From contig NZ_CP038439.1 of NCBI RefSeq assembly GCF_004683865.2, forward strand, positions 169,501-233,500: DNA of 64,000 nt, read 5' to 3'. Under the pieces are notes generated by a model. The model was not told where the DNA came from and did not search any database. It saw nothing but the letters and a program-made list of their open reading frames with translations. The position numbers and the translations under genes were made by a program. The stretch comes from Paracoccus liaowanqingii. GTDB taxonomy: Bacteria > Pseudomonadota > Alphaproteobacteria > Rhodobacterales > Rhodobacteraceae. This document shows, in pieces, positions 1 through 64,000 of the stretch (its first letter is position 1; each line of letters begins with the position of its first letter).

Positions 1-1044
1 CACTGCATAGAACCCCGCCATTACGGCCAGCAAGGCTTGCGCAGTGCAGACATTGCTGGTCGCCTTCTCCCGCCGGATATGCTGCTCGCGCGTCTGCAGC
101 GCCAGCCGCAGCGCCGGGTTGCCCGAGCCGTCGACCGAGACGCCGACGATCCGCCCCGGCATCGCCCGCTTCAGCGCGTCGCGGCAGGACATGAAGCCCG
201 CATGCGGCCCGCCATAGCCCATCGGCACCCCGAAGCGCTGCGCCGATCCCACGGCGATGTCGGCCCCCATCGCGCCCGGCTCGCGCAGGACGCACAGCGC
301 CAGCAGGTCGGTCGCCACCACCGCCAGCGCGCCCGCGCCGTGCAGCGCTTCGATCTCGGGCGTCAGGTCGCGGACATGGCCATAGGTGCCGGGATACTGG
401 AAGATCGCGCCGAAGACGTCCCCCGCCACCAGATCGTCGACCGAGCCGGTGACGATGCGGATCCCCAAAGGCGCCGCCCGCGTCGCGATCACGCTGATGG
501 TCTGCGGATGCAGGTCATGGGCCACGAAGAACGCATCCGCCTTCGACTTCGACTGCCGCCGCGCCATGGCCATCGCCTCGGCCGCCGCCGTCGCCTCGTC
601 CAGCAGGGACGCATTGGCCACCGGCAGCCCGGTCAGATCCGCCACCATGGTCTGGAAGTTCAGCAGCGCCTCCAGCCGCCCCTGCGCGATCTCGGGCTGA
701 TACGGCGTATAGGCCGTGTACCACGCCGGGTTCTCCAGGATGTTGCGCTGGATCGCCGGCGGCGTGACGGTGCCGTAATAGCCCTGCCCGATCAGGCTGG
801 TCATCACCCGGTTCTTCGCCGCGACCTCCTTCATCCGCGCCAGCAGCCCGGCCTCGGACAGGGCCGGCCAGTCCAGCCGGTCCGCCTGCCGGATCGCCGC
901 GGGCACGGTCTGCCCGATCAGCTGGTCCAGACTGTCGGCCCCCACGGCGGCCAGCATCTCGGCCATCTCGACCGGAGACGGCCCGATATGGCGCCGGTTG
1001 GCAAAATCGTCGGGGTCGTAATCCGTCGGGATCCAGCGGCTCAT
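1..1044 (-). CDS. gcvP: Glycine dehydrogenase (decarboxylating), P-protein, 3' part outside window
   Basis: N-terminal 348 codons of the PLP-dependent P-protein, which decarboxylates glycine and passes the aminomethyl group to the lipoyl arm of the H-protein. The visible part opens with [20 protein letters not shown] and contains P-protein hallmarks such as [20 protein letters not shown], and the stretch around [19 protein letters not shown]. The PLP lysine lies in the C-terminal half, beyond the window edge. The ATG at 1044 is the natural start, because the family begins with a short acidic leader before the RRHIGP motif. It is the last gene of gcvT-gcvH-gcvP, separated from gcvH by 126 bp that hold a hairpin/GATATTT repeat. 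Confidence 0.96.
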
Positions 1045-1087
1045 CAGCGTCTCCATTCCATCGCTCGGGCGCCGCAGCCCGGCCCCG

Positions 1088-1142
1088 TCTTCTTCACGAA
1101 AATATCCTCGGGGGGTCCGGGGGGCGAAGCGCCCCCGGCCTG
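1088..1142 (-). repeat. Hairpin plus GATATTT intergenic element, copy 1
   Basis: Read on the minus strand, a GC hairpin (GGGGGCGCTTCGCCCCC) is followed by GGACCCCCCGAGGATATTTT and a purine-rich GTGAAGAAGA tail. The same layout recurs at 4793-4860, 4882-4950, 6971-7013 and 50840-50886. Here it sits between gcvH and gcvP, on the same strand as both genes, so it may act as a partial terminator or as an mRNA 3'-end stabiliser inside the operon. Confidence 0.6.
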
Positions 1143-1170
1143 TCGCCGGGCCGTCAGGCCCGGCCGCATC

Positions 1171-1530
1171 TCACTCGACCAGCGCCTTGTAGGCCGCCTC
1201 GTCCATGAACCCGTCCATCGCGCCCGCATCCGCAGGCTTCAGCCGGAAGAACCACGCCGCCATCGGATCGCCGTTCACGTCGCCCGGCGCATCCGCCAGC
1301 GCGGCATTCACCGACGTGATGACGCCCGCCACCGGGGCGGTGATGTCGGAGGCCGCCTTGACGCTCTCGATCACGACGATCTCCTCGCCCGCGGCGACCT
1401 CGCGGCCCTCCTCGGGCAGCTCGATGAACACCACGTCGCCCAGCTGCTCGCTGGCGTGCCGGGTGATGCCCACGACGATCTCGTCGCCCTCGGCCCGCAG
1501 CCATTCGTGATCTTCGGTATATTTCAGCAT
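1171..1530 (-). CDS. gcvH: Glycine cleavage system H protein
   Basis: A 119-residue lipoyl carrier protein that shuttles the aminomethyl intermediate between the P-, T- and L-proteins. The whole lipoyl-domain fold is present, starting MLKYTEDHEWLR. The lipoylated lysine is K58 in the motif VIESVKAASD. Length is normal for the family (about 120-130). It lies 12 bp downstream of gcvT on the same strand, so the two are almost certainly cotranscribed from the glycine riboswitch promoter. Confidence 0.97.
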   Translation of the reverse strand: MLKYTEDHEWLRAEGDEIVVGITRHASEQLGDVVFIELPEEGREVAAGEEIVVIESVKAASDITAPVAGVITSVNAALADAPGDVNGDPMAAWFFRLKPADAGAMDGFMDEAAYKALVE

Positions 1531-1542
1531 GACGATGGTCCT

Positions 1543-2664
1543 TCAGCGTTTGTAGGAGGGGGAAACGAAGGGCAGGGCGCTCAGGGTCACGGGGATGCGC
1601 TTGCCGCGCAGTTCCGCCCAGACCTGCCCGCCCTCGGGGATGTCCACGGGCAGCCGCGCCATCGCGACCGGCCCGCCGACCGAGGGTCCGAACCCGCCCG
1701 AACTCACATGGCCCAGAGCCTCGCCGCCCTCGGGGGCGGCAAAGATCGCCACGCCCTCGCGGATCGGCGCGCGGCCCTCGGGGCGCAGGCCGCGACGGAT
1801 CACATCGGGCGCCCCCAGTCCGGGCAGGATCACCTCGGCGCCGGGAAACCCGCCCGCCCGGGCCCCGCCCGTGCGGCGCACCTTGGGGATAGACCAGCCC
1901 AGCGCCGCCTGCGCGGGCGTCACCGAGCCGTCCATGTCATGACCGTAAAGCGGCATCCCGGCCTCCAGCCGCAGGCTGTCGCGCGCGCCCAGACCGATGG
2001 GGGCCACCTCGGGATGGTCCAGCAGCGCCCGGGCAAACTCCTCCAGCCGCGCCGCGGGCACCGAGATCTCGAACCCGTCCTCGCCGGTATAGCCGGACCG
2101 CGAGATCCACAGATCCGCGCCTTTCCAGCCCAGAATGCGGCTGTCCATGAAGCGCATGTCGCCCACCTCGGGGACCAGCCGCGCCAGCACGGTCGCCGCC
2201 ATCGGCCCCTGCAGCGCCAGCAGGCCGCGATCGGTGACCGGCGTGACATCCACCCCCGCCAGCCCCTGCAGATGCGCGATGTCCTGTTCGGCGCAGGCGG
2301 CGTTCACCACCAGCAGGAAATGATCGCCCCGGTTGGCGATCATCAGATCGTCCAGGATCCCGCCCTGGTCATTGGTGAACAGCCCATAGCGCTGCCGCCC
2401 CGGCGCCAGCCCGGCCAGGTCGGCGGGGATCAGCGTCTCCAGCGCGGCGGCGGCGGTCTCGATCCGGCCGTCCCCGGGGGTGACCAGCACCTGCCCCATG
2501 TGGCTGACGTCGAAAAGGCCGGCCTGCGCCCGCGTGTGCAGGTGCTCGGCCATGACGCCCATCGGGAACTGCACGGGCATGTCCCAGCCCGCGAAGGGCA
2601 CCATCCGGGCGCCGCGTTCGACGTGAAGATCGTAAAGTCCGGTTCGGCGTGTCGTGTCGGCCAT
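1543..2664 (-). CDS. gcvT: Glycine cleavage system T protein (aminomethyltransferase)
   Basis: A 373-residue tetrahydrofolate-dependent aminomethyltransferase that releases ammonia and forms 5,10-methylene-THF from the H-protein-bound intermediate. The family signatures FAGWDMPVQFPMG and FDVSHMGQ occur near the N-terminus. LALQGPMA and the SRSGYTGEDGFEIS stretch lie in the middle, and the C-terminal barrel ends FVSPSYKR. It is the first gene of the gcvT-gcvH-gcvP operon. The 5' leader carries a tandem glycine riboswitch, which implies induction by glycine. Confidence 0.96.
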   Translation of the reverse strand: MADTTRRTGLYDLHVERGARMVPFAGWDMPVQFPMGVMAEHLHTRAQAGLFDVSHMGQVLVTPGDGRIETAAAALETLIPADLAGLAPGRQRYGLFTNDQGGILDDLMIANRGDHFLLVVNAACAEQDIAHLQGLAGVDVTPVTDRGLLALQGPMAATVLARLVPEVGDMRFMDSRILGWKGADLWISRSGYTGEDGFEISVPAARLEEFARALLDHPEVAPIGLGARDSLRLEAGMPLYGHDMDGSVTPAQAALGWSIPKVRRTGGARAGGFPGAEVILPGLGAPDVIRRGLRPEGRAPIREGVAIFAAPEGGEALGHVSSGGFGPSVGGPVAMARLPVDIPEGGQVWAELRGKRIPVTLSALPFVSPSYKR

Positions 2665-2732
2665 CTGGCCTCCTGCGGTTCAGCCGGACAGCCGGCATCG
2701 GTTGGACGGGGAAAGGCCCCCCGCGCGTCGAT

Positions 2733-2902
2733 GCCCCCTCTGTCCCTGCCCGAAGCTTGGGCGCCTGAGATCGTTATCCCTTCGGCGGGCGCGTGGCGCC
2801 ACTCTCCAGAGTTCTTGGGGAAGACGGTCCTTTTGCCTGAGAGCTTGCCGGGGCGGCTTCTCCTTCGGCCCCGGCGCAGCGCCGGTGTCTCCCGAATTCC
2901 TG
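2733..2902 (-). ncRNA. Tandem glycine riboswitch (gcvT leader)
   Basis: The minus-strand leader of gcvT shows two glycine aptamers in series. The first has CGGGAGAC, GCCGAAGGAGAAGC and CTCTCAGGCAAAAGGACCG. The second has CTCTGGAGAG, GCCGAAGGGATAACG and ATCTCAGGC, followed by GACAGAGGGGGC. This is the classic tandem arrangement that turns on gcvT operons when glycine is abundant. It ends about 70 bp before the gcvT ATG. The remaining 2903-3063 stretch holds the presumed gcv promoter on the minus strand and, on the plus strand, a TTGACA at 3007-3012 that could serve the neighbouring gene. Confidence 0.93.
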
Positions 2903-3063
2903 CCACAGTTGCTATCGGCAGCCCCGGCCCAAGGCAAGACCTTTGTCCGGGGGACCTGCCGCCGCGACACGGATCGGACCGAGGCTGCCCGATCCGCAGG
3001 CGGGCGTTGACAGCCCCCGGGTCCGTCGGCATCGTCGGCCACGACCCCGTGAAAGACCCCTCC

Positions 3064-4785
3064 ATGCCGCCCAAGTTCTTCCAGATCGGCTTCAACAAAT
3101 GCGGCACGACCTTCATCGCGCGGCTTTTCGACATGAACGGCATCCCCGCCGCCCACTGGCTGGAGGGCGCCCTGGCCGAGGATATCGCCTATGCCAAGCT
3201 GGCCGGGCGCAAGCCCCTGGCGCGCTGGGCCGACAAGGTGACGGCCTTCACCGACATGGAATCGGTGCGCTTCCTCAACATGCCGGTGATCGAGGCGTTC
3301 AAGGACTACGCGCTGCTGGACCGGCACTATCCCGGCGCGGTCTTCCTGCTGAACACCCGGCGGGTCGAGGACTGGATCGTCAGCCGCTACCTGCATCGGG
3401 GCGGCGCCTATGCGCGCAGCTACGCGGCGGCGCGGGGGGTGGCCCTGGGCGATCTGGCGGACATCTGGGCCGAGGAATGGGACGCGCATCTCAAGGGCGT
3501 GCGCGCGCATTTCAAGGGCCGCCGCGAGTTCATCGAGATCGACATCGACGAGGCCGCGCCCGAGGATTACCGCACCGCGCTGTCCCCCTGGTACGACCTG
3601 GCCAAGGTCCCCGCCGCGCCGGGCGATGCCGTGCGCCGCGCGCGCGAGGACAACCTGCCCCGGGTGATGCGCATGCTGGACACGCCCCGCCCGGGCGGCG
3701 CCATCAAGGAGGCGCGCCGCACCCGCCTGGCCGAACGCCTGGTCCGCCACGCCGCCCCCTTCCGGCAAAGCCAGCCGGAGGGCGGGGTCGAGCCGCCGAC
3801 CCCCGACGCGCTCTGCGTGGACATGGACCGCAACGAGGTCCTTGCCGCCGACGGGTCGCGGATGCCCCTGCGGCGCGGGCCGGACGGGCAGTTCTATCTG
3901 GATGCGCTGCGGCCCGGCCTGCTGCGGGTCGCGGCGGTGGCCAATGACATCGCGGCGCTGACCCATCGCGGGCGGTACTGGCTGGACATGCGCCCGGCCT
4001 GCTTCGCGGGCAGCGGCCCCGACCATCCGATCCGGGGCCCGATGATCGTGGGGCTGCGCCGCAGGCGCGCCCGCGACCTGTTCCTCTGGCCCGCGCCGTG
4101 GCGGCACCGGATCGGCAATGACGGCTTTCCCGGCGCCCCCCTGCCCAAGGACCCTGCCTGGGCCGATCGCGCCGATCTGGCCATCTGGCGGGGCGGGCTG
4201 TCGGGCCATGCCCCGGATGGCAAGACCACCGCCGAGGCCGCGATCACCGCCCTGCTGTCCAATCCCCCCGACTCGCAGGCCTTCCGGGATGCGGCCCGCG
4301 ACCTGCCCCTGACCCCGCGCTGGCGCTTCCTGGCGGCGAACGCGGGAACGCCGGGCACCGATCTGGCCCTGACGCCCGACCTGCGCCTGACCAAGGCACT
4401 GGATCGCGCGGGCCTGACCGCCCCCGCCCCGCAGGCCGGCCCCCCGGCACTGCTGCCCCGCTATGCGATCTGCCTCGGCGGGTCCGAGGGCGACGCGGAT
4501 TTCCTGTCCCTGGCACAGGGCCAGGCGGTGGTGCTGAAGGAGAGGGATGGCTGGGAAAGCTTCGTCACCCCGGTCTTTCGCGCCTGGTCCCATTACATCC
4601 CCTTGGCGCCCGGCGGCGCGGACCTGCCCGAGCGCCTGGCCTGGGCCCGCGCCAATCCCGAGACCTGCCGGCAGATCGCGATGCGGGCGCGGCGGCTCTG
4701 CGACAGCCTGGCCGATCCCGAGGGGCGGCGGCTGCATCTGACCCGGGTGCTGGACGCCTATCGCCAGGCGACGGGTCAGGACTGA
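3064..4785 (+). CDS. Two-domain protein: sulfotransferase-like N-terminus fused to a GT90/CAP10-type glycosyltransferase
   Basis: A 573-residue protein. Residues 5-20 (FFQIGFNKCGTTFIARLF region) form a PAPS-binding 5'-PSB loop of the sulfotransferase family, and about 230 residues follow that fold pattern. The C-terminal part, from about residue 300, resembles family 90 glycosyltransferases (CAP10, LPS-modifying). It includes YAICLGGSEGDADFLSLAQG near 466, a VVLKERDGWESF segment, HYIPL near 510, and ANPETCRQIAMRARR. ATG 3064 was chosen because the PSB loop then begins at the usual distance from the start. No signal peptide or membrane segment is seen, so it probably acts in the cytoplasm on cell-surface glycan precursors. 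The substrate is unknown. Confidence 0.75.
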   Translation: MPPKFFQIGFNKCGTTFIARLFDMNGIPAAHWLEGALAEDIAYAKLAGRKPLARWADKVTAFTDMESVRFLNMPVIEAFKDYALLDRHYPGAVFLLNTRRVEDWIVSRYLHRGGAYARSYAAARGVALGDLADIWAEEWDAHLKGVRAHFKGRREFIEIDIDEAAPEDYRTALSPWYDLAKVPAAPGDAVRRAREDNLPRVMRMLDTPRPGGAIKEARRTRLAERLVRHAAPFRQSQPEGGVEPPTPDALCVDMDRNEVLAADGSRMPLRRGPDGQFYLDALRPGLLRVAAVANDIAALTHRGRYWLDMRPACFAGSGPDHPIRGPMIVGLRRRRARDLFLWPAPWRHRIGNDGFPGAPLPKDPAWADRADLAIWRGGLSGHAPDGKTTAEAAITALLSNPPDSQAFRDAARDLPLTPRWRFLAANAGTPGTDLALTPDLRLTKALDRAGLTAPAPQAGPPALLPRYAICLGGSEGDADFLSLAQGQAVVLKERDGWESFVTPVFRAWSHYIPLAPGGADLPERLAWARANPETCRQIAMRARRLCDSLADPEGRRLHLTRVLDAYRQATGQD

Positions 4786-4792
4786 GGTCGCA

Positions 4793-4860
4793 GGGGGGCC
4801 TTGCGCCCCCCGTCGCGGCAGGCCGCGACTCCCCCCGCAGGATATTTGGACCAAGATGAA
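4793..4860 (+). repeat. Hairpin plus GATATTT intergenic element, copy 2
   Basis: Two GC hairpins (GGGGGGCC/GCGCCCCCC and CGCGGCAGGCCGCG) are followed by ACTCCCCCCGCAGGATATTT and GGACCAAGATGAA. It lies directly after the stop of the sulfotransferase/GT90 gene, in the sense orientation, which fits a transcription terminator. It is tail-to-tail with copy 3. Confidence 0.65.
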
Positions 4861-4881
4861 CCATGGGGGACGGCCCGGCCC

Positions 4882-4950
4882 GCCTCGGTCCGGAAATATC
4901 CCCGGGGGAGGCCGCGGCCTGCCGCGGACGGGGGCGGGCAGCCCCCCTGC
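4882..4950 (-). repeat. Hairpin plus GATATTT intergenic element, copy 3
   Basis: On the minus strand a GC-rich hairpin pair, including CCGCGGCAGGCCGCGG, is followed by CCTCCCCCGGGGATATTTCC and GGACCGAGGCGGG. It lies just past the stop of the leftward ABC ATPase gene. Together with copy 2 it forms a head-on pair between two convergent genes, as expected for paired terminators. Confidence 0.65.
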
Positions 4951-4966
4951 GGCCCTTGGCAGGGGC

Positions 4967-6040
4967 TCAGCCGCGGGGGAAGACGAAGACGCGGTCGCGG
5001 CGCAGCATCAGCCACATCGGCGTGCCGGGGGGCGGCAGGAAGACGCCGGGGACGGTGGCGTTCAGCGTGATGGCGCCCGCGTCGGTCGCGAATTCCACCA
5101 GCGAATCGCGGCCCAGATAGCGGGCGCGGGTCACGCGGGCCAAGGCGGCTGTGCCGTTTTCCGCCGTGGGGGCGGGGCCCTGGCCCGCGCGGTCGAAGTC
5201 GATCCGCAGATGCTGGGGGCGGATCACGATGTCGACCTCGGCCCCTTCTGGGATGCCCGGCGTCAGGAAGCGCCCGAAGGGCGTGTCGGTCAGCGCGCCC
5301 TGCACCCGGCCTGTCAGCACGTTGATGTCGCTGAAGAACCCCGCCGCCTGCCGGTCCACCGGCGCGTTGTAGAGGTTGTACGGCGCGCCCTGCTGCACGA
5401 TCCGGCCGCGGCGCATCAACAGGATCTGGTCGGCCATGCGCATGGCCTCCTGCGGCTCGTGCGTCACCAGCAGGACGGCGGTGCCCTCGTCCTTCAGCAG
5501 CGCCAGCGTCTCGTCGCGGATGCCGTCGCGCAGGCGCTCGTCGAGGCCCGAGAAGGGCTCGTCCATCAGCAGGATGCGGGGGCGCGGGGCCAGCGCGCGG
5601 GCCAGGGCCACGCGCTGCTGCTCTCCGCCCGACAGCTGGTGGGGATAGCTGTCGACATGGCGCGTCATCTGCACCCGCTCCAGCAGGTCGCCCACGCGGT
5701 CGCGGTTCGCCTTGAAGCCGCCGGGCAGGCCGAAGGCCACGTTGTCGCGCACCGGAAGATGCGGGAACAGCGCGAAGTCCTGGAACATCAGCCCGATGGC
5801 GCGGCGTTCGGGGGGGATGCGGAAGTCGGTGTCGCAGATCAGCTGGCCGTCCACCAGGATGCGGCCGCTGTCCTGCATGTCCACGCCCGCGATGATGCGC
5901 AGCGTGGTCGACTTGCCGCAGCCCGAGGGGCCCAGCAGGCAGGCCACCTGGCCCGGCTCGACCTGGAAGCTGACATCGTCGACCACGGGCGCGCCGTCGA
6001 AGCGGCGCGTCAGGCGGTCCACCTGAAGTCGGGGAGGCAT
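4967..6040 (-). CDS. ABC transporter ATP-binding protein, FbpC/PotA-like with TOBE domain
   Basis: A 357-residue importer ATPase. Walker A GPSGCGKST is at residues 37-45, followed by the Q-loop (FQDFALFPHLPV), signature LSGGEQQR, Walker B ILLMDEP and the H-loop LLVTHEP. A C-terminal TOBE-like domain of about 120 residues ends in VFVFPRG. The order and length match the Fe3+/thiamine/polyamine-type ATPases. No permease or binding-protein gene lies beside it, so the substrate cannot be assigned. A start at ATG 6040 (MPPRLQV) is preferred. An upstream TTG at 6058 would add six residues. Confidence 0.85.
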   Translation of the reverse strand: MPPRLQVDRLTRRFDGAPVVDDVSFQVEPGQVACLLGPSGCGKSTTLRIIAGVDMQDSGRILVDGQLICDTDFRIPPERRAIGLMFQDFALFPHLPVRDNVAFGLPGGFKANRDRVGDLLERVQMTRHVDSYPHQLSGGEQQRVALARALAPRPRILLMDEPFSGLDERLRDGIRDETLALLKDEGTAVLLVTHEPQEAMRMADQILLMRRGRIVQQGAPYNLYNAPVDRQAAGFFSDINVLTGRVQGALTDTPFGRFLTPGIPEGAEVDIVIRPQHLRIDFDRAGQGPAPTAENGTAALARVTRARYLGRDSLVEFATDAGAITLNATVPGVFLPPPGTPMWLMLRRDRVFVFPRG

Positions 6041-6125
6041 CGTCACAATCCGGGCCAAGCCTTTCGGTCGGGTTCCCCCTTGGCCTAGCAGGGCCGCCCG
6101 GGCCCTGCAACCGGGCGGCGGGCCG

Positions 6126-6905
6126 TCAGATCGTGACGTTCAGCGCCCCGCCGTCCAGCAGGACATTTTGTCCCACCATGAAGCGCGCCTGCTGGCTGCA
6201 CATGAAGGCGCAGGTCGCACCGAAATCGGCGGCCGTGCCATAGGTGCCGGTGGGGATCGTGGCCTGCCGCTGCGTGCGGGCCTCGTCCACGGTGATGCCC
6301 TTGGCCGTCGCCACGCCGCCGTCCAGGCTGTCGGCGCGGTCGGTCGCATGGATGCCCGGCAGCAGGTTGTTCACGCAGACGCCCTTGCCCGCCACCTGCC
6401 GCGACATGCCCGCCACGAAGCCTGTCAGCCCGGTCCGCGCCGTGTTCGACAGCCCCAGAACCGAGATGGGCGCGCGCACCGAGCCCGAGGTGATGTTGAC
6501 GACCCGGCCCCAGCCCCGGTCCATCATGCCCGGCACCAGCGCCTGCATCAGCGCCACCGCCGACAGCATGTTGGCGTCGATGGCGCGGATGAAGTCGTCG
6601 CGGCTCCAGTCCTGCCAGTTGCCCGGGGGCGGGCCGCCCGCATTGGTGACCAGGATGTCGGCATGGCCCACGGCCTCCAGCACCCGCGCGCGGCCCTCGG
6701 GCGTGGTGATGTCGGCGGCGACGGGGATGACCTCGACCCCGTAGGTTTGGGCGATCTCGTGGGCGGTGCGGGTGATCTCGGCCTCGGTGCGGCTGTTGAT
6801 GACCAGGTTCACGCCCGCGGCGGCCAGCGCCTCGGCGCAGCCCCGGCCCAGCCCCTTGGAGGCGGCGCAGACCAGCCCCCGTTTGCCCTTGATGCCCAGA
6901 TCCAT
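6126..6905 (-). CDS. SDR-family oxidoreductase with non-canonical active site
   Basis: A 259-residue Rossmann protein annotated by homology pattern as 3-oxoacyl-ACP-reductase-like. The dinucleotide motif is ASKGLGRG (residues 15-22), NAGG is at 88-91, the tetrad Asn is N112 and the catalytic Ser is S140 in NITSGS. The usual Tyr-x-x-x-Lys is replaced by Ser153-x-x-x-Arg157 in the segment GLSNTARTGL. An FabG-like subgroup lacking the tyrosine is known, so this is a member of that subgroup rather than a broken gene. Substrate unknown. It is preceded on its strand by rpe, with a repeat element in between. Confidence 0.8.
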   Translation of the reverse strand: MDLGIKGKRGLVCAASKGLGRGCAEALAAAGVNLVINSRTEAEITRTAHEIAQTYGVEVIPVAADITTPEGRARVLEAVGHADILVTNAGGPPPGNWQDWSRDDFIRAIDANMLSAVALMQALVPGMMDRGWGRVVNITSGSVRAPISVLGLSNTARTGLTGFVAGMSRQVAGKGVCVNNLLPGIHATDRADSLDGGVATAKGITVDEARTQRQATIPTGTYGTAADFGATCAFMCSQQARFMVGQNVLLDGGALNVTI

Positions 6906-6970
6906 CGCGTCCTCCTGTTCGTTGAGGGGCGCAGAAGACGCGGGGATCGCGGGATTGTCAAATGCGGGAA

Positions 6971-7013
6971 GCGGGGGGCCCGCCCCCCGCGATATTTCCA
7001 GACCGAAGCAGGA
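6971..7013 (+). repeat. Hairpin plus GATATTT intergenic element, copy 4
   Basis: A perfect 8-bp stem (GCGGGGGG and CCCCCCGC, loop CCCG) at 6971-6990 runs straight into GATATTTCCAGACCGAAGCA. It begins right after the stop of rpe and before the SDR gene, in the 108-bp gap at the end of the cbb operon, so it probably separates the cbb transcript from the SDR gene. Confidence 0.6.
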
Positions 7014-7694
7014 TCAGGCGAGGGAGTCGCGGATGGCCCGCATGTTGGCCCCGTAGGTTTCGGGGCTGTCGACCGAGCCGCCCTTGAAGACGGCCGAGCC
7101 CGCGACCAGCACGTCGGCGCCGGCGCGGGCGACCAGGGGCGCGGTCGTCGGATCGACGCCGCCATCGACCTGGATGTGGATCGGGCGGTCGCCGATCAGG
7201 GCGCGGATGCGGGCGATCTTGTCCAGCTGGCTGTGGATGAATTTCTGCCCGCCGAAGCCCGGGTTCACGGTCATGACCAGCACCATGTCGCAGAGGTCCA
7301 GAAGATAGTCCACCGCCTCGGCCGGGGTGCCGGGATTGAGCGCGATGCCCGCCTTCTTGCCGGTCGCGCGGATCGCCTGCAGGGTGCGGTGAGGATGGGG
7401 ACCGGCCTCGACATGGGCGGTGATCATGTCGGCGCCCGCCTCGGCATAGGCCTCGATATAGGCGTCGACCGGCGCGATCATCAGATGCACGTCCATGAAG
7501 GTCCGCACATGCGGGCGGAAGGCCTTCACGGCGGGCGGGCCGAAGGTCAGGTTCGGGACGAAATGCCCGTCCATCACGTCGACATGGACCCAGTCCGCGC
7601 CCTGATCCTCGATGGCGCGGATCTCGGCCCCGAAATTGGCGAAGTCGGCGGAGAGGATCGAGGGCGCGATCCTGATCTTGCGGTCGAAATCCAT
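7014..7694 (-). CDS. rpe: Ribulose-phosphate 3-epimerase
   Basis: A 226-residue (beta/alpha)8 epimerase that interconverts ribulose-5-P and xylulose-5-P and regenerates the CO2 acceptor in the Calvin cycle. Family signatures are APSILSADF near the N-terminus, [12 protein letters not shown] (metal ligands), [16 protein letters not shown] and QVDGGV. ATG 7694 was chosen because AGGAG lies seven bases upstream. An upstream ATG at 7712 has no ribosome site. It is the last gene of the cbb operon, 28 bp after cbbX, and could equally be called cbbE. Confidence 0.95.
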
Positions 7695-7722
7695 GGGCGT
7701 CTCCTGGGTCATGCGGCGGGGC

Positions 7723-8670
7723 TCATTCGGCTGCGGCCTGCCTGCTGGCGCGGTCCACGTCAAGCCCGCCCGCGAAGACGCGGCTGGCGCGGATGTCGGG
7801 CTCGGTCAAAGTCGAGAGGGCCGCCGCGTCCAGCGGGCCTGTCGCCTCGCTGAACAGGCGGTTGGCCTGTCGCAGGCGCGCCCGGTCCAGGGCGTTGCGG
7901 ATCGAGCGGGCATTGGCGAAATGCGGCTGCGTGCGGCGCGCGGTGATGTATTGGGCCATCGCGGCGCGGGCGGCGTCGTCCAGCACATAGTTCTGCCGCG
8001 CCAGCATCCCTTCCGAGATGTGCAGAAGTTCGCCGTCCCCGTAATCGGGAAACTCGATGTGATGGGCGATCCGGGACCGGAAGCCGGGGTTCGAGGCAAA
8101 GAACCTGTCCATCCGGTCGCCGTACCCCGCCAGGATCACCACCAGATCGTCGCGGTTGTTCTCCATCACCTGCAGCAGGATCTCGATCGCCTCCTGCCCG
8201 TAATCGCGCTCGTTCTCGGCGCGGTAGAGGTAATAGGCCTCGTCGATGAACAGCACGCCCCCCATGGCCTTCTTCAGCACCTCCTTCGTCTTGGGCGCGG
8301 TATGGCCGATATACTGGCCCACCAGATCGTCGCGGGTGACGGTCACCAGATGGCCCTTGCGCACATAACCAAGCCTGTGCAGCAGCGCCGCCATCTTCAG
8401 CGCCACGGTCGTCTTGCCGGTGCCGGGATTGCCGGTGAAGCTCATGTGCAGGGTCGGCGTCTCGGTCGCCAGACCCATCCGCCTGCGGGCGCGGTCGACC
8501 AGCAGCAGGGCGGCGGTCTCGCGGATGCGGGCCTTGACGGGCGCGAGGCCCACCAGCTTTCGGTCCAGATCGGCCAGCACCTCGGCCACGCCGCTGTCGG
8601 CGAAGTCCTGCGCCAGATCGACATGGGTGGGAATATCTGCAGATGGGGTGGGTTGGTCGTCGGTCATCAT
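7723..8670 (-). CDS. cbbX: CbbX, red-type RuBisCO activase (AAA+)
   Basis: A 315-residue AAA+ ATPase that removes inhibitory sugar phosphates from form IC RuBisCO by pulling on the CbbL C-terminus. The P-loop GNPGTGKTT is at residues 80-88, Walker B is [11 protein letters not shown], and [10 protein letters not shown] and the sensor-2 region follow. Length matches the Rhodobacter protein. Tandem ATGs at 8670 and 8667 leave one residue of doubt. The gene follows cbbS, as in other red-type operons, and matches the partner enzyme encoded upstream. Confidence 0.95.
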
Positions 8671-8732
8671 GCACCTTTGCGAAAACAAGACGTCCGGACG
8701 GCGGGGAGGAGCCGCCGCCCGGACAGATCCCC

Positions 8733-9152
8733 TCAGGGATAGCGCGCGCCCTCGGGTTCGCGGGTGGCATAGCTTTCGATCGTGTAGCGGACCGCGCGGC
8801 CCTCGCCCTCCTGCCGGGTCAGGCGGAAGCCCGGCTCGACGGCGGGGCGGTTCACGATCATGCTCATGCGGATCGATTCCCAGCCCGGCGAGGCGTCGAA
8901 GGCGATCACCCGGATGTACTGGCCGCCGAACTGCTTGCGGCATTCGTTGACCTCGAAGACCACGGCGGCCGCGTCCGGATTGTCGAACATCGGATGGCCC
9001 CACATCTCCCAGTAGGTGTTGCGGGGATGGGGGTCGTCGGTATGTTCGACCGACACGGCCCAGCCCTTGTCGATGGCGTACTGGGCCTGCAGGCGGATGT
9101 CGTCATCCGACAGGTCGGGCAGGAAGCTGAACTGGCCTTGCGTCATTTTCAT
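8733..9152 (-). CDS. cbbS: RuBisCO small subunit, form IC
   Basis: A 139-residue small subunit of the L8S8 enzyme. The sequence [19 protein letters not shown] and the later [14 protein letters not shown] and [18 protein letters not shown] stretches are typical. The C-terminal extension after [10 protein letters not shown] is the red-type beta-hairpin tail. ATG 9152 has AAGGA about nine bases upstream. An unusually long 201-bp gap separates it from cbbL (see the small ORF at 9208-9357). Confidence 0.96.
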
Positions 9153-9207
9153 GGCATGGATCCTTTGTGGCAGAAGGGCGGGGCAGGGCGCAGGCAGATA
9201 TGCGCCC

Positions 9208-11716
<2,509 letters not shown>

Positions 11717-11723
11717 GATGTCC

Positions 11724-12701
11724 TCAGGCTCGGAAAAGGCCGCGATGGCCGAACAGGGCCGAGACCTCGGCCTCGGGCAGATCATGGTAACCGGCGACCC
11801 GCTCCACCTTGTCGGCGCTGCCGAAGACCAGCGGGCTGCGGGCGTCCAGCGCGGGGATCGGCGCGTCCAGCAGCGGCAGGGCGCCGTCGGTGGCCCGCCC
11901 GCCCGCCTGCTCGATCAGGAAGGCGATGGGGGCGGCCTGATGCAGCAGCCGCAGCCGGCCCCGGTCGCCGCCCGGGCGGGCGATGGCCGGATCCAGGAAG
12001 ATGCCCCCGCGCATCAGGATGCGATGCGCCTCGGCCACCAACGACGAGGTCCAGCGCATGCTGAACTCGCGCGCCCGCGGCCCCTCGGTCCCGGCCATGC
12101 AGTCGTCGACATAGGCCCGGACCGGGCGCGCCCAGTGGCGATAGTTGGCCGCGTCGATGGCGAATTCCGGCGCGGTCGGCGGCAGCGCGACCCGCGCATG
12201 GGCCAGCGCGAAGCGGCGGCTTTCGGGGTCCAGCACATGGACCTGCGTGCCCTGTCCGCAGCTGACCACCAGGCAGCAGCGCGGCCCGTGCAGCACATAG
12301 CCCGCCGCCAGCATGTCGCGCGCCGGGCGCAGGAAGCTGGCCGCGCCCGTGTCGGCGGCCTGTCCCGTATCGGCGGCGGCGAAGATCGCGAAGATCGTGC
12401 CCGCCGGGATGTCGGCCTCGATCCCCGGGGCGCCCTCCAGCGGGTCCAGCGCCATGGCCAGCGCGCCGTCGGGCTGCAGGACCTGCGGCGCGGGCTGGCG
12501 GGGCGTGGACAGCCAGCGCACCCCGGCCCCGCGCAGCGCCGCGGTGAACAGCGCCTCGGCCGCCGCATCGGCCGTCGCCGCACCCTGGGCCATCTCGCCG
12601 CCGCGCCGGATGCGGTCCGACAGCGCGACCGAGGCCTGCGCGATCGCCTCCAGCACCGGCTGGAAGCGGGCGGGGATCAGGCGTGTCTCAAGATGCGTCA
12701 T
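11724..12701 (-). CDS. cbbF: Fructose-1,6-bisphosphatase class I
   Basis: A 325-residue FBPase that dephosphorylates fructose-1,6-bisphosphate (and sedoheptulose-1,7-bisphosphate in the Calvin cycle). The metal-binding motif appears as DPLEGAPGIEADIPAGTIFA rather than the commoner DPLDGSSNID form, and RWTSSLVAEAHRIL and RGGIFLDP are conserved. The second ATG (12701) is favoured because GGAGG lies eight bases before it. ATG 12707 is only two bases from that site. It is the first gene of the leftward cbb operon, divergent from cbbR. Confidence 0.93.
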   Translation of the reverse strand: MTHLETRLIPARFQPVLEAIAQASVALSDRIRRGGEMAQGAATADAAAEALFTAALRGAGVRWLSTPRQPAPQVLQPDGALAMALDPLEGAPGIEADIPAGTIFAIFAAADTGQAADTGAASFLRPARDMLAAGYVLHGPRCCLVVSCGQGTQVHVLDPESRRFALAHARVALPPTAPEFAIDAANYRHWARPVRAYVDDCMAGTEGPRAREFSMRWTSSLVAEAHRILMRGGIFLDPAIARPGGDRGRLRLLHQAAPIAFLIEQAGGRATDGALPLLDAPIPALDARSPLVFGSADKVERVAGYHDLPEAEVSALFGHRGLFRA

Positions 12702-12707
12702 GCTCAT

Positions 12708-12798
12708 CGCCTCCCCCGGGTCACTCGCCCTTGGAGGCAGGTTGACAGGCGCGGTGCTTTTGGAAAATTTAATAAGCGGGAAGCCTGATTCAGGAAAA
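12708..12798. promoter_or_regulatory. cbbF-cbbR divergent promoter region
   Basis: The 91 bp between the divergent cbbF and cbbR starts contain a TTGACA at 12742-12747 on the plus strand and a marked AT-rich patch (GAAAATTTAATAAG), unusual in this genome. They also contain an interrupted palindrome, CCTGATTCAGG. CbbR, a LysR-type regulator, is known to bind such intergenic regions and control the cbb operon. The exact operator and start sites cannot be read from sequence alone. Confidence 0.6.
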
Positions 12799-13740
12799 AT
12801 GAAGATGAAGACCGACGCGATCACCCTGCGCCAGCTGCGCGCCCTGCGCGCCGTCGCCGACAGCGGCAGCCTGACGCTGGCCGCCGCCCAGCTGGGCCTG
12901 ACCCCGCCCGCCATCCACAGCCAGCTGAAATCGCTGGACGATCTGGCCGGGACCGCGCTGCTGCACCGCGCCGAGCATGGCGTCTTCCGCCCCACCGCCG
13001 AGGGGCGCGCGCTGCTTCTGGCCGAGGCGCAGATCGCCACCGCCCTTTCCCGCGCGGGCCGAGAGATCGCGGCGCTGCGCCAGGGTCACAGCGGCACCGT
13101 GGTCCTGGGGGTGGTCTCGACCGGCAAGTATTTTGCGCCCTTCCTGGTCGCGACCCTTCAGCGCGCCCTGCCGCGCATCGAGGTGACGCTGCGCATCGGC
13201 AACCGCGACGCGATCCTGGCAGCCCTGGCGGGGGACGAGCTGGACCTTGCGATCATGGGCCGCCCGCCCCGTGAGCCCGCCGTGATCGCCGACCCCATCG
13301 GCCCCCATCCCCACATTATCATCGCCGCCCCCGACCATCCGCTGGCCACCCAGGACCCGGTGATGCCGGGCGATCTTCTGTCCCAGACCTTCCTCTCGCG
13401 CGAGGAGGGGTCCGGCACCCGCATCCTGATGACCCGCTTCCTCGACCGCATCGGCGAGGGCGCCCCCTGGCGCGCGGTCGAGATGGGCACCAACGAGACG
13501 ATCAAGCAGGCGGTGATCGCGGGCCTGGGCATCGCGCTGATCTCCCAGCACACCTGCACCGAGGAATTGCGCGCCGGCCGCCTGACCGCCCTGTCGGCCA
13601 TCGGCCTGCCGATCCAGCGCAGCTGGTACCTGCTGCACCGCGCCGACCGCGCCCCCAGCCCCGCCACCGAACGCATCCGCGCCGCCATCGCGGGCCTCGG
13701 CGGGGCCTTCCTGCCCCGGATCGAGGCCTCATCGCCGTAA
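12799..13740 (+). CDS. cbbR: LysR-family regulator CbbR
   Basis: A 313-residue LysR regulator. A winged helix-turn-helix occupies residues 1-65 (LRQLRALRAVADSGSLTLAA, then SQLKSLDDL), followed by a periplasmic-binding-protein-like effector domain with GVVSTGKYFAPFL. CbbR activates the Calvin operon in response to metabolites such as RuBP or NADPH. The divergent position against cbbF is the usual one. Two close ATGs (12799, 12805) are possible. Confidence 0.92.
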   Translation: MKMKTDAITLRQLRALRAVADSGSLTLAAAQLGLTPPAIHSQLKSLDDLAGTALLHRAEHGVFRPTAEGRALLLAEAQIATALSRAGREIAALRQGHSGTVVLGVVSTGKYFAPFLVATLQRALPRIEVTLRIGNRDAILAALAGDELDLAIMGRPPREPAVIADPIGPHPHIIIAAPDHPLATQDPVMPGDLLSQTFLSREEGSGTRILMTRFLDRIGEGAPWRAVEMGTNETIKQAVIAGLGIALISQHTCTEELRAGRLTALSAIGLPIQRSWYLLHRADRAPSPATERIRAAIAGLGGAFLPRIEASSP

Positions 13741-14064
13741 GGGTTCGTCCTCTGCGGGCGGGGCCGCCTTAAGTTTTGTCCCGTCCTGACGCCGCTTTGG
13801 ACGGGGCGGTGGACCATGTTCGACAGACACCAAAAGCACTGCCGCCTCGATGCACGACCCCGTTGGCCCGCGCCTTTCTCAAGGATCGCCGCCGCTGTCG
13901 TGCGAGACCCTCAATGGCTCACCCAAGAGATCGCTCCCTGGGCATCCAGGACCCGTCCCGCGCACATGACCCCTCCCAAAGGACGAACATGTGCAGTGAT
14001 CGCGCCCCGGACCCCTCATGCTGCGATCAGGCATCGACCACCTAGCCCCGCCCGCTTGTCACCC
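13741..14064. other. 324-bp convergent gap between cbbR and flgD
   Basis: A weak GC hairpin (GGCGGGGCCGCC) followed by TTAAGTTTTG lies about 15 bp after the cbbR stop and may terminate its transcript. The rest is visibly less G+C-rich than its surroundings. It contains open frames without recognisable domains or convincing ribosome sites, for example one from 13816 whose product contains RRDLRGRR at its end. I see no RNA gene here. Confidence 0.4.
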
Positions 14065-14721
14065 TCACGCCGGATCACGCAGCGCCGTGACCTCCGCGGC
14101 CGGCGCTGAACCGCCGCCCTCGAAGACCAGACGTCCCCCGTCCTCGAACTGCGCCTCGACGATCCGGGCATAGGCGCCGACACGGGTCTCGGCGATCAAC
14201 TCCTCGCCCCGGCGGCTTTCCAGAGAGAAGGCGTACAGCCCGTCGGGCAGCTTCGTGCCGTCCGGACCCCGGCCCCGCCAGTCGATCTGGCCCTGGCCGG
14301 GCCCGATCTCCTCGCGCGCCACCTCGCGGCCCCCGGCATCGCGGGTGACCAGCTGGACGCTGTCGGCCTGACCATGCGGCGCGATGTCCAGGGTGAGGGG
14401 CGCATCGCCGAACCAGACGGGGGCGGTGGTCCGCGCTTCCTTGCCGATCCAGGCGGCCAGGCCGCTGCCGCCCGCCTGTCCGGCCATCCGTTCCAGAAAG
14501 CGGTTGCTCAGCGCCTGCTGCTCGACCCCGGCAAAGGTGGCCAGCTGGATGGCGAAATCGGTGCCCTGCATGGGGTTCAGCGGATCCTGGTTCTTCAGCT
14601 GCGCGGTCAGCATGGTCAGGAAGGTCTGGAAATCCGCGCCCGTTCCCTCGGCCGAGAACCCGGTCTGGGCGGGGGCTGCGCCCGTCGCGGGCAGGACGGG
14701 CGAGGTGATGGCGTCGACCAT
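14065..14721 (-). CDS. flgD: Flagellar hook assembly protein FlgD
   Basis: A 218-residue hook-cap scaffold needed for FlgE polymerisation. The N-terminal FlgD signature DFQTFLTMLTAQLKNQDPLN spans about residues 30-49 and is followed by a FLERMAGQAG linker. A FlgD Ig/tudor-like C-terminus contains DWRGRGPDGTKLPDGLYAFS. It sits 9 bp downstream of fliK on the same strand, the usual fliK-flgD order for hook-length control and hook capping. Confidence 0.93.
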   Translation of the reverse strand: MVDAITSPVLPATGAAPAQTGFSAEGTGADFQTFLTMLTAQLKNQDPLNPMQGTDFAIQLATFAGVEQQALSNRFLERMAGQAGGSGLAAWIGKEARTTAPVWFGDAPLTLDIAPHGQADSVQLVTRDAGGREVAREEIGPGQGQIDWRGRGPDGTKLPDGLYAFSLESRRGEELIAETRVGAYARIVEAQFEDGGRLVFEGGGSAPAAEVTALRDPA

Positions 14722-14730
14722 GGGGCTCTC

Positions 14731-16203
14731 CTACAATCTGATGTCGACGCGCCGATCGCTCAGCGGCGCAGGCGCAAGGGTCACGCGCAGGGCGGTGGGC
14801 ACGGCCTGGCTCTCGCCCTCCTCGGTCGGTTCGAGGGGCGGGAACGCGGGTCCGCCCCCCCGGTCGTCGCGCCGGAAGTCGAGGCTGTCGGCCGTCACCC
14901 CCGCCTCGGCCAGTTGCTGAGTCAGCAGGTCGGCATTGCGCCGCACCAGCTCCAGCGTTTCGGGCCGCTCGGCCCAGAGCGTGATCTGGCTGCGGTCGGG
15001 GCCCGACATGACCAGCCGGATCCGACCCAGCTCCTCGGGCGACAGGGCGATTTCGGTCCGATCGCCCCGCGTGATGACCAAGGCATCGGTCACCTGCCGG
15101 ATGACCGGCCGGGGATCCGGGGCGACCTCCGGCCCGCCGATCCCGGTGGACAGGGAGGGCCGTGACAGGTCCGCCACGCGAAACTCGGGCGCGGGCCGAG
15201 CGTCCGGGTTGATCGCTGCCTCGGCCTGACCGGAAAGCGGCACGGCGCCCGCGCGCGGCGAGGGACCGGAGTCCTTCAGAACAGGCATCTGCTCGGCCCT
15301 CTGGCCAGCGCCGCGCCCATCGGGATCGGATCTGACCGTTCCAACCATCGCCACGTCGGGTGTCGCGTCGCGTCCGGGCCCGGCCACCGCTGCCCTTGCG
15401 CCGGTCGGCGATTCGCGACCTTCCGTGGCACTCGGGTCCGCTGCCACATCACCGGGGCGTGCATTGCCGGTCGGTTGATCCGACTGCAAGGGCCTCTGAC
15501 CCGGCTGGTCCGCATCGGAGGCCAGGCTTGGATCGGTCTCTTTCCCCCCCGCGATCGGCGCGGGCGGTGCCACGGCCACGGACGCCTCCCCTGTCGGGGG
15601 TGGCCCGAGATGCCGGGCGTCCGCGGGCGGGGGTGCGACCTGCGCGGATCCTGCCTGCGGCGTCCCCCGCGCATCCGCTTCCTTCAGGCGCAAGACCATG
15701 CCGTCCGTCGGCGGCATCGCCCCCTCCACCGTCTTGGGCACCGTCTTCGGCACCGGCGGTGCATCCGCCTCGGGCACCGCGATCCCTGCCGGCGATTCGG
15801 GGTTCTTGCCTTCGCCCGGCACCTCAGCCGTGACCGATGTCTCGACCGTTCCCACCTCGATTGCCTGCGCCTCGGCGGGCATCGGCTCCTCGAGGGGCGC
15901 AGCCAACTCCCCCTCAACCTGCACCGTGACCGCACCGGGGGTGGGCAGGACCGGATTCTTCGCGGGCGGCGCGGCGAATTCCGCCGTCATGCCCAGCACC
16001 CCCTCCAGCCAGCGGGCCAGGGGATCGGAGGCCGTCGCCCCGGGTCCAGGCGCCCCCGGCATCGCCGCACCTGCAAGAGGCCAAAAAGTCCCGGCCGCCA
16101 CGGGCAGCAGCGCAAAGCCCGGGTCCCCGTCGAGGGGCATGACGGTCTCGGGCGCCGCCTCCGCACGGGACGGCCAGGTCGGGGTCATCTGGATCTCAGC
16201 CAT
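14731..16203 (-). CDS. fliK: Flagellar hook-length control protein FliK
   Basis: A 490-residue secreted ruler protein. The long N-terminal part (residues 1-370) is Pro/Ala-rich, low-complexity and poorly conserved, as is normal for FliK. The C-terminal Flg_hook domain is recognised by EIALSPEELGRIRLVMSG and NADLLTQQLAEAGV. It is divergent from the FlgJ-like gene across a 100-bp AT-rich gap that likely holds both promoters. Confidence 0.85.
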   Translation of the reverse strand: MAEIQMTPTWPSRAEAAPETVMPLDGDPGFALLPVAAGTFWPLAGAAMPGAPGPGATASDPLARWLEGVLGMTAEFAAPPAKNPVLPTPGAVTVQVEGELAAPLEEPMPAEAQAIEVGTVETSVTAEVPGEGKNPESPAGIAVPEADAPPVPKTVPKTVEGAMPPTDGMVLRLKEADARGTPQAGSAQVAPPPADARHLGPPPTGEASVAVAPPAPIAGGKETDPSLASDADQPGQRPLQSDQPTGNARPGDVAADPSATEGRESPTGARAAVAGPGRDATPDVAMVGTVRSDPDGRGAGQRAEQMPVLKDSGPSPRAGAVPLSGQAEAAINPDARPAPEFRVADLSRPSLSTGIGGPEVAPDPRPVIRQVTDALVITRGDRTEIALSPEELGRIRLVMSGPDRSQITLWAERPETLELVRRNADLLTQQLAEAGVTADSLDFRRDDRGGGPAFPPLEPTEEGESQAVPTALRVTLAPAPLSDRRVDIRL

Positions 16204-16303
16204 GCCAAGCCTCGCGGTTTTTTTCTGGATAGCCGGGATTCCTTACCAATTATTTACTGCCGCCCCATATTTTCGATCCATTCACATCGGAGGCGAGACC
16301 AGG

Positions 16304-16549
16304 ATGCAGATCGACCCCCTCGTACCGGCGCGCGGGCCCAAGGCCGGGCCCCATGCGGTCGCGGACCAGCTGGAACAGGCATTTCTGGAGGAGATGCTGA
16401 AATATTGCGGCCCTTCCCCGGCCGAGGGCGCCTTTTCCGGCGGCGCCGGAGAGGATCAGTTCGCCAGCTTCCTGACGCGCGAACATGCGGCGCTTCTGGC
16501 CCGGCGGCTGGACCTGGGATTCGCGGCGATGCTGGGCGCGCGGGAATGA
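16304..16549 (+). CDS. Rod-binding protein, short FlgJ-like
   Basis: An 81-residue protein matching only the N-terminal rod-binding part of FlgJ. The pattern LEQAFLEEMLKYCGPSPAEG followed by a FASFLTREHAALLARRLDLG helix is typical of the stand-alone alphaproteobacterial version, which lacks the muramidase domain. Start ATG 16304 has GGAGG about 11 bases upstream. It overlaps the next gene by four bases (ATGA), so the two are translationally coupled. Confidence 0.75.
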   Translation: MQIDPLVPARGPKAGPHAVADQLEQAFLEEMLKYCGPSPAEGAFSGGAGEDQFASFLTREHAALLARRLDLGFAAMLGARE

Positions 16550-16863
16550 GCCGCGCGGTCACCCGCCAGATGGCGCAGATCCGGGCGGCGCTGATCTCGG
16601 GCGATGCGCAGGCCGCCCTGGCCGCCATCGACGACCTGACCCGCGTCGCCGCCCGGGCGGGCCTCGACGAGGAGGCCCGCGCCCGCCTGGAACCCGCCCT
16701 GGCCGAGCTGCGCGCGCTGGCGCAGGCCTCGCTGACAGGCGCCCAGCAGGCGGCCGATCAGATCCGCGCGATCGTGCAGGCGGCGCGCAGCCTGCAGACC
16801 TACGATTCCCTCGGGCGGCGCAATGTCATGCCCACGCGGGCCACCGCGGCGCAGAGGTTTTAG
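16546..16863 (+). CDS. FlgN-like flagellar chaperone (probable)
   Basis: A 105-residue, almost entirely helical protein rich in Ala, Arg and Leu, ending LQTYDSLGRRNVMPTRATAA. Size, position next to a rod-binding protein and before flagellin, and the C-terminal TYDSLGR motif fit the FlgN-type chaperones found in Rhodobacteraceae flagellar clusters. FlgN chaperones protect hook-filament junction proteins. The assignment is by context more than by strong motif. Confidence 0.55.
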   Translation: MSRAVTRQMAQIRAALISGDAQAALAAIDDLTRVAARAGLDEEARARLEPALAELRALAQASLTGAQQAADQIRAIVQAARSLQTYDSLGRRNVMPTRATAAQRF

Positions 16864-17000
16864 TAAAATGCCCGGCAAGCTTCATTTGAGCGGCGGGGCG
16901 ATCTTCACTACTTCTCAATCACCGGCAGCTAGAACGGTGTCGTGCCAGAAACGGCGCAGGGCAGGTGCCCGATCGGTCAGAAGGCCACGTAGGAAACCCC

Positions 17001-17015
17001 AGGTGCAAAGCACCT
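17001..17015 (+). promoter_or_regulatory. 5'-UTR hairpin next to the fliC ribosome site
   Basis: A perfect 6-bp stem AGGTGC/GCACCT with an AAA loop ends four bases before the fliC Shine-Dalgarno GGAGG (17019-17023). In Caulobacter, FlbT binds the flagellin mRNA 5' leader to control its stability and translation. flbT lies just downstream here, so the hairpin is a plausible target. This is inference; FlbT binding is not visible. Confidence 0.45.
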
Positions 17016-17028
17016 TTCGGAGGATAAC

Positions 17029-17925
17029 ATGACCAGCATTCTGACCAACAACAGCGCCATGGTCGCGCTGCAGACCCTGAAATCCGTGAATGCCCAGCTG
17101 GGCAAGACCCAGGCCGACATCGCGACCGGCAAGTCCGTCGCCAATGCCAAGGACAGCGCGGCGGTCTGGGCCATCTCCAAGGTCATGGAAACCGACCAGT
17201 CGGCGTTCAAGACCATCCAGTCGAACCTGAACGTGGCGGATGCCGTGGTGACCACGGCCCGCACCGGTGCGGAGAAGGTCGTCGAAAGCCTGCGCTCCAT
17301 CAAGGATCTGGCAGCCGGCGCTTACAACACCGCGACGGCCAGCGAGAAGGCGAAGATCACCACCGACATCAACCTGAAGTTCAAGGAGATCGCGTCGGTC
17401 ATCAACGGCACGCAGATGAACGGCGTGAACCTGCTGAAATCCGGCACGGCCGACCTGAAGGTTCTGGCCTCGCTGGACCGCGGCGCTACCGTGGCGACCA
17501 AGACCAACTCCATCTCGGTCGCGACCACGGGTCTCGACACCCTGATCGGCGCGCTCGGCCTTGATCCGGCTGTGCCGGCGACCTTTGGTGTGTCGACCAT
17601 CTTCACCGCCACCAGCCTGGACGTTAGCGCGGATGACCTCACCAATATTGGTGCGTTCATCACCGCGATTGAAACCTCGATCAGCGGCGTTCTGGAAAAG
17701 ACCGCCCAACTGGGCTCCTACGGCAAGCAGCTGACCGGTCAGGCCGAGTTCGTGGGCAAGCTGGCCGACTCGCTCAAGTCGGGCATCGGCGCCCTCGTGG
17801 ACGCCGACATGGAGGAATCCTCGGCACGCCTGCAGGCGCTGCAGACGCAGCAGCAGCTGGGCATCCAGTCGTTGTCGATCGCCAACCAGGCGCCGGCGGC
17901 CATCATGGCCCTGTTCCGCGGCTGA
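17029..17925 (+). CDS. fliC: Flagellin
   Basis: A 298-residue filament subunit. The conserved N-terminal D0/D1 helices start MTSILTNNSAMVALQTLKSV and include the NAKDSAAVWAIS region. The variable central part (about 150-215) is short. The C-terminal D1/D0 helices contain EESSARLQALQTQQQLGIQS and end AIMALFRG. Short flagellins of this size are common in alphaproteobacteria. A strong GGAGG precedes the ATG and a terminator hairpin follows the stop. Confidence 0.95.
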   Translation: MTSILTNNSAMVALQTLKSVNAQLGKTQADIATGKSVANAKDSAAVWAISKVMETDQSAFKTIQSNLNVADAVVTTARTGAEKVVESLRSIKDLAAGAYNTATASEKAKITTDINLKFKEIASVINGTQMNGVNLLKSGTADLKVLASLDRGATVATKTNSISVATTGLDTLIGALGLDPAVPATFGVSTIFTATSLDVSADDLTNIGAFITAIETSISGVLEKTAQLGSYGKQLTGQAEFVGKLADSLKSGIGALVDADMEESSARLQALQTQQQLGIQSLSIANQAPAAIMALFRG

Positions 17926-17932
17926 CACGGAC

Positions 17933-17953
17933 GGGCGCCCTCGGGCGCCCTTT
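17933..17953 (+). terminator. Terminator after fliC
   Basis: Two copies of GGGCGCCC separated by TC form a compact hairpin at 17933-17950, followed by TTTCCCTT. It starts 7 bp after the fliC stop and would separate the abundant flagellin mRNA from the flaF-flbT transcript. Confidence 0.7.
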
Positions 17954-17987
17954 CCCTTCCCAGATATCCAGAATGGAAAGTTAGAAC

Positions 17988-18353
17988 GTGAACGCGGTCA
18001 TGCCCCTGAACGACCATGGCTATCGCTCCAGCGGCCTGCGCACGGCCCGGGACGCCGAATACGACGCCTTCTCGCGCGTCACCCGCATGCTGCGGCAATC
18101 GCCGCGCCAGACCGACAACCAGGACACGATCCTGGCCGTCCACACGAATACCGAGCTCTGGACCCTCCTGGCCTTCGACCTGGCCGAACCCGGCAATGCC
18201 CTGCCCGACACGACCAAGGCGGGCCTGATGTCGCTGGCCGGCTTCGCGATCCGCCACGGCCATGCGGTGATGGCCGGCGAGGCTGCCACCGATCCGCTGA
18301 TCGACATCAACATGACCGTCATGCGCGGCCTGCGCGGCGAGGGGGCGGCATGA
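17988..18353 (+). CDS. flaF: Flagellar biosynthesis regulator FlaF
   Basis: A 121-residue FlaF protein, which in alphaproteobacteria promotes flagellin translation and secretion and opposes FlbT. Typical features are the N-terminal YRSSGLRTARDAEYDAFSRV and the LWTLLAFDLAEPGNALPD segment. The GTG at 17988 is preferred because GGAAAG lies eight bases upstream. ATG 18000 is an alternative. It overlaps flbT by four bases. Confidence 0.88.
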   Translation: MNAVMPLNDHGYRSSGLRTARDAEYDAFSRVTRMLRQSPRQTDNQDTILAVHTNTELWTLLAFDLAEPGNALPDTTKAGLMSLAGFAIRHGHAVMAGEAATDPLIDINMTVMRGLRGEGAA

Positions 18354-18754
18354 GCGGCCTGGTCCTCAAGCTGGCCCCGAACGAACGGGTGCTGATCAAT
18401 GGCGCCGTGATCGAGAACGGCGACCGCCGGACCAGGATCGCCATCAAGACCCCCAATGCGAATGTCCTGCGCCTGCGCGATGCGATCCATCCCGACAGCG
18501 CCCGCACGCCCGTCTCGCGCGCGCTCTACATCGCGCAGCTGATCCTGTCGGGCGACACCGAACCCCTGGCCGGGATGTCCCAGCTGGCCGTCGCCATCGA
18601 ACAGCTGAGCCAGGTCTTCGAGGATCGCGACAGCCGCATCCTGCTGGCCGATGCGACCGCCGCCGCGCTCGAGCCCAACCCCTATCAGGCGATGCGCAAG
18701 CTGCGCGACCTTCTGCCGCGCGAGGCACGCCTCTTCGCCGCCAGCCACGAATGA
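18350..18754 (+). CDS. flbT: Flagellin mRNA regulator FlbT
   Basis: A 134-residue RNA-binding post-transcriptional regulator of flagellin. The family signature is clear: LVLKLAPNERVLINGAVIEN at the start, then ARALYIAQLILSGD-like RALYIAQLILSGD, and YQAMRKLRDLLPREA. It is coupled to flaF by an ATGA overlap. It is expected to act on the leader of the neighbouring fliC mRNA. Confidence 0.9.
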   Translation: MSGLVLKLAPNERVLINGAVIENGDRRTRIAIKTPNANVLRLRDAIHPDSARTPVSRALYIAQLILSGDTEPLAGMSQLAVAIEQLSQVFEDRDSRILLADATAAALEPNPYQAMRKLRDLLPREARLFAASHE

Positions 18755-18761
18755 GGGTGTC

Positions 18762-19535
18762 ATGACCATCTCCGTCGGTGCCACCGGGCTGGTCGGCTGG
18801 AAGATCGTCCAGCGGATCGAGGCCCGCCAGATCCAGGCCGTGGCCCGCGATCCCGTGGTGCAGCGGTCGACCACCTATTTCCGCGACACCATCTCCCGCA
18901 CCACCCAGGCCGCCGATCTGGTCAAGGACTACCGCCTGCTCAGCTTGGCCCTGTCGGCCTTCGGGCTGGAAGCCGACCTGCCCAACAAGGCCTTCATCCA
19001 GAAGGTCCTGGAAAGCGATGTCGCGGACAGGACCTCGCTGGTGAACCGGCTGGCGGACAAGCGCTACCTGCGGCTGGCCGAGGCCTTCGGGTTCGGCGCC
19101 AAGGCGGTGCCGGCCGATCTGGGCGAGACGGTCAGCACGGCCTTCGTCCAGCGCGAGTTCGAACGCCGCATCGGCCAGGGCGATGACACCCTGCGCCTGG
19201 GACTGAACGCCCGGCGCGAGCTGCAGCAGTTGGGCGGCCGCGACTCCACCGACCGCACCCTGTGGTTCGAGGTGATCGGCAACGCCCCCCTGCGCAAGGT
19301 CTTCCAAGGCGCCTTCGGCTTCGGCGAGAACTATGGCCGCCTGCCCGTCGACCGCCAGCTGGAGGAATATACCAAGGCCTCGGAACGCCTGCTGGGCAGC
19401 TCCAGCTTCAAGGACATCTCCTCGCCCGAGGCGATCGACCGGCTGGTCCAGACCTACATGGCCCGGTCGCAGCTGACCGTCTTTCCGGCCGCGAACCGCT
19501 ACAGCGCCGCGCTGACCCTGCTGCAGAACGCCTGA
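18762..19535 (+). CDS. DUF1217 family flagellar-associated protein
   Basis: A 257-residue protein with the DUF1217 features found in alphaproteobacterial flagellar loci: DPVVQRSTTYFRDTISRTTQ, ALSAFGLEADLPNKAFIQKV, and FGENYGRLPVDRQLEEY. Its molecular role is not established. Position 7 bp after flbT shows cotranscription with the flagellin regulators. No signal peptide or transmembrane segment is seen. Confidence 0.8.
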   Translation: MTISVGATGLVGWKIVQRIEARQIQAVARDPVVQRSTTYFRDTISRTTQAADLVKDYRLLSLALSAFGLEADLPNKAFIQKVLESDVADRTSLVNRLADKRYLRLAEAFGFGAKAVPADLGETVSTAFVQREFERRIGQGDDTLRLGLNARRELQQLGGRDSTDRTLWFEVIGNAPLRKVFQGAFGFGENYGRLPVDRQLEEYTKASERLLGSSSFKDISSPEAIDRLVQTYMARSQLTVFPAANRYSAALTLLQNA

Positions 19536-19670
19536 CGGCTGCGGCCTCGTTCAAGGCGGCGCCCGTCAGGCGTTCTGCCGAACCGAGCCACAAGGCAAGC
19601 CCCCCGGCACCCGATCCCCCAAGGGCATCGCGCCCCCCCCCGGCTTTTTCCCAAGACCCGATGCCGACCG

Positions 19671-19702
19671 CACCTTGCGCCCAAGGTGTGGCTGGCTATA
19701 AC
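19671..19702 (+). promoter_or_regulatory. Candidate carB promoter with inverted repeat
   Basis: TTGCGC (19675-19680) and TATAAC (19697-19702) are separated by 16 bp, a reasonable sigma-70 arrangement in this genome. The -35 region overlaps a perfect 7-bp inverted repeat, CACCTTG-CGCC-CAAGGTG (19671-19688), that could be an operator or a structured leader. It lies about 50 bp before carB. Confidence 0.45.
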
Positions 19703-19752
19703 CCCGGACGATTTGCCGCGACCGATCCAAGTCCAGCCCGGGGGCCCAGACC

Positions 19753-22700
19753 ATGCCGAAAAGAACCGATATCAAGTCGATCCTGATCATCGGGGCGGGA
19801 CCGATCGTCATCGGGCAGGCCTGCGAGTTCGACTATTCCGGCGCTCAGGCCTGCAAGGCCCTGCGCGAGGAAGGCTACCGGGTCATCCTGGTGAACTCGA
19901 ACCCCGCCACGATCATGACCGATCCGGAAATGGCCGACGCGACCTATATCGAGCCGATCACCCCCGAGATCGTCGAAAAGATCATCGCCAAGGAACGCCC
20001 CGACGCGCTGCTGCCCACGATGGGCGGGCAGACCGGGCTGAACACCGCGCTGGCCCTGGCCGACAGCGGTGCCCTGAACCGCTACGGGGTCGAACTGATC
20101 GGCGCGCAGCGCAGCGCCATCGAGATGGCCGAGGACCGCAAGCTGTTCCGCGAGGCGATGGACCGGATCGGCCTGGAAAACCCCAAGGCCACGATCATCG
20201 CCGCGCCCAAGCTGGCCTCGGGCAAGTACGACATCAACACCGGCGTGGCGCAAGCCATGGACGCGCTGGAGGAAATCGGCCTGCCCGCGATCATCCGCCC
20301 CGCCTTCACGTTGGGCGGTACCGGCGGCGGCGTGGCCTATAACCGCGACGATTACGAACGCATCGTGCGCTCGGGTCTGGACGCCTCGCCCATGGCGCAG
20401 GTGCTGATCGACGAATCCCTGCTGGGCTGGAAGGAATTCGAGATGGAGGTCGTGCGGGATCGCAACGACAACGCCATCATCGTCTGCGCCATCGAGAATG
20501 TCGATCCGATGGGCGTGCATACCGGCGACAGCATCACGGTCGCCCCGGCCCTGACCCTGACCGACCGCGAATACCAGATCATGCGCACCGCCAGCATCGC
20601 GGTCTTGCGCGAGATCGGCGTCGAGACCGGCGGCTCGAACGTGCAATGGGCCGTGAACCCCGAGGATGGCCGCATGGTCGTCATCGAGATGAACCCCCGC
20701 GTCAGCCGCTCGTCGGCGCTGGCCTCCAAGGCCACTGGCTTCCCGATCGCCAAGATCGCCGCGAAGCTGGCCGTGGGCTACACGCTGGACGAACTGGACA
20801 ACGACATCACGAAGGTGACGCCCGCCAGCTTCGAGCCATCGATCGACTATGTCGTCACCAAGATCCCGCGCTTCGCCTTCGAGAAGTTCCCGGGCTCCAA
20901 GCCCGAACTGACCACCGCGATGAAATCCGTGGGCGAGGTCATGGCCATCGGCCGCAGCTTCCACGAATCGCTGCAGAAGGCCTTGGCCTCGATGGAGACC
21001 GGCCTTTCCGGCCTGGACGAGATCCCGATCGAGGGCGCTGCAGAACAGGGCAAGCCCGCCGTCATCGCCGCCCTGTCCAAGGCCACCCCCGACCGCATCC
21101 GCGTCATCGCCGAGGCGATGCGCTTCGGCCTCGGCGACGACGAGATCCACCGCGTCACCCGCTTCGACCCGTGGTTCCTGGCCCGCATCCGCGAGATCAT
21201 CGATGCCGAGCATGTCATCCGCCAGGACGGCCTGCCCACCGACGCCGACGGCCTGCGCCGCGTCAAGATGATGGGCTTCACCGATGCCCGCCTGGCCAGC
21301 CTGACCAAGCGCGACGAATCCGACATCCGCCGCGCCCGCCGCGCCCTGGACATCCGCCCCGTCTTCAAGCGCATCGACACCTGCGCCGCCGAGTTCGAGG
21401 CGCAGACCCCCTACATGTACTCGACCTACGAGACCCCCGCGATGGGCGACGTGGAATGCGAATCCCGCCCCACCGGCGCGAAAAAGGTAGTCATCCTCGG
21501 CGGCGGCCCCAACCGCATCGGCCAGGGGATCGAGTTCGACTATTGCTGCTGCCATGCCTGCTACGCCCTGACCAAGGCGGGGTATGAGACCATCATGATC
21601 AACTGCAACCCCGAGACGGTCAGCACCGACTACGACACCTCGGACCGGCTCTATTTCGAACCGCTGACCTTCGAGCATGTGCTCGAGATCCTGCACACCG
21701 AACAGCAGAACGGCACACTGCACGGCGTCATCGTCCAGTTCGGCGGCCAGACGCCCTTGAAGCTGGCCAATGCGCTGCAGGACGAGGGCATCCCGATCCT
21801 CGGCACCACCCCCGACGCCATCGACCTGGCCGAGGACCGCGAGCGGTTCCAGCACCTGCTGCAGGACCTGGGCCTCAAGCAGCCCGTCAACGGCATCGCC
21901 AGCAGCGACGCGCAGGCCATCCAGATCGCCGAACGCATCGGCTTCCCGCTGGTCATCCGCCCCTCCTACGTGCTGGGCGGCCGCGCGATGGAGATCGTGC
22001 GCGACATGGACCACCTGCGCCGCTACATCACCGAGGCCGTGACCGTCAGCGGAAAAAGCCCCGTCCTCTTGGACAGCTACCTCTCGGGCGCGATCGAGGT
22101 CGATGTCGACGCGCTCAGCGACGGCGAGACCGTCCATGTCGCCGGCATCATGGAGCATATCGAGGAGGCGGGCGTCCATTCGGGCGACAGCGCCTGCTCG
22201 CTGCCCCCCCACACGCTGAACGCCGCCACCATCGCGGAACTCAAGGTCCAGACCACCGCCATGGCCCGCGCGCTCAAGGTCCGCGGCCTCATGAACGTCC
22301 AATTCGCGCTGAAGGACGGCGAAATCTACGTACTCGAGGTCAACCCCCGCGCCAGCCGCACCGTCCCCTTCGTCGCCAAGGCCACCGACAGCGCCATCGC
22401 AAGCATCGCCGCCCGCCTGATGGCCGGAGAGCCGATGTCGAACTTCCCCGCCCGCGCGCCCTATCCCGAGGGCGTCGGCCCCGAGGATGACCTGCCCTTC
22501 GCCGACCCGATGACGCTGGCCGACCCGATCACGCCCTGGTTCTCGGTCAAGGAGGCGGTGCTGCCCTTCGCCCGCTTCCCCGGCGTCGACACGCTCTTGG
22601 GCCCCGAGATGCGCTCGACCGGCGAGGTGATGGGCTGGGACCGCAACTTCGCCCGCGCCTTCCTCAAGGCGCAGATGGGCGCGGGCACCAACCTGCCGCA

Positions 22701-23091
22701 TGAGGGCCGCGTCTTCCTGTCCGTCAAGGATTTCGACAAGACGGACGCGCTGGCCCAGGCCGCGCGCGACCTGGTGACGATGGGCTTCGATCTGGTGGCG
22801 ACGGCGGGGACGGCCGATTTCCTCGACGCCCATGGCGTGCCCTCGACCCGCGTGAACAAGGTCTACGAGGGGCGCCCGAACATCGTCGACCGCCTGAAGA
22901 ACGACGAGATCGCGATGGTGCTGAACACCACCGAGGGCGTCCAGGCCATCGCCGACAGCCGCGACATCCGCGCCGTCGCCCTCTACGACAAGATCCCCTA
23001 CTTCACCACGGCGGCCGGCAGCATCGCCGCCGTGGCGGCGATCAAGTCGCGCGAGGAGGGGGAAGTCGGGGTGCGGTCGCTGCAGGCGTAA
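19753..23091 (+). CDS. carB: Carbamoyl-phosphate synthase large subunit
   Basis: A 1112-residue enzyme supplying carbamoyl phosphate for pyrimidines and arginine. Two homologous ATP-grasp synthetase halves are visible: the first with [20 protein letters not shown] and [10 protein letters not shown], the second starting [19 protein letters not shown] with LGGRAMEIV. The C-terminal MGS-like allosteric domain ([20 protein letters not shown]) senses UMP/ornithine. Length is slightly above the usual 1070. The small subunit carA is not in the window. The low-G+C gene ends head-on immediately after its stop. Confidence 0.97.
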
Positions 23092-24675
23092 TCAATCGGG
23101 CGTGTAGAGGGTTATCTCAAAATCCTCTCTATCCCTGATTTTCTTTCCAAGCGCGGCGATGTTTCCCCGCTCGATGCTGACGATTTCCCGTCTTTGAGTT
23201 TTCAGGTAAGAATCATACCTGTTTCTCAGCTCGTCTTCGCACGCCATGTCGGATGCGCTGCCCGAGCATGAGTCGGCAATCTCACAGCTGTTGTGGAACA
23301 TGTATGCTTTTGGTTTTGAACCGCGCTGACTCAGGGCAGCTGATTTTGTAAAAATGCCTCCTAGATAGTACCCACTCAAGCTGAGTCCAAGGTAGCTGGC
23401 CATATCAGCGCCCTGGAGATTAACCCCATCACGTGAGCGTATTTTAGTGTAGGAACTCAACGCCAAAAGCGCAGTAAACTTCTTGTTTATCTCTGTGACT
23501 AGTTCGGCATGGGGCAACGTCAAACCAAGGCGAGCCTCCCTTTCAGCCAACCGGTATATCAGACTAACTACGCTATAGAACCGTGCCGCCTCCTCTCGAT
23601 TACCTTCGATGTTGCCGATACTCCCAAACGATTGACGGTGTCCATCTATGTCTACTTGGACTTCTACAACTCCAACACTTCCCCAGTACTTCAACCATGC
23701 CTGTAGTAAATGTTCGTGTAAGATTTTTGCTTTTTCAGGCTCATTTCGCAACCGGCACCTTCGTGCCAACCCATCCTTATCTAAAACTAACTCTAATGGT
23801 CCCGATTTTAATCTGACGAGTCCTGATGATGATAGAACAAGCGGCGCCTTCCATAAGGTGCCCGGAAAGTTGATCGTTTGCCCGCCATCGGTGCGAAAGA
23901 TAACAGTGCACTCTTTGCCTGGGACGCTGATTGCAACTTCTCCGAAATCCTCGGTCGCGGTCGCGGTCGGATGCAGCGATGGAATGCCAAACCTATTATC
24001 GTAGATCTTTAGGCTGCGGTACGAAATGCTGCTGACCATTCCCACCAGATGCTCTTCGAATTCTTGGGGTGTGGCATTGGCCTCTATTTGAACTACACTA
24101 TAATGTAACTCATAGCCTATCTCACGCGCATAGGTTATCTTCCTCTCAGCATAGCGGTCGCCGCCGTGCCCTGCAATCATGCGGCAAATATGTTCCAAAG
24201 GAGCTTCTCTGACCTCCTCATGGTCTTCAAAGCGAATGGTAATGGTTCTTTTGCTTTTACGCGACAGATCTGTCGCTCTAGCGATCCTCAACCATGCAGC
24301 AATTTCTTTTTCGCCAATATGCTTGATATAGGTGGCAGGACTCTCTGCGCGCCCTGATTTGTAGTGAATGAAAGCGATAAAGTGGGGAAGGGGCGACTTT
24401 GATGCGTGCAAGGCATTGCGAAGAGTTATCTTAGCTGTTCGCTGGTTCTTCTCAGCTGACTTCACTTGTACAAAAAAATCGAGCTTGCCGGGTTGTAGAT
24501 CGGTTGGAAAATGAGGCACGTCCGCCTTCTCTACCTCTACGATGCAGTCCCAGCCATTCATGTCGCGTTGCGGGCTGTTCACCGTTGCGCGGAAGGACGG
24601 CGAATAATCCGAAAGCCGGGAAAAAAAATAGCTTTCGCCTTGGGCGCCTAAGCCTGCGGGATCAGAATCTTTCAT
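23092..24675 (-). CDS. Low-G+C protein with DUF4365/PD-(D/E)XK-like N-terminus, unknown function
   Basis: A 527-residue protein in sequence of roughly half G+C, far below its neighbours, which signals recent acquisition. Residues 8-140 resemble DUF4365-type restriction-endonuclease folds: acidic E14 in GAQGES, D43 in NGWDCIVE, and Q70-V71-K72 in FFVQVKSAEK give the E...D...QxK layout of a PD-(D/E)XK nuclease. The remaining about 380 residues match nothing I recognise. No partner methylase, helicase or toxin is adjacent. Met 24675 is preferred; ATG 24687 is possible. A single-gene defence nuclease is one hypothesis. Confidence 0.6.
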   Translation of the reverse strand: MKDSDPAGLGAQGESYFFSRLSDYSPSFRATVNSPQRDMNGWDCIVEVEKADVPHFPTDLQPGKLDFFVQVKSAEKNQRTAKITLRNALHASKSPLPHFIAFIHYKSGRAESPATYIKHIGEKEIAAWLRIARATDLSRKSKRTITIRFEDHEEVREAPLEHICRMIAGHGGDRYAERKITYAREIGYELHYSVVQIEANATPQEFEEHLVGMVSSISYRSLKIYDNRFGIPSLHPTATATEDFGEVAISVPGKECTVIFRTDGGQTINFPGTLWKAPLVLSSSGLVRLKSGPLELVLDKDGLARRCRLRNEPEKAKILHEHLLQAWLKYWGSVGVVEVQVDIDGHRQSFGSIGNIEGNREEAARFYSVVSLIYRLAEREARLGLTLPHAELVTEINKKFTALLALSSYTKIRSRDGVNLQGADMASYLGLSLSGYYLGGIFTKSAALSQRGSKPKAYMFHNSCEIADSCSGSASDMACEDELRNRYDSYLKTQRREIVSIERGNIAALGKKIRDREDFEITLYTPD

Positions 24676-24751
24676 TGATCTTCGCATTCTCCTGGTAAAG
24701 CGTCCTCTTAGGCTATGACGACATGTGGGAGGGGGCAAGTATACCACTCTC

Positions 24752-25285
24752 TCAAAACCCCCTCCGCCCCTTCATCTCCTCCAGCAACGCCCGCTTCCCC
24801 GCCTCGCTCATCCGCCGAGGCCCCTCCATCGGTACCCCCGGCCCATCGAAGGGCGGGGGCGTCTCGCCCATCTCGGCCCAGGCCGCATTTTCGTCCCGCT
24901 GCAGGTCGCCGAATTCGGGGCGGGGGCCGTCCAGCGCGGCCTCCTCGCGCCTGGCCAGATAGTCCATCGTCTCGGCCCCCTCGATCAGCCCCGCCAGCCG
25001 CGCATGCATCCACGCCGCCATCAGCCGGTTGACCCGCACCTGCCAGTCCGGCCCCATCGACCGGAAGAAGGCCACCACGTCCGAGTCCAGCCGCAGCGTG
25101 ACCCGCGTCTTGGGCGCCGAGCCTTTCTCCTGCGCGATCCGGTGCCACTCGTCGGGGATGCGCATGCGCGACAGGACCGTGCTGTGCAGGTCCCATTCCA
25201 GCATCCGCATCGCATCGGCCATGTAGTGATAGTTCGCCCGCCGGGCCTCCTCGGCCCTGCCGCCCGCGCGTCTGCCTGCCGTCAT
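24752..25285 (-). CDS. BrnA/DUF4415-like antitoxin-type ribbon-helix-helix protein
   Basis: A 177-residue protein with a central BrnA-type motif, KTRVTLRLDSDVVAFFRSMG followed by WQVRVNRLMAAWMHA (about residues 58-95). The BrnA antitoxin binds DNA through this fold and neutralises the RNase BrnT. Here no brnT-like gene is adjacent on either side, and the protein is longer than typical BrnA, with an acidic/proline-rich C-terminal tail ending EEMKGRRGF. It could be a solitary regulator or the remnant of a toxin-antitoxin pair. Confidence 0.65.
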   Translation of the reverse strand: MTAGRRAGGRAEEARRANYHYMADAMRMLEWDLHSTVLSRMRIPDEWHRIAQEKGSAPKTRVTLRLDSDVVAFFRSMGPDWQVRVNRLMAAWMHARLAGLIEGAETMDYLARREEAALDGPRPEFGDLQRDENAAWAEMGETPPPFDGPGVPMEGPRRMSEAGKRALLEEMKGRRGF

Positions 25286-25375
25286 GCCCGCCCCCTGATC
25301 CGGTGTCGCGGGGGAAAGGATGGGGCAGGGGGGTTAACGGGGGCTTAAGGGGCCGCGCGTTGTCGGTGTACGCGC

Positions 25376-25419
25376 GGTGCCGCCTTGGTGCCGCCGCGGT
25401 GCACGCCCGGTGCGGGTCA
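25376..25419. repeat. Four tandem 11-bp repeats (GGTGC phase)
   Basis: GGTGC occurs at 25376, 25387, 25398 and 25409, an exact 11-bp period. The units are GGTGCCGCCTT, GGTGCCGCCGC, GGTGCACGCCC and a degenerate GGTGCGGGTCA. They lie between the cobF stop and the start of the BrnA-like gene. The helical-turn spacing would put the copies on one face of the DNA, compatible with binding by a ribbon-helix-helix protein such as the neighbour. Confidence 0.5.
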
Positions 25420-26154
25420 GTCCGGCCGGGCCAGCAGGTAGCAGTCCATGATCCAGCCATGCGCCGCGCGGGCCTCGGCGCGCGCCGCGACGATGCGCGG
25501 CCCTGCCTCCTCCAGCGGCCCGTGGTCCAGGATCTGCTGCGGCATTCCCAGGAAAGCCCCCCACCAGATCAACAGGTTGGAGGCGGGAAGGGTGCGGAAC
25601 GCGCAGGCCCCGTCCAGCATCACGACGACCCGCCGGGCCCCCTCGGGCCAGCCATGGTCGCGCAATTGCCGCCCCGTGGTGATCGTGACCGGAGAGGCCA
25701 ATGAATTCAACGGGATGGCATGGGCCGCACACAGCGCCTGGATGGCCGTGATCCCCGGAATGACCCGCACCCGCACCGGCAGCCGCGCCGCGATCCGCAG
25801 GCTGCTGTCATAGAGCATCGGGTCCCCCCAGACCAGCAGCGCGACCCGCCCTCCGCCCGGCAGGTGCCGCGCGATCCGATCCGCCCAAGCCCTTGATATC
25901 GCGTCATGCCAACGCTCGACCGCGCCCAGATAGTCGGGGTCGCCCGCCTCCCTTTGGGGCAGGTCGAAAGGCGCCGGGACGGCCCGCACCCCGTGCCGCG
26001 CCAGCATCTGCTGGCGCAGCCCCGCCAGGTCCTCCTTGTCCTCGCCCTTCATGGGAATCAGGACAAGATCAGCCTCTTGCAGGGCGTGGACGCCCTCCAG
26101 GGTGAGGTGATCGGGATGGCCCGTGCCGATCCCGATCAGCACCAGCTCGATCAT
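25417..26154 (-). CDS. cobF: Precorrin-6A synthase (deacetylating) CobF
   Basis: A 245-residue SAM-dependent C1-methyltransferase that methylates precorrin-5 and expels acetate in the aerobic B12 pathway. It begins MIELVLIGIGTGHPDHLTLE, the family's binding loop, and contains LLVWGDPMLYDSSLRIA and VIPGITAIQALCAAHAIP. It overlaps cbiM by four bases (ATGA), so the two are coupled and under the upstream cobalamin riboswitch. Confidence 0.94.
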   Translation of the reverse strand: MIELVLIGIGTGHPDHLTLEGVHALQEADLVLIPMKGEDKEDLAGLRQQMLARHGVRAVPAPFDLPQREAGDPDYLGAVERWHDAISRAWADRIARHLPGGGRVALLVWGDPMLYDSSLRIAARLPVRVRVIPGITAIQALCAAHAIPLNSLASPVTITTGRQLRDHGWPEGARRVVVMLDGACAFRTLPASNLLIWWGAFLGMPQQILDHGPLEEAGPRIVAARAEARAAHGWIMDCYLLARPD

Positions 26155-26816
26155 GCGTAGAGGCGCTGCGTCACCAGCCCGCTGCCCCGCAGGCCCCGCG
26201 CGGCCTTGGCCCCCGCCAGCACGGCCAGATCGACCAGCGGCTCCAGCGCGATGACCAGCATGTAGGCCGCGCCGAAGGCCGCGACGCCGCCCCAGGCCTC
26301 GGCGCCCTGCCCGTAGAAAGCCCAGAACGCGACCCAAGCCACGATGCCGCCCTGATAGGCCGCCGACAGCGCCAGTGCCTGGCCATAGCGCAGGTCGACA
26401 TAGGCCGTGCCCGGCGCGATGATCCGCCCGGCCAGCGCGCGCAGCGCGAACAGCGGCACCAGCAGCGTGGTCACGTTCATCCCGTATTGCGGCAGATCGA
26501 AGGGCGCGACCAGCAGCCCCTGCGCCAGCAGGCCAAGCGCCAGCCCGAGCGCCGCCGGGGCCGCGCCGAACAGCAGGAACAGCGTCGAGCCCAGGATCAG
26601 GTGCACCTCGGACACGCCCACGGACCATGTCGGCAGCACCTGGAAGAAGACGAAGGTCGCCGCCGTCGCCAGCACCGCCCGGGCGGCCAGCGAGGCCGTC
26701 CCCCGGTCGCGCAGGGCGCCATAGGCCAGTTTCAGGGTATAGACACCGGCCGTCGCGGCGGTGGCATAGCTGAGCAGGATCTTGGCGCCGGTCACGACGC
26801 CCTCTTCGATATGCAT
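26151..26816 (-). CDS. cbiM: Cobalt ECF transporter S component CbiM-like
   Basis: A 221-residue integral membrane protein that starts MHIEEGVVTGAKILLSYATA, the CbiM pattern in which the N-terminal Met-His forms part of the cobalt site. About six hydrophobic helices follow. Start ATG 26816 was chosen because the N-terminal MHI is functional in this family; a longer start at 26840 would bury it. No cbiN, cbiQ or cbiO gene lies next to it. Cobalt uptake beside cobF and behind a B12 riboswitch is a coherent assignment. Confidence 0.8.
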   Translation of the reverse strand: MHIEEGVVTGAKILLSYATAATAGVYTLKLAYGALRDRGTASLAARAVLATAATFVFFQVLPTWSVGVSEVHLILGSTLFLLFGAAPAALGLALGLLAQGLLVAPFDLPQYGMNVTTLLVPLFALRALAGRIIAPGTAYVDLRYGQALALSAAYQGGIVAWVAFWAFYGQGAEAWGGVAAFGAAYMLVIALEPLVDLAVLAGAKAARGLRGSGLVTQRLYA

Positions 26817-26863
26817 GGTCCAGTCTCCGATGGCCGTCACACCCGACGGCAGGATGGGTTGCC

Positions 26864-27073
26864 TGAGATGGCCGGTTTCCTGGCTTGCGGGTCAAAGCGC
26901 GGCGTCGGCCTTCCCGGGGCGGGCCCCAGTGGCATGTGGTGACGCGCGCTCTCCGCATACAGTCGCGGGGGCGGCTGAGGCTTCGGGCGCCGCGATTGGG
27001 TCCGCCCTTCCCCATTCCCGATGAAGCCCGACGCGGATCGCGTCTGACGGGCACCAGTCAGGCCTTCACCTAA
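26864..27073 (-). ncRNA. Cobalamin riboswitch upstream of cbiM-cobF
   Basis: Read on the minus strand: GGTGAAGGCCTGACTGGTGC, then AGCCGCCCCCGCGACTGTAT, CCACTGGG, GGGAAGGCCG, and GACCCGCAAGCCAGGAAACC GGCC. These are the ordered conserved blocks of the AdoCbl aptamer including the B12 box. It lies between cobB (stop at 27112) and cbiM, so it governs cbiM-cobF and should shut them off when B12 is plentiful. Confidence 0.93.
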
Positions 27074-27111
27074 AGGCGATGTCGCGGCCTGCGTCAAGCC
27101 GCTGCCGCCCC

Positions 27112-28476
27112 TCAGACCGTCGCCGGGGCGATCAGATGAAAGAAGGTCCCGGTGACCTGCCCGCCGCCGGGCATGGCGCGGTGGCTGCCGGTCTCGGGCA
27201 CCTCGGCGCCATTGGCATCGGTGACCCGCGCCAGCGCCGCATCGGGCTGCGCCAGGATCGAGGCATAGTGGAACTCGTGCCCGCGCATCGGCTGCGCCCC
27301 CAGGCCCGGCACCGCGGCCAGCGGCGTGGCCCGGCGATAGCCCAGATGCATGCGGCGCTTGGCATAGCTGGTCTCCAGCCCCAGCAGCCCCAGCATCCGG
27401 TGGCGCACCCCTTGGGCATCCACCAGACCCGCCCCAAGCGTCATGTAGCCGCCGCATTCGCCATGCACCGGGCGTGCGTCGGCAAAGCGCTGCATGGCGT
27501 CCCGAAAGCCGGTGGCCGCCGCCAACCGGGGGGCGTGCAGTTCCGGGTATCCGCCCGGCAGCCAGCAGCAGTCGGCGCTGTCGTCGGGCCCGTCGTCGGC
27601 CAGCGGCGAGAAGGGCAGGATCGTGGCCCCCGCCCGCCGCCACGCCTCGATCACATGCGGATAGACGAAGCTGAACGCCGCGTCGCGGGCCAGCGCGATC
27701 CGGCCGCCGGGCGGGGTCAGGGGCAGCGGGGGCGCGGATGCGGGCAGGGCGCGGCAGGCCGCCGCCGCCACGATCGCCTCCAGATCGCAATGTGCCGCGA
27801 CGAAATCGCCCGCCTGATCCAGGATCGCCTGCAGGCCTTGGGTCTCTTCGGCCTGCACCAGGCCCAGATGGCGCTCGGGCAGGGTGATGTTGCCCTGCCG
27901 GGGCAGGGCGCCCAGCACGCGCAGCCCCGCCTCGGCCATGCCCTCGCGGATCAGCGCCTCGTGGCGGGGCGAGGCGATGCGGTTCAGCACCACGCCCGCA
28001 AAGGGCAGGTCGGGGCGCAGCGTGGCAAAGCCCCGCGCCGTGGCCGCCGCCGATTGCGCCTGCCCGCCCACGTCCAGGATCAGCACCACGGGCCAGCCCA
28101 TCATCTGCGCGATCTCGGCGCTGGAGCCGATGCCCGTCTCGCCGGGCAGGGCCACCCCGTCGAAGAGGCCCATCGAGCCCTCGGCCAGCACCAGATCCGC
28201 CGCGGGCTGGCCCAGGACATGCGCCGCGATCCGCCCCGGCGCCATCGCCCAGGCATCCAGGTTGAAGCTGGCCCGCCCCGAGGCCGCCCCGTGAAAGCCC
28301 GGGTCGATATAGTCCGGTCCCGACTTGAAGGGCTGCACCGCCAGTCCCTGCCGGCGCAGCGCGGTCAGCAGGCCCAGCATCAGCATGGTCTTGCCTGTCC
28401 CGGAAGCGGGGGCCGAGATCATCAGGCCCGGCGTCATCGGGGTCGGGGTCATCGGGTTCGGGGCGGTCATGGTCAT
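27112..28476 (-). CDS. cobB: Cobyrinic/hydrogenobyrinic acid a,c-diamide synthase
   Basis: A 454-residue ATP- and glutamine-dependent amidase. The P-loop region [20 protein letters not shown] is near residue 20. [29 protein letters not shown] and a C-terminal class I glutamine-amidotransferase domain with [12 protein letters not shown] (nucleophile Cys) follow. The start is uncertain because several in-frame ATGs occur in an MTP-rich leader. It overlaps cobM by four bases and is last in cobL-cobE-cobM-cobB. Confidence 0.94.
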
Positions 28477-29246
28477 TCGGGAAACCTCGGATCGGCGCCC
28501 ACCGGGCGATAGCGACGGTCGTAATCGGCGGCGTAAAGACGGCTGTCCTCGAACCCTTGGGCGGCCAGCGCGGGCCCCACAAGGATCAGCGCGGTGCGGT
28601 CGATGCCCTGCGCGTCACCTTGGGCGCGGGCCAGGGTCGTGCGGATGATCCGCTGGTCGGGCCAGCTGGCCCGCCAGACCACGGCCACCGGGCAGTCGGC
28701 GCCGTAATGCGGGGTCAGGTCCGCGACCACCCGGTCCAGCGCATGGATCGACAGGTGGATCGCCAGCGTCGCGCCGGTGGCGGCGAACCGTTCCAGCGTC
28801 TCGCGTTCGGGCATGGTCGAGGCGCGGCCCGGCGTGCGGGTCAGCACCACCGATTGCGCGATGCCGGGCAGGGTCAGCTCGGCCTGCAACGCGGCGGCGG
28901 CGGCGGCAAAGGCGGGCACGCCGGGCGTCACGTCGAAGGGAATGCCCCGGGCGCGCAGGCGGCGCAGCTGCTCGCCCATGGCCGACCAGACGGACAGGTC
29001 GCCAGAATGCAGCCGCGCCACGTCCTGGCCCGCCGCATGGGCCGTGGCCATCTCGTCGATGATCGCATCCAGGCTGAGGGGGGCGGTGTTCACGATCCGC
29101 GCGCCGGGCGGGCAATGGTCCAGCAGGGCGGTGGGCACCAGGCTGCCCGCATAGAGGCAGACCGGGCAGGCGGCGATCAGGTCGCGCCCGCGCAGGGTGA
29201 TCAGGTCGGGCGCGCCGGGGCCTGCGCCGATGAAATGGACGGTCAT
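28473..29246 (-). CDS. cobM: Precorrin-4 C11-methyltransferase CobM
   Basis: A 257-residue SAM-dependent methyltransferase of the precorrin family. It starts [20 protein letters not shown] and contains [28 protein letters not shown] and [20 protein letters not shown], which mark the C11-methylating branch. ATGA overlaps link it to cobE upstream and cobB downstream. Confidence 0.95.
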
Positions 29247-29593
29247 GGAACCTCTGCGATGGCGATGGTGACGGGGCCGAAGGCGCGGCGGGGCTGGATC
29301 AGCCGCCCCCCTCGGGTCCGGGATGCGGCGAGGGCGGCGGCCTCGGCCACCGACCCGGTGCGGAAGCGCGCCAGGATGCGCGGCGACTGCGTGGGCGTGT
29401 CGATCCCCGCCACGGCAACCAGATGCAAGGGCAGGTCCAGCGCTGCGGCCAGCGGACGGATTTCGGGCGCACGCTCGGGGATCGTGGCCAGCGCCTGCGC
29501 GCCGCCCGCCGCCTGCAACGCCGTGGCCAGCAGGTCCATGGAGGTGCCGGGGCGGCAGCCGATGCCGGCGATGCGGAAGGGTGCGATCCTCAT
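29243..29593 (-). CDS. cobE: Cobalamin biosynthesis protein CobE/CbiG C-terminal-like
   Basis: A 116-residue protein corresponding to CobE, the short homologue of the CbiG C-terminal domain. It starts [13 protein letters not shown], the family's glycine-rich motif, and contains [20 protein letters not shown] and [20 protein letters not shown]. The biochemical role of CobE in the aerobic pathway is not firmly settled. It overlaps both neighbours by four bases, showing tight coupling. Confidence 0.85.
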
Positions 29594-30777
29594 CGCGTGA
29601 CGCTCCATTGCACGATGGGCCGGGCGGCGGTCCAGCCGCGCATCCGGCCCAAGGGCTGCGCCTCGGCGATGTCCAGCCGCAGGAGGCGGCCGCCGTGGCG
29701 GGCGTGCAGATGGGCCAGCAGCGATTCCGTCTCCAGCGTGACGGCATTGGCGACCAGCCGCGCGCCGGGGCGCAGGCGGTCCCACAGCAGGTCCAGCAGC
29801 GGACCCGAGGCGCCGCCGCCGACGAAGACCGCATCCGCGTCGGGCAAGCCCTCCAGCGCCTCGGGCGCGGTGCCATGGACCGCCGTCATCCGGGCACCTA
29901 GCCCGAAGCCGTCGATATTCGCGGCGATCTGGGCGATGCGGTCGGCGCGGGGCTCGACGGTGACGGCGCGCCCCCCGGCCAGCACCCACTCGACCGAGAC
30001 CGAGCCCGACCCGCCGCCGATGTCCCACAGCAGCGCGCCCGGACGCGGTTCCAGCGCCGCCAGCGTGATCGCGCGGACGGGCGACTTGGTGATCTGGCCG
30101 TCATGGGCGAACAGGGCCTCGGGGCGGCCCGGCACCGAGGCCAGCCCGACGCCGCGCAGCAGGTCCGCCCCGTCGATGGCCACCGCGACCGGCGCCGCGC
30201 AGGTCATTGCAAAGCCCTCGGCCCGCGCCTGCCGCACCCGTTCCAGGGGACCGCCCAACCGCTCCAGCACGGTCAGCCGCGCGGCCCCGGCGCCCTGCGC
30301 GACCAGCCAAGCAGCCAGCGCGCCGGGCGCATCGCCATCGCGCAGCGTCGCGATGATCCGGCAGCCGCGCGCCAGATGCGGGCGCAGCCGGGCAAAGGGG
30401 GCCGCGTGCAGGCCAAGCGTCACGCAATCTTCCAGTCGCCAGCCAAGGCGCGCGGCTGCCAGCGAGATCACCCCCGGCGCCGGATAGGCCCGCCATTCGT
30501 CGGCCACCAGCACGGCGGCGATCGACCCGCCCGCCCCGCACCAGAACGGATCGCCCGAGACCAGCGCCGCCACCCGCTGCCCCCGCAGCGCCAGCAGCGG
30601 CGCCAGGTCGAAGGGCACCGGCCAGGGCCGCCCCCGCGCGCCCACATCGGCCAGCGCCAGGTGCCGGGGTGCGCCGAAGACGACCTTGGCCTCGGCCAGC
30701 GCGCGGCGGCTTGCATCCGGCAAGCCTGCCGGTCCATCCTCGCCCATGCCGATGATCGACAGCCAGGGGTCAGACAT
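29590..30777 (-). CDS. cobL: Precorrin-6Y C5,15-methyltransferase (decarboxylating) CobL
   Basis: A 395-residue fusion. The N-terminal CbiE-like methyltransferase ([34 protein letters not shown]) methylates C5. The C-terminal CbiT-like Rossmann methyltransferase ([18 protein letters not shown], then [14 protein letters not shown]) methylates C15 and decarboxylates. The ATG at 30777 overlaps the cobK start on the other strand, so the two divergent genes share their start region. Confidence 0.95.
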
Positions 30778-31525
30778 GATGCGCGTCCTGCTGCTGGGAG
30801 GCACGACCGAGGCCAGCCGTCTGGCGCAGCTGCTGGCGGGGGCAGGGGTTGATGCGGTCTTCTCCTATGCCGGGCGCACGGTGGCGCCAGTGGCGCAGCC
30901 CTTGCCGCTGCGGATCGGCGGGTTTGGCGGGCCTGCGGGTCTGGCGGCCTATCTGGACGACCAGCGGATCACCCATTTGATCGACGCCACCCATCCCTTC
31001 GCCGTGCAGATCAGCCGCAATGCGCAGGCGGCCTGCGCCGCGCAGGGCGTGCCGCTGCTGGCCCTTCAGCGCCCGGAATGGCAGGCGGGGCCGCATGACC
31101 TGTGGACCCGCGTGCCCGATATCCCGGGCGCGGTCGCGGCCCTTCCCACGAGTCCGGCGCGCGTCTTTCTGGCCATCGGCAAGCAGACCTTGGCGCCCTT
31201 TGCCCCCCTGCCGCATGGCTGGCTGCTGCGGCTGGTCGATCCGCCCGAGGCCTTGCCCCTGCCGCGTGCCCAGGTGGTGATCGCGCGCGGTCCCTTCACC
31301 GTGGAGGGGGATCGCCGCCTGATGCAGGCGCATCGCATCACCCATCTGGTCGCCAAGAACAGCGGGGGCGCGGGGGCGCGGGCCAAGCTGGCCGCCGCAC
31401 GGGACCTGCGAATCCATGTCGTGATGATCGACCGCCCCGTGCTGCCCGATCGCGCCACCGTCGCCACTCCCGAACAGGCGCTGGACTGGCTGCATCACGC
31501 CGCCCCGGCGCTGCGGGGCGCATAG
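30776..31525 (+). CDS. cobK: Precorrin-6A reductase CobK
   Basis: A 249-residue NADPH-dependent reductase of precorrin-6A. Family motifs are VLLLGGTTEASRLAQLL at the N-terminus, LIDATHPFAVQISRNA and LVAKNSGGAGARAKLAAA. ATGs at 30776 and 30779 are both possible. It is divergent from cobL with overlapping start codons, and its 3' end overlaps the convergent cobJ by 31 bp. It is the only rightward cob gene inside this cluster apart from cobO. Confidence 0.94.
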   Translation: MMRVLLLGGTTEASRLAQLLAGAGVDAVFSYAGRTVAPVAQPLPLRIGGFGGPAGLAAYLDDQRITHLIDATHPFAVQISRNAQAACAAQGVPLLALQRPEWQAGPHDLWTRVPDIPGAVAALPTSPARVFLAIGKQTLAPFAPLPHGWLLRLVDPPEALPLPRAQVVIARGPFTVEGDRRLMQAHRITHLVAKNSGGAGARAKLAAARDLRIHVVMIDRPVLPDRATVATPEQALDWLHHAAPALRGA

Positions 31526-32229
31526 ATCCACCGGCCCACCCGCCGCGTCGCGGCGTTGCCCACGATCACGACCGTCCGCATGTCGGCCATCTCGGGGCGC
31601 GCCTCGGCCAGCGTGACGGTGCGCAGGGCCTCGTCGGGGGTGCTGACCGCGCGGGCGAAGATGATCAGCCGCTCGGGGCCGCATTCCTCGCGCAGGACCT
31701 CCAGCACCCGCGCAAAGCCCTGAGGCCGGCTGGCCGAGCGGGGGTTGTAGAAGGCCATCGCGAAATCGCCCCGGGCGGCATGGCGCAGGCGATGCTCGAT
31801 CAGCGAAAAGGGCTTGAGGTTGTCCGACAGGTTGATGGCACAGAAATCATGGCCCAGGGGCGCGCCCGCCCGCGCCGCCGCCGCCAGCATCGCGGTGATG
31901 CCGGGCAGGATGCGGATGTCGGGATCCGCGCCTGCCGCCTCCACCGCCTCGAAGAGGGCCGAGGCCATGGCGAAGACCCCCGGATCGCCCGAGGAGACGA
32001 TGACCACCCGCCGACCGCTGGCCGCCAGATCCAGCGCCAGCCGCGCCCGGTCCAGCTCGACCCGGTTGTCGGACGGGTGCATCACCAGCCCGTCGCGCGC
32101 GGCGATCCGCGCGACATAGGGGATGTAGCCCACGATGTCGGTCGCCTGGTCCAGTGCAGCGCCGACCTCGGGCGTGACCATGGCCTCGGACCCCGGACCA
32201 AGGCCCGCGACGGTGATCCAGCCGGTCAT
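31495..32229 (-). CDS. cobJ: Precorrin-3B C17-methyltransferase CobJ
   Basis: A 244-residue SAM-dependent methyltransferase that also drives ring contraction. Features are WITVAGLGPGSEAMVTPEV, IVGYIPYVARI, VVIVSSGDPGVFAMASALFE and FAMAFYNPRSASRPQGF, the last diagnostic for CobJ/CbiH. It overlaps cobI by four bases. Its 3' end runs 31 bp into the convergent cobK. Confidence 0.95.
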   Translation of the reverse strand: MTGWITVAGLGPGSEAMVTPEVGAALDQATDIVGYIPYVARIAARDGLVMHPSDNRVELDRARLALDLAASGRRVVIVSSGDPGVFAMASALFEAVEAAGADPDIRILPGITAMLAAAARAGAPLGHDFCAINLSDNLKPFSLIEHRLRHAARGDFAMAFYNPRSASRPQGFARVLEVLREECGPERLIIFARAVSTPDEALRTVTLAEARPEMADMRTVVIVGNAATRRVGRWIYAPRSAGAA

Positions 32230-32969
32230 TCCGCGACCTTGGGCAGGGCCACGGGGCGGCGGCCCCGGCCATGGACCAGCACGATGGCAAAATAGGGGCA
32301 ATCCTCGGCGGTGACATCGGCCAGACGGGCGATGCGCTGGCCGGGCATGGTGCCGCGTTCGACCAGAAGCGCATCCTCCAGCCGCCCCGCCGCCGCCAGA
32401 GCCCTGCGCACGCGGGGCAGATGGCGCCCGGTCTTCATGATGACCAGCGCGTCGCTGCCCGCCATGTGGCGCGCCAGATCGGCCTCGGGCAGGGTGCCCA
32501 TCAGCACGGTCAGCACGTCGTCGCCCCAGGTCATCGGCGTGCCGCTGGCGTTCCAGCAGCCGACCATGCCGGGAATGCCGGGGATCACCTGCACCTCGGC
32601 CCGGCCCTGCAGCCGCACATGCAGATGCATGAACGAGCCATAGAGGAACGGGTCCCCTTCGCACAGCACCACCACGTCGCCGTCCTGGGCCAGCGTTGCC
32701 AGCCGGTCCGCCCAGTCATCGTAGAAGGCCGAGAGCAGGTCGTTATAGGCCGGGCTGTCGAAGGGGATCTCGGTCGTGACGGGGTATTCCATCGGGTATT
32801 CGACGGCGTCGGGGGCCAGCATCCCCTCGACGATGCGCCGCGCCTGTCCCTGCCGCCCGGGCTTGCGGAAATAGGCGACGTGCCGCGCCCCCCGGATCGC
32901 CCGGTCGGCCCGGACCGAGATCAGGTCGGGATCGCCCGGCCCCAGGCCCGCGCAGATGATCTGGCCCAT
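32226..32969 (-). CDS. cobI: Precorrin-2 C20-methyltransferase CobI
   Basis: A 247-residue methyltransferase with IICAGLGPGDPDLISVRADR at the start, VVLCEGDPFLYGSFMHLHVR and VIPGIPGMVGCWNASGTPMT. ATG 32969 has AAGGA nine bases upstream. ATG 32978, which would overlap the cobH stop, has its ribosome site too close but cannot be excluded. It lies in the riboswitch-controlled operon between cobH and cobJ. Confidence 0.94.
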   Translation of the reverse strand: MGQIICAGLGPGDPDLISVRADRAIRGARHVAYFRKPGRQGQARRIVEGMLAPDAVEYPMEYPVTTEIPFDSPAYNDLLSAFYDDWADRLATLAQDGDVVVLCEGDPFLYGSFMHLHVRLQGRAEVQVIPGIPGMVGCWNASGTPMTWGDDVLTVLMGTLPEADLARHMAGSDALVIMKTGRHLPRVRRALAAAGRLEDALLVERGTMPGQRIARLADVTAEDCPYFAIVLVHGRGRRPVALPKVAE

Positions 32970-32974
32970 CGCCC

Positions 32975-33604
32975 TCATTCCTTCCGGCTGGCAAGCGCGT
33001 TGATCGCGGCCACGGTGATCGCCGATCCGCCAAGGCGCCCGCGCACGATGACCGACGGGCAGGGGGGCGCCGCCATCAGCGCATCCTTGGATTCGGCAGC
33101 CCCCACGAAGCCCACAGGGCAGCCGATGATCGCGGCGGGGCGGGGGCAGTCGGGATCCTCCAGCATGTTCAGCAGATGAAACAGCGCGGTCGGCGCATTG
33201 CCGATGGCCACCACGGCGCCGGCCAGATGCGGGCGCCACAGCTCCAGCGCGGTGGCGCTGCGGGTGTTGCCCATGTCGCGCGCCATCTCGGCCACGCGGG
33301 GGTCGTTCAGGGTGCAGATCACCGGGTTGCCGACGGGCAGGCGGGGCTTGGTGATCCCCTCGCTGACCATGCGCGCATCGCAGAGGATCGGCGCACCGGC
33401 GGCCAGCGCCGCGCGGGCGGCGGTGGCCATGCCGGGCGTGAAGGCCACGTCGCGTTCCAGCCCCACCAGCCCCGCCGCATGGATCATGCGCACGACGACG
33501 GGCTCCTCGTCGGCGTCGAAGCGCGCCAGGTCGGCTTCGGCCCGGATCATGGCGAAGGACTGGCGATAGATCGCGGCGCCGTCCTTTTCGTAGGTATGGG
33601 GCAT
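32975..33604 (-). CDS. cobH: Precorrin-8X methylmutase CobH
   Basis: A 209-residue enzyme that moves a methyl group from C11 to C12 to give hydrogenobyrinic acid. The catalytic histidine is in VVVRMIHAAGLVGLERDVAF, and GAPILCDARMVSEGI and IGNAPTALFHLLNML are conserved. Length matches the Pseudomonas enzyme. Its ATG overlaps the last base of the cobG frame, so it is coupled to the frameshifted upstream gene. Confidence 0.95.
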   Translation of the reverse strand: MPHTYEKDGAAIYRQSFAMIRAEADLARFDADEEPVVVRMIHAAGLVGLERDVAFTPGMATAARAALAAGAPILCDARMVSEGITKPRLPVGNPVICTLNDPRVAEMARDMGNTRSATALELWRPHLAGAVVAIGNAPTALFHLLNMLEDPDCPRPAAIIGCPVGFVGAAESKDALMAAPPCPSVIVRGRLGGSAITVAAINALASRKE

Positions 33605-34721
33605 CACAGAACTTTCGGCAATTGGGTGGGGTGCAGCCCGCGCAGGGCTGCGGGATCGGAGGCGCAGCCATGGCGGATCAGGTCGAACCCGGCAGGCGTC
33701 GCGGTCAGGGTGACGTCGGCGGCGCGCGGCCAGCCGCAGCCCTTGGCGCAGCCCGACACATGCAGCACCGCACCCTCGGGCAGCAGCGCGGCCAGGCTGC
33801 GGGCCAGGGGCCGGGTCGCGGCATGGCCCTGCGGGCAGGCGGGCCCGCCGGGGCAGGCGCGCAGCCGCAGGGCGGGGTCGCGGGGGTTCAGGATCAGCCC
33901 CGGCAAAGCGGGCAGGCTGCGGGTGCCCGTCACCAGCACCATGCGCCACGGCGTCAGGCGCAGCGGGCCAAGGCGGGCCAGATGGCGCAGCGTGTCGGGG
34001 GGGATCTGCCCGAATTCCAGCGCGGCCAGCATCCCCTGCGGGGTGGGGCCGGGGGCGGCCTGCGCCATGGGCGCAGGCGCGGGCAGGGTGGCACCGGGGG
34101 GCCGCGCGCCGCGCGCGATCAGCGCCGCCATGCGGCCCCGGCCCTGGGGCGCGCCGCTCTGTTCCAGGAACCAGCGGGCGAGGTCCAGCGCCTGCTGGGG
34201 CCCGTGGTAGGGGGCGCCGTGGTCCATCCCCTCGGCGCGCAGGATCAGGCCGTGGGCGCCCCGCTCGATGCGGAGATCGGCGGGGTCGCGGGTCAGGACC
34301 GGGGCCGGGCCGGGATCGACGGCGAAGCCGAATTTCGCGGGCAAGGTCAGGTCGCTGCCCGCCAGTGCCTCGGCCAAGGCCTGTGCTACCGCGTCGGTTT
34401 CGGCGTCGGCAAAGGGCGTGACCATGATGTTGCGCCGCGCCTCGGTCGCCGCATCCGCGTCGATCAGCTCCTGCGCGCGCAGGGCCGCGATCAGCGGCGC
34501 ATGGGTGGCGGGGGTCACGCCGCGCAGCTGCAGATTGGCGCGGCAGGTCAGCTCGATGGTGCCGTTGCCATGGGCCAGGGCCGCGTCGGCAATGGCGCCC
34601 GCCTGCGCCGCGTCCAGACGCCCGCCGGGGGGCGGATGCGCACCACCCAGCCATCGCCGGACTCCATCGGCTGCAGCGCGCCGGGGCACCAGCCCCTGAC
34701 CTGTCCCCCGACCGCGCTCAT
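33604..34721 (-). pseudogene. cobG: Precorrin-3B synthase CobG, one-base frameshift
   Basis: CobG is an Fe-S/haem-type monooxygenase of the nitrite/sulfite-reductase fold. The natural start is ATG 34721, overlapping the cobN stop, and gives RGWCPGALQPMESGDGW. After VRIRPP the frame is lost at a run of six G (34627-34632, six C in sense). One extra C restores GGRLDAAQAGAIAD and then the rest of the protein. The corrected length would be 372 residues, including the Fe-S cysteines in CPGGPACPQGH and VSGCAKGCGW. Everything else is intact, so a sequencing undercall is more likely than real loss. Confidence 0.85.
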
Positions 34722-37700
34722 AGCGCGGCCGCGATGGAATTGCGGCGCGTCACCCACAGCCCGGCCTCGGCGAGACGGCGGAACAGGTCGCGCATCGCGG
34801 CCAGCGCCTGCGGGTTGGCCTCGGCCAGGAAGGCCGCGATCTCGGGGCGGCCGAGCGTGGCGTCGTGATAGAGGTCGAAGAGATGCGCGGGCACTGCCCC
34901 TGCCAGATGCGCGAAGGCTGCCAGATGGTCCAGCGTGGCGGCGATCTCCGCCGCCCCCCGGTAGCCATGGGCGGTCATCGCATCGGCCCATGCGGGGTCT
35001 GCGGCGCGGGCGCGGACGGTGCGGGCGATCTCCTCGGTCAGGGTGCGGGCGCGGGGGCGGTCGGGCTGGGTGGCGTCCAGATGATAGAGGGCGGGCGCCT
35101 GCGCCCCGATCCGCGCCATCGCGGCGGCAAAGCCCGCCTCATGCGCGGCATAATCGGCGGCCAGCAGCAGGTCGCTTTCCGGCAGGTCCTGCGCGTGGAC
35201 GAAGCTGTCGGCGCGGGTCAGGCGCGTCTCCAGCTCGGCGCGCGCCTCGCGGGCGGTACCGTCGGCGCCAATGGCCCAGCTGGAGGCCGCGATCCACGCC
35301 TCGCCTGCCGCTGCCCGCGCAGCCTCGGTGAACTGGTCGGGCGCGGTGCCCATGCCCAGGCCATATTGGCCGGGCTGGGGGCCGAAGACCCGCGCCCCCG
35401 CCGCATAGGGATTCATGTCGGACGCCTCGTCGCGATCGGCCAGCGTCGCGGCCCCGGTCTGGAACAGCTGCGCCAGCACCGGAAACACGTCGCGAAAGAG
35501 GCCTGAGACCCGCAGCGTCACGTCGATGCGCGGGCGGTCCAAGAGCGCCAGCGGCACCACCTCGACGCCCGAGACGCGGCCCGAGCCCTCGTCCCACACC
35601 GGCTTCAGCCCCGCCAGGTGCAGGGCCATGGCGAATTCCTCGCCCGCCGTGCGCATGGTGGCGCTGCCCCACAGATCGACGACCAGACCCTGCGGCCAGT
35701 CGCCGTGGTCCTGCAGGTGGCGGCGCAGCAGCTCCTCGGCCAGCTTGACGCCTTGCGCGTGGGCCGAGGGCGTGGGCACCGCGCGCGGATCGACGCTGTA
35801 GAGGTTGCGCCCGGTGGGCATCACATCCGCACGCCCCCGGTTGGGCGAGCCCGAGGGCCCCGGCGCCACGAAGCGCCCGTCCAGCGCGGCCATCAGCCCC
35901 GCACGTTCCTGCGCCCCGCAGGCCCCTTGGCCCCAGACATGCAGCCCCTCGCCATACTGGCTTTCCTTGATGTCGCAGACGAAGCGGTCGATGCGGGTGA
36001 TCGCCTCGGCGGCGCTGGCGTCGGGGGGGATGCCCAGATCGGCCTCGACGCCCAAGGCCCGCGCCTCGTCGCGGATGGTGGCGATCAGGCGGTCGCGCCG
36101 CGCCGGGTCCATGCCGTCGGCGGTGGAGTATTCGTCCAGGGACCGCTCCAGCCCCGCCATGCCGGGAGGCAGGGCGCTAGCCCGCATGGGGGGGGCATAT
36201 GGCCAAGCGTCACGGCGCCGATGCGGCGCTTGGCCTGCGCGGCCTCGCCCGGATCGTTGACGATGAAGGGATAGATGACCGGCAGCGCGCCGGTCAGGGC
36301 AGAAGGCCAGCAGTCGCCCGACAGCGCGACGGCCTTGCCCGGCAGCCATTCCAGCGTGCCATGCGCGCCCATGTGGATCAGCGCATGGGGGTCCTGCTGC
36401 GCCAGCCACAGATAGAACGCGACATAGGCATGGCGCGGGGTGCGGGTCAGGTCGTGATAGCTGTCCTCGCGCCCCGCGCGGTGGCTGCGTTCCGGCTGCA
36501 GGGCCAGCCACAGCTTGCCACGTTGGGTGACGCGCAGGTGGAGGGCGCCGTCGCGGCAGTCGGGATCGGTCTCGGGCGGGCCCCAGGCTGCATGCAGGTC
36601 GTCCTGCAGGGCCTGCGGCAGGCGGGCCAGGGCGGCACGATAGTCCGTCAGCGGCCAGGCGACCGTGCCCTCGGGCATCGAGGGGCCGGGGGGCACGTCA
36701 TGGCCGGCATCCGCCAGCATCCCGGCCACCGCATGGGCCGAGGCGGGGGCGTCCAGGCCCACCGCATGGGCGATCTGCCAGTCGCGCCCGGGATAGGTGG
36801 ACAGGACCAGCGCCACCCGGCGATCCGGCACGGGGGTCCGGGCCAGCCGCGCCCAGGCTGCGATGCGGTCCACCGCCGCGCCTAGAAGTGCCGCATCCAC
36901 GCGATGGGCAAAGCGGGAATATTGCAGGTCGGGATCGCGCCGCCCGGGCGACTTGAAGCTGATCAGCCCCGCGAAGATGCGCCCGTCCACCTCGGGCAGC
37001 ACGACGTTCATCGCCAGGTCCGAGGGCGACAGCCCGCGTTCCGCCACCGCCCATTCGCGACGGCGGTTGGTGGAGAGCGCGACTTGGAAGACCGGGCCGG
37101 GGAAGGGGGCGAAGGGCGCCTCGGACCCCGCCGAGAAGCCCGTGGCATTCACCACCAGCGCGGGCGGGGCGGGCAGGGCGCCCCGCAGCCAGTCCGCCAG
37201 CCCCGGCGCCTTCAGCGAGGGCGCGAAGGCCCCCACGGCCGCGAAGCCCCGGTCCCGCAGCGCCCGGATCAGCGCATCGATGGGGGCCACATCGGCCGCC
37301 GCCAGCCAGCTGCGATAGAAGGTGACCAAGGCGCGCGCCTCGCCCGGCGTCTCGATCACCCCAAGGTCGGGATCATAGAACCCCATCTGCGGCAGCGTCT
37401 TGATGCCGGGCACCGGCGCCGCCTGAAGACCCGAGGCGATGGCCATCTGCGCCAGCGCCGCTTGTGCTGCCACCGCGCCGCCCTGATCGCAATGGCGCCG
37501 CAGCACGCGCAGCACGGAGGGCGGCACGGTGGAGACCGCCTCCAGCCGCGCATCGTCGCGCCCGTCGGCGGGCAGGACGGCCAGCGCGATACCCCGCCTG
37601 CGCGCCAGATCGGCGACCGAGGCCAGACCATAGGGCCAATAGGCCTCGCCCCCGATAAGTCGGATCAGGACGCCCTTAGCGCCCGACAGAGTCTGTTCGA

Positions 37701-37914
37701 CATAGGTATCGACCGAGACCGGATGGCGCAAAGCCACCAGATTGCACAGCCGCGTGGAGGGCAGCCCTCCCTCCGCGCGTTTCCAGCCTGCCGCGAAGGC
37801 CCCCAGGTCGCTGTCCGAGAAGGACAGCACGACCAGATCGCCGGGCGTCTGCCCGGGATCATAGGGGGTGTCGGTCTGGTCCAGACCGACCTTTTCGCGG
37901 AAGACCACATGCAT
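34718..37914 (-). pseudogene. cobN: Cobaltochelatase subunit CobN, one-base frameshift
   Basis: CobN is the large subunit of the aerobic ATP-dependent cobalt chelatase CobNST. The first frame runs from ATG 37914 to the run of eight G at 36188-36195 and includes ALIHMGAHGTLEWLPGKAVA. After AKRRIGAVTLGHMPPP it breaks. Adding one C restores [20 protein letters not shown] and continues to VTRRNSIAAAL at 34718. The corrected protein would be 1065 residues with all expected regions. The stop overlaps cobG, and the start overlaps the cobW stop by one base. The defect looks technical, since the flanking sequence is under clear coding constraint on both sides. Confidence 0.87.
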
Positions 37915-38972
37915 CAGGCGGGTACGCCCTCGAGGACGGCGCGGATCGCCTCCGGGTTCACGTCGTCATGTTCCGCGATGACCACGAGGCGAGAGACACG
38001 GGGCTGATCCCCCCACGGGCGGTCGTACTGGTGGCGCACCCGCGCGCCCACGGCCTGCACCAGCAGGCGCATGGGCTTGCCCTGCACGGCCACATGGCCC
38101 TTGACCCGCAGGATGTTCTGCTCGGCGGCCAGACGGGCGATGCGGGCGGCCAGATCGGCGGGATCGGTGATCTCGGGCAGCTCGATCACGACGGTGTCGA
38201 AATCCTCGTGCTCGTGATCGTCGGCGCCGTCATGATGGCTGGGGCGGGCGGCGATGTCGTCCTCGGCGGCGGCCCCCAGTCCCAGGATCAGGCGGGCGTC
38301 GATCTGGCCCTCGGTCACCGTCAGGATGGGCAGCTTGCGGGGCAGTTCGGCCTCGATCACCGCGCGGGCTTTGGCGATGCCCGCCTCACCGGCCAGATCG
38401 GCCTTGGTCAGCAGGATCACGTCGGCACAGCTGATCTGATCCTCGAAGACCTCGGACAGGGGCGTCTCGTGGTCCAGGCTGTCATCGGCGGCGCGCTGCG
38501 CATCGACTGCCGCCACGTCGGGGGCAAAGCGGCCCGCGGCCACCGCCTCGGCATCGGCCAGCGCGATCACGCCGTCGACGGTGATGCGCGAGCGGATCGC
38601 GGGCCAGTCGAAGGCCTTCAGCAGGGGTTTCGGCAGCGCCAGACCCGAGGTCTCGATCAGGATGTGGTCGGGCTTTTGCGGCAGCGCCATCAGGCGTTCC
38701 AGCGTGGGGATGAAGTCGTCGGCCACCGTGCAGCAGATGCAGCCGTTCGACAGCTCCATGATGTTCTCGGCCGGGCAGTTGTCGTCGGCGCAGCCCTTCA
38801 GGATGTCGCCATCGACCCCCATCGTGCCGAATTCGTTGACCAGCACGGCCAGCCGCAGCCCCTGGGGGTTCTGCATCAGGTGGCGGATCAGCGTGGTCTT
38901 GCCCGAGCCCAGAAAGCCCGTGATCACGGTCACCGGGGTCTTGGTCAGGTCGCCTTTGGGAAGATCGGTCAT
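37914..38972 (-). CDS. cobW: Cobalamin biosynthesis GTPase CobW
   Basis: A 352-residue COG0523 metallochaperone GTPase. Walker A is VITGFLGSGKTTLIRHL, the metal site CxCC is in SNGCICCTVADDF, Walker B is ILIETSG, and the guanine-specificity motif is LLTKADL. A His/Asp-rich patch (SHHDGADDHEHED) and the CobW C-terminal domain follow. It is presumed to deliver cobalt to the CobN chelatase encoded immediately downstream, with which it shares one base. Confidence 0.95.
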   Translation of the reverse strand: MTDLPKGDLTKTPVTVITGFLGSGKTTLIRHLMQNPQGLRLAVLVNEFGTMGVDGDILKGCADDNCPAENIMELSNGCICCTVADDFIPTLERLMALPQKPDHILIETSGLALPKPLLKAFDWPAIRSRITVDGVIALADAEAVAAGRFAPDVAAVDAQRAADDSLDHETPLSEVFEDQISCADVILLTKADLAGEAGIAKARAVIEAELPRKLPILTVTEGQIDARLILGLGAAAEDDIAARPSHHDGADDHEHEDFDTVVIELPEITDPADLAARIARLAAEQNILRVKGHVAVQGKPMRLLVQAVGARVRHQYDRPWGDQPRVSRLVVIAEHDDVNPEAIRAVLEGVPA

Positions 38973-38977
38973 CGGGG

Positions 38978-39331
38978 TCACTCCTGTGGGGGGATGCGCG
39001 CAAGGCTCTGCTTGCGGAAGATGGCGGGGCGTTCGCGCCACGGCACGATGCCGTCGGCGGTCGCGGCATAGGCGCGGGCGCCCGACAGGATCTGGTCGGC
39101 ATCCCCGGGCATCAGGCGGCCATAGACATAGGACCATTTGCCGGGTGCCGACAGGGCCACCGAGCAGCCCTGCGAACAGGCCGACAGGCATTCGACGGCG
39201 CGGATCTCGACCCCTTCGGGGGCCGCGTCGGACAGGGCTGCCAGCAGGCTGGCGCCGGGGCGCGGGCCTTCGGCATCCGGGGCCGCGTCGGTCCCGCGGC
39301 AGGTGGTGCAGACATGCAAGACGGCGCGCAT
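38978..39331 (-). CDS. DUF1636 metal-binding protein
   Basis: A 117-residue protein with a 2Fe-2S thioredoxin-like ferredoxin pattern: CTTC at residues 8-11 and ECLSACSQGC in the middle, then VALSAPGKWSYVYGRL and IPWRERPAIFRKQSLARIPP. DUF1636 genes are regularly found beside cobW. ATG 39331 has AAGGA eight bases upstream. It is the first gene after the second cobalamin riboswitch, 5 bp before cobW, so it probably has a role in cobalt handling or chelation. Confidence 0.82.
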   Translation of the reverse strand: MRAVLHVCTTCRGTDAAPDAEGPRPGASLLAALSDAAPEGVEIRAVECLSACSQGCSVALSAPGKWSYVYGRLMPGDADQILSGARAYAATADGIVPWRERPAIFRKQSLARIPPQE

Positions 39332-39459
39332 CACGGCTTTCCTTCGGTCTCGGGCCTTCGGTCACGGGGCGGGACAGGGGGAGGCCGAAAGGGGAATGGC
39401 ACGGGTCATCCGGCCATCGCCCTGCCGGTTGCGAAACACCCCGTTCGCCCGTCATCACT

Positions 39460-39662
39460 GCGTGCTGGCAGGTCTCCCGGCTTGCGGATCCTGGGGCCTG
39501 GCCCCAACGGTCGTCCCACCTTCCCGGCCCCGGGGGCCAGTGGATCGGGCGACCTTTCCGGTCACGGTCGCGGGGGCGGCTGCGCTTGGACGGGGGATCC
39601 CGGCCTGTCGCATTCCCTCTTCGCCTGCCATAAGGCAGGAACCAACACGCGCCTACCAAAAG
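39460..39662 (-). ncRNA. Cobalamin riboswitch upstream of DUF1636-cobW-cobN operon
   Basis: Read on the minus strand: TTGGTTCCTGCC, GAAGAGGGAAT, GCCGCCCCCGCGACCGTGAC, CCACTGGCCCC, GGGAAGGTGGGACGACC and ATCCGCAAGCCGGGAGACC TGCC. These are the AdoCbl aptamer blocks in order. It ends about 130 bp before the DUF1636 gene. The remaining gap to cobO (39663-39702) holds the presumed divergent promoters. It should repress the seven-gene leftward operon when B12 is present. Confidence 0.93.
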
Positions 39663-39702
39663 CCCCGCGCCCCCGATTTGTCAACCGCCCAGAGGCCGCC
39701 CC

Positions 39703-40344
39703 ATGACCCAGCCCGACCCCGCCACCCCGTCCCAGACCGCCGAGGATCTGGCCCGCCACGCGCAGAAGATGGCCAAGAAGAAGGCCGCCCGCGACCGCAT
39801 GATGGAGACGAAGACCGGCGAGAAGGGGCTGATCATCGTCCATACCGGGCCGGGCAAGGGCAAGTCGTCCTCGGGCTTCGGCATGATCATGCGCTGCATC
39901 GCGCATGGCATGCCCTCGGGCGTGGTGCAGTTCATCAAGGGCGCGTGGGACACGGGCGAACGCACGCTGCTGACCACGCATTTCGCCGAGATCTGCCAGT
40001 TCCATGCCATGGGCGAGGGCTTCACCTGGGAAACCCAGGACAAGGCCCGCGACATCGCCATGGCGCAGGCGGGCTGGGCCAAGGCGCAACAGATGATCCG
40101 CGACCCCGCCATCCGCATGGTCCTGCTGGACGAGATCAACATCGCCTTCCGCTACGGCTATCTGGACGTGGCCGAGGTGCTGGCCTTCCTCAAGGCCGAA
40201 AAGCCCCCCATGACCCATGTCGTGCTGACCGGGCGCGGCGCTCCCGAAGCGCTGGTCGAGGCCGCCGATCTGGTGACCGAGATGACGCAGGTCAAGCATC
40301 CCTTCAAGTCGGGCATCAAGGCGCAGGCCGGCGTCGAGTTTTGA
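39703..40344 (+). CDS. cobO: Cob(I)yrinic acid a,c-diamide adenosyltransferase CobO
   Basis: A 213-residue CobA/CobO/BtuR-type enzyme that attaches the 5'-deoxyadenosyl group to cobalt. The modified P-loop HTGPGKGKSSSGFGM is at about residues 47-61. GVVQFIKGAWDTGER, VLLDEINIAFRYGYL and VLTGRGAPEALVEAADLVTE follow. It is transcribed away from the DUF1636-cobW operon, with the riboswitch between, and that riboswitch is on the other strand. Confidence 0.96.
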   Translation: MTQPDPATPSQTAEDLARHAQKMAKKKAARDRMMETKTGEKGLIIVHTGPGKGKSSSGFGMIMRCIAHGMPSGVVQFIKGAWDTGERTLLTTHFAEICQFHAMGEGFTWETQDKARDIAMAQAGWAKAQQMIRDPAIRMVLLDEINIAFRYGYLDVAEVLAFLKAEKPPMTHVVLTGRGAPEALVEAADLVTEMTQVKHPFKSGIKAQAGVEF

Positions 40345-40444
40345 CACCCGCGCGCGGGCGGGGCAGAAATAATGCACATTGCCGTGAACCCGCATGCGGG
40401 CTGGCGGGTTTATGTTCAACCATTAGTCCGGAGTGCCGCGCCAC

Positions 40445-41176
40445 ATGACCCTGCCCCCGCCCCCCCTGCTGCCCGCCGAGGCGGCGCTGTTCCTGGATTT
40501 CGACGGCTGCCTGGTCGAGATCGCGCCGCGTCCCGATGCCGTCGTCGTGACGCAGGCCCTGCGCGACCGGCTGGCCGCGCTGCGGGACCGGCAGGACGGG
40601 GCGCTGGCGCTGATCTCGGGGCGTGACGTGGCCGATCTCCGCGGGCATCTGGACGGGTTTTCCGGCATGATCGCGGGCAGTCACGGGTCCGAGCTGTCGC
40701 CTGCGCCCGGCCTGATCGACACGCTGCACAGCGTCGGCGTCGATGCCGCCGCCCTCCATGCCGAGGCGCACGCACTGGCCGCCCCCCATCCCGCGATCCT
40801 GGTCGAGGAAAAGCCCCATGGCGTCGCGCTGCATTACCGCGACGATCCGTCCCTGCAGGGCTTCGTCGAACGGACCATGCAGGACATGGCCGCCCGCCAC
40901 CCGCACCTGATGCTGCAGCCCGCCAAGATGGCGATGGAGCTGCGTCCGGGCGGCGTCGGCAAGGACAGCGCGCTGGCGCATCTGATGACGCTGGTGCCCT
41001 TCGCGGGCCGCGTGCCCGTCTTCGCGGGCGACGACACCACCGACGAGCCCGCCATGGCCGAGGCGCAGTCGCGCGGCGGCTTCGCCATCAAGGTCGGCGA
41101 CGGACCCACCGCCGCCCGCCACCGCCTGTCGGACCCCGCCGCCTTGGCGGACTGGCTCGACGCATCCCTGACCTGA
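40445..41176 (+). CDS. otsB: Trehalose-6-phosphate phosphatase
   Basis: A 243-residue HAD-superfamily phosphatase that makes trehalose from trehalose-6-P. Motif I is LDFDGCLVEIAP (nucleophile and acid Asp), SGRDVADLRGHL and GSHGSELS are in the middle, and motif IV is VFAGDDTTDEPAM. The ATG at 40445 is preferred. A GTG at 40433 lies in frame but overlaps the probable GGAG ribosome site. It is 9 bp upstream of the otsA region, so the two form an operon for osmoprotection. Confidence 0.93.
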   Translation: MTLPPPPLLPAEAALFLDFDGCLVEIAPRPDAVVVTQALRDRLAALRDRQDGALALISGRDVADLRGHLDGFSGMIAGSHGSELSPAPGLIDTLHSVGVDAAALHAEAHALAAPHPAILVEEKPHGVALHYRDDPSLQGFVERTMQDMAARHPHLMLQPAKMAMELRPGGVGKDSALAHLMTLVPFAGRVPVFAGDDTTDEPAMAEAQSRGGFAIKVGDGPTAARHRLSDPAALADWLDASLT

Positions 41177-41322
41177 GGAGACCCCATGTCCCGTCCGCCC
41201 GAGTCCCGGCCCGATCCCTCCCGGCAGCCCCCATCCGGGGAACCCACCATCGCAGAGGATCAGCCGGACCAGGACCCCTCGGGACACAGCCCTCCGGACA
41301 GGCCGCCTCGCGCCTGATCGTC

Positions 41323-42651
41323 GTGTCGAACCGCCTGCCCTTGGGCGACAGCCCCTCCGGCGGGCTGGTCGTCGCGCTGGAGGATGCGCTGCGCAGCTCG
41401 GGCGGGGTCTGGGTCGGCTTCTCGGGCCAGACCGAGGACGATCCGTCGGACGACCTGCAGGACCATCCCGGCGCGGCCTTCCAGCGCCTGTCCTTCGATC
41501 TGACCCCGCAGGATCACGAGGAATACTATCTGGGCTATTCCAACTCGATCCTCTGGCCGCTGTGCCACGGGCGGCCCAACCTGATGCGGATCAAGCCGGA
41601 ATATCTGGACGGCTATGCCCGGGTGAACGCACGGATCGCCCGGATGCTGGTGCCGCATCTGCGCCCCGGCGACCGGATCTGGGTGCAGGACTATCACCTC
41701 TTCCCGCTGGCGATGGAGCTGCGCGCGCTTGGCGTCACCGCGCCCATCGGGCATTTCCTGCACATCCCCTTTCCCGGCCCCGCCGATTGCGGCGCGCTGC
41801 CCAACCCGGCCGAGCTGTTCGACTGGCTGTCCCATTACGATCTGGTCGGGTTCCAGACCGAGCGTGACCTGGGCGCCTTCGCCGAAAGCGCGCGGCAGCT
41901 GGCGGACGGGGACCAGATCTCGGACCAGCTGTTCCGGCTGTCGGGCCGCCGGGTGCGCACGCAGGTCTTTCCCATCGGCATCGACACCGCCGCCTTCATG
42001 GCCGAGGCCGCCGAGGCCCCCGACAGCGACCGCATGCGCAGCCTGACCCGCGCGCAGATGATGATCGGCGTGGACCGGCTGGACTATTCCAAGGGCATCC
42101 CGCAGCGCTTCCGCGCCTATCAGCTGCTGCTGGAGAAGATCCCGGACCTGCACGAGAAGATCTCGTTTTTGCAGATCGCCCCGCCCACGCGCGGCGAGGT
42201 CGACGCCTATCAGGACATCCGCGAAGAAACCGAGCATCTGGCCGGGCGGATCAACGGGCAGTTCGCCACGCTGAACTGGACGCCCATCCGCTTCATCCAC
42301 CGGCCCTTCCCGCGCAACGAGCTGGCGGGTCTCTACCGGCAGGCGCGGATCGGGCTGGTCACGCCCTTGGCCGACGGCATGAACCTGGTCGCCAAGGAAT
42401 ATGTCGCGGCCCAGAATGCCGAGGATCCCGGCGTGCTGATCCTGTCGCGCTTTGCGGGCGCCGCCGAGACGATGACCGAGGCGCTGATCATCAATCCCCA
42501 CGATCCGCACGATCTGGCCGTGGCCATGGCGCAGGCCATGCGCATGTCGCGCTCGGAACGTCAGGACCGCCATGCCGCCCTGCTGGAGGGCGTGGTGACC
42601 CATGACATCGCGTGGTGGTCGCGGACCTATCTGGCCGCCTTGGGCGACTGA
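41323..42651 (+). CDS. otsA: Trehalose-6-phosphate synthase, 5' end probably frameshifted
   Basis: A GT20 enzyme making trehalose-6-P from UDP-glucose and glucose-6-P. Conserved segments are WVGFSGQTEDDP, the YCNxxLWP-like GYSNSILWPLCHGRP, WVQDYHLFPLAMELR, VDRLDYSKGIPQRFRAY and GMNLVAKEYVAAQ. The GTG at 41323 starts inside the first beta strand. In-frame codons just upstream encode RLIVVSNRLP, the family's N-terminal motif, but no start codon exists there. ATG 41186, with GAGGAG before it, lies one base out of frame and would add about 46 residues. A missing base between 41186 and 41314 is the best explanation. Confidence 0.88.
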   Translation: MSNRLPLGDSPSGGLVVALEDALRSSGGVWVGFSGQTEDDPSDDLQDHPGAAFQRLSFDLTPQDHEEYYLGYSNSILWPLCHGRPNLMRIKPEYLDGYARVNARIARMLVPHLRPGDRIWVQDYHLFPLAMELRALGVTAPIGHFLHIPFPGPADCGALPNPAELFDWLSHYDLVGFQTERDLGAFAESARQLADGDQISDQLFRLSGRRVRTQVFPIGIDTAAFMAEAAEAPDSDRMRSLTRAQMMIGVDRLDYSKGIPQRFRAYQLLLEKIPDLHEKISFLQIAPPTRGEVDAYQDIREETEHLAGRINGQFATLNWTPIRFIHRPFPRNELAGLYRQARIGLVTPLADGMNLVAKEYVAAQNAEDPGVLILSRFAGAAETMTEALIINPHDPHDLAVAMAQAMRMSRSERQDRHAALLEGVVTHDIAWWSRTYLAALGD

Positions 42652-42831
42652 TCCCGAGGCCGCCGAATCACTCTGGTCGCGGGATGCGTGATCGGAGTGC
42701 CCAATTCCTGGGCATGACCCCTGATTTGCGCCTGCGGCATCGGCAGATGCGGGCGCCGGTGCCGCAGTGCGGCATCGACCGATGACAGGGCGGGGGGCAT
42801 GGCGCATGATGAAGCAGTGAAGCCCATGCTT

Positions 42832-42924
42832 CGTGGCGTCCTCCTCCGGTCCGGCCACGGACCTTCCGGAAAGCCGCCGGGTCTGCCGCATCCTCCTCCC
42901 TGCGGTCAGACCCGGCGGTCTTTT
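42832..42924 (+). ncRNA. Two-hairpin sRNA with anti-Shine-Dalgarno loops (cuckoo/CcsR-like)
   Basis: Hairpin 1 (42832-42859) has stem CGTGGC/GCCACG with a 16-nt loop containing CCTCCTCCGG. Hairpin 2 (42874-42918) has a 12-bp stem CCGCCGGGTCTG/CAGACCCGGCGG and an inner stem CCGCA/TGCGG closing the loop TCCTCCTCCC. A T-rich tail (TCTTTTCG) follows and makes hairpin 2 a Rho-independent terminator. Two hairpins displaying CCUCCUCC in their loops are the definition of the alphaproteobacterial cuckoo/CcsR/ar14 sRNAs. It sits between otsA and the convergent aroQ. The 5' end is not determined and could lie further upstream. Confidence 0.85.
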
Positions 42925-42940
42925 CGTTGATGTGTCGGGA

Positions 42941-43369
42941 TCAGCCGATCAGCGTCGCGACATGGCGCAGCGCGGCGGCATAGCCCTGCAGGCCCAACCC
43001 CGCGATCACCCCGTCCGCCCGCATCGACACATAGGAATGGTGCCGGAACGCCTCGCGTTTGTGGACCTGGCTGATATGCACCTCGATCACCGGGCCGTCG
43101 AAGGCGTTCAGCGCATCCAGCACCGCGACCGAGGTATGGGTCAGCGCAGCGGGGTTGATGACGATGGCCGCCGCCTCGTCCCGGGCCTCGTGGATCCAGT
43201 CGACGATCTGGCCCTCCCAGTTCGATTGCAGGAAGCGGATGTCATGGGGCGCGGCGGCGGCGCGGCACATCGCTTCCAGATCGGCCAGCGTCTCGGACCC
43301 GTAGATCTCGGGCTGGCGCTTGCCCAGCAGGTTCAGGTTGGGACCGTTCAGGACATGGATCAGCGGCAT
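42941..43369 (-). CDS. aroQ: 3-dehydroquinate dehydratase, type II
   Basis: A 142-residue dodecameric enzyme of the shikimate pathway. It starts [20 protein letters not shown] with the flexible active-site lid and carries [17 protein letters not shown] and the [19 protein letters not shown] segment with the catalytic histidine. Length is standard. It is convergent with the sRNA, whose terminator ends about 20 bp before the aroQ stop. Confidence 0.95.
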
Positions 43370-43418
43370 CAGGGTTCCCCGGTTGGACGGCCCTTGCTAG
43401 CGCATGGGCGCGCGGCTG

Positions 43419-44897
43419 TCAGCAGGGCAGCGCGGTGACAGGCGCCACTTGGCCCGCCGGATCGACCAGGTGCAGGGCGGGCGGATGGGCGGTCAGGATC
43501 GCCACCGCATCGGGGGCGGGGCCTGCGGCGCTGGCCCAGGCCACATGGCCGTCGGGCGCGATCAGCACCAGCCGGTCGCCGCGCATCCGCAGCAGGCCCG
43601 GCCCGGGCGCCTGCCACAGGACGCGGCCCTGCTGCATCAGGCACGGCCCGCGGTCGGGATCGTTGAGCAGCGCCACCGGACCGTCCGCGGCGGTCAGGCC
43701 CTCGCCCGGCAGCAGCGGCCCCTGCAGGCGGTCGGTCGGGGTGCACTCGCCCGCCAGGCTGCGGGTCATCAGCGCGTCGCGGGTGGCGCGGTCCCATCCG
43801 TGATGATCCGCCGCCGCGTTCAGGATCATCAGCTTGGCCAGCGCCGCGACCGGGGTCATGTCGCCCGCAGACAGCGCCCCGGTCGCCGCGATCCAGGCCC
43901 CGGCGGCATAGTGGAACGCGCCGACCTGCCCGCCGATGGCGCGGCTGGCGATGACGACGGGCACCTCTGCCGCGCGCAGGGCGGCCTCGATCGCGCCATC
44001 GCCTGCGGGGATGTTGCCCTCGCCGAAGCCCTCCAGCAGCAGGCCGGTGGCACCCGCCGCCAGCGCCGCGCGGATCATCTGCGCCAGAAGCGGGTCGGCG
44101 GCGCGATGATCAGCGGGCACGGCGGGAATCTGGACGATGCGCTGGTCATCGATGCGCGCGGCGACGGCCTCCAGCTGCGCCCGCACCCGCGCCCGAGCCG
44201 GGCTCGCGTCCAGCGCATGGGACCCGGAGGCGGGCCCCGGCAGGGCAGGGGCCGCGCCGCGCCGGACCGCGATGCCCACCTCGGCCAGGGGCGGCAGGTG
44301 CGGGCTGTCGAAGGCGGCAAAGCGGGTGGTCGAGACCTTCAGCGCCCGGTTGCCGCGCAGCAGCATACCCCCGAAGAAGACCGCCACCTCGGGCAGGCGC
44401 AGCCGCGCCGCCCGCAGCGCCCCGGTCAGGTTGGCCAGCCCGTCGCCGCCGGGGTTCAGCGCCAGACCCTGCGGCGTCTCGGTGAACAAAGGCAGCTGCG
44501 CCCCGGTCAGGATCACCGGCTTGGACAGGGCGGCGACGGGAAGGCCCAACCTGTCCACCACATTCAGCAGCAGCGACAGCGCGGCGCCGCTATAGTCCAT
44601 CGTGTCGGTGCCGTGCAGGATCACGAAGGCGTCGTGGTCGTCGTAGAGGTCCAGCACCCGCCGCGCCATCCGGCACCAGTCCGAGGGGCGCAGGTCGGTG
44701 CTGTCCAGCACCCCGGGGCCGTGGTCGGAAAACCGCAGCCCGTCATCCAGATGCAGGATGTCGCCCGGCAGGGCCGCCGCCAAGGCCGGTCCCAGCAGCC
44801 CGGTCACCGCCTGCGCGAAGCGGTCCGGGGGCATCGGCGCCAGCGGGCTGCCGGTGCAGGTGATGGTCCCCCCGGTATTGATGATGCAGATCCGCAT
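43419..44897 (-). CDS. Asparaginase with C-terminal extension
   Basis: A 492-residue protein. Residues 1-340 are an asparaginase/glutaminase-like fold: the first catalytic Thr is in INTGGTITCTG, the second in VILHGTDTMDYSGAAL, and LEGFGEGNIPAG marks the C-terminal subdomain. About 130 further residues (from roughly DRLQGPLLPGEGL) are not part of ordinary L-asparaginases (about 330 aa) and have no domain I recognise. It is likely cytoplasmic, since no signal peptide is seen. It is followed on the same strand by aroQ after 49 bp. Confidence 0.8.
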   Translation of the reverse strand: MRICIINTGGTITCTGSPLAPMPPDRFAQAVTGLLGPALAAALPGDILHLDDGLRFSDHGPGVLDSTDLRPSDWCRMARRVLDLYDDHDAFVILHGTDTMDYSGAALSLLLNVVDRLGLPVAALSKPVILTGAQLPLFTETPQGLALNPGGDGLANLTGALRAARLRLPEVAVFFGGMLLRGNRALKVSTTRFAAFDSPHLPPLAEVGIAVRRGAAPALPGPASGSHALDASPARARVRAQLEAVAARIDDQRIVQIPAVPADHRAADPLLAQMIRAALAAGATGLLLEGFGEGNIPAGDGAIEAALRAAEVPVVIASRAIGGQVGAFHYAAGAWIAATGALSAGDMTPVAALAKLMILNAAADHHGWDRATRDALMTRSLAGECTPTDRLQGPLLPGEGLTAADGPVALLNDPDRGPCLMQQGRVLWQAPGPGLLRMRGDRLVLIAPDGHVAWASAAGPAPDAVAILTAHPPALHLVDPAGQVAPVTALPC

Positions 44898-44965
44898 GAT
44901 GCTCCCCTTGGCCTGGCCCCGCTATAGGCCGGGGCGGGGGCGCGCATCCAGTCCCAAGCCGCGCG

Positions 44966-45523
44966 TCAGAAGCCCGAATGGGTCTTGAGGAACTCGGCCT
45001 CATCCGCGGAGCTGTCGCGGTCGAGGATCGCGTTCCTGTGTGGAAAGCGGCCGAAGCGGGCGACGATGTCGCGATGCTCGCGCGCGAAATGCAGCGAGCT
45101 GTCATTGCCGAGCGCCTCGTAGAGCGTGACCGAACGCTCCTGATCGGCCAGATCCTCGCTGTGCATGAAGGGCAGGTACAGGAACTGCCGCCGCTCGGCG
45201 GGCTGGCCCGCGTCATAGCCCTTGTCCAGCGCGGTGCGGGCATGGCGCAGGGCCAGGTCATTGCTTTCGAAGCTGCGCGGGCCGCCGCGATGGATGTTGC
45301 GCGGGAACTGGTCCAGCACGATCACCAGCGCCAGCGCGCTGTCCCTGTCGTCCATCCAATGGTCCAGGCGCCCGGCATGGGCCTCTTCGTAGGTGTCCGA
45401 GAAGCGGGCGGCGATGTCCTTGTCGACGACATCGGACTTGGCGAACCAGTGCGGCTGCATCTGCTCCGAGAACCAGAAGTCCAGCACGTCGCCGGGGGTC
45501 TTGAGGTCGGGGGTCTTGGGCAT
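44966..45523 (-). CDS. DUF924 family protein
   Basis: A 185-residue helical protein with the DUF924 pattern: VLDFWFSEQMQPHWFAKSD, ALALVIVLDQFPRNIHRGG, QFLYLPFMHSEDLADQERSV and FGRFPHRNAILDRDS. The family resembles tetratricopeptide-like folds and has no settled function. It ends 68 bp upstream of the asparaginase start and follows the pirin gene by 12 bp, so all three are probably one transcription unit. Confidence 0.87.
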   Translation of the reverse strand: MPKTPDLKTPGDVLDFWFSEQMQPHWFAKSDVVDKDIAARFSDTYEEAHAGRLDHWMDDRDSALALVIVLDQFPRNIHRGGPRSFESNDLALRHARTALDKGYDAGQPAERRQFLYLPFMHSEDLADQERSVTLYEALGNDSSLHFAREHRDIVARFGRFPHRNAILDRDSSADEAEFLKTHSGF

Positions 45524-45535
45524 GTTGGTCTCCGG

Positions 45536-46468
45536 TCAGGGAAGGGGGATGAAATCGTCGCGATCGCCTGCGGGCAGGTCGAAGCGACCCATCCCCCAAC
45601 GTGCCTCGCGCCAATCCTGTTTCGCCTGCTCGATCCGCTCGCGCGAGGAGGCGACGAAATTCCACCAGATGTGGCGCGGCCCGTTCAGCGTCGCCCCGCC
45701 AAGCGCCATCAGCCGCGCGCCCTGATCGCCCGCCTGCACGGTGATCGCGTCGCCTGGGCGGAACACCATCATCTGCCCCGCCTGGAAGTCCTGCCCGGCG
45801 ACGCGGATGCTGCCTTGGGTGATGTAGATCCCCCGGTCCTCGTGATCGGTGGGCAGGGGAAAGCGGGCGCGGGGGTCCAGCGTGACGTCCAGATAGAAGG
45901 TGTCGGAATACATCCGGGCGGGCGCCGCCTCGCCATAGGCATGGCCCAGGAGCAGGCGGGCATGGATGCCTTGGTCGCGGATCTCGGGCAGGGCGGTGGC
46001 GGCGTGGTGTTCGAAGCTGGGGGCAATCTCCTCGTGCGTTTCCGGCAGGGCGATCCAGGTCTGGATGCCCAGGAGGCTGCTGGGTCCGGCGCGCACGGAG
46101 TCCGGACTGCGTTCGGAATGGGTCACGCCGCGCCCGGCCACCATCCAGTTCAGCGCGCCGGGCGTGATGATCTGGTCCGCGCCGGTGCTGTCGCGGTGCT
46201 GGAAGCTGCCGCGATACAGATAGGTGACGGTACCGAGGCCGATATGGGGATGGGGGCGCACGTCGATGCCTTGGTCGGTCAGGAATTCCGCCGGGCCCAT
46301 CTGGTCGAAGAAGATGAAGGGGCCGACCATCTGCCGCTTGGGCGCGGGCAGGGCGCGGCGCACCTCGAAGCCGCCCAGGTCGCGGGCGCGGGGGATGATC
46401 AGCGTCTCGATGGCGTCCAGCCCGGTGGCGTCGGGGCAGCCGGGGGTCAGGGCGGGGTTCCAGCTCAT
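45536..46468 (-). CDS. Pirin family protein
   Basis: A 310-residue bicupin. The N-terminal cupin has PHPHIGLGTVTYLYRG and the metal-site continuation GRGVTHSE. IQTWIALPETHEE, TFYLDVTLDPRARFPLPTDH and GDAITVQAGDQGARLMALGG follow in the C-terminal half. Bacterial pirins can act as quercetinases or redox-sensitive regulators. ATG 46468 has AAGGAGG at ideal distance. It is divergent from the dioxygenase-hydrolase fusion, which hints at a shared aromatic-compound response. Confidence 0.9.
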   Translation of the reverse strand: MSWNPALTPGCPDATGLDAIETLIIPRARDLGGFEVRRALPAPKRQMVGPFIFFDQMGPAEFLTDQGIDVRPHPHIGLGTVTYLYRGSFQHRDSTGADQIITPGALNWMVAGRGVTHSERSPDSVRAGPSSLLGIQTWIALPETHEEIAPSFEHHAATALPEIRDQGIHARLLLGHAYGEAAPARMYSDTFYLDVTLDPRARFPLPTDHEDRGIYITQGSIRVAGQDFQAGQMMVFRPGDAITVQAGDQGARLMALGGATLNGPRHIWWNFVASSRERIEQAKQDWREARWGMGRFDLPAGDRDDFIPLP

Positions 46469-46621
46469 GGGGTCCTCCTTGGGTCTGGAGGAAAGGGTGG
46501 GCCCGAAGTCGCGCCCCGGCAAGGGTGATGGCGTTCGGCTGCGGCGAACACCGGGTTGGTGCGCGGGCCCGTGGCGCCGCGGGCGGGCCGGGCGCATCTT
46601 GGCGCGGGAAAGGAGGTCGCC

Positions 46622-48124
46622 ATGACGGGACTTCATCACGTGACGGCCATCACGCGCGACGTGCAGGCCAATGTCGATTTCTGGATGGGCTTTCTGGGCC
46701 TGTCGCTGGTCAAGCAGACGGCGGGGTTAGAGGATGCCCGCCAGCTGCACCTGTTCTATGGCGATCCGCAGGGCAACCCCGGATCGCTGGTCAGCTTCCT
46801 CGTCTGGCAGGACGGCGCGCCGGGCCGCACCGGCCACGGCCAGGTGGCCGAGATCGCGCTGGCCATCCCGCGCGCCCGGATCGGTGACTGGCTGACCCGC
46901 GCCATGCAGCAGGGCGTGCCGGTCGAGGGGCCAAGCCGCGAATTCGGCGCCCCGGTGCTGCGTCTGAAGGATCCCGACGGGATCATCGTCAAGCTGGTGG
47001 GCACCGACGCGCCGGACGCGGGCTGGCCCGCGGCCCCCGCCCGGATGCAGGGCGTCACCCTGTGGTCCGAGGACGCGCCCGCGACGGCGGCCTTCCTGGC
47101 GCCCTTCGGCTACCGCCCCGGCGGGGTCGAGGATGGCGTGACGCGGCTGGTCTCGGACCACGACGCAATCGACATCCGCCATGCGCGGGGCTTCGTGCCC
47201 GGCATTCCCGGCACTGGGGTGATCGACCATGTCGCCCTGCGCGTCCCGGACGTGGCGGCGATCAGGGCCCACGCCGCCCGGCTGTCGGACGCGACCGAGG
47301 TGACGGTCCACGACCGGCTGTACTTCACCTCGCTCTATGTCCGCGATCCGGCGGGCATCCTGATCGAACTGGCGACCGACGGCCCCGGCATGGCCGTGGA
47401 TGAGCCCGCCGAAGCCTTGGGCCGGGCCCTGAAGATCCCGCCCCATGTGACCGACGATACCGACCTTCGGCTGCACCTGCCGCAATTCGCCCGACCGGGA
47501 GAGGAAAGACGACCCATGCGCGACCTGCCCTTCATCCACCGCATCCATGCCCCGGCGGATGCCGACGGATCGACCCTGCTGCTGCTGCACGGTACCGGCG
47601 GGTCCGAGACGGACCTGATGCCGCTGGCGCATGGCATCGCGCCGCGCGCGACGTTGCTGGGCCTGCGCGGCCGGTCGACGGAGGAGGGATCGGCGCGGTT
47701 CTTCCGCCGCCTGTCGATGACGCGCTTCGACCAGGACGACATCCGGTCCGAGGCCGCGGCCTTCGCCGCCTTCTGGACAGGGGCCCTGGCAGCCTATGAC
47801 CTGGACCCCGCCCGGCTGACGGTGCTGGGCTATTCCAACGGCGCGAATTTCGCGGCGGCGGTGATGGCGCTGCATCCGGGGCTGATCGCGCGGGCGATCC
47901 TGATGCGGCCCATGCTGGTCCTCGATCCGGTGCCAGAGGCCGATCTGTCGGGGGTGCGGGTCCTGACCCTGCAGGGGGCGCAGGATCCCTATGGCCCCCA
48001 TGCGCCGGCGCTGAACGACTGGCTGGCGGCCTCGGGCGCCGATCTGGATGCCCGGGTGATGCCCACCGGGCACCAGCTGTCCCAGGACGATCCGCGCGCC
48101 GCCAAGACGTGGCTGTCGGCATGA
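46622..48124 (+). CDS. MhqO-type ring-cleaving dioxygenase fused to an MhqD-type hydrolase
   Basis: A 500-residue fusion. Residues 1-285 are two VOC/glyoxalase modules of the MhqO type, with metal ligands in LHHVTAI, VIDHVALRVPD and [15 protein letters not shown]. Residues from about 300 form an alpha/beta hydrolase: LLLLHGTGGSETDLMPLAHG, nucleophile Ser in VLGYSNGANFAAAV, catalytic Asp in LQGAQDPYGP and His in PTGHQLSQDD. In Bacillus these activities are separate genes (mhqO, mhqD) for quinone detoxification. The Met RPMRDLPF junction suggests an ancestral start codon for the second part. It is divergent from the pirin gene. Confidence 0.85.
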   Translation: MTGLHHVTAITRDVQANVDFWMGFLGLSLVKQTAGLEDARQLHLFYGDPQGNPGSLVSFLVWQDGAPGRTGHGQVAEIALAIPRARIGDWLTRAMQQGVPVEGPSREFGAPVLRLKDPDGIIVKLVGTDAPDAGWPAAPARMQGVTLWSEDAPATAAFLAPFGYRPGGVEDGVTRLVSDHDAIDIRHARGFVPGIPGTGVIDHVALRVPDVAAIRAHAARLSDATEVTVHDRLYFTSLYVRDPAGILIELATDGPGMAVDEPAEALGRALKIPPHVTDDTDLRLHLPQFARPGEERRPMRDLPFIHRIHAPADADGSTLLLLHGTGGSETDLMPLAHGIAPRATLLGLRGRSTEEGSARFFRRLSMTRFDQDDIRSEAAAFAAFWTGALAAYDLDPARLTVLGYSNGANFAAAVMALHPGLIARAILMRPMLVLDPVPEADLSGVRVLTLQGAQDPYGPHAPALNDWLAASGADLDARVMPTGHQLSQDDPRAAKTWLSA

Positions 48125-48129
48125 AAAGA

Positions 48130-48158
48130 CCCCGCCCCCGGAAGGACCGGAGGCGGGG
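48130..48158 (+). terminator. Terminator after the dioxygenase-hydrolase fusion
   Basis: CCCCGCC...GGCGGGG arms with an inner CCGG/CCGG pairing and a loop of AAGGA form a strong hairpin 5 bp after the stop codon. No T-tract follows on the plus strand. On the minus strand a run of CTTTTCAT follows, so it may work for the convergent reductase transcript as well. Confidence 0.6.
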
Positions 48159-48280
48159 CATACTCGGGGACTGGTTACGGAATCCGAACCCGGGAAACGC
48201 CCCTCCGGTTCCTGCACGGTTCGGTGAGGGACGGCCACACTTTGTCGTGTGATTCCAACGCGGCAGTCGCGTCCCCGTGA

Positions 48281-48841
48281 TCAGGGCGCAGCGGGCTTCG
48301 GGGTCAGGCTGGCGGCAAAGCCGGCGACGAAGCCCGACAGCTTGCCGCGCGTCTCGGGGTCGGTCAGGTTGCCCTCGTCGTCGAAGAGGCCGCCGGCCTT
48401 CGACACCGTCAGCCGCCCCTCGAACCAGGGCCGGGTGTTCAGGCTGCGCAGCACCGGCAGCCAGTGGGATTGCGCATGCGTGGTGCCGAAATGGCCCGGA
48501 GAGGCGCCGATCACCGCAACGGGCTTGCCTTGGAACAGCGCCTGCCCCGGGCCGCGCGACATCCAGTCGAGGACGTTCTTCATCACGCCCGGGATGCCGC
48601 TGTTGTATTCGGGGCTGACCAGCAGCAGCCCGTCGGCACGGGCCAGCTGGTCGGTCAGCGCCGCGACTGCCGGGGGGATGCCCCCGGCGGCCTCGGCATC
48701 GGCGTCATAGAGCGGCACGTCGCGGATCTGGCCGATCTCCAGCGTGACGCCCTGCGGCGCGATCGCCTGGACGGCCCGCAGCAGCCCCGCATTGTACGAG
48801 GCGCGGCGCAGGCTGCCCGCAAGTCCCAGGATCGTGGTCAT
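48281..48841 (-). CDS. NADPH-dependent FMN reductase (quinone/chromate reductase type)
   Basis: A 186-residue flavodoxin-like protein. The FMN-phosphate loop is GLAGSLRRASYNAGLLRAV near the start, and VSPEYNSGIPGVMKNVLDWM is the family signature in the middle, followed by IGASPGHFGTTHAQSHW. Relatives such as ChrR and YieF reduce quinones and other electrophiles by two electrons. It lies 24 bp downstream of the second MhqO-like gene on the same strand, consistent with a quinone-detoxification operon. Confidence 0.87.
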   Translation of the reverse strand: MTTILGLAGSLRRASYNAGLLRAVQAIAPQGVTLEIGQIRDVPLYDADAEAAGGIPPAVAALTDQLARADGLLLVSPEYNSGIPGVMKNVLDWMSRGPGQALFQGKPVAVIGASPGHFGTTHAQSHWLPVLRSLNTRPWFEGRLTVSKAGGLFDDEGNLTDPETRGKLSGFVAGFAASLTPKPAAP

Positions 48842-48865
48842 GACGCCCTCTCTTTCCGATGGGGT

Positions 48866-49798
48866 TCAGGCCAGGGGTTTCAGCCCGGCCTCGATCTGTG
48901 CGCGGCGGCCTTCCAGGAAGGGCGGCAGGGACAGGCCCTCGCCCATCGTCTCGCGCGGCTCGTCCACGTCGAAGCCCGGCCCGTCGGTCGCCAGTTCGAA
49001 CAGATTGCCCCCCGGCTCGCGGAAGTAAAGGGACCGGAAGTAGAACCGCTCGACCTCGCCCGAGGACGGCACGCGGAAACCCGCCACGCGGTCGGTCCAG
49101 GCGGTCAGGGCGGCGGTGTCGGGCACGCGGAAGGCCACGTGATGGACCCCGCCCGCCCCCTGGCGCGCCTGCGGCAGGCCGGGCTGCACGGCGACATGCA
49201 GTTCGGCCGCCGCACCACCCTCGCCCATCTCGAAGACATGGACCTGGCCCTGCCCGTCGGGGCTGGCATAGTCGCGGACTTGGCGCATGTTCATGACCTG
49301 GGTCAGCAGGGCCGCGGTGGGCGCCAGATCGGGGACCGAGATGGTGATCGGCCCCAGCCCGCGGATCTGGTGCTCGGCCGGGATGTCGCTGCCGTCCCAG
49401 GGGTGGCCTGCGGGCGCGGGGGCGGCGATCAGGCGCAGGCGCTGGCCCTCGGGATCCTCGACATCGAGGCCCGCGCGGCCGTCCTGCGTGGTGATCCGAC
49501 CCGCCAGCCCGTTCAGGCGGTCGGCCCAGAAGTCGAGGCTGTCTTCGGTCACGCGCAGCCCGGTGCGGGTGATCGCGTTGGTGCCGCGCCGCTCGGGGGC
49601 GGTGGGCCAGTCGAAGAAGGTGATGTCGGTGCCGGGGCTGCCCGCCCCGTCCGCGAAGAACAGGTGATAGGCCGAGGTGTCGTCCTGATTCACCGTCTTC
49701 TTGACCCGGCGCAGGCCCAAGGTCTGGGTGTAGAAGCGGTTGTTGCCCGGCGCATCGGCGGTGATGGCGGTCAGGTGGTGAAGTCCGGTCAGCTGCAT
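48866..49798 (-). CDS. Ring-cleaving dioxygenase, MhqO-like
   Basis: A 310-residue VOC-superfamily protein. Putative metal ligands are in [26 protein letters not shown] and [16 protein letters not shown]. The order matches Bacillus MhqO (hydroquinone-specific extradiol dioxygenase). It is first in an operon with the FMN reductase and is divergent from a LysR gene that probably controls it. About 35 percent of its landmark residues are shared with the N-terminal half of the nearby fusion protein by eye. Confidence 0.88.
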
Positions 49799-49911
49799 GG
49801 CAGGGTCCTTTCATCGGTGCTTGGGACCAATATGGCGCGGGTGGGGCGTTCGCGGCACCCGCGCGGGCGGCAACCCCGCGTTCGGTTCTTGCGAACGGGG
49901 CCCGGCGCGAT

Positions 49912-50877
49912 ATGGTGGCGCCGATGGCATGGTCGATCACGGATATCGAGACCTTTCTGGCGGTCCTGGATGCGGGCAGCATCTCGGGCGCGGCGGCGCG
50001 GGCGGATCTGTCCAAGTCGGTGGTCAGCAAGCGCATCAGCGATTTCGAGGCGACGCTTGGCGTGGCGCTGTTCACGCGGCATGCGGGGCGGATCGCGCCC
50101 ACCGACAGCGCGCTGTCGCTGGCCGAGCGGCTGCGCCCCGCCCTGGCCGAGCTGGTGGCGGCGACCGAAAGCGCCGCCGCGCCGCAGACGGCGCTGCGCG
50201 GGCGCTTGGCCATCGCGGCGCCGATGAGCTTCGGCATCCGTCACCTGGGCCCGGTGATCGCGGATTTCGCCCGTGCCCATCCGGGGCTGGAGATCGTGCT
50301 GGATTACGACGACCGCCAGACCGACCTGGCGCGGGCGGGGTTCGATCTGGGCCTGCGCATCGGGCATCTGAAGGACAGCAGCCTGATGGCGCGGCGCCTG
50401 TGCGAGGATCCCCGCGCGCTGGTGGCCAGCCCCGACTACCTGACGCGGCAGGGCGAGATCCGCCAGCCTGCGGACCTGGCGCGGCACGAGGTCATCGGCT
50501 ATCTGAACGCGCGCTTGGCCGAGATCTGGCCCTTCGGCGCCGAGACGGGCACGCCGCGCGCCGGCCGGATCACCGCCAACAACGGCGAGGCGATGCGCGA
50601 CATGGCCCTGGGCGGGCTGGGACTGGCGCTGCTGCCGCTGTTCATCGTGCATGACGCGCTGCGCGACGGGCGGCTGGTACGGGTGCTGCCCGACCTGCCG
50701 CAGGAGCCCCTGCCGATCAGCATGGTCTGGCCGCCGATCCGGCCGATGCCCCGCAAGACGCGCGCGCTGATCGATCACGTGGCGGGGGCGTTTTCCGAGG
50801 CGCCTCCGTGGCAGGCGGGAGTGTTGCGTCCCGCGACGGCCGGGGGGCCAGCCCCCCGGACCCCCCGGGATATTTGA
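49912..50877 (+). CDS. LysR-family transcriptional regulator
   Basis: A 321-residue regulator with an N-terminal winged helix-turn-helix (DIETFLAVLDAGSISGAAAR, SKSVVSKRISDFEATLG) and a LysR effector domain (LAIAAPMSFGIRHLGPVIAD). It is divergent from the MhqO-like dioxygenase operon, with a 113-bp gap, the usual layout for a LysR regulator and its target. ATG 49924 would give MAWSITD and is also possible. The last about 15 residues and the stop codon are encoded by a copy of the GATATTT repeat. Confidence 0.85.
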   Translation: MVAPMAWSITDIETFLAVLDAGSISGAAARADLSKSVVSKRISDFEATLGVALFTRHAGRIAPTDSALSLAERLRPALAELVAATESAAAPQTALRGRLAIAAPMSFGIRHLGPVIADFARAHPGLEIVLDYDDRQTDLARAGFDLGLRIGHLKDSSLMARRLCEDPRALVASPDYLTRQGEIRQPADLARHEVIGYLNARLAEIWPFGAETGTPRAGRITANNGEAMRDMALGGLGLALLPLFIVHDALRDGRLVRVLPDLPQEPLPISMVWPPIRPMPRKTRALIDHVAGAFSEAPPWQAGVLRPATAGGPAPRTPRDI

Positions 50878-50886
50878 GGACCAATG
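50840..50886 (+). repeat. Hairpin plus GATATTT intergenic element, copy 5, overlapping a coding end
   Basis: A perfect stem CCGGGGGGC/GCCCCCCGG with a CA loop (50840-50859) is followed by ACCCCCCGGGATATTTGAGG ACCAATG. Unlike the other four copies it begins inside a coding region: the LysR stop codon TGA (50875-50877) lies within the ATATTTGAGG part. Confidence 0.65.
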
Positions 50887-50912
50887 TAGGGCCGAGGCCC
50901 GGAGGAGACAGG

Positions 50913-51098
50913 ATGCTGGTGGATCCGAACACGCCGTTCTTCAGACCGCTCTGGGTGCGGGTGCTGTGCGTGGTGATGCCGCTGATCTGGGCCGCGGTCG
51001 AGATCTGGACCGGCAATCCGTTCTGGGCGGTTCTGTTCGGGGGGGCCGGCATCTATCTGGCGCTGGCCCTGTTCGTCTGGCGGCGGCCGGAGCCCTGA
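50913..51098 (+). CDS. Small membrane protein, DUF3329-like (probable)
   Basis: A 61-residue protein with an N-terminal FFRPLWVRV segment and two hydrophobic stretches (VLCVVMPLIWAAVEIW and WAVLFGGAGIYLALALFVW). It is a likely two-helix inner-membrane protein. The pattern resembles the short DUF3329 proteins of Rhodobacteraceae. ATG 50913 has GGAGGAG about eight bases upstream, a strong site. It is convergent with the alpha-glucosidase gene. Function unknown. Confidence 0.6.
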   Translation: MLVDPNTPFFRPLWVRVLCVVMPLIWAAVEIWTGNPFWAVLFGGAGIYLALALFVWRRPEP

Positions 51099-51123
51099 GG
51101 CCCCGGCCGCCGCCCCGGAGGGC

Positions 51124-52728
51124 TCAGGCCGCCAGGTCGGGCGCGCCGATGAGCCAGGCGAAGCCGTTGGCGGGCAGGGACAGGCGATCGCCGTCCAGCG
51201 TGGCCTGCGAGGGGCCGGTCAGGGCCGTCTCGCCGGTGACCTGCATCTGCAGCGGCTCGGGCGAGAGGTTGAAGACGGCGGTCAGCGACCGGCCGTCCTG
51301 GCTGCGGCGGAAGGCCAGGACCGGCTCGGGCAGGTCGAGGAACCGGGTCTGTCCCCACCGCAGTTCCGGCTGGTTCCTGCGGAAGGCCAGCGTCGCGCGA
51401 TAGGCCGCCAGCACGCTGTCGTTGCGGCCCTGCTGATGGGCCACGGCGCGCAGGGACTGCTCGTCCTTGACCGGCAGCCACGGCACGCTGTCCGAGAACC
51501 CGGCATGGGGTTCGGTCGCGTCCCAGACCATCGGCGTGCGGCAGCCGTCGCGGCCGCGGACCTCGGGCCAGAAGCGCAGGGCGGGCGGGTCGGTCAGCTC
51601 GTGATATTCGAGCGTCGTTTCGGTCTGGCCCAGCTCCTCGCCCTGATAGAGGCAGATGGTGCCGGGGAAGGACAGCAGCATCGCCGCCGACTGCCGGGCC
51701 AGCGCGTCGGGATCGGTGGCATGATCCGCCCATCGGGACACGTGGCGCACCACGTCGTGGTTCGAGAAGGACCAGCAGGCATGGCTGTCGGGCGCGTGGT
51801 CATGCACCCCCTGGATCGTGTGGCGGAAATGCGCGGCGGTGAACTCCTCGCTGAGCAGGCCGAAGCTGTAGCACATGTGCAGCAGGTCGTCCCCGGCGGT
51901 GTATTCGGCCATCAGGTCGATGGCGGGCTGGCCCAGCTCTCCGATCTCTCCGACCATCATGCGGGCGTCGTATTCGTCGGTCAGCGCCCGCATCCGCTTG
52001 AGGAAGGCGATGTTCTCGGGGCGGTTCTTGGAATGGGTGTGGCGCTGGCGCGGGAAGGTCTCGGGGCCGTCATAGTCGGGGTTGGGCGGGTTGTCGCGCA
52101 GCCGGTCGTCGTGGAAGTAGTAGTTCACCGTGTCCAGCCGGAAGCCGTCGACGCCGCGGTCCAGCCAGAAGCGCATCGTGTCCAGCAGCGCGTCCTGCAC
52201 CGCCGGGTTCCACATGTTCAGGTCGGGCTGCTCGGCCAGGAAGTTGTGCAGGAAGTACTGCCGCCGGCGCGGCTCCCATTCCCATGCGGGGCCCCCGAAG
52301 ACCGAGGGCCAGTTGTTGGGGGGCGTGCCGTCGGGCTTGGGATCGGCCCAGACATACCAGTCGGCGCGCGGGTTCGTGCGGTCGGCGCGGCTTTCGGCGA
52401 ACCAGGGGTGCCTGTCGCTGGAATGGCTGATGACCTGATCGATGATGACCTTCAGGCCCAGCTGATGCGCGCGCGCCACCAGCGCGTCGAAATCAGAGAG
52501 GGTGCCGAACAGCGGGTCGATGTCGGTGTAGTCGGCGACATCATAGCCCATGTCCTTCTGCGGCGAGGTGAAGATGGGCGACAGCCAGATCGCATCCGCC
52601 CCCAGCCCGGCCACGTGGTCCAGCCGCCGGGTGATGCCCGGCAGGTCGCCGATCCCGTCGCCGTCGCTGTCCTGAAAGCTGCGTGGATAGATCTGATAGA
52701 TCACCGCGTCCCGCCACCATTCCGCCAT
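51124..52728 (-). CDS. Alpha-glucosidase, GH13 family
   Basis: A 534-residue GH13 (oligo-1,6-glucosidase/alpha-glucosidase type) enzyme. The N-terminal WWRDAVIYQIYPRSFQDSDG and GIGDLPGITRRLDHVAGLGA lead to the active-site motifs VDGFRLDTVNYYF (nucleophile Asp), MMVGEIGEL (acid Glu) and SFSNHDVVRHVS (third Asp). ATG 52728 has AGGAG eight bases upstream. No signal peptide is seen, so it is cytoplasmic and hydrolyses malto-oligosaccharides or similar sugars. It is divergent from glgB. Confidence 0.92.
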   Translation of the reverse strand: MAEWWRDAVIYQIYPRSFQDSDGDGIGDLPGITRRLDHVAGLGADAIWLSPIFTSPQKDMGYDVADYTDIDPLFGTLSDFDALVARAHQLGLKVIIDQVISHSSDRHPWFAESRADRTNPRADWYVWADPKPDGTPPNNWPSVFGGPAWEWEPRRRQYFLHNFLAEQPDLNMWNPAVQDALLDTMRFWLDRGVDGFRLDTVNYYFHDDRLRDNPPNPDYDGPETFPRQRHTHSKNRPENIAFLKRMRALTDEYDARMMVGEIGELGQPAIDLMAEYTAGDDLLHMCYSFGLLSEEFTAAHFRHTIQGVHDHAPDSHACWSFSNHDVVRHVSRWADHATDPDALARQSAAMLLSFPGTICLYQGEELGQTETTLEYHELTDPPALRFWPEVRGRDGCRTPMVWDATEPHAGFSDSVPWLPVKDEQSLRAVAHQQGRNDSVLAAYRATLAFRRNQPELRWGQTRFLDLPEPVLAFRRSQDGRSLTAVFNLSPEPLQMQVTGETALTGPSQATLDGDRLSLPANGFAWLIGAPDLAA

Positions 52729-52851
52729 TCCGTCATCTCCTTGGATCCTGCGAAGTCGCGCGCATCGTGCCCCAGTTGGCCGGGACGAAAAAGGTGGGAT
52801 CGGCATCAGGCAGCGGATTGCCCCCGGCCGTGACGGGGCTAAGGTGGGGGC

Positions 52852-55035
52852 ATGGACATTTTGACACAGCCGCCAGCGATCAGCCCGGAGGACCGGCGCG
52901 CCCTCGATCGGGGGACGTGCGACCGGCCCTTCGCGATCCTGGGCCCCCGTCCCTTGGCGGACGGGCAGTGGCTGACGGTCCATCATCCCGACCTGGCCAC
53001 CCTGTCGGTCGAGACCGGGGCGGGACGGACCGACCTGCCCCGGCTGGAGGGCGATCTGTTCGCCGGGCGCATCCCCCCCGGGCCCTACCGGCTGCATGCC
53101 CGGTCGCGCGACGGGGCGGACTGGCAGTTCGACGACCCCTATCGCTTCGGCCCGGTGCTGGGCGAGGTCGATCTGCACCTGCTGGCCGAGGGCACGCATC
53201 GCCACCTGTGGCGGGCGCTTGGCGCGCATGTGGTCCGGCACGAGGGCACCGCCGGCACGCATTTCGCGGTCTGGGCGCCCAATGCGCGCCGCGTCTCGGT
53301 CGTGGGGCAGTTCAATGCCTGGGACGGGCGGCGCCATCCGATGCGCCGCGTGGGCCAGGGGGTCTGGGAGATCTTCCTGCCCGGCCTGGCCGAGGGCGCG
53401 CTCTACAAGTACGAGATCCTGGATGCGCAGGGGGGCGTGCTGCAGAAGGCCGATCCGGTGGGCTTCGGCAGCCAGCACCCGCCCGAGAAGGCCAGCGTGG
53501 TCCGCGACATCACCGGCTATGGCTGGAAGGACGGACCTTGGATGGCGGGCCGGGCGGCGCTGCAGGATCGCGGCGCGCCGATCAGCATCTACGAGGTGCA
53601 TCCGGGCAGCTGGCGGCGGCGGCAGGACGATGGCGGGCGGCCCCTGTCCTATCAGGAGATGGCGCGCGAGCTGGTCGCCTATGCCCGCGACATGGGCTTC
53701 ACGCATCTGGAGCTGATGCCGGTCAGCGAGTTTCCCTTCGACGGGTCCTGGGGCTATCAGCCGGTGGGGCTGTTTGCGCCGACCATCCGCTTCGGCCCGC
53801 CGCACGAGTTCCGCGATCTGGTGGACGCTGCGCATCAGGCTGGGCTGGGGGTGCTGCTGGACTGGGTGCCCGGGCATTTCCCGACCGATGCCCATGGGCT
53901 GGCGCGCTTCGACGGCACCGAACTTTACGAACATGCCGACCCGCGCGAGGGGTTCCATCAGGACTGGAACACCCTGATCTACAATTACGGCCGGGTCGAG
54001 GTGCGCAATTTCCTGATCGCCAATGCGGTCTACTGGCTGCAGGAATACCATGTCGACGGGCTGCGCGTGGATGCGGTGGCATCCATGCTCTACCGGGACT
54101 ACTCGCGCAGGGACGGCGAATGGGTGCCCAACCGGGATGGCGGGCGCGAGAACTACGAGGCGATCGCGTTTCTGCAGGCCATGAACGTCACCGCCTATGG
54201 CGAGGCGCCGGGCATCATGACCATGGCCGAGGAAAGCACCTCCTATCCCGGGGTCTCGGCCCCGGTCGATGCGGGGGGCCTGGGCTTCGGGTTCAAGTGG
54301 AACATGGGCTGGATGAACGACGTGCTGCGCTACATGAGCCGCGATCCGGTCCATCGGCGCCATCACCACGATCTGCTGACCTTCGGCCTGACCTATGCGT
54401 TCAGCGAGAATTTCATCCTGCCGATCAGCCATGACGAGGTCGTCCACGGCAAGGGCAGCCTGCTGCACAAGATGCCGGGCGACGACTGGCAGCGCTTCGC
54501 CAACCTGCGCGCCTTCTACGGCTTCATGTGGGGCCATCCGGGCAAGAAGCTGCTGTTCATGGGCTGCGAGTTCGGCCAGCCCGAGGAATGGAACCACAAC
54601 GGAGAGCTGAACTGGCAGGCCGCCGGCCAACCGATGCACCAAGGGGTGCAGGCGCTGGTGCGCGACCTGAACCATCTCTATGCCGCCACGCCCGCCCTGC
54701 ACGCGAAGGACGCCGATCCCGAGGGGTTCCAGTGGATCGCCACGGATTCCGCGCAGTCGACCTTCGCCTGGATCCGGCGCGGGAACGACGGCGACGCGCC
54801 GGTGGTGGTGGCGTGCAACTTCACCCCCGTGCCGCGCCCCGGCTTCCGGATCGGCGTGCCGCAGGGCGGCCGCTGGCGCGAGGCGGTGAACACCGATGCC
54901 GCGGTCTATGGCGGCAGCGGCAGCGGCAATCTGGGCGGGGTCGTGGCAGATGGGGAACCTCGGGACGGCCAGCCGGTTTCGATGGCAGTGACGTTGCCGC
55001 CGTTGTCGGTGGTGATCTTCGTGGCCGAAGACTGA
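52852..55035 (+). CDS. glgB: 1,4-alpha-glucan branching enzyme GlgB
   Basis: A 727-residue GH13 branching enzyme with N-terminal glycogen-branching (CBM48) modules (residues 1-220), containing [20 protein letters not shown]. The catalytic barrel has [27 protein letters not shown] (nucleophile Asp), [13 protein letters not shown] (acid Glu) and [20 protein letters not shown]. It is first of the five-gene rightward cluster glgB-glgC-glgA-glgX-glgP. Confidence 0.96.
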
Positions 55036-55057
55036 AATTCTGATGGGGGGGAGCCCA

Positions 55058-56317
55058 ATGGTGGAAACGCAACGGTTGACGCGCCGCGCAATGGCATTCG
55101 TGCTGGCAGGGGGCCGGGGCAGCCGGCTGAGGGAGCTGACGGACCGGCGGGTGAAGCCCGCCGTGTTCTTCGGCGGCAAGACCCGGATCATCGATTTCGC
55201 GCTGTCGAACGCGATGAACTCCGGCATCCGCAAGATCGCGGTGGCGACGCAGTACAAGGCGCACAGCCTGATCCGGCATTGCCAGCGCGGCTGGAACTTC
55301 TTCAGCCCGGAACGCAACGAGTTCCTGGACATCCTGCCTGCCAGCCAGCGCACGTCCGAAAATCACTGGTATCGCGGCACCGCCGACGCGGTGACGCAGA
55401 ACATCGACATCGTGGACGATTACGACGTCGACTACATCGTGATCCTGGCGGGCGACCACATCTACAAGATGGATTACGAGATCATGCTGCGCGAGCATGT
55501 GAAAAGCGGCGCGGACGTGACCGTCGGCTGCCTGACCGTGCCGCGGCTGGAGGCCAGCGCCTTCGGCGTCATGGACGTGGACGAGACGGGGCGGATCGTG
55601 TCCTTCCTAGAAAAACCCGCCGATCCGCCCGCCATGCCGGGTCAGCCCGACAAGGCTCTGGCCTCGATGGGGATCTATGTCTTCAGCTGGGCGTTCCTGC
55701 GGGACCTGCTGGTGCGCGATGCCGAGGACACGAATTCCAGCCATGATTTCGGCACCGACCTGATCCCCGGCATCGTCAGGAACGGCAAGGCGATGGCGCA
55801 TCGCTTCGACACCTCCTGCGTGCGCGAGCCCGGGGCGCCGGCCTACTGGAAGGACGTGGGCACGGTCGATGCCTTCTGGCAGGCCAATATCGACCTGACG
55901 GACTTCACCCCCGAACTGGACCTGTGGGACCGCGACTGGCCGATCTGGACCTATTCCGAAAGCACCCCGCCCGCCAAGTTCATCCATGACGAGGCCGACC
56001 GCCGGGGCGTGGCCGTGTCCTCGATGGTGTCGGGGGGCTGCATCATCTCGGGGACCGAGATCCGCAACTCGCTGCTGTTCACGCAGGTCCATACCAACAG
56101 CTACGCCATCCTGGACCATGCGGTGGTGCTGCCCCATGTCACCGTCCAGCGCCATGCGCGGCTGAAGAACGTGGTGATCGACAGCCGCGTCATCATTCCC
56201 GAGGGGCTGGTCGTGGGCGAGGACCCGGAGGAGGACGCCAAGTGGTTCCGCGTCAGCGAGGGCGGCATCACCCTGATCACCCAGGACATGCTGGACCGCC
56301 GGGCGGCGGGCCTGTGA
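55058..56317 (+). CDS. glgC: Glucose-1-phosphate adenylyltransferase GlgC
   Basis: A 419-residue nucleotidyltransferase making ADP-glucose, the committed step of glycogen synthesis. It contains [20 protein letters not shown] at the N-terminus, [28 protein letters not shown] and a C-terminal left-handed beta-helix with allosteric sites. ATG 55058 has GGGGGAG five bases upstream. ATG 55043 would add five residues. It shares one base with glgA. Confidence 0.96.
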
Positions 56318-57741
56318 TGCAGGTCCTGTCGGTCGCCTCGGAATGCGCGCCCCTGGTCAAGACCGGGGGGCTGGCCGATGTCACGGGCGCGCTGCCCGGC
56401 GCGCTGAAGGGTGCGGGCGTGCGGATGCGCACGCTGCTGCCGGGCTATGCGGCGGTGATGCCCGCGCTGCAGGACCCGGTGGCCGTGGAGCATTTCGACG
56501 ACCTCTTCGGCGGACCGGCGACCCTGTTCGAGGCGCATGCCAAGGGGCTGGACCTGCTGGTGATCGACGCGCCGCATCTGTACGGGCGGCCGGGCAATCC
56601 CTATTCCGGGCCGGACGGGCGCGACTGGCCCGACAATCCCGAACGCTTCGCCGCCCTGTCATGGGTGGGCGCGCATGTCGCGGCCCACGGGGCGGGCGGC
56701 TGGCGGCCGCAGGTGCTGCACGGGCATGACTGGCAGGCGGGGTTCATGACCGAATACCTGCGCGGCTTCGGGGCGGGCGACGTGCGCACCGTCCTGACCA
56801 TCCACAACATCGCCTTCACCGGCGCGACCGACCGCACCCGGATCGACGCGCTGCGGCTGGATCCCTGGCGCTTCCACCCCGAGGGCTATGAGTTTTACGG
56901 CGCCGTCTCGGCGCTCAAGGCGGGGCTGATGGGGGCGGATGCGCTGACCACGGTCTCGCCCAGCTATGCCGAGGAGCTGATGACCCCCGAGTTCGGCATG
57001 GGGCTGGACGGGGTGATGCGCCGCCGGCAGGGCGCGCTGACCGGCATCCTGAACGGCATCGACGACGCGATGTGGAACCCTGCCACCGATCCCGCGATCA
57101 TCCGCTATGACGACCCGGCGGACAAGCGCCACGCCAAGGCCGCCCTGCAGACCGAACTGGGCCTGCCGCAGGCGGCGGGGCCGCTCTGCGTGATCGTCTC
57201 GCGCATGACCCATCAGAAGGGGCTGGACCTGGTGCTGGAGACGCTGCCCGAACTGCTGGGGCAGGGCGGGCAGCTGGCGGTGCTGGGCTCGGGCGATCCG
57301 GGGCTGGAGGAGGCGTTCCGGCAGGCCGCGCGGGATCCGAACGTGGCGGTCCGCATCGGCTATGACGAGGCCTTCTCGCACCGGCTGATCGCGGGCGGGG
57401 ATGCGATCCTGGTCCCCTCGCGGTTCGAGCCCTGCGGCCTGACGCAGATGTACGGGCTGCGCTATGGCACGGTGCCGGTCGTGGCGCTGACCGGAGGGCT
57501 GGCCGACACGGTCATCCCGGCCTCTCCCGCCGCGCTGGCGCAGGGGGTGGCGACGGGCATCCAGTTCGCCCCGGTCACGGCCGGCGCGCTGCGCAGCGCG
57601 CTGGCGCGGCTCGGCACGCTGTACCGCGATCCCGACACATGGTCCCGCCTGCAGCGGAACGCCATGGCCCAGCCCGTCGGCTGGAGCAGGTCGGCCCAGG
57701 CCTATGCCGATCTTTACGCAACCCTCACCCATCGGGGATAG
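56317..57741 (+). CDS. glgA: Glycogen synthase GlgA
   Basis: A 474-residue GT5 enzyme that adds glucose from ADP-glucose. The N-terminal motif VLSVASECAPLVKTGGLADV includes the KTGGL ADP-glucose site. LHGHDWQAGFMTEYLR, TILNGIDDAMW-like ILNGIDDAMWNPATD and IVSRMTHQKGLDLVLETLP follow. A second KTGGL-like ALTGGLADTVI marks the C-terminal domain. It starts on the last base of the glgC stop codon (TGATG), so it is tightly coupled. Confidence 0.95.
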   Translation: MQVLSVASECAPLVKTGGLADVTGALPGALKGAGVRMRTLLPGYAAVMPALQDPVAVEHFDDLFGGPATLFEAHAKGLDLLVIDAPHLYGRPGNPYSGPDGRDWPDNPERFAALSWVGAHVAAHGAGGWRPQVLHGHDWQAGFMTEYLRGFGAGDVRTVLTIHNIAFTGATDRTRIDALRLDPWRFHPEGYEFYGAVSALKAGLMGADALTTVSPSYAEELMTPEFGMGLDGVMRRRQGALTGILNGIDDAMWNPATDPAIIRYDDPADKRHAKAALQTELGLPQAAGPLCVIVSRMTHQKGLDLVLETLPELLGQGGQLAVLGSGDPGLEEAFRQAARDPNVAVRIGYDEAFSHRLIAGGDAILVPSRFEPCGLTQMYGLRYGTVPVVALTGGLADTVIPASPAALAQGVATGIQFAPVTAGALRSALARLGTLYRDPDTWSRLQRNAMAQPVGWSRSAQAYADLYATLTHRG

Positions 57742-57823
57742 GCTTGCGCCCGGCGACCGATCCGACGATGCATCGACGGCAGGCTGCGGGACTTGGCCCG
57801 GATGACGGCCCTTTGACGACGGG

Positions 57824-59917
57824 ATGCGAATGATCCACGGATATGCGATGACCGCCGGGCGATCGGCCCCCCTGGGCGCGACCTTCGACGGGGCGGGGGT
57901 GAACTTCGCCCTGTTCTCGCAACATGCCGAGCGGGTGGTGCTGTGCCTCTTCGACGAGCGGAACCGCGAAACCCGGGTCGACCTGCCCGAACGCGACGGC
58001 CATGTCTGGCACGGCCACATCGCCGGGCTGGCGCCGGGGCAGCGCTATGGCTACCGGGTCCACGGCCCCTACCTGCCGGCCGAGGGGCACCGCTTCAACC
58101 CCAACAAGCTGCTCATCGACCCCTATGCCAAGCGGCTGACCGGCAGGCCCGCCGCCCATGACGCGCTGTTCGGCTATCGCGCGGGGCGGCCCGACGCCGA
58201 CCTGACCTTCGACCGCCGCGACAGCGCCCCCCACATGCCCCGGTCGGTGGTCGTGGATCCCAGCTTTGCCTGGGGCGAGGACCGCCCCCTGCGCCGCCCC
58301 CTGTCCGAGACGGTCATCTACGAGGCGCATGTGAAGGGCCTGACCGCCGGGCGCCCCGACATTCCCCATCGCGGCAGCTACCTGGCCATGGCCTCGGACC
58401 CGATGCTGGAACATCTGACGCGGCTAGGCGTCACCGCGATCGAGCTGATGCCCGTCCACGCCTTCGCCGACGACCGCTTCCTGACCGACAAGGGGCTGAC
58501 GAACTACTGGGGCTACATGAGCTGCGCCTTCTTCGCGCCCGAGCCGCGCTACATGCAGACGGGCGAGATCGCCGAGTTCCAGCAGATGGTCGCGCGCTTT
58601 CACACGGCGGGGATCGAGGTGATCCTGGACGTGGTCTACAACCACACCGCCGAGGGCAACGAGCTGGGCCCGACCCTGTCCTTCCGGGGGCTGGACAATG
58701 CCGCCTACTACCGGCTGGCCGAGGATCCGCGCTTCTACGTCAACGACGCGGGCACCGGCAACGTGCTGGACCTGGACAGCCCCTTCACGCTGCGGCTGGT
58801 AATGGACAGCCTGCGCTATTGGGTCGAGGTGATGCATGTCGACGGCTTCCGCTTCGACCTGGCCTCGGTCCTGGGGCGCACGCGCGGGGTCTTCGACCGC
58901 GACGCGCCGCTGTTCCGGGCGATCCGGCAGGATCCGGTGCTGAACCGCGTCAAGCTGATCTCCGAGCCTTGGGACATCGGTCCCGGCGGCTATCAGCTGG
59001 GCGCCTATCCCGCGCCCTTCGCGGAATGGAACGACCGCTTCCGCGACCAGGTGCGCAGCTTCTGGCGGGGCGATCCGGGGCGGATCGGCAAGCTGGCCAA
59101 GCGCGTGGCGGGATCGGCGGCGCGCTTCGACCATGACGGCCGGGCGGCGACAAGCTCGGTCAACTTCGTGGCGGCCCATGACGGCTTCACGCTGATGGAC
59201 ACGGTCAGCTATGCCGACAAGCACAACGAGGCCAATGGCGAGGAGAACCGCGACGGCCATAACCACAACCTGTCCGACAACATGGGGGTCGAGGGGCCGA
59301 CGGACGATCCCGCCATCCTGGCCCGCCGCGACCGCCGCCGCCGCAACCTGATCGCCACGCTGATGCTGTCGCAGGGCACGCCGATGCTGCTGGCGGGCGA
59401 CGAGCTGGGCAATTCGCAGGGCGGCAACAACAACGCCTATGCCCAGGACAATCCCACGGGCTGGGTCGATTGGGACGCTGCCGATCCCGCCTTCCTGGGC
59501 TTCGTGCGGCGGGTCATCGCCTTTCGCGCCGCCCATCCGATCCTGCGGCAGCGGCGCTTCCTGCACAGCCAGCCGCGGGCGCAGGACGGGCTGCCCGACC
59601 TCTTCTGGCGCCGCGCCGACGGGGCGCCCATGACGACCGCCGACTGGAACGACCCCGACCGCCGCCTGCTGGCGGCCGAGATGCGCATGGCCTCGGGGAC
59701 GCCCGCCTATGCGGCGCTGCCCGGCGCGGTCTTTCTGGTCTTTAACAACGGCCCCAAGGCGCAGGTGGTCCTGCCCGAGGCCGCGCAGGGCGCGTGGCGC
59801 CGCCGTCTGGACAGCGCGCGCGACGATGCGGTGGACGATCCGGGCGGGCTGTCCGCGCTGATCTCTGCCGACAGCGTGGCGGCCTTCGTGCTGGCGGTTC
59901 CCGACGATCCGGCGTGA
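57824..59917 (+). CDS. glgX: Glycogen debranching enzyme GlgX
   Basis: A 697-residue GH13 isoamylase-type enzyme that hydrolyses alpha-1,6 bonds of limit dextrins. The N-terminal CBM48 region starts SAPLGATFDGAGVNFALFS. Barrel motifs are DVVYNHTAEGNELGPTLSFR, VDGFRFDLASVLGRTR (nucleophile), KLISEPWDIGPGGYQ (acid) and VNFVAAHDGFTLMDTVSY. Start is uncertain among ATGs 57824, 57830 and 57848. It follows glgA by 82 bp. Confidence 0.93.
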   Translation: MRMIHGYAMTAGRSAPLGATFDGAGVNFALFSQHAERVVLCLFDERNRETRVDLPERDGHVWHGHIAGLAPGQRYGYRVHGPYLPAEGHRFNPNKLLIDPYAKRLTGRPAAHDALFGYRAGRPDADLTFDRRDSAPHMPRSVVVDPSFAWGEDRPLRRPLSETVIYEAHVKGLTAGRPDIPHRGSYLAMASDPMLEHLTRLGVTAIELMPVHAFADDRFLTDKGLTNYWGYMSCAFFAPEPRYMQTGEIAEFQQMVARFHTAGIEVILDVVYNHTAEGNELGPTLSFRGLDNAAYYRLAEDPRFYVNDAGTGNVLDLDSPFTLRLVMDSLRYWVEVMHVDGFRFDLASVLGRTRGVFDRDAPLFRAIRQDPVLNRVKLISEPWDIGPGGYQLGAYPAPFAEWNDRFRDQVRSFWRGDPGRIGKLAKRVAGSAARFDHDGRAATSSVNFVAAHDGFTLMDTVSYADKHNEANGEENRDGHNHNLSDNMGVEGPTDDPAILARRDRRRRNLIATLMLSQGTPMLLAGDELGNSQGGNNNAYAQDNPTGWVDWDAADPAFLGFVRRVIAFRAAHPILRQRRFLHSQPRAQDGLPDLFWRRADGAPMTTADWNDPDRRLLAAEMRMASGTPAYAALPGAVFLVFNNGPKAQVVLPEAAQGAWRRRLDSARDDAVDDPGGLSALISADSVAAFVLAVPDDPA

Positions 59918-59931
59918 TCGTTTCGCCGCCG

Positions 59932-59999
59932 CCCGTCCCTTGGGCAGTTCCGGGCGGGCAAAGCCCTGCCGGGCGCGCAAACCCGCTGCCCGGGACGGG
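59932..59999 (+). promoter_or_regulatory. Long structured element between glgX and glgP
   Basis: CCCGTCCC (59932-59939) pairs perfectly with GGGACGGG (59992-59999). GGGCAG (59942-59947) pairs with CTGCCC (59986-59991). Together they give a 14-bp arm broken by a two-base bulge, enclosing 38 nt with further GC pairing. No long T-tract follows directly. It may be an intra-operon attenuator or an mRNA-processing structure setting the glgX:glgP ratio. Confidence 0.5.
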
Positions 60000-60096
60000 A
60001 AGCAAACCGGGGCTTTTCAACTTTGCCGAAAGCTGTCACCACGTTCACGGCAAATGATCGCGCCGCACGGCGTGACGGACATGCGAAAGGCCGAAT

Positions 60097-62484
<2,388 letters not shown>

Positions 62485-62486
62485 CG

Positions 62487-62518
62487 GACAGCGCCCCCGC
62501 CGTGGCGGGGGCGCTGTC
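62487..62518 (+). terminator. Bidirectional terminator after glgP
   Basis: A perfect 15-bp inverted repeat, GACAGCGCCCCCGCC and GGCGGGGGCGCTGTC, separated by GT, lies 2 bp after the glgP stop. There is no T-tract on either side. The symmetry and position between convergent genes suit a two-way terminator, or an RNA 3'-end stabiliser. Confidence 0.7.
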
Positions 62519-62539
62519 GGCGGCGCTGAGGGTGCCGCG

Positions 62540-63276
62540 CTAGCGGGCCAGCCCGATGCGGGCCGCGGCGCGGCGCTCCAGCCCCTGGAAGCCCGCATGG
62601 ATCAGCACGGCGATGATGCCCACGACCATGCCCCCCTGCAGCACGAAGGCGGTGTTGGCGGACAGAAGCCCGGCGATGATGACCTCGCCCAGGGTCCGCG
62701 CCGCGACGGTCGAGCCGATGGTCGCCGTGCCGAGCGAGATCACCGCCGTCAGCCGCATCCCCCCCAGGATCACCGGCAGGGCCAGCGGCAGGTCGACCTG
62801 CATCAGCCGCTGCCGGGGGTCAGGCCCATGCCGCGCGCGGCCTCGGCCACGTTCGGCGGCTGGCCGGTCAGGCCCGCCAGCGTGTTCTCGAACACCGGCA
62901 GCAGGCCATAGAGGAACAGCGCGACCAGCGTCGGACCCGCGCCGAAGCCCATGATCGGGACGGCCAGCGCCAGCACCGCGACGGGCGGGAAGGTCTGGCC
63001 CACGCTGGTGATCGTGCGCGCCAGCGGCAGGAACTCGCGCCCCGAGGGGCGGGTGACCAGCACCGCCAGCACCAGGGCCACCGCCGTCGAGGCCAACACC
63101 GCGATCCCCACCAGCGCCAGATGCGACAGGGTCAGCGACCAGAGCGGCGTCTGCACGTAGATCGCGGGCGCGTCGTTGCGGGTGAAGGGGTCGAACAGCG
63201 GCGCGAAGCTTTCGGGACGAGCCAGGAAGGCCAGCAGGACCAGCAGCGCCGCCCCCAGCAGGATCCGCCCCGTCAT
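62540..63276 (-). pseudogene. Osmoprotectant (glycine betaine type) ABC transporter permease, one-base frameshift
   Basis: A permease of the OpuCB/ProW-like type with about six membrane segments. From ATG 63276 the frame reads through PTLVALFLYGLLPVFENTLA and ARGMGLTP, then hits a stop after a run of five G (62815-62819, five C in sense). One added C restores RQRLMQVDLPLALPVILGGM and the EAA-loop continuation, ending RRAAARIGLAR. The corrected length would be 245 residues. It overlaps the ATPase gene by four bases. The pattern matches the cobG and cobN defects. Confidence 0.83.
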
Positions 63277-64000
63277 TCCGCCGCCCGCGCCGGAGGCGCC
63301 GCCTGCGCCCGCAGCGCCGCCAAGGTGATGACGCCGCCGCCCTCGACCGGCAGGGCGTCGCGCCCGCTCCACAGGCATTCGGCCAGTGCGTCGCGCAGGC
63401 TGGCGTCGCGGGGGATGGCCGGGCCCGCGGCATGGCCCTCGGCCGCCAGCGCGAAGGCCGGGGTCAGGGACAGCAGGTGGAAGGGCCGCTGGTCCGATCC
63501 GATCAGGTCGCGCACGAAGGGGGTGGCGGGGGCGGTCAGGATCTCGGACGGGGGCGCGTACTGGACCAGGCGCCCCTTGTCCATGACGGCGATGCGGTCG
63601 CCCAGGGACACCGCCTCTTCCATGTCATGGGTGACCAGAATCAGCGTCGTGCCCAAGCGGCGCTGGATGTCGCGCAGATCGGCCTGCGCCTTGGCGCGGA
63701 TCACCGGGTCCAGCGCCCCGAAGGGCTCGTCCATCAAGAGCAGGTCGGGCTTGGCCGCCAGGGCGCGGGCCACGCCCACGCGCTGCTGCTGGCCCCCCGA
63801 CAGGTCGAAGGGCATGCGGTCGCGGAAGGCGTCGGGCTCCATCTGGAACAGCGACAGCAGCTCGTCCACCCGATCGCGGATCTTGTCCGCAGGCCAGCCC
63901 AGAAGGCGCGGGACGGTACCGATGTTCTGCGCCACGGTGCGATGCGGGAACAGGCCGTGCCCCTGGATCGCATAGCCGATGCGGCGGCGCAGCAGATGGG
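63273..64000 (-). CDS. Osmoprotectant ABC transporter ATP-binding protein, 5' part outside window
   Basis: The C-terminal 242 codons of a ProV/OpuCA-like ATPase. Visible features are an upstream IGYAIQGHGLFPHRTVAQNI Q-loop region, signature LSGGQQQRVGVARAL, Walker B LLLMDEPFGALDP and H-loop ILVTHDMEEAV. The tail after the ATPase resembles a single degenerate CBS unit (SLRDALAECLWSGRDALPVE) instead of the usual two. Walker A lies beyond the window edge. The ligand is inferred from the family to be a quaternary ammonium osmoprotectant. Confidence 0.88.
   Translation of the reverse strand, partial: HLLRRRIGYAIQGHGLFPHRTVAQNIGTVPRLLGWPADKIRDRVDELLSLFQMEPDAFRDRMPFDLSGGQQQRVGVARALAAKPDLLLMDEPFGALDPVIRAKAQADLRDIQRRLGTTLILVTHDMEEAVSLGDRIAVMDKGRLVQYAPPSEILTAPATPFVRDLIGSDQRPFHLLSLTPAFALAAEGHAAGPAIPRDASLRDALAECLWSGRDALPVEGGGVITLAALRAQAAPPARAAE

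Follow-up and report, generated by a model that had tools for sequence, protein, structure and literature searches.

The otsA-aroQ intergenic region and its predicted RNA

The window analysed here is a 64,000-nucleotide stretch of Paracoccus liaowanqingii contig NZ_CP038439.1. In it, otsA, the gene for trehalose-6-phosphate synthase (41323-42651, + strand; best match TIGR02400, 510.6 bits, under its cut-off of 564.85), converges with aroQ, the gene for a type II 3-dehydroquinate dehydratase (42941-43369, - strand; PF01220 and TIGR01088, the latter with 181 bits, above its cut-off of 169.85). The genome has two aroQ-type genes (G000:C8:110278-110697 and G000:C1:212444-212869), the C8 copy sharing 55% identity with the aroQ of the window. 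Approximately 165 nt past the otsA stop and on the same strand lies a predicted small RNA (sRNA) of about 109 nt (42817-42925, + strand; C1:212317-212425 in the genome), whose ends are deduced rather than mapped: the 5′ end was placed near 42817 because of the position of a -10-like site, and the 3′ end was taken from the tail that follows the last hairpin.

From 5′ to 3′ the element consists of a plain hairpin A, a linker with CCUCCUCC, a plain hairpin B, and a terminator-like hairpin C that carries CCUCCUCCC, an anti-Shine-Dalgarno (aSD) motif, in its loop. Pair probabilities, computed with three choices of RNA ends, are 0.64-0.91 for hairpin A (GAAGC CCAT GCTTC, 42819-42832), 0.87-0.99 for hairpin B (GGTCC GGCCAC GGACC, 42848-42863), and 0.96-1.0 for hairpin C (42874-42918, or 42874-42926 with the tail TCTTTTCG directly after it), all on the + strand. 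The first motif, aSD1 (CCTCCTCC, 42840-42847, +), lies in the single-stranded linker with an unpaired probability of 0.60-0.98, and the second, aSD2 (CCTCCTCCC, 42892-42900, +), is fully unpaired (probability 1.0) in the loop of the very stable hairpin C. Two + strand copies of CCTCCTCC are therefore found 52 bases apart, the second at 42892-42899, where position 42900 is also C and extends the motif to CCTCCTCCC; aSD1 has eight of these nine letters. The folding energy of the region is -60.8 kcal/mol compared with -39.4 kcal/mol in dinucleotide shuffles, which is 6.6 SD lower, and none of 200 shuffles was equally stable. A terminator scan that takes only loops of 3-8, so that hairpin C is beyond its reach, returned one site (42908-42921), which overlaps the 3′ arm of this hairpin.

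The 8-mer CCTCCTCC alone is not unusual: the window has 6 copies compared with 4.4 expected (30 of 100 shuffles have as many), 275 copies occur genome-wide, and we calculate that chance would give roughly half a pair per genome lying on one strand and no more than 60 nt apart. The case is therefore built on structure, terminator, and conservation. A preliminary description of this DNA, made from its letters, had placed an aSD sRNA candidate on the + strand of the otsA-aroQ gap, and the terminator-like hairpin of its own and the motif kept in relatives bear this out. Its span (42832-42924) marked the right locus, while its start came too late, because the favoured fold has hairpin A immediately upstream and a start at 42832 cuts off both this hairpin and the promoter-like sequence. 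The same description displayed both motifs in hairpin loops and ended the second hairpin in a T-rich terminator. The second motif and the terminator stand, as hairpin C is followed by TCTTTTCG, whereas the first motif sits in the linker, and the hairpin that had been drawn around it (CGTGGC, 42832-42837, with GCCACG, 42854-42859) was ruled out by a pair probability of 0.00-0.10.

Conservation and relatives of the element

By DNA similarity, the element was detected in 15 of 101 genomes of the genus, own genome counted, before any motif was used to select loci. A search with OtsA then gave 59 otsA places in 52 of the 101 genomes, and the motif pair is present downstream of otsA at 18 of them and absent at 41. 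Wherever aroQ follows otsA by no more than 1.5 kb, which is the case at 15 places, the element is present, and in three further genomes (G067, G098, and G068) it is present with no aroQ found within 1.5 kb. The paired motifs are genuine and conserved. Loop conservation in relatives, on which the preliminary description had partly staked its proposal, was found at aSD2, where CCUCCUCCC/CCTCCTCCC is kept in 17 of the 18 otsA-linked elements. At aSD1, TCCTCC is kept in 16/18 and the full 8-mer in 9/18, figures that are partly circular because these 18 elements were recognised by a CCTCC within 420 bases downstream of otsA.

The stems vary while preserving their pairing. In a MAFFT alignment of 17 otsA-linked sequences (G098, near-identical to G067, being omitted), 12 of 22 pairs are altered on both sides compared with 6.6 (sd 1.6) in shuffles, of which only 1 in 500 was as high, and sliding the pairing partners lowers the share of paired cells from 84% to 47% or less. 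A wider set of 41 matches from several classes, 40 of them distinct, has two-sided changes in 18 of 22 pairs (13.1 in shuffles) and in 134 cells (46.4 in shuffles), although this alignment was fitted to the covariance model and leans towards it. Covariation in hairpin C is observed in both alignments, and in hairpin B four of five pairs are altered on both sides with 71.8% of cells paired among the 17 sequences, and five of five with 72.3% among the 40. At the position of hairpin A, inspection of relatives revealed other pairing stems; a stem finder was non-discriminating (27/41 elements and 1818/3836 control segments), so that the support for hairpin A consists of its fold probability and this inspection.

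Two covariance models, R1 and R2, derive from the otsA-linked elements and from sequences that matched them. R1 matches the window at 42833-42924 with 98.1 bits, the sequence of the window itself being part of the model. A further, weak match on the - strand (48124-48200, 18.1 bits, E 0.046) is probably due to chance. Other structured RNAs on the - strand of the window are two cobalamin riboswitches (39450-39661 and 26853-27073; 93.3 and 88.4 bits) and a single glycine riboswitch aptamer (2815-2904, 56.8 bits). Beyond the window, the model search identified four more elements in the same genome, on contigs C2, C7, C8, and C9 (13.5 to 260 kb). Elements are also carried by named Paracoccus plasmids, namely pYEE6 of P. 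yeei and pCP157_09, pCP157_10, and unnamed3 of P. marcusii (52.1, 52.1, 64.3, and 40.4 bits, respectively; L227 209-298, L228 2965-3054, L309 6092-6187, and L310 5064-5151); no listed feature lies beneath the BLAST matches on these plasmids in a gene table that is itself incomplete. The plasmid type seems, by inspection, to have its first motif inside a hairpin loop. Querying PLSDB with the C7 copy returned no match. Genes for organic hydroperoxide resistance, MarR, or BLUF proteins were observed on some of the element-bearing plasmids and near the element at G001:C125. Further homes are next to dxs/clpB and next to cytochrome b561/tetrapyrrole methylase genes (named by Pfam for one locus each and by reading for the rest).

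In total, R1 at E 0.01 matches 56 of the 101 genus genomes, R2 at E 0.001 matches 54, and R1 at E 0.001 matches 28 of 248 family genomes, own genome included, but these raw counts mix classes because the models also catch leaders between nasS and nrtA as well as CcsR arrays. Among 27 family loci (L198-L224), 17 are near a ccaF1-like gene, seven others lie upstream of an nrtA-like frame (by reading), and three (L198, L218, and L224) are unclassified. One match (G015:C68) is probably false, being located inside a reading frame of 1871 codons or more, and L192 and L195 were set apart as CcsR-type loci by reading.

Promoter-like sequence and upstream palindrome

A general sigma-70 scan placed a -35-like ATGACA (42782-42787, +) and a -10-like CATGAT (42805-42810, +) with a spacer of 17 upstream of the element, agreeing in 9 of 12 letters, as the one site in the 900 bases scanned, where 0.1 would be expected; this is a prediction from sequence. 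The pattern NTGACN-N17-CANNNT precedes 21/41 related elements, compared with 7/3836 control segments, and is missing in the other 20, a count that is post hoc, since the pattern had been noticed by eye in the same loci, and that includes class members related to one another. In the otsA class it is present at 14 of 18 loci, and all 21 matches have a spacer of 17 when 16-18 is permitted. By itself, a bare RTGAC-N18-CANNNT is near chance in the window (2 sites, 1.65 expected).

Just upstream of the -35-like site lies a palindrome, TGCCGCAGTGCGGCA (42760-42774; core CCGCAGTGCGG, 42762-42772), which resembles the operator of PhaR. In our relaxed form, CYGCN3GCRG, looked for in the stretch from 135 to 15 bases before each model match, such a palindrome precedes 33 of 52 elements and 157 of 4038 control segments and is missing from 19 of the 52 (8 of the 18 otsA-linked); it, too, was spotted by eye and then counted post hoc on the same loci, which are kin within classes. 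The relaxed form occurs in the otsA class at 10/18 loci, in Paracoccus nrtA-linked elements at 6/6, on plasmids or small contigs at 6/11, at cytochrome/cob loci at 4/6, at dxs/clpB at 2/3, and in other genera at 5/8. Stricter published forms are enriched as well: CTGCNNNGCAG (CTGCN3GCAG), the strict operator form described for Rhodobacter sphaeroides (PMC12542648), is found at 18/52 compared with 33/4038 in controls, and the form described for Bradyrhizobium diazoefficiens (PMC6201568) at 15/52 compared with 14/4038. The Sinorhizobium meliloti core, YGCRNYGCR, is found at 34/52 compared with 402/4038. The palindrome of the window is a C/G variant that fits CYGCN3GCRG and YGCRNYGCR and fits neither the strict R. 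sphaeroides form nor that of B. diazoefficiens. The bare CYGCN3GCRG occurs 35 times in the window, with 34 expected, which is near chance.

A general inverted-repeat form was considered and set aside for the PhaR form: perfect 6-bp inverted repeats lie upstream of 9/18 otsA-linked, 1/6 nrtA-linked, 2/11 plasmid or small-contig, 2/6 cytochrome/cob, and 0/3 dxs/clpB elements, compared with 200/2473 control segments. Control by PhaR is a reasonable idea because in S. meliloti PhaR represses an sRNA, MmgR, which has a putative PhaR site in its promoter (PMC12542648), and the element may possibly be PhaR-controlled. The palindrome points to PhaR, and hence to stored carbon, rather than to osmolarity. 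The preliminary description had suggested a link with osmotic stress through the neighbouring trehalose gene, a proposal with this neighbourhood as its sole basis, and the distribution of the element does not support it: 18 of 59 otsA places carry one, and relatives occur at dxs/clpB, at cytochrome b561/tetrapyrrole methylase genes, and on plasmids. Since otsA is one home among several, its presence says little in favour of an osmotic role.

Alternative explanations, proposed mode of action, and known aSD RNAs

Several other explanations of the locus have to be weighed against an independent regulatory RNA. The element could be only an intrinsic terminator, possibly bidirectional, between the convergent otsA and aroQ, with C-rich filler and without an RNA that acts in trans. 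The great stability of hairpin C, its position between convergent genes near the aroQ stop, and a weak R1 match on the reverse strand (42868-42961, 23.9 bits) would suit such a terminator, but it accounts neither for a loop motif that is kept while the stems vary nor for the additional conserved hairpin B and linker motif, the promoter pattern upstream of most otsA-linked elements, the three genomes in which the element stands with no aroQ found nearby, and the related elements on plasmids; we regard it as unlikely. Processing from the 3′ untranslated region of otsA, which would yield an otsA-coupled (osmotic) sRNA, agrees with the shared strand and the short distance to the otsA stop. Against it, 14/18 cases have the promoter pattern in the gap that separates otsA from the element, and related elements occur away from otsA; its probability is low, below that of the terminator.

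The preliminary description had assigned the element to the CcsR/cuckoo type, and a true Rhodobacter-type CcsR RNA, stress-induced through RpoHI/HII and in the same regulon as a DUF1127-linked array elsewhere in the genome, would share with it the motif, the terminator-like hairpin, the size class, and the bacterial family. The covariance search that had been proposed with the cuckoo family model gave only 13.8 bits (RF02791, gathering cut-off 65.3), the first motif lies in the linker whereas every CcsR motif is in a hairpin loop, no DUF1127 gene is next to the element (such genes are found only at C1:369651, 705658, and 1787968, while CcsR1-4 are co-transcribed with one), and the promoter pattern is of the sigma-70 type with a spacer of 17. 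The CcsR trait of CCUCCUCCC with variable stems is observed here. This explanation is unlikely, somewhat less probable than a mere terminator and above processing from otsA. The DUF1127-linked array (L121 200-1300; G000:C1:704.8-705.9 kb, - strand; a CcaF1-like gene of 75 aa followed by 16 CCTCCTCCC, together at C1:704.9-705.8 kb) has eight CcsR1 matches, in part repeating every 184 bases, and is larger than the R. sphaeroides set of four CcsR copies. Its scores reach 51.5 and 47.6 bits, and the best RF02791 score, 51.5, is itself under 65.3. The 250 bases upstream of its DUF1127 gene contain one strict CTGCN3GCAG site, and weak CcsR1 matches occur elsewhere in the genome (C1:2929634, C7:41265, and C1:90815). 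The last explanation, an antitermination leader of the ANTAR protein NasT or a relict of one, is raised by the matches of R1 and R2 between nasS and nrtA in six Paracoccus genomes and seven of other genera (names by reading), where several elements have an aSD-like terminator loop, the promoter pattern is present in 3/3 tested (L197, L180, and L182), and the palindrome precedes all six Paracoccus cases. ANTAR targets are described as hexaloops with A1 and G4 (PMC3369931); at least one such hairpin is present in 13/13 nrtA-linked elements and two or more in 10/13, compared with one in 2/18 and two in 0/18 otsA-linked elements, near the shuffled level of 7.6%. At least one is found in 3/6 cytochrome/cob and 1/3 dxs/clpB elements, none with two, and the loops of hairpins A and B in the window, CCAT and GGCCAC, are not a pair of this kind. 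Furthermore, aroQ, the next gene, is on the opposite strand, a search at E 1e-60 found no nrtA in this genome, and G064 and G066 have an otsA-linked element plus an nrtA on another contig, whose upstream region gave no hit to R2 at E 1 and lacks CCTCC over the 280 bases inspected. By the hexaloop test and these two genomes a NasT leader was rejected; the reading as a working leader is mostly refuted, and leader or relict together are very improbable. As a separate observation, CCTCCTCCC is seen by eye in the terminator loop of 6 of 10 nasS-nrtA elements (L199, L200, L201, L206, L209, L212, L213, and L348-L350), and the terminated leader might itself be an aSD RNA.

We consider it likely that the element is a stand-alone, trans-acting aSD sRNA of about 109 nt that masks translation starts in the manner of NfeR1, with repression by PhaR suggested by its upstream region. 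RNA polymerase would start at ATGACA-N17-CATGAT between otsA and aroQ and stop at hairpin C, releasing an RNA that displays one aSD motif in the linker between hairpins A and B and another in the terminator loop. These copies would pair with the purine-rich Shine-Dalgarno sequences of several mRNAs, block ribosomes, and lower translation, and PhaR bound at the operator-like site just upstream of the -35 would repress the gene until stored polyhydroxybutyrate titrates PhaR away. As for targets, GGAGGAGG-N3-9-ATG occurs at 29 places compared with 5 in a reversed control. The frames behind these places include, by reading, Dxs, three periplasmic binding proteins of transporters, and a short-chain fatty-acid transporter, and many are too short for genes; as a guess from sequence, mRNAs with GGAGGAGG ahead of their ATG are candidate targets. 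A wider proposal, that Paracoccus and its relatives possess a dispersed set of stand-alone aSD RNAs, chromosomal and plasmid-borne, with a common PhaR-operator promoter plan, is tentative. If true, a brake on translation, set by polyhydroxybutyrate status, would act on many mRNAs that have strong Shine-Dalgarno sequences, and plasmids would arrive with a copy of their own. For P. denitrificans, 167 sRNAs have been reported (PMC5107571), and a search of literature listings turned up no comparable RNA beside otsA in Paracoccus.

None of the Rfam families scores above its cut-off at the element. The ar14 family (RF02344) scores 18.4 bits (cut-off 58.8), the best weak match, Scr3202 (28.7 bits, cut-off 52), was taken as chance, and among 13 loci with related elements or leaders no family was found at E 0.1. 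Cuckoo- and ar14-type aSD RNAs are stress- or nitrogen-linked regulators, and those of the cuckoo type reportedly have two to four hairpins. In the ar14/NfeR1 plan all three hairpins carry an unpaired aSD motif, whereas of the three hairpins of the element one has a motif in its loop, the other motif lying in a linker. Because the element departs from both families on tested features, we place it with the aSD sRNAs but outside CcsR and ar14.

Among known systems, the CcsR RNA of R. sphaeroides has two stem loops with a motif in each (PMC3927594), and CcsR1-4 are processed from the ccaF1 (DUF1127) transcript, which is driven by an RpoHI/RpoHII promoter (PMC10253847, PMC8307010). The element is similar to them in its CCUCCUCCC motifs, terminator-like hairpin, length, and bacterial family, but unlike these co-transcribed and processed RNAs it is single and stand-alone, with a sigma-70-like pattern. 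The NasT leader is similar in that small hairpins precede a terminator and differs in its A1/G4 hexaloops, and the likeness to MmgR of S. meliloti, an sRNA with a PhaR-like site, is one of proposed control only. NfeR1 of Sinorhizobium and relatives is a stand-alone RNA of 123 nt with a sigma-70 promoter (spacer 17) and a conserved upstream element, present in six copies in the S. meliloti genome, with CCUCCUCCC unpaired and hypervariable stems (PMC7143759, PMC10746234). Its aSD motifs pair at the ntrB translation start, leading to silencing (PMC10746234), and, being redundant, also with the translation starts of other mRNAs (PMC10746234, PMC7143759). NfeR1 rises on salt shock and is required for survival in high salt (PMC7143759, PMC10746234), so that by analogy the element may respond to salt. 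NfeR1, which is transcribed on its own from a sigma-70 promoter and exists in several copies, is a closer working model than CcsR, since the element too is predicted to stand alone, with related copies and a sigma-70-like promoter pattern; CCUCCUCCC is unpaired in both. The two differ in layout, as NfeR1 has a motif in each of its three hairpins whereas the element carries one motif in a hairpin and the other in a linker, besides two plain hairpins, and in control, which in NfeR1 is exerted by LsrB and NtrC whereas the element has a PhaR-like site. A stand-alone Paracoccus variant that is laid out differently, occupies several genomic sites, plasmids among them, and has a PhaR-like palindrome would tie the translational brake to carbon storage.
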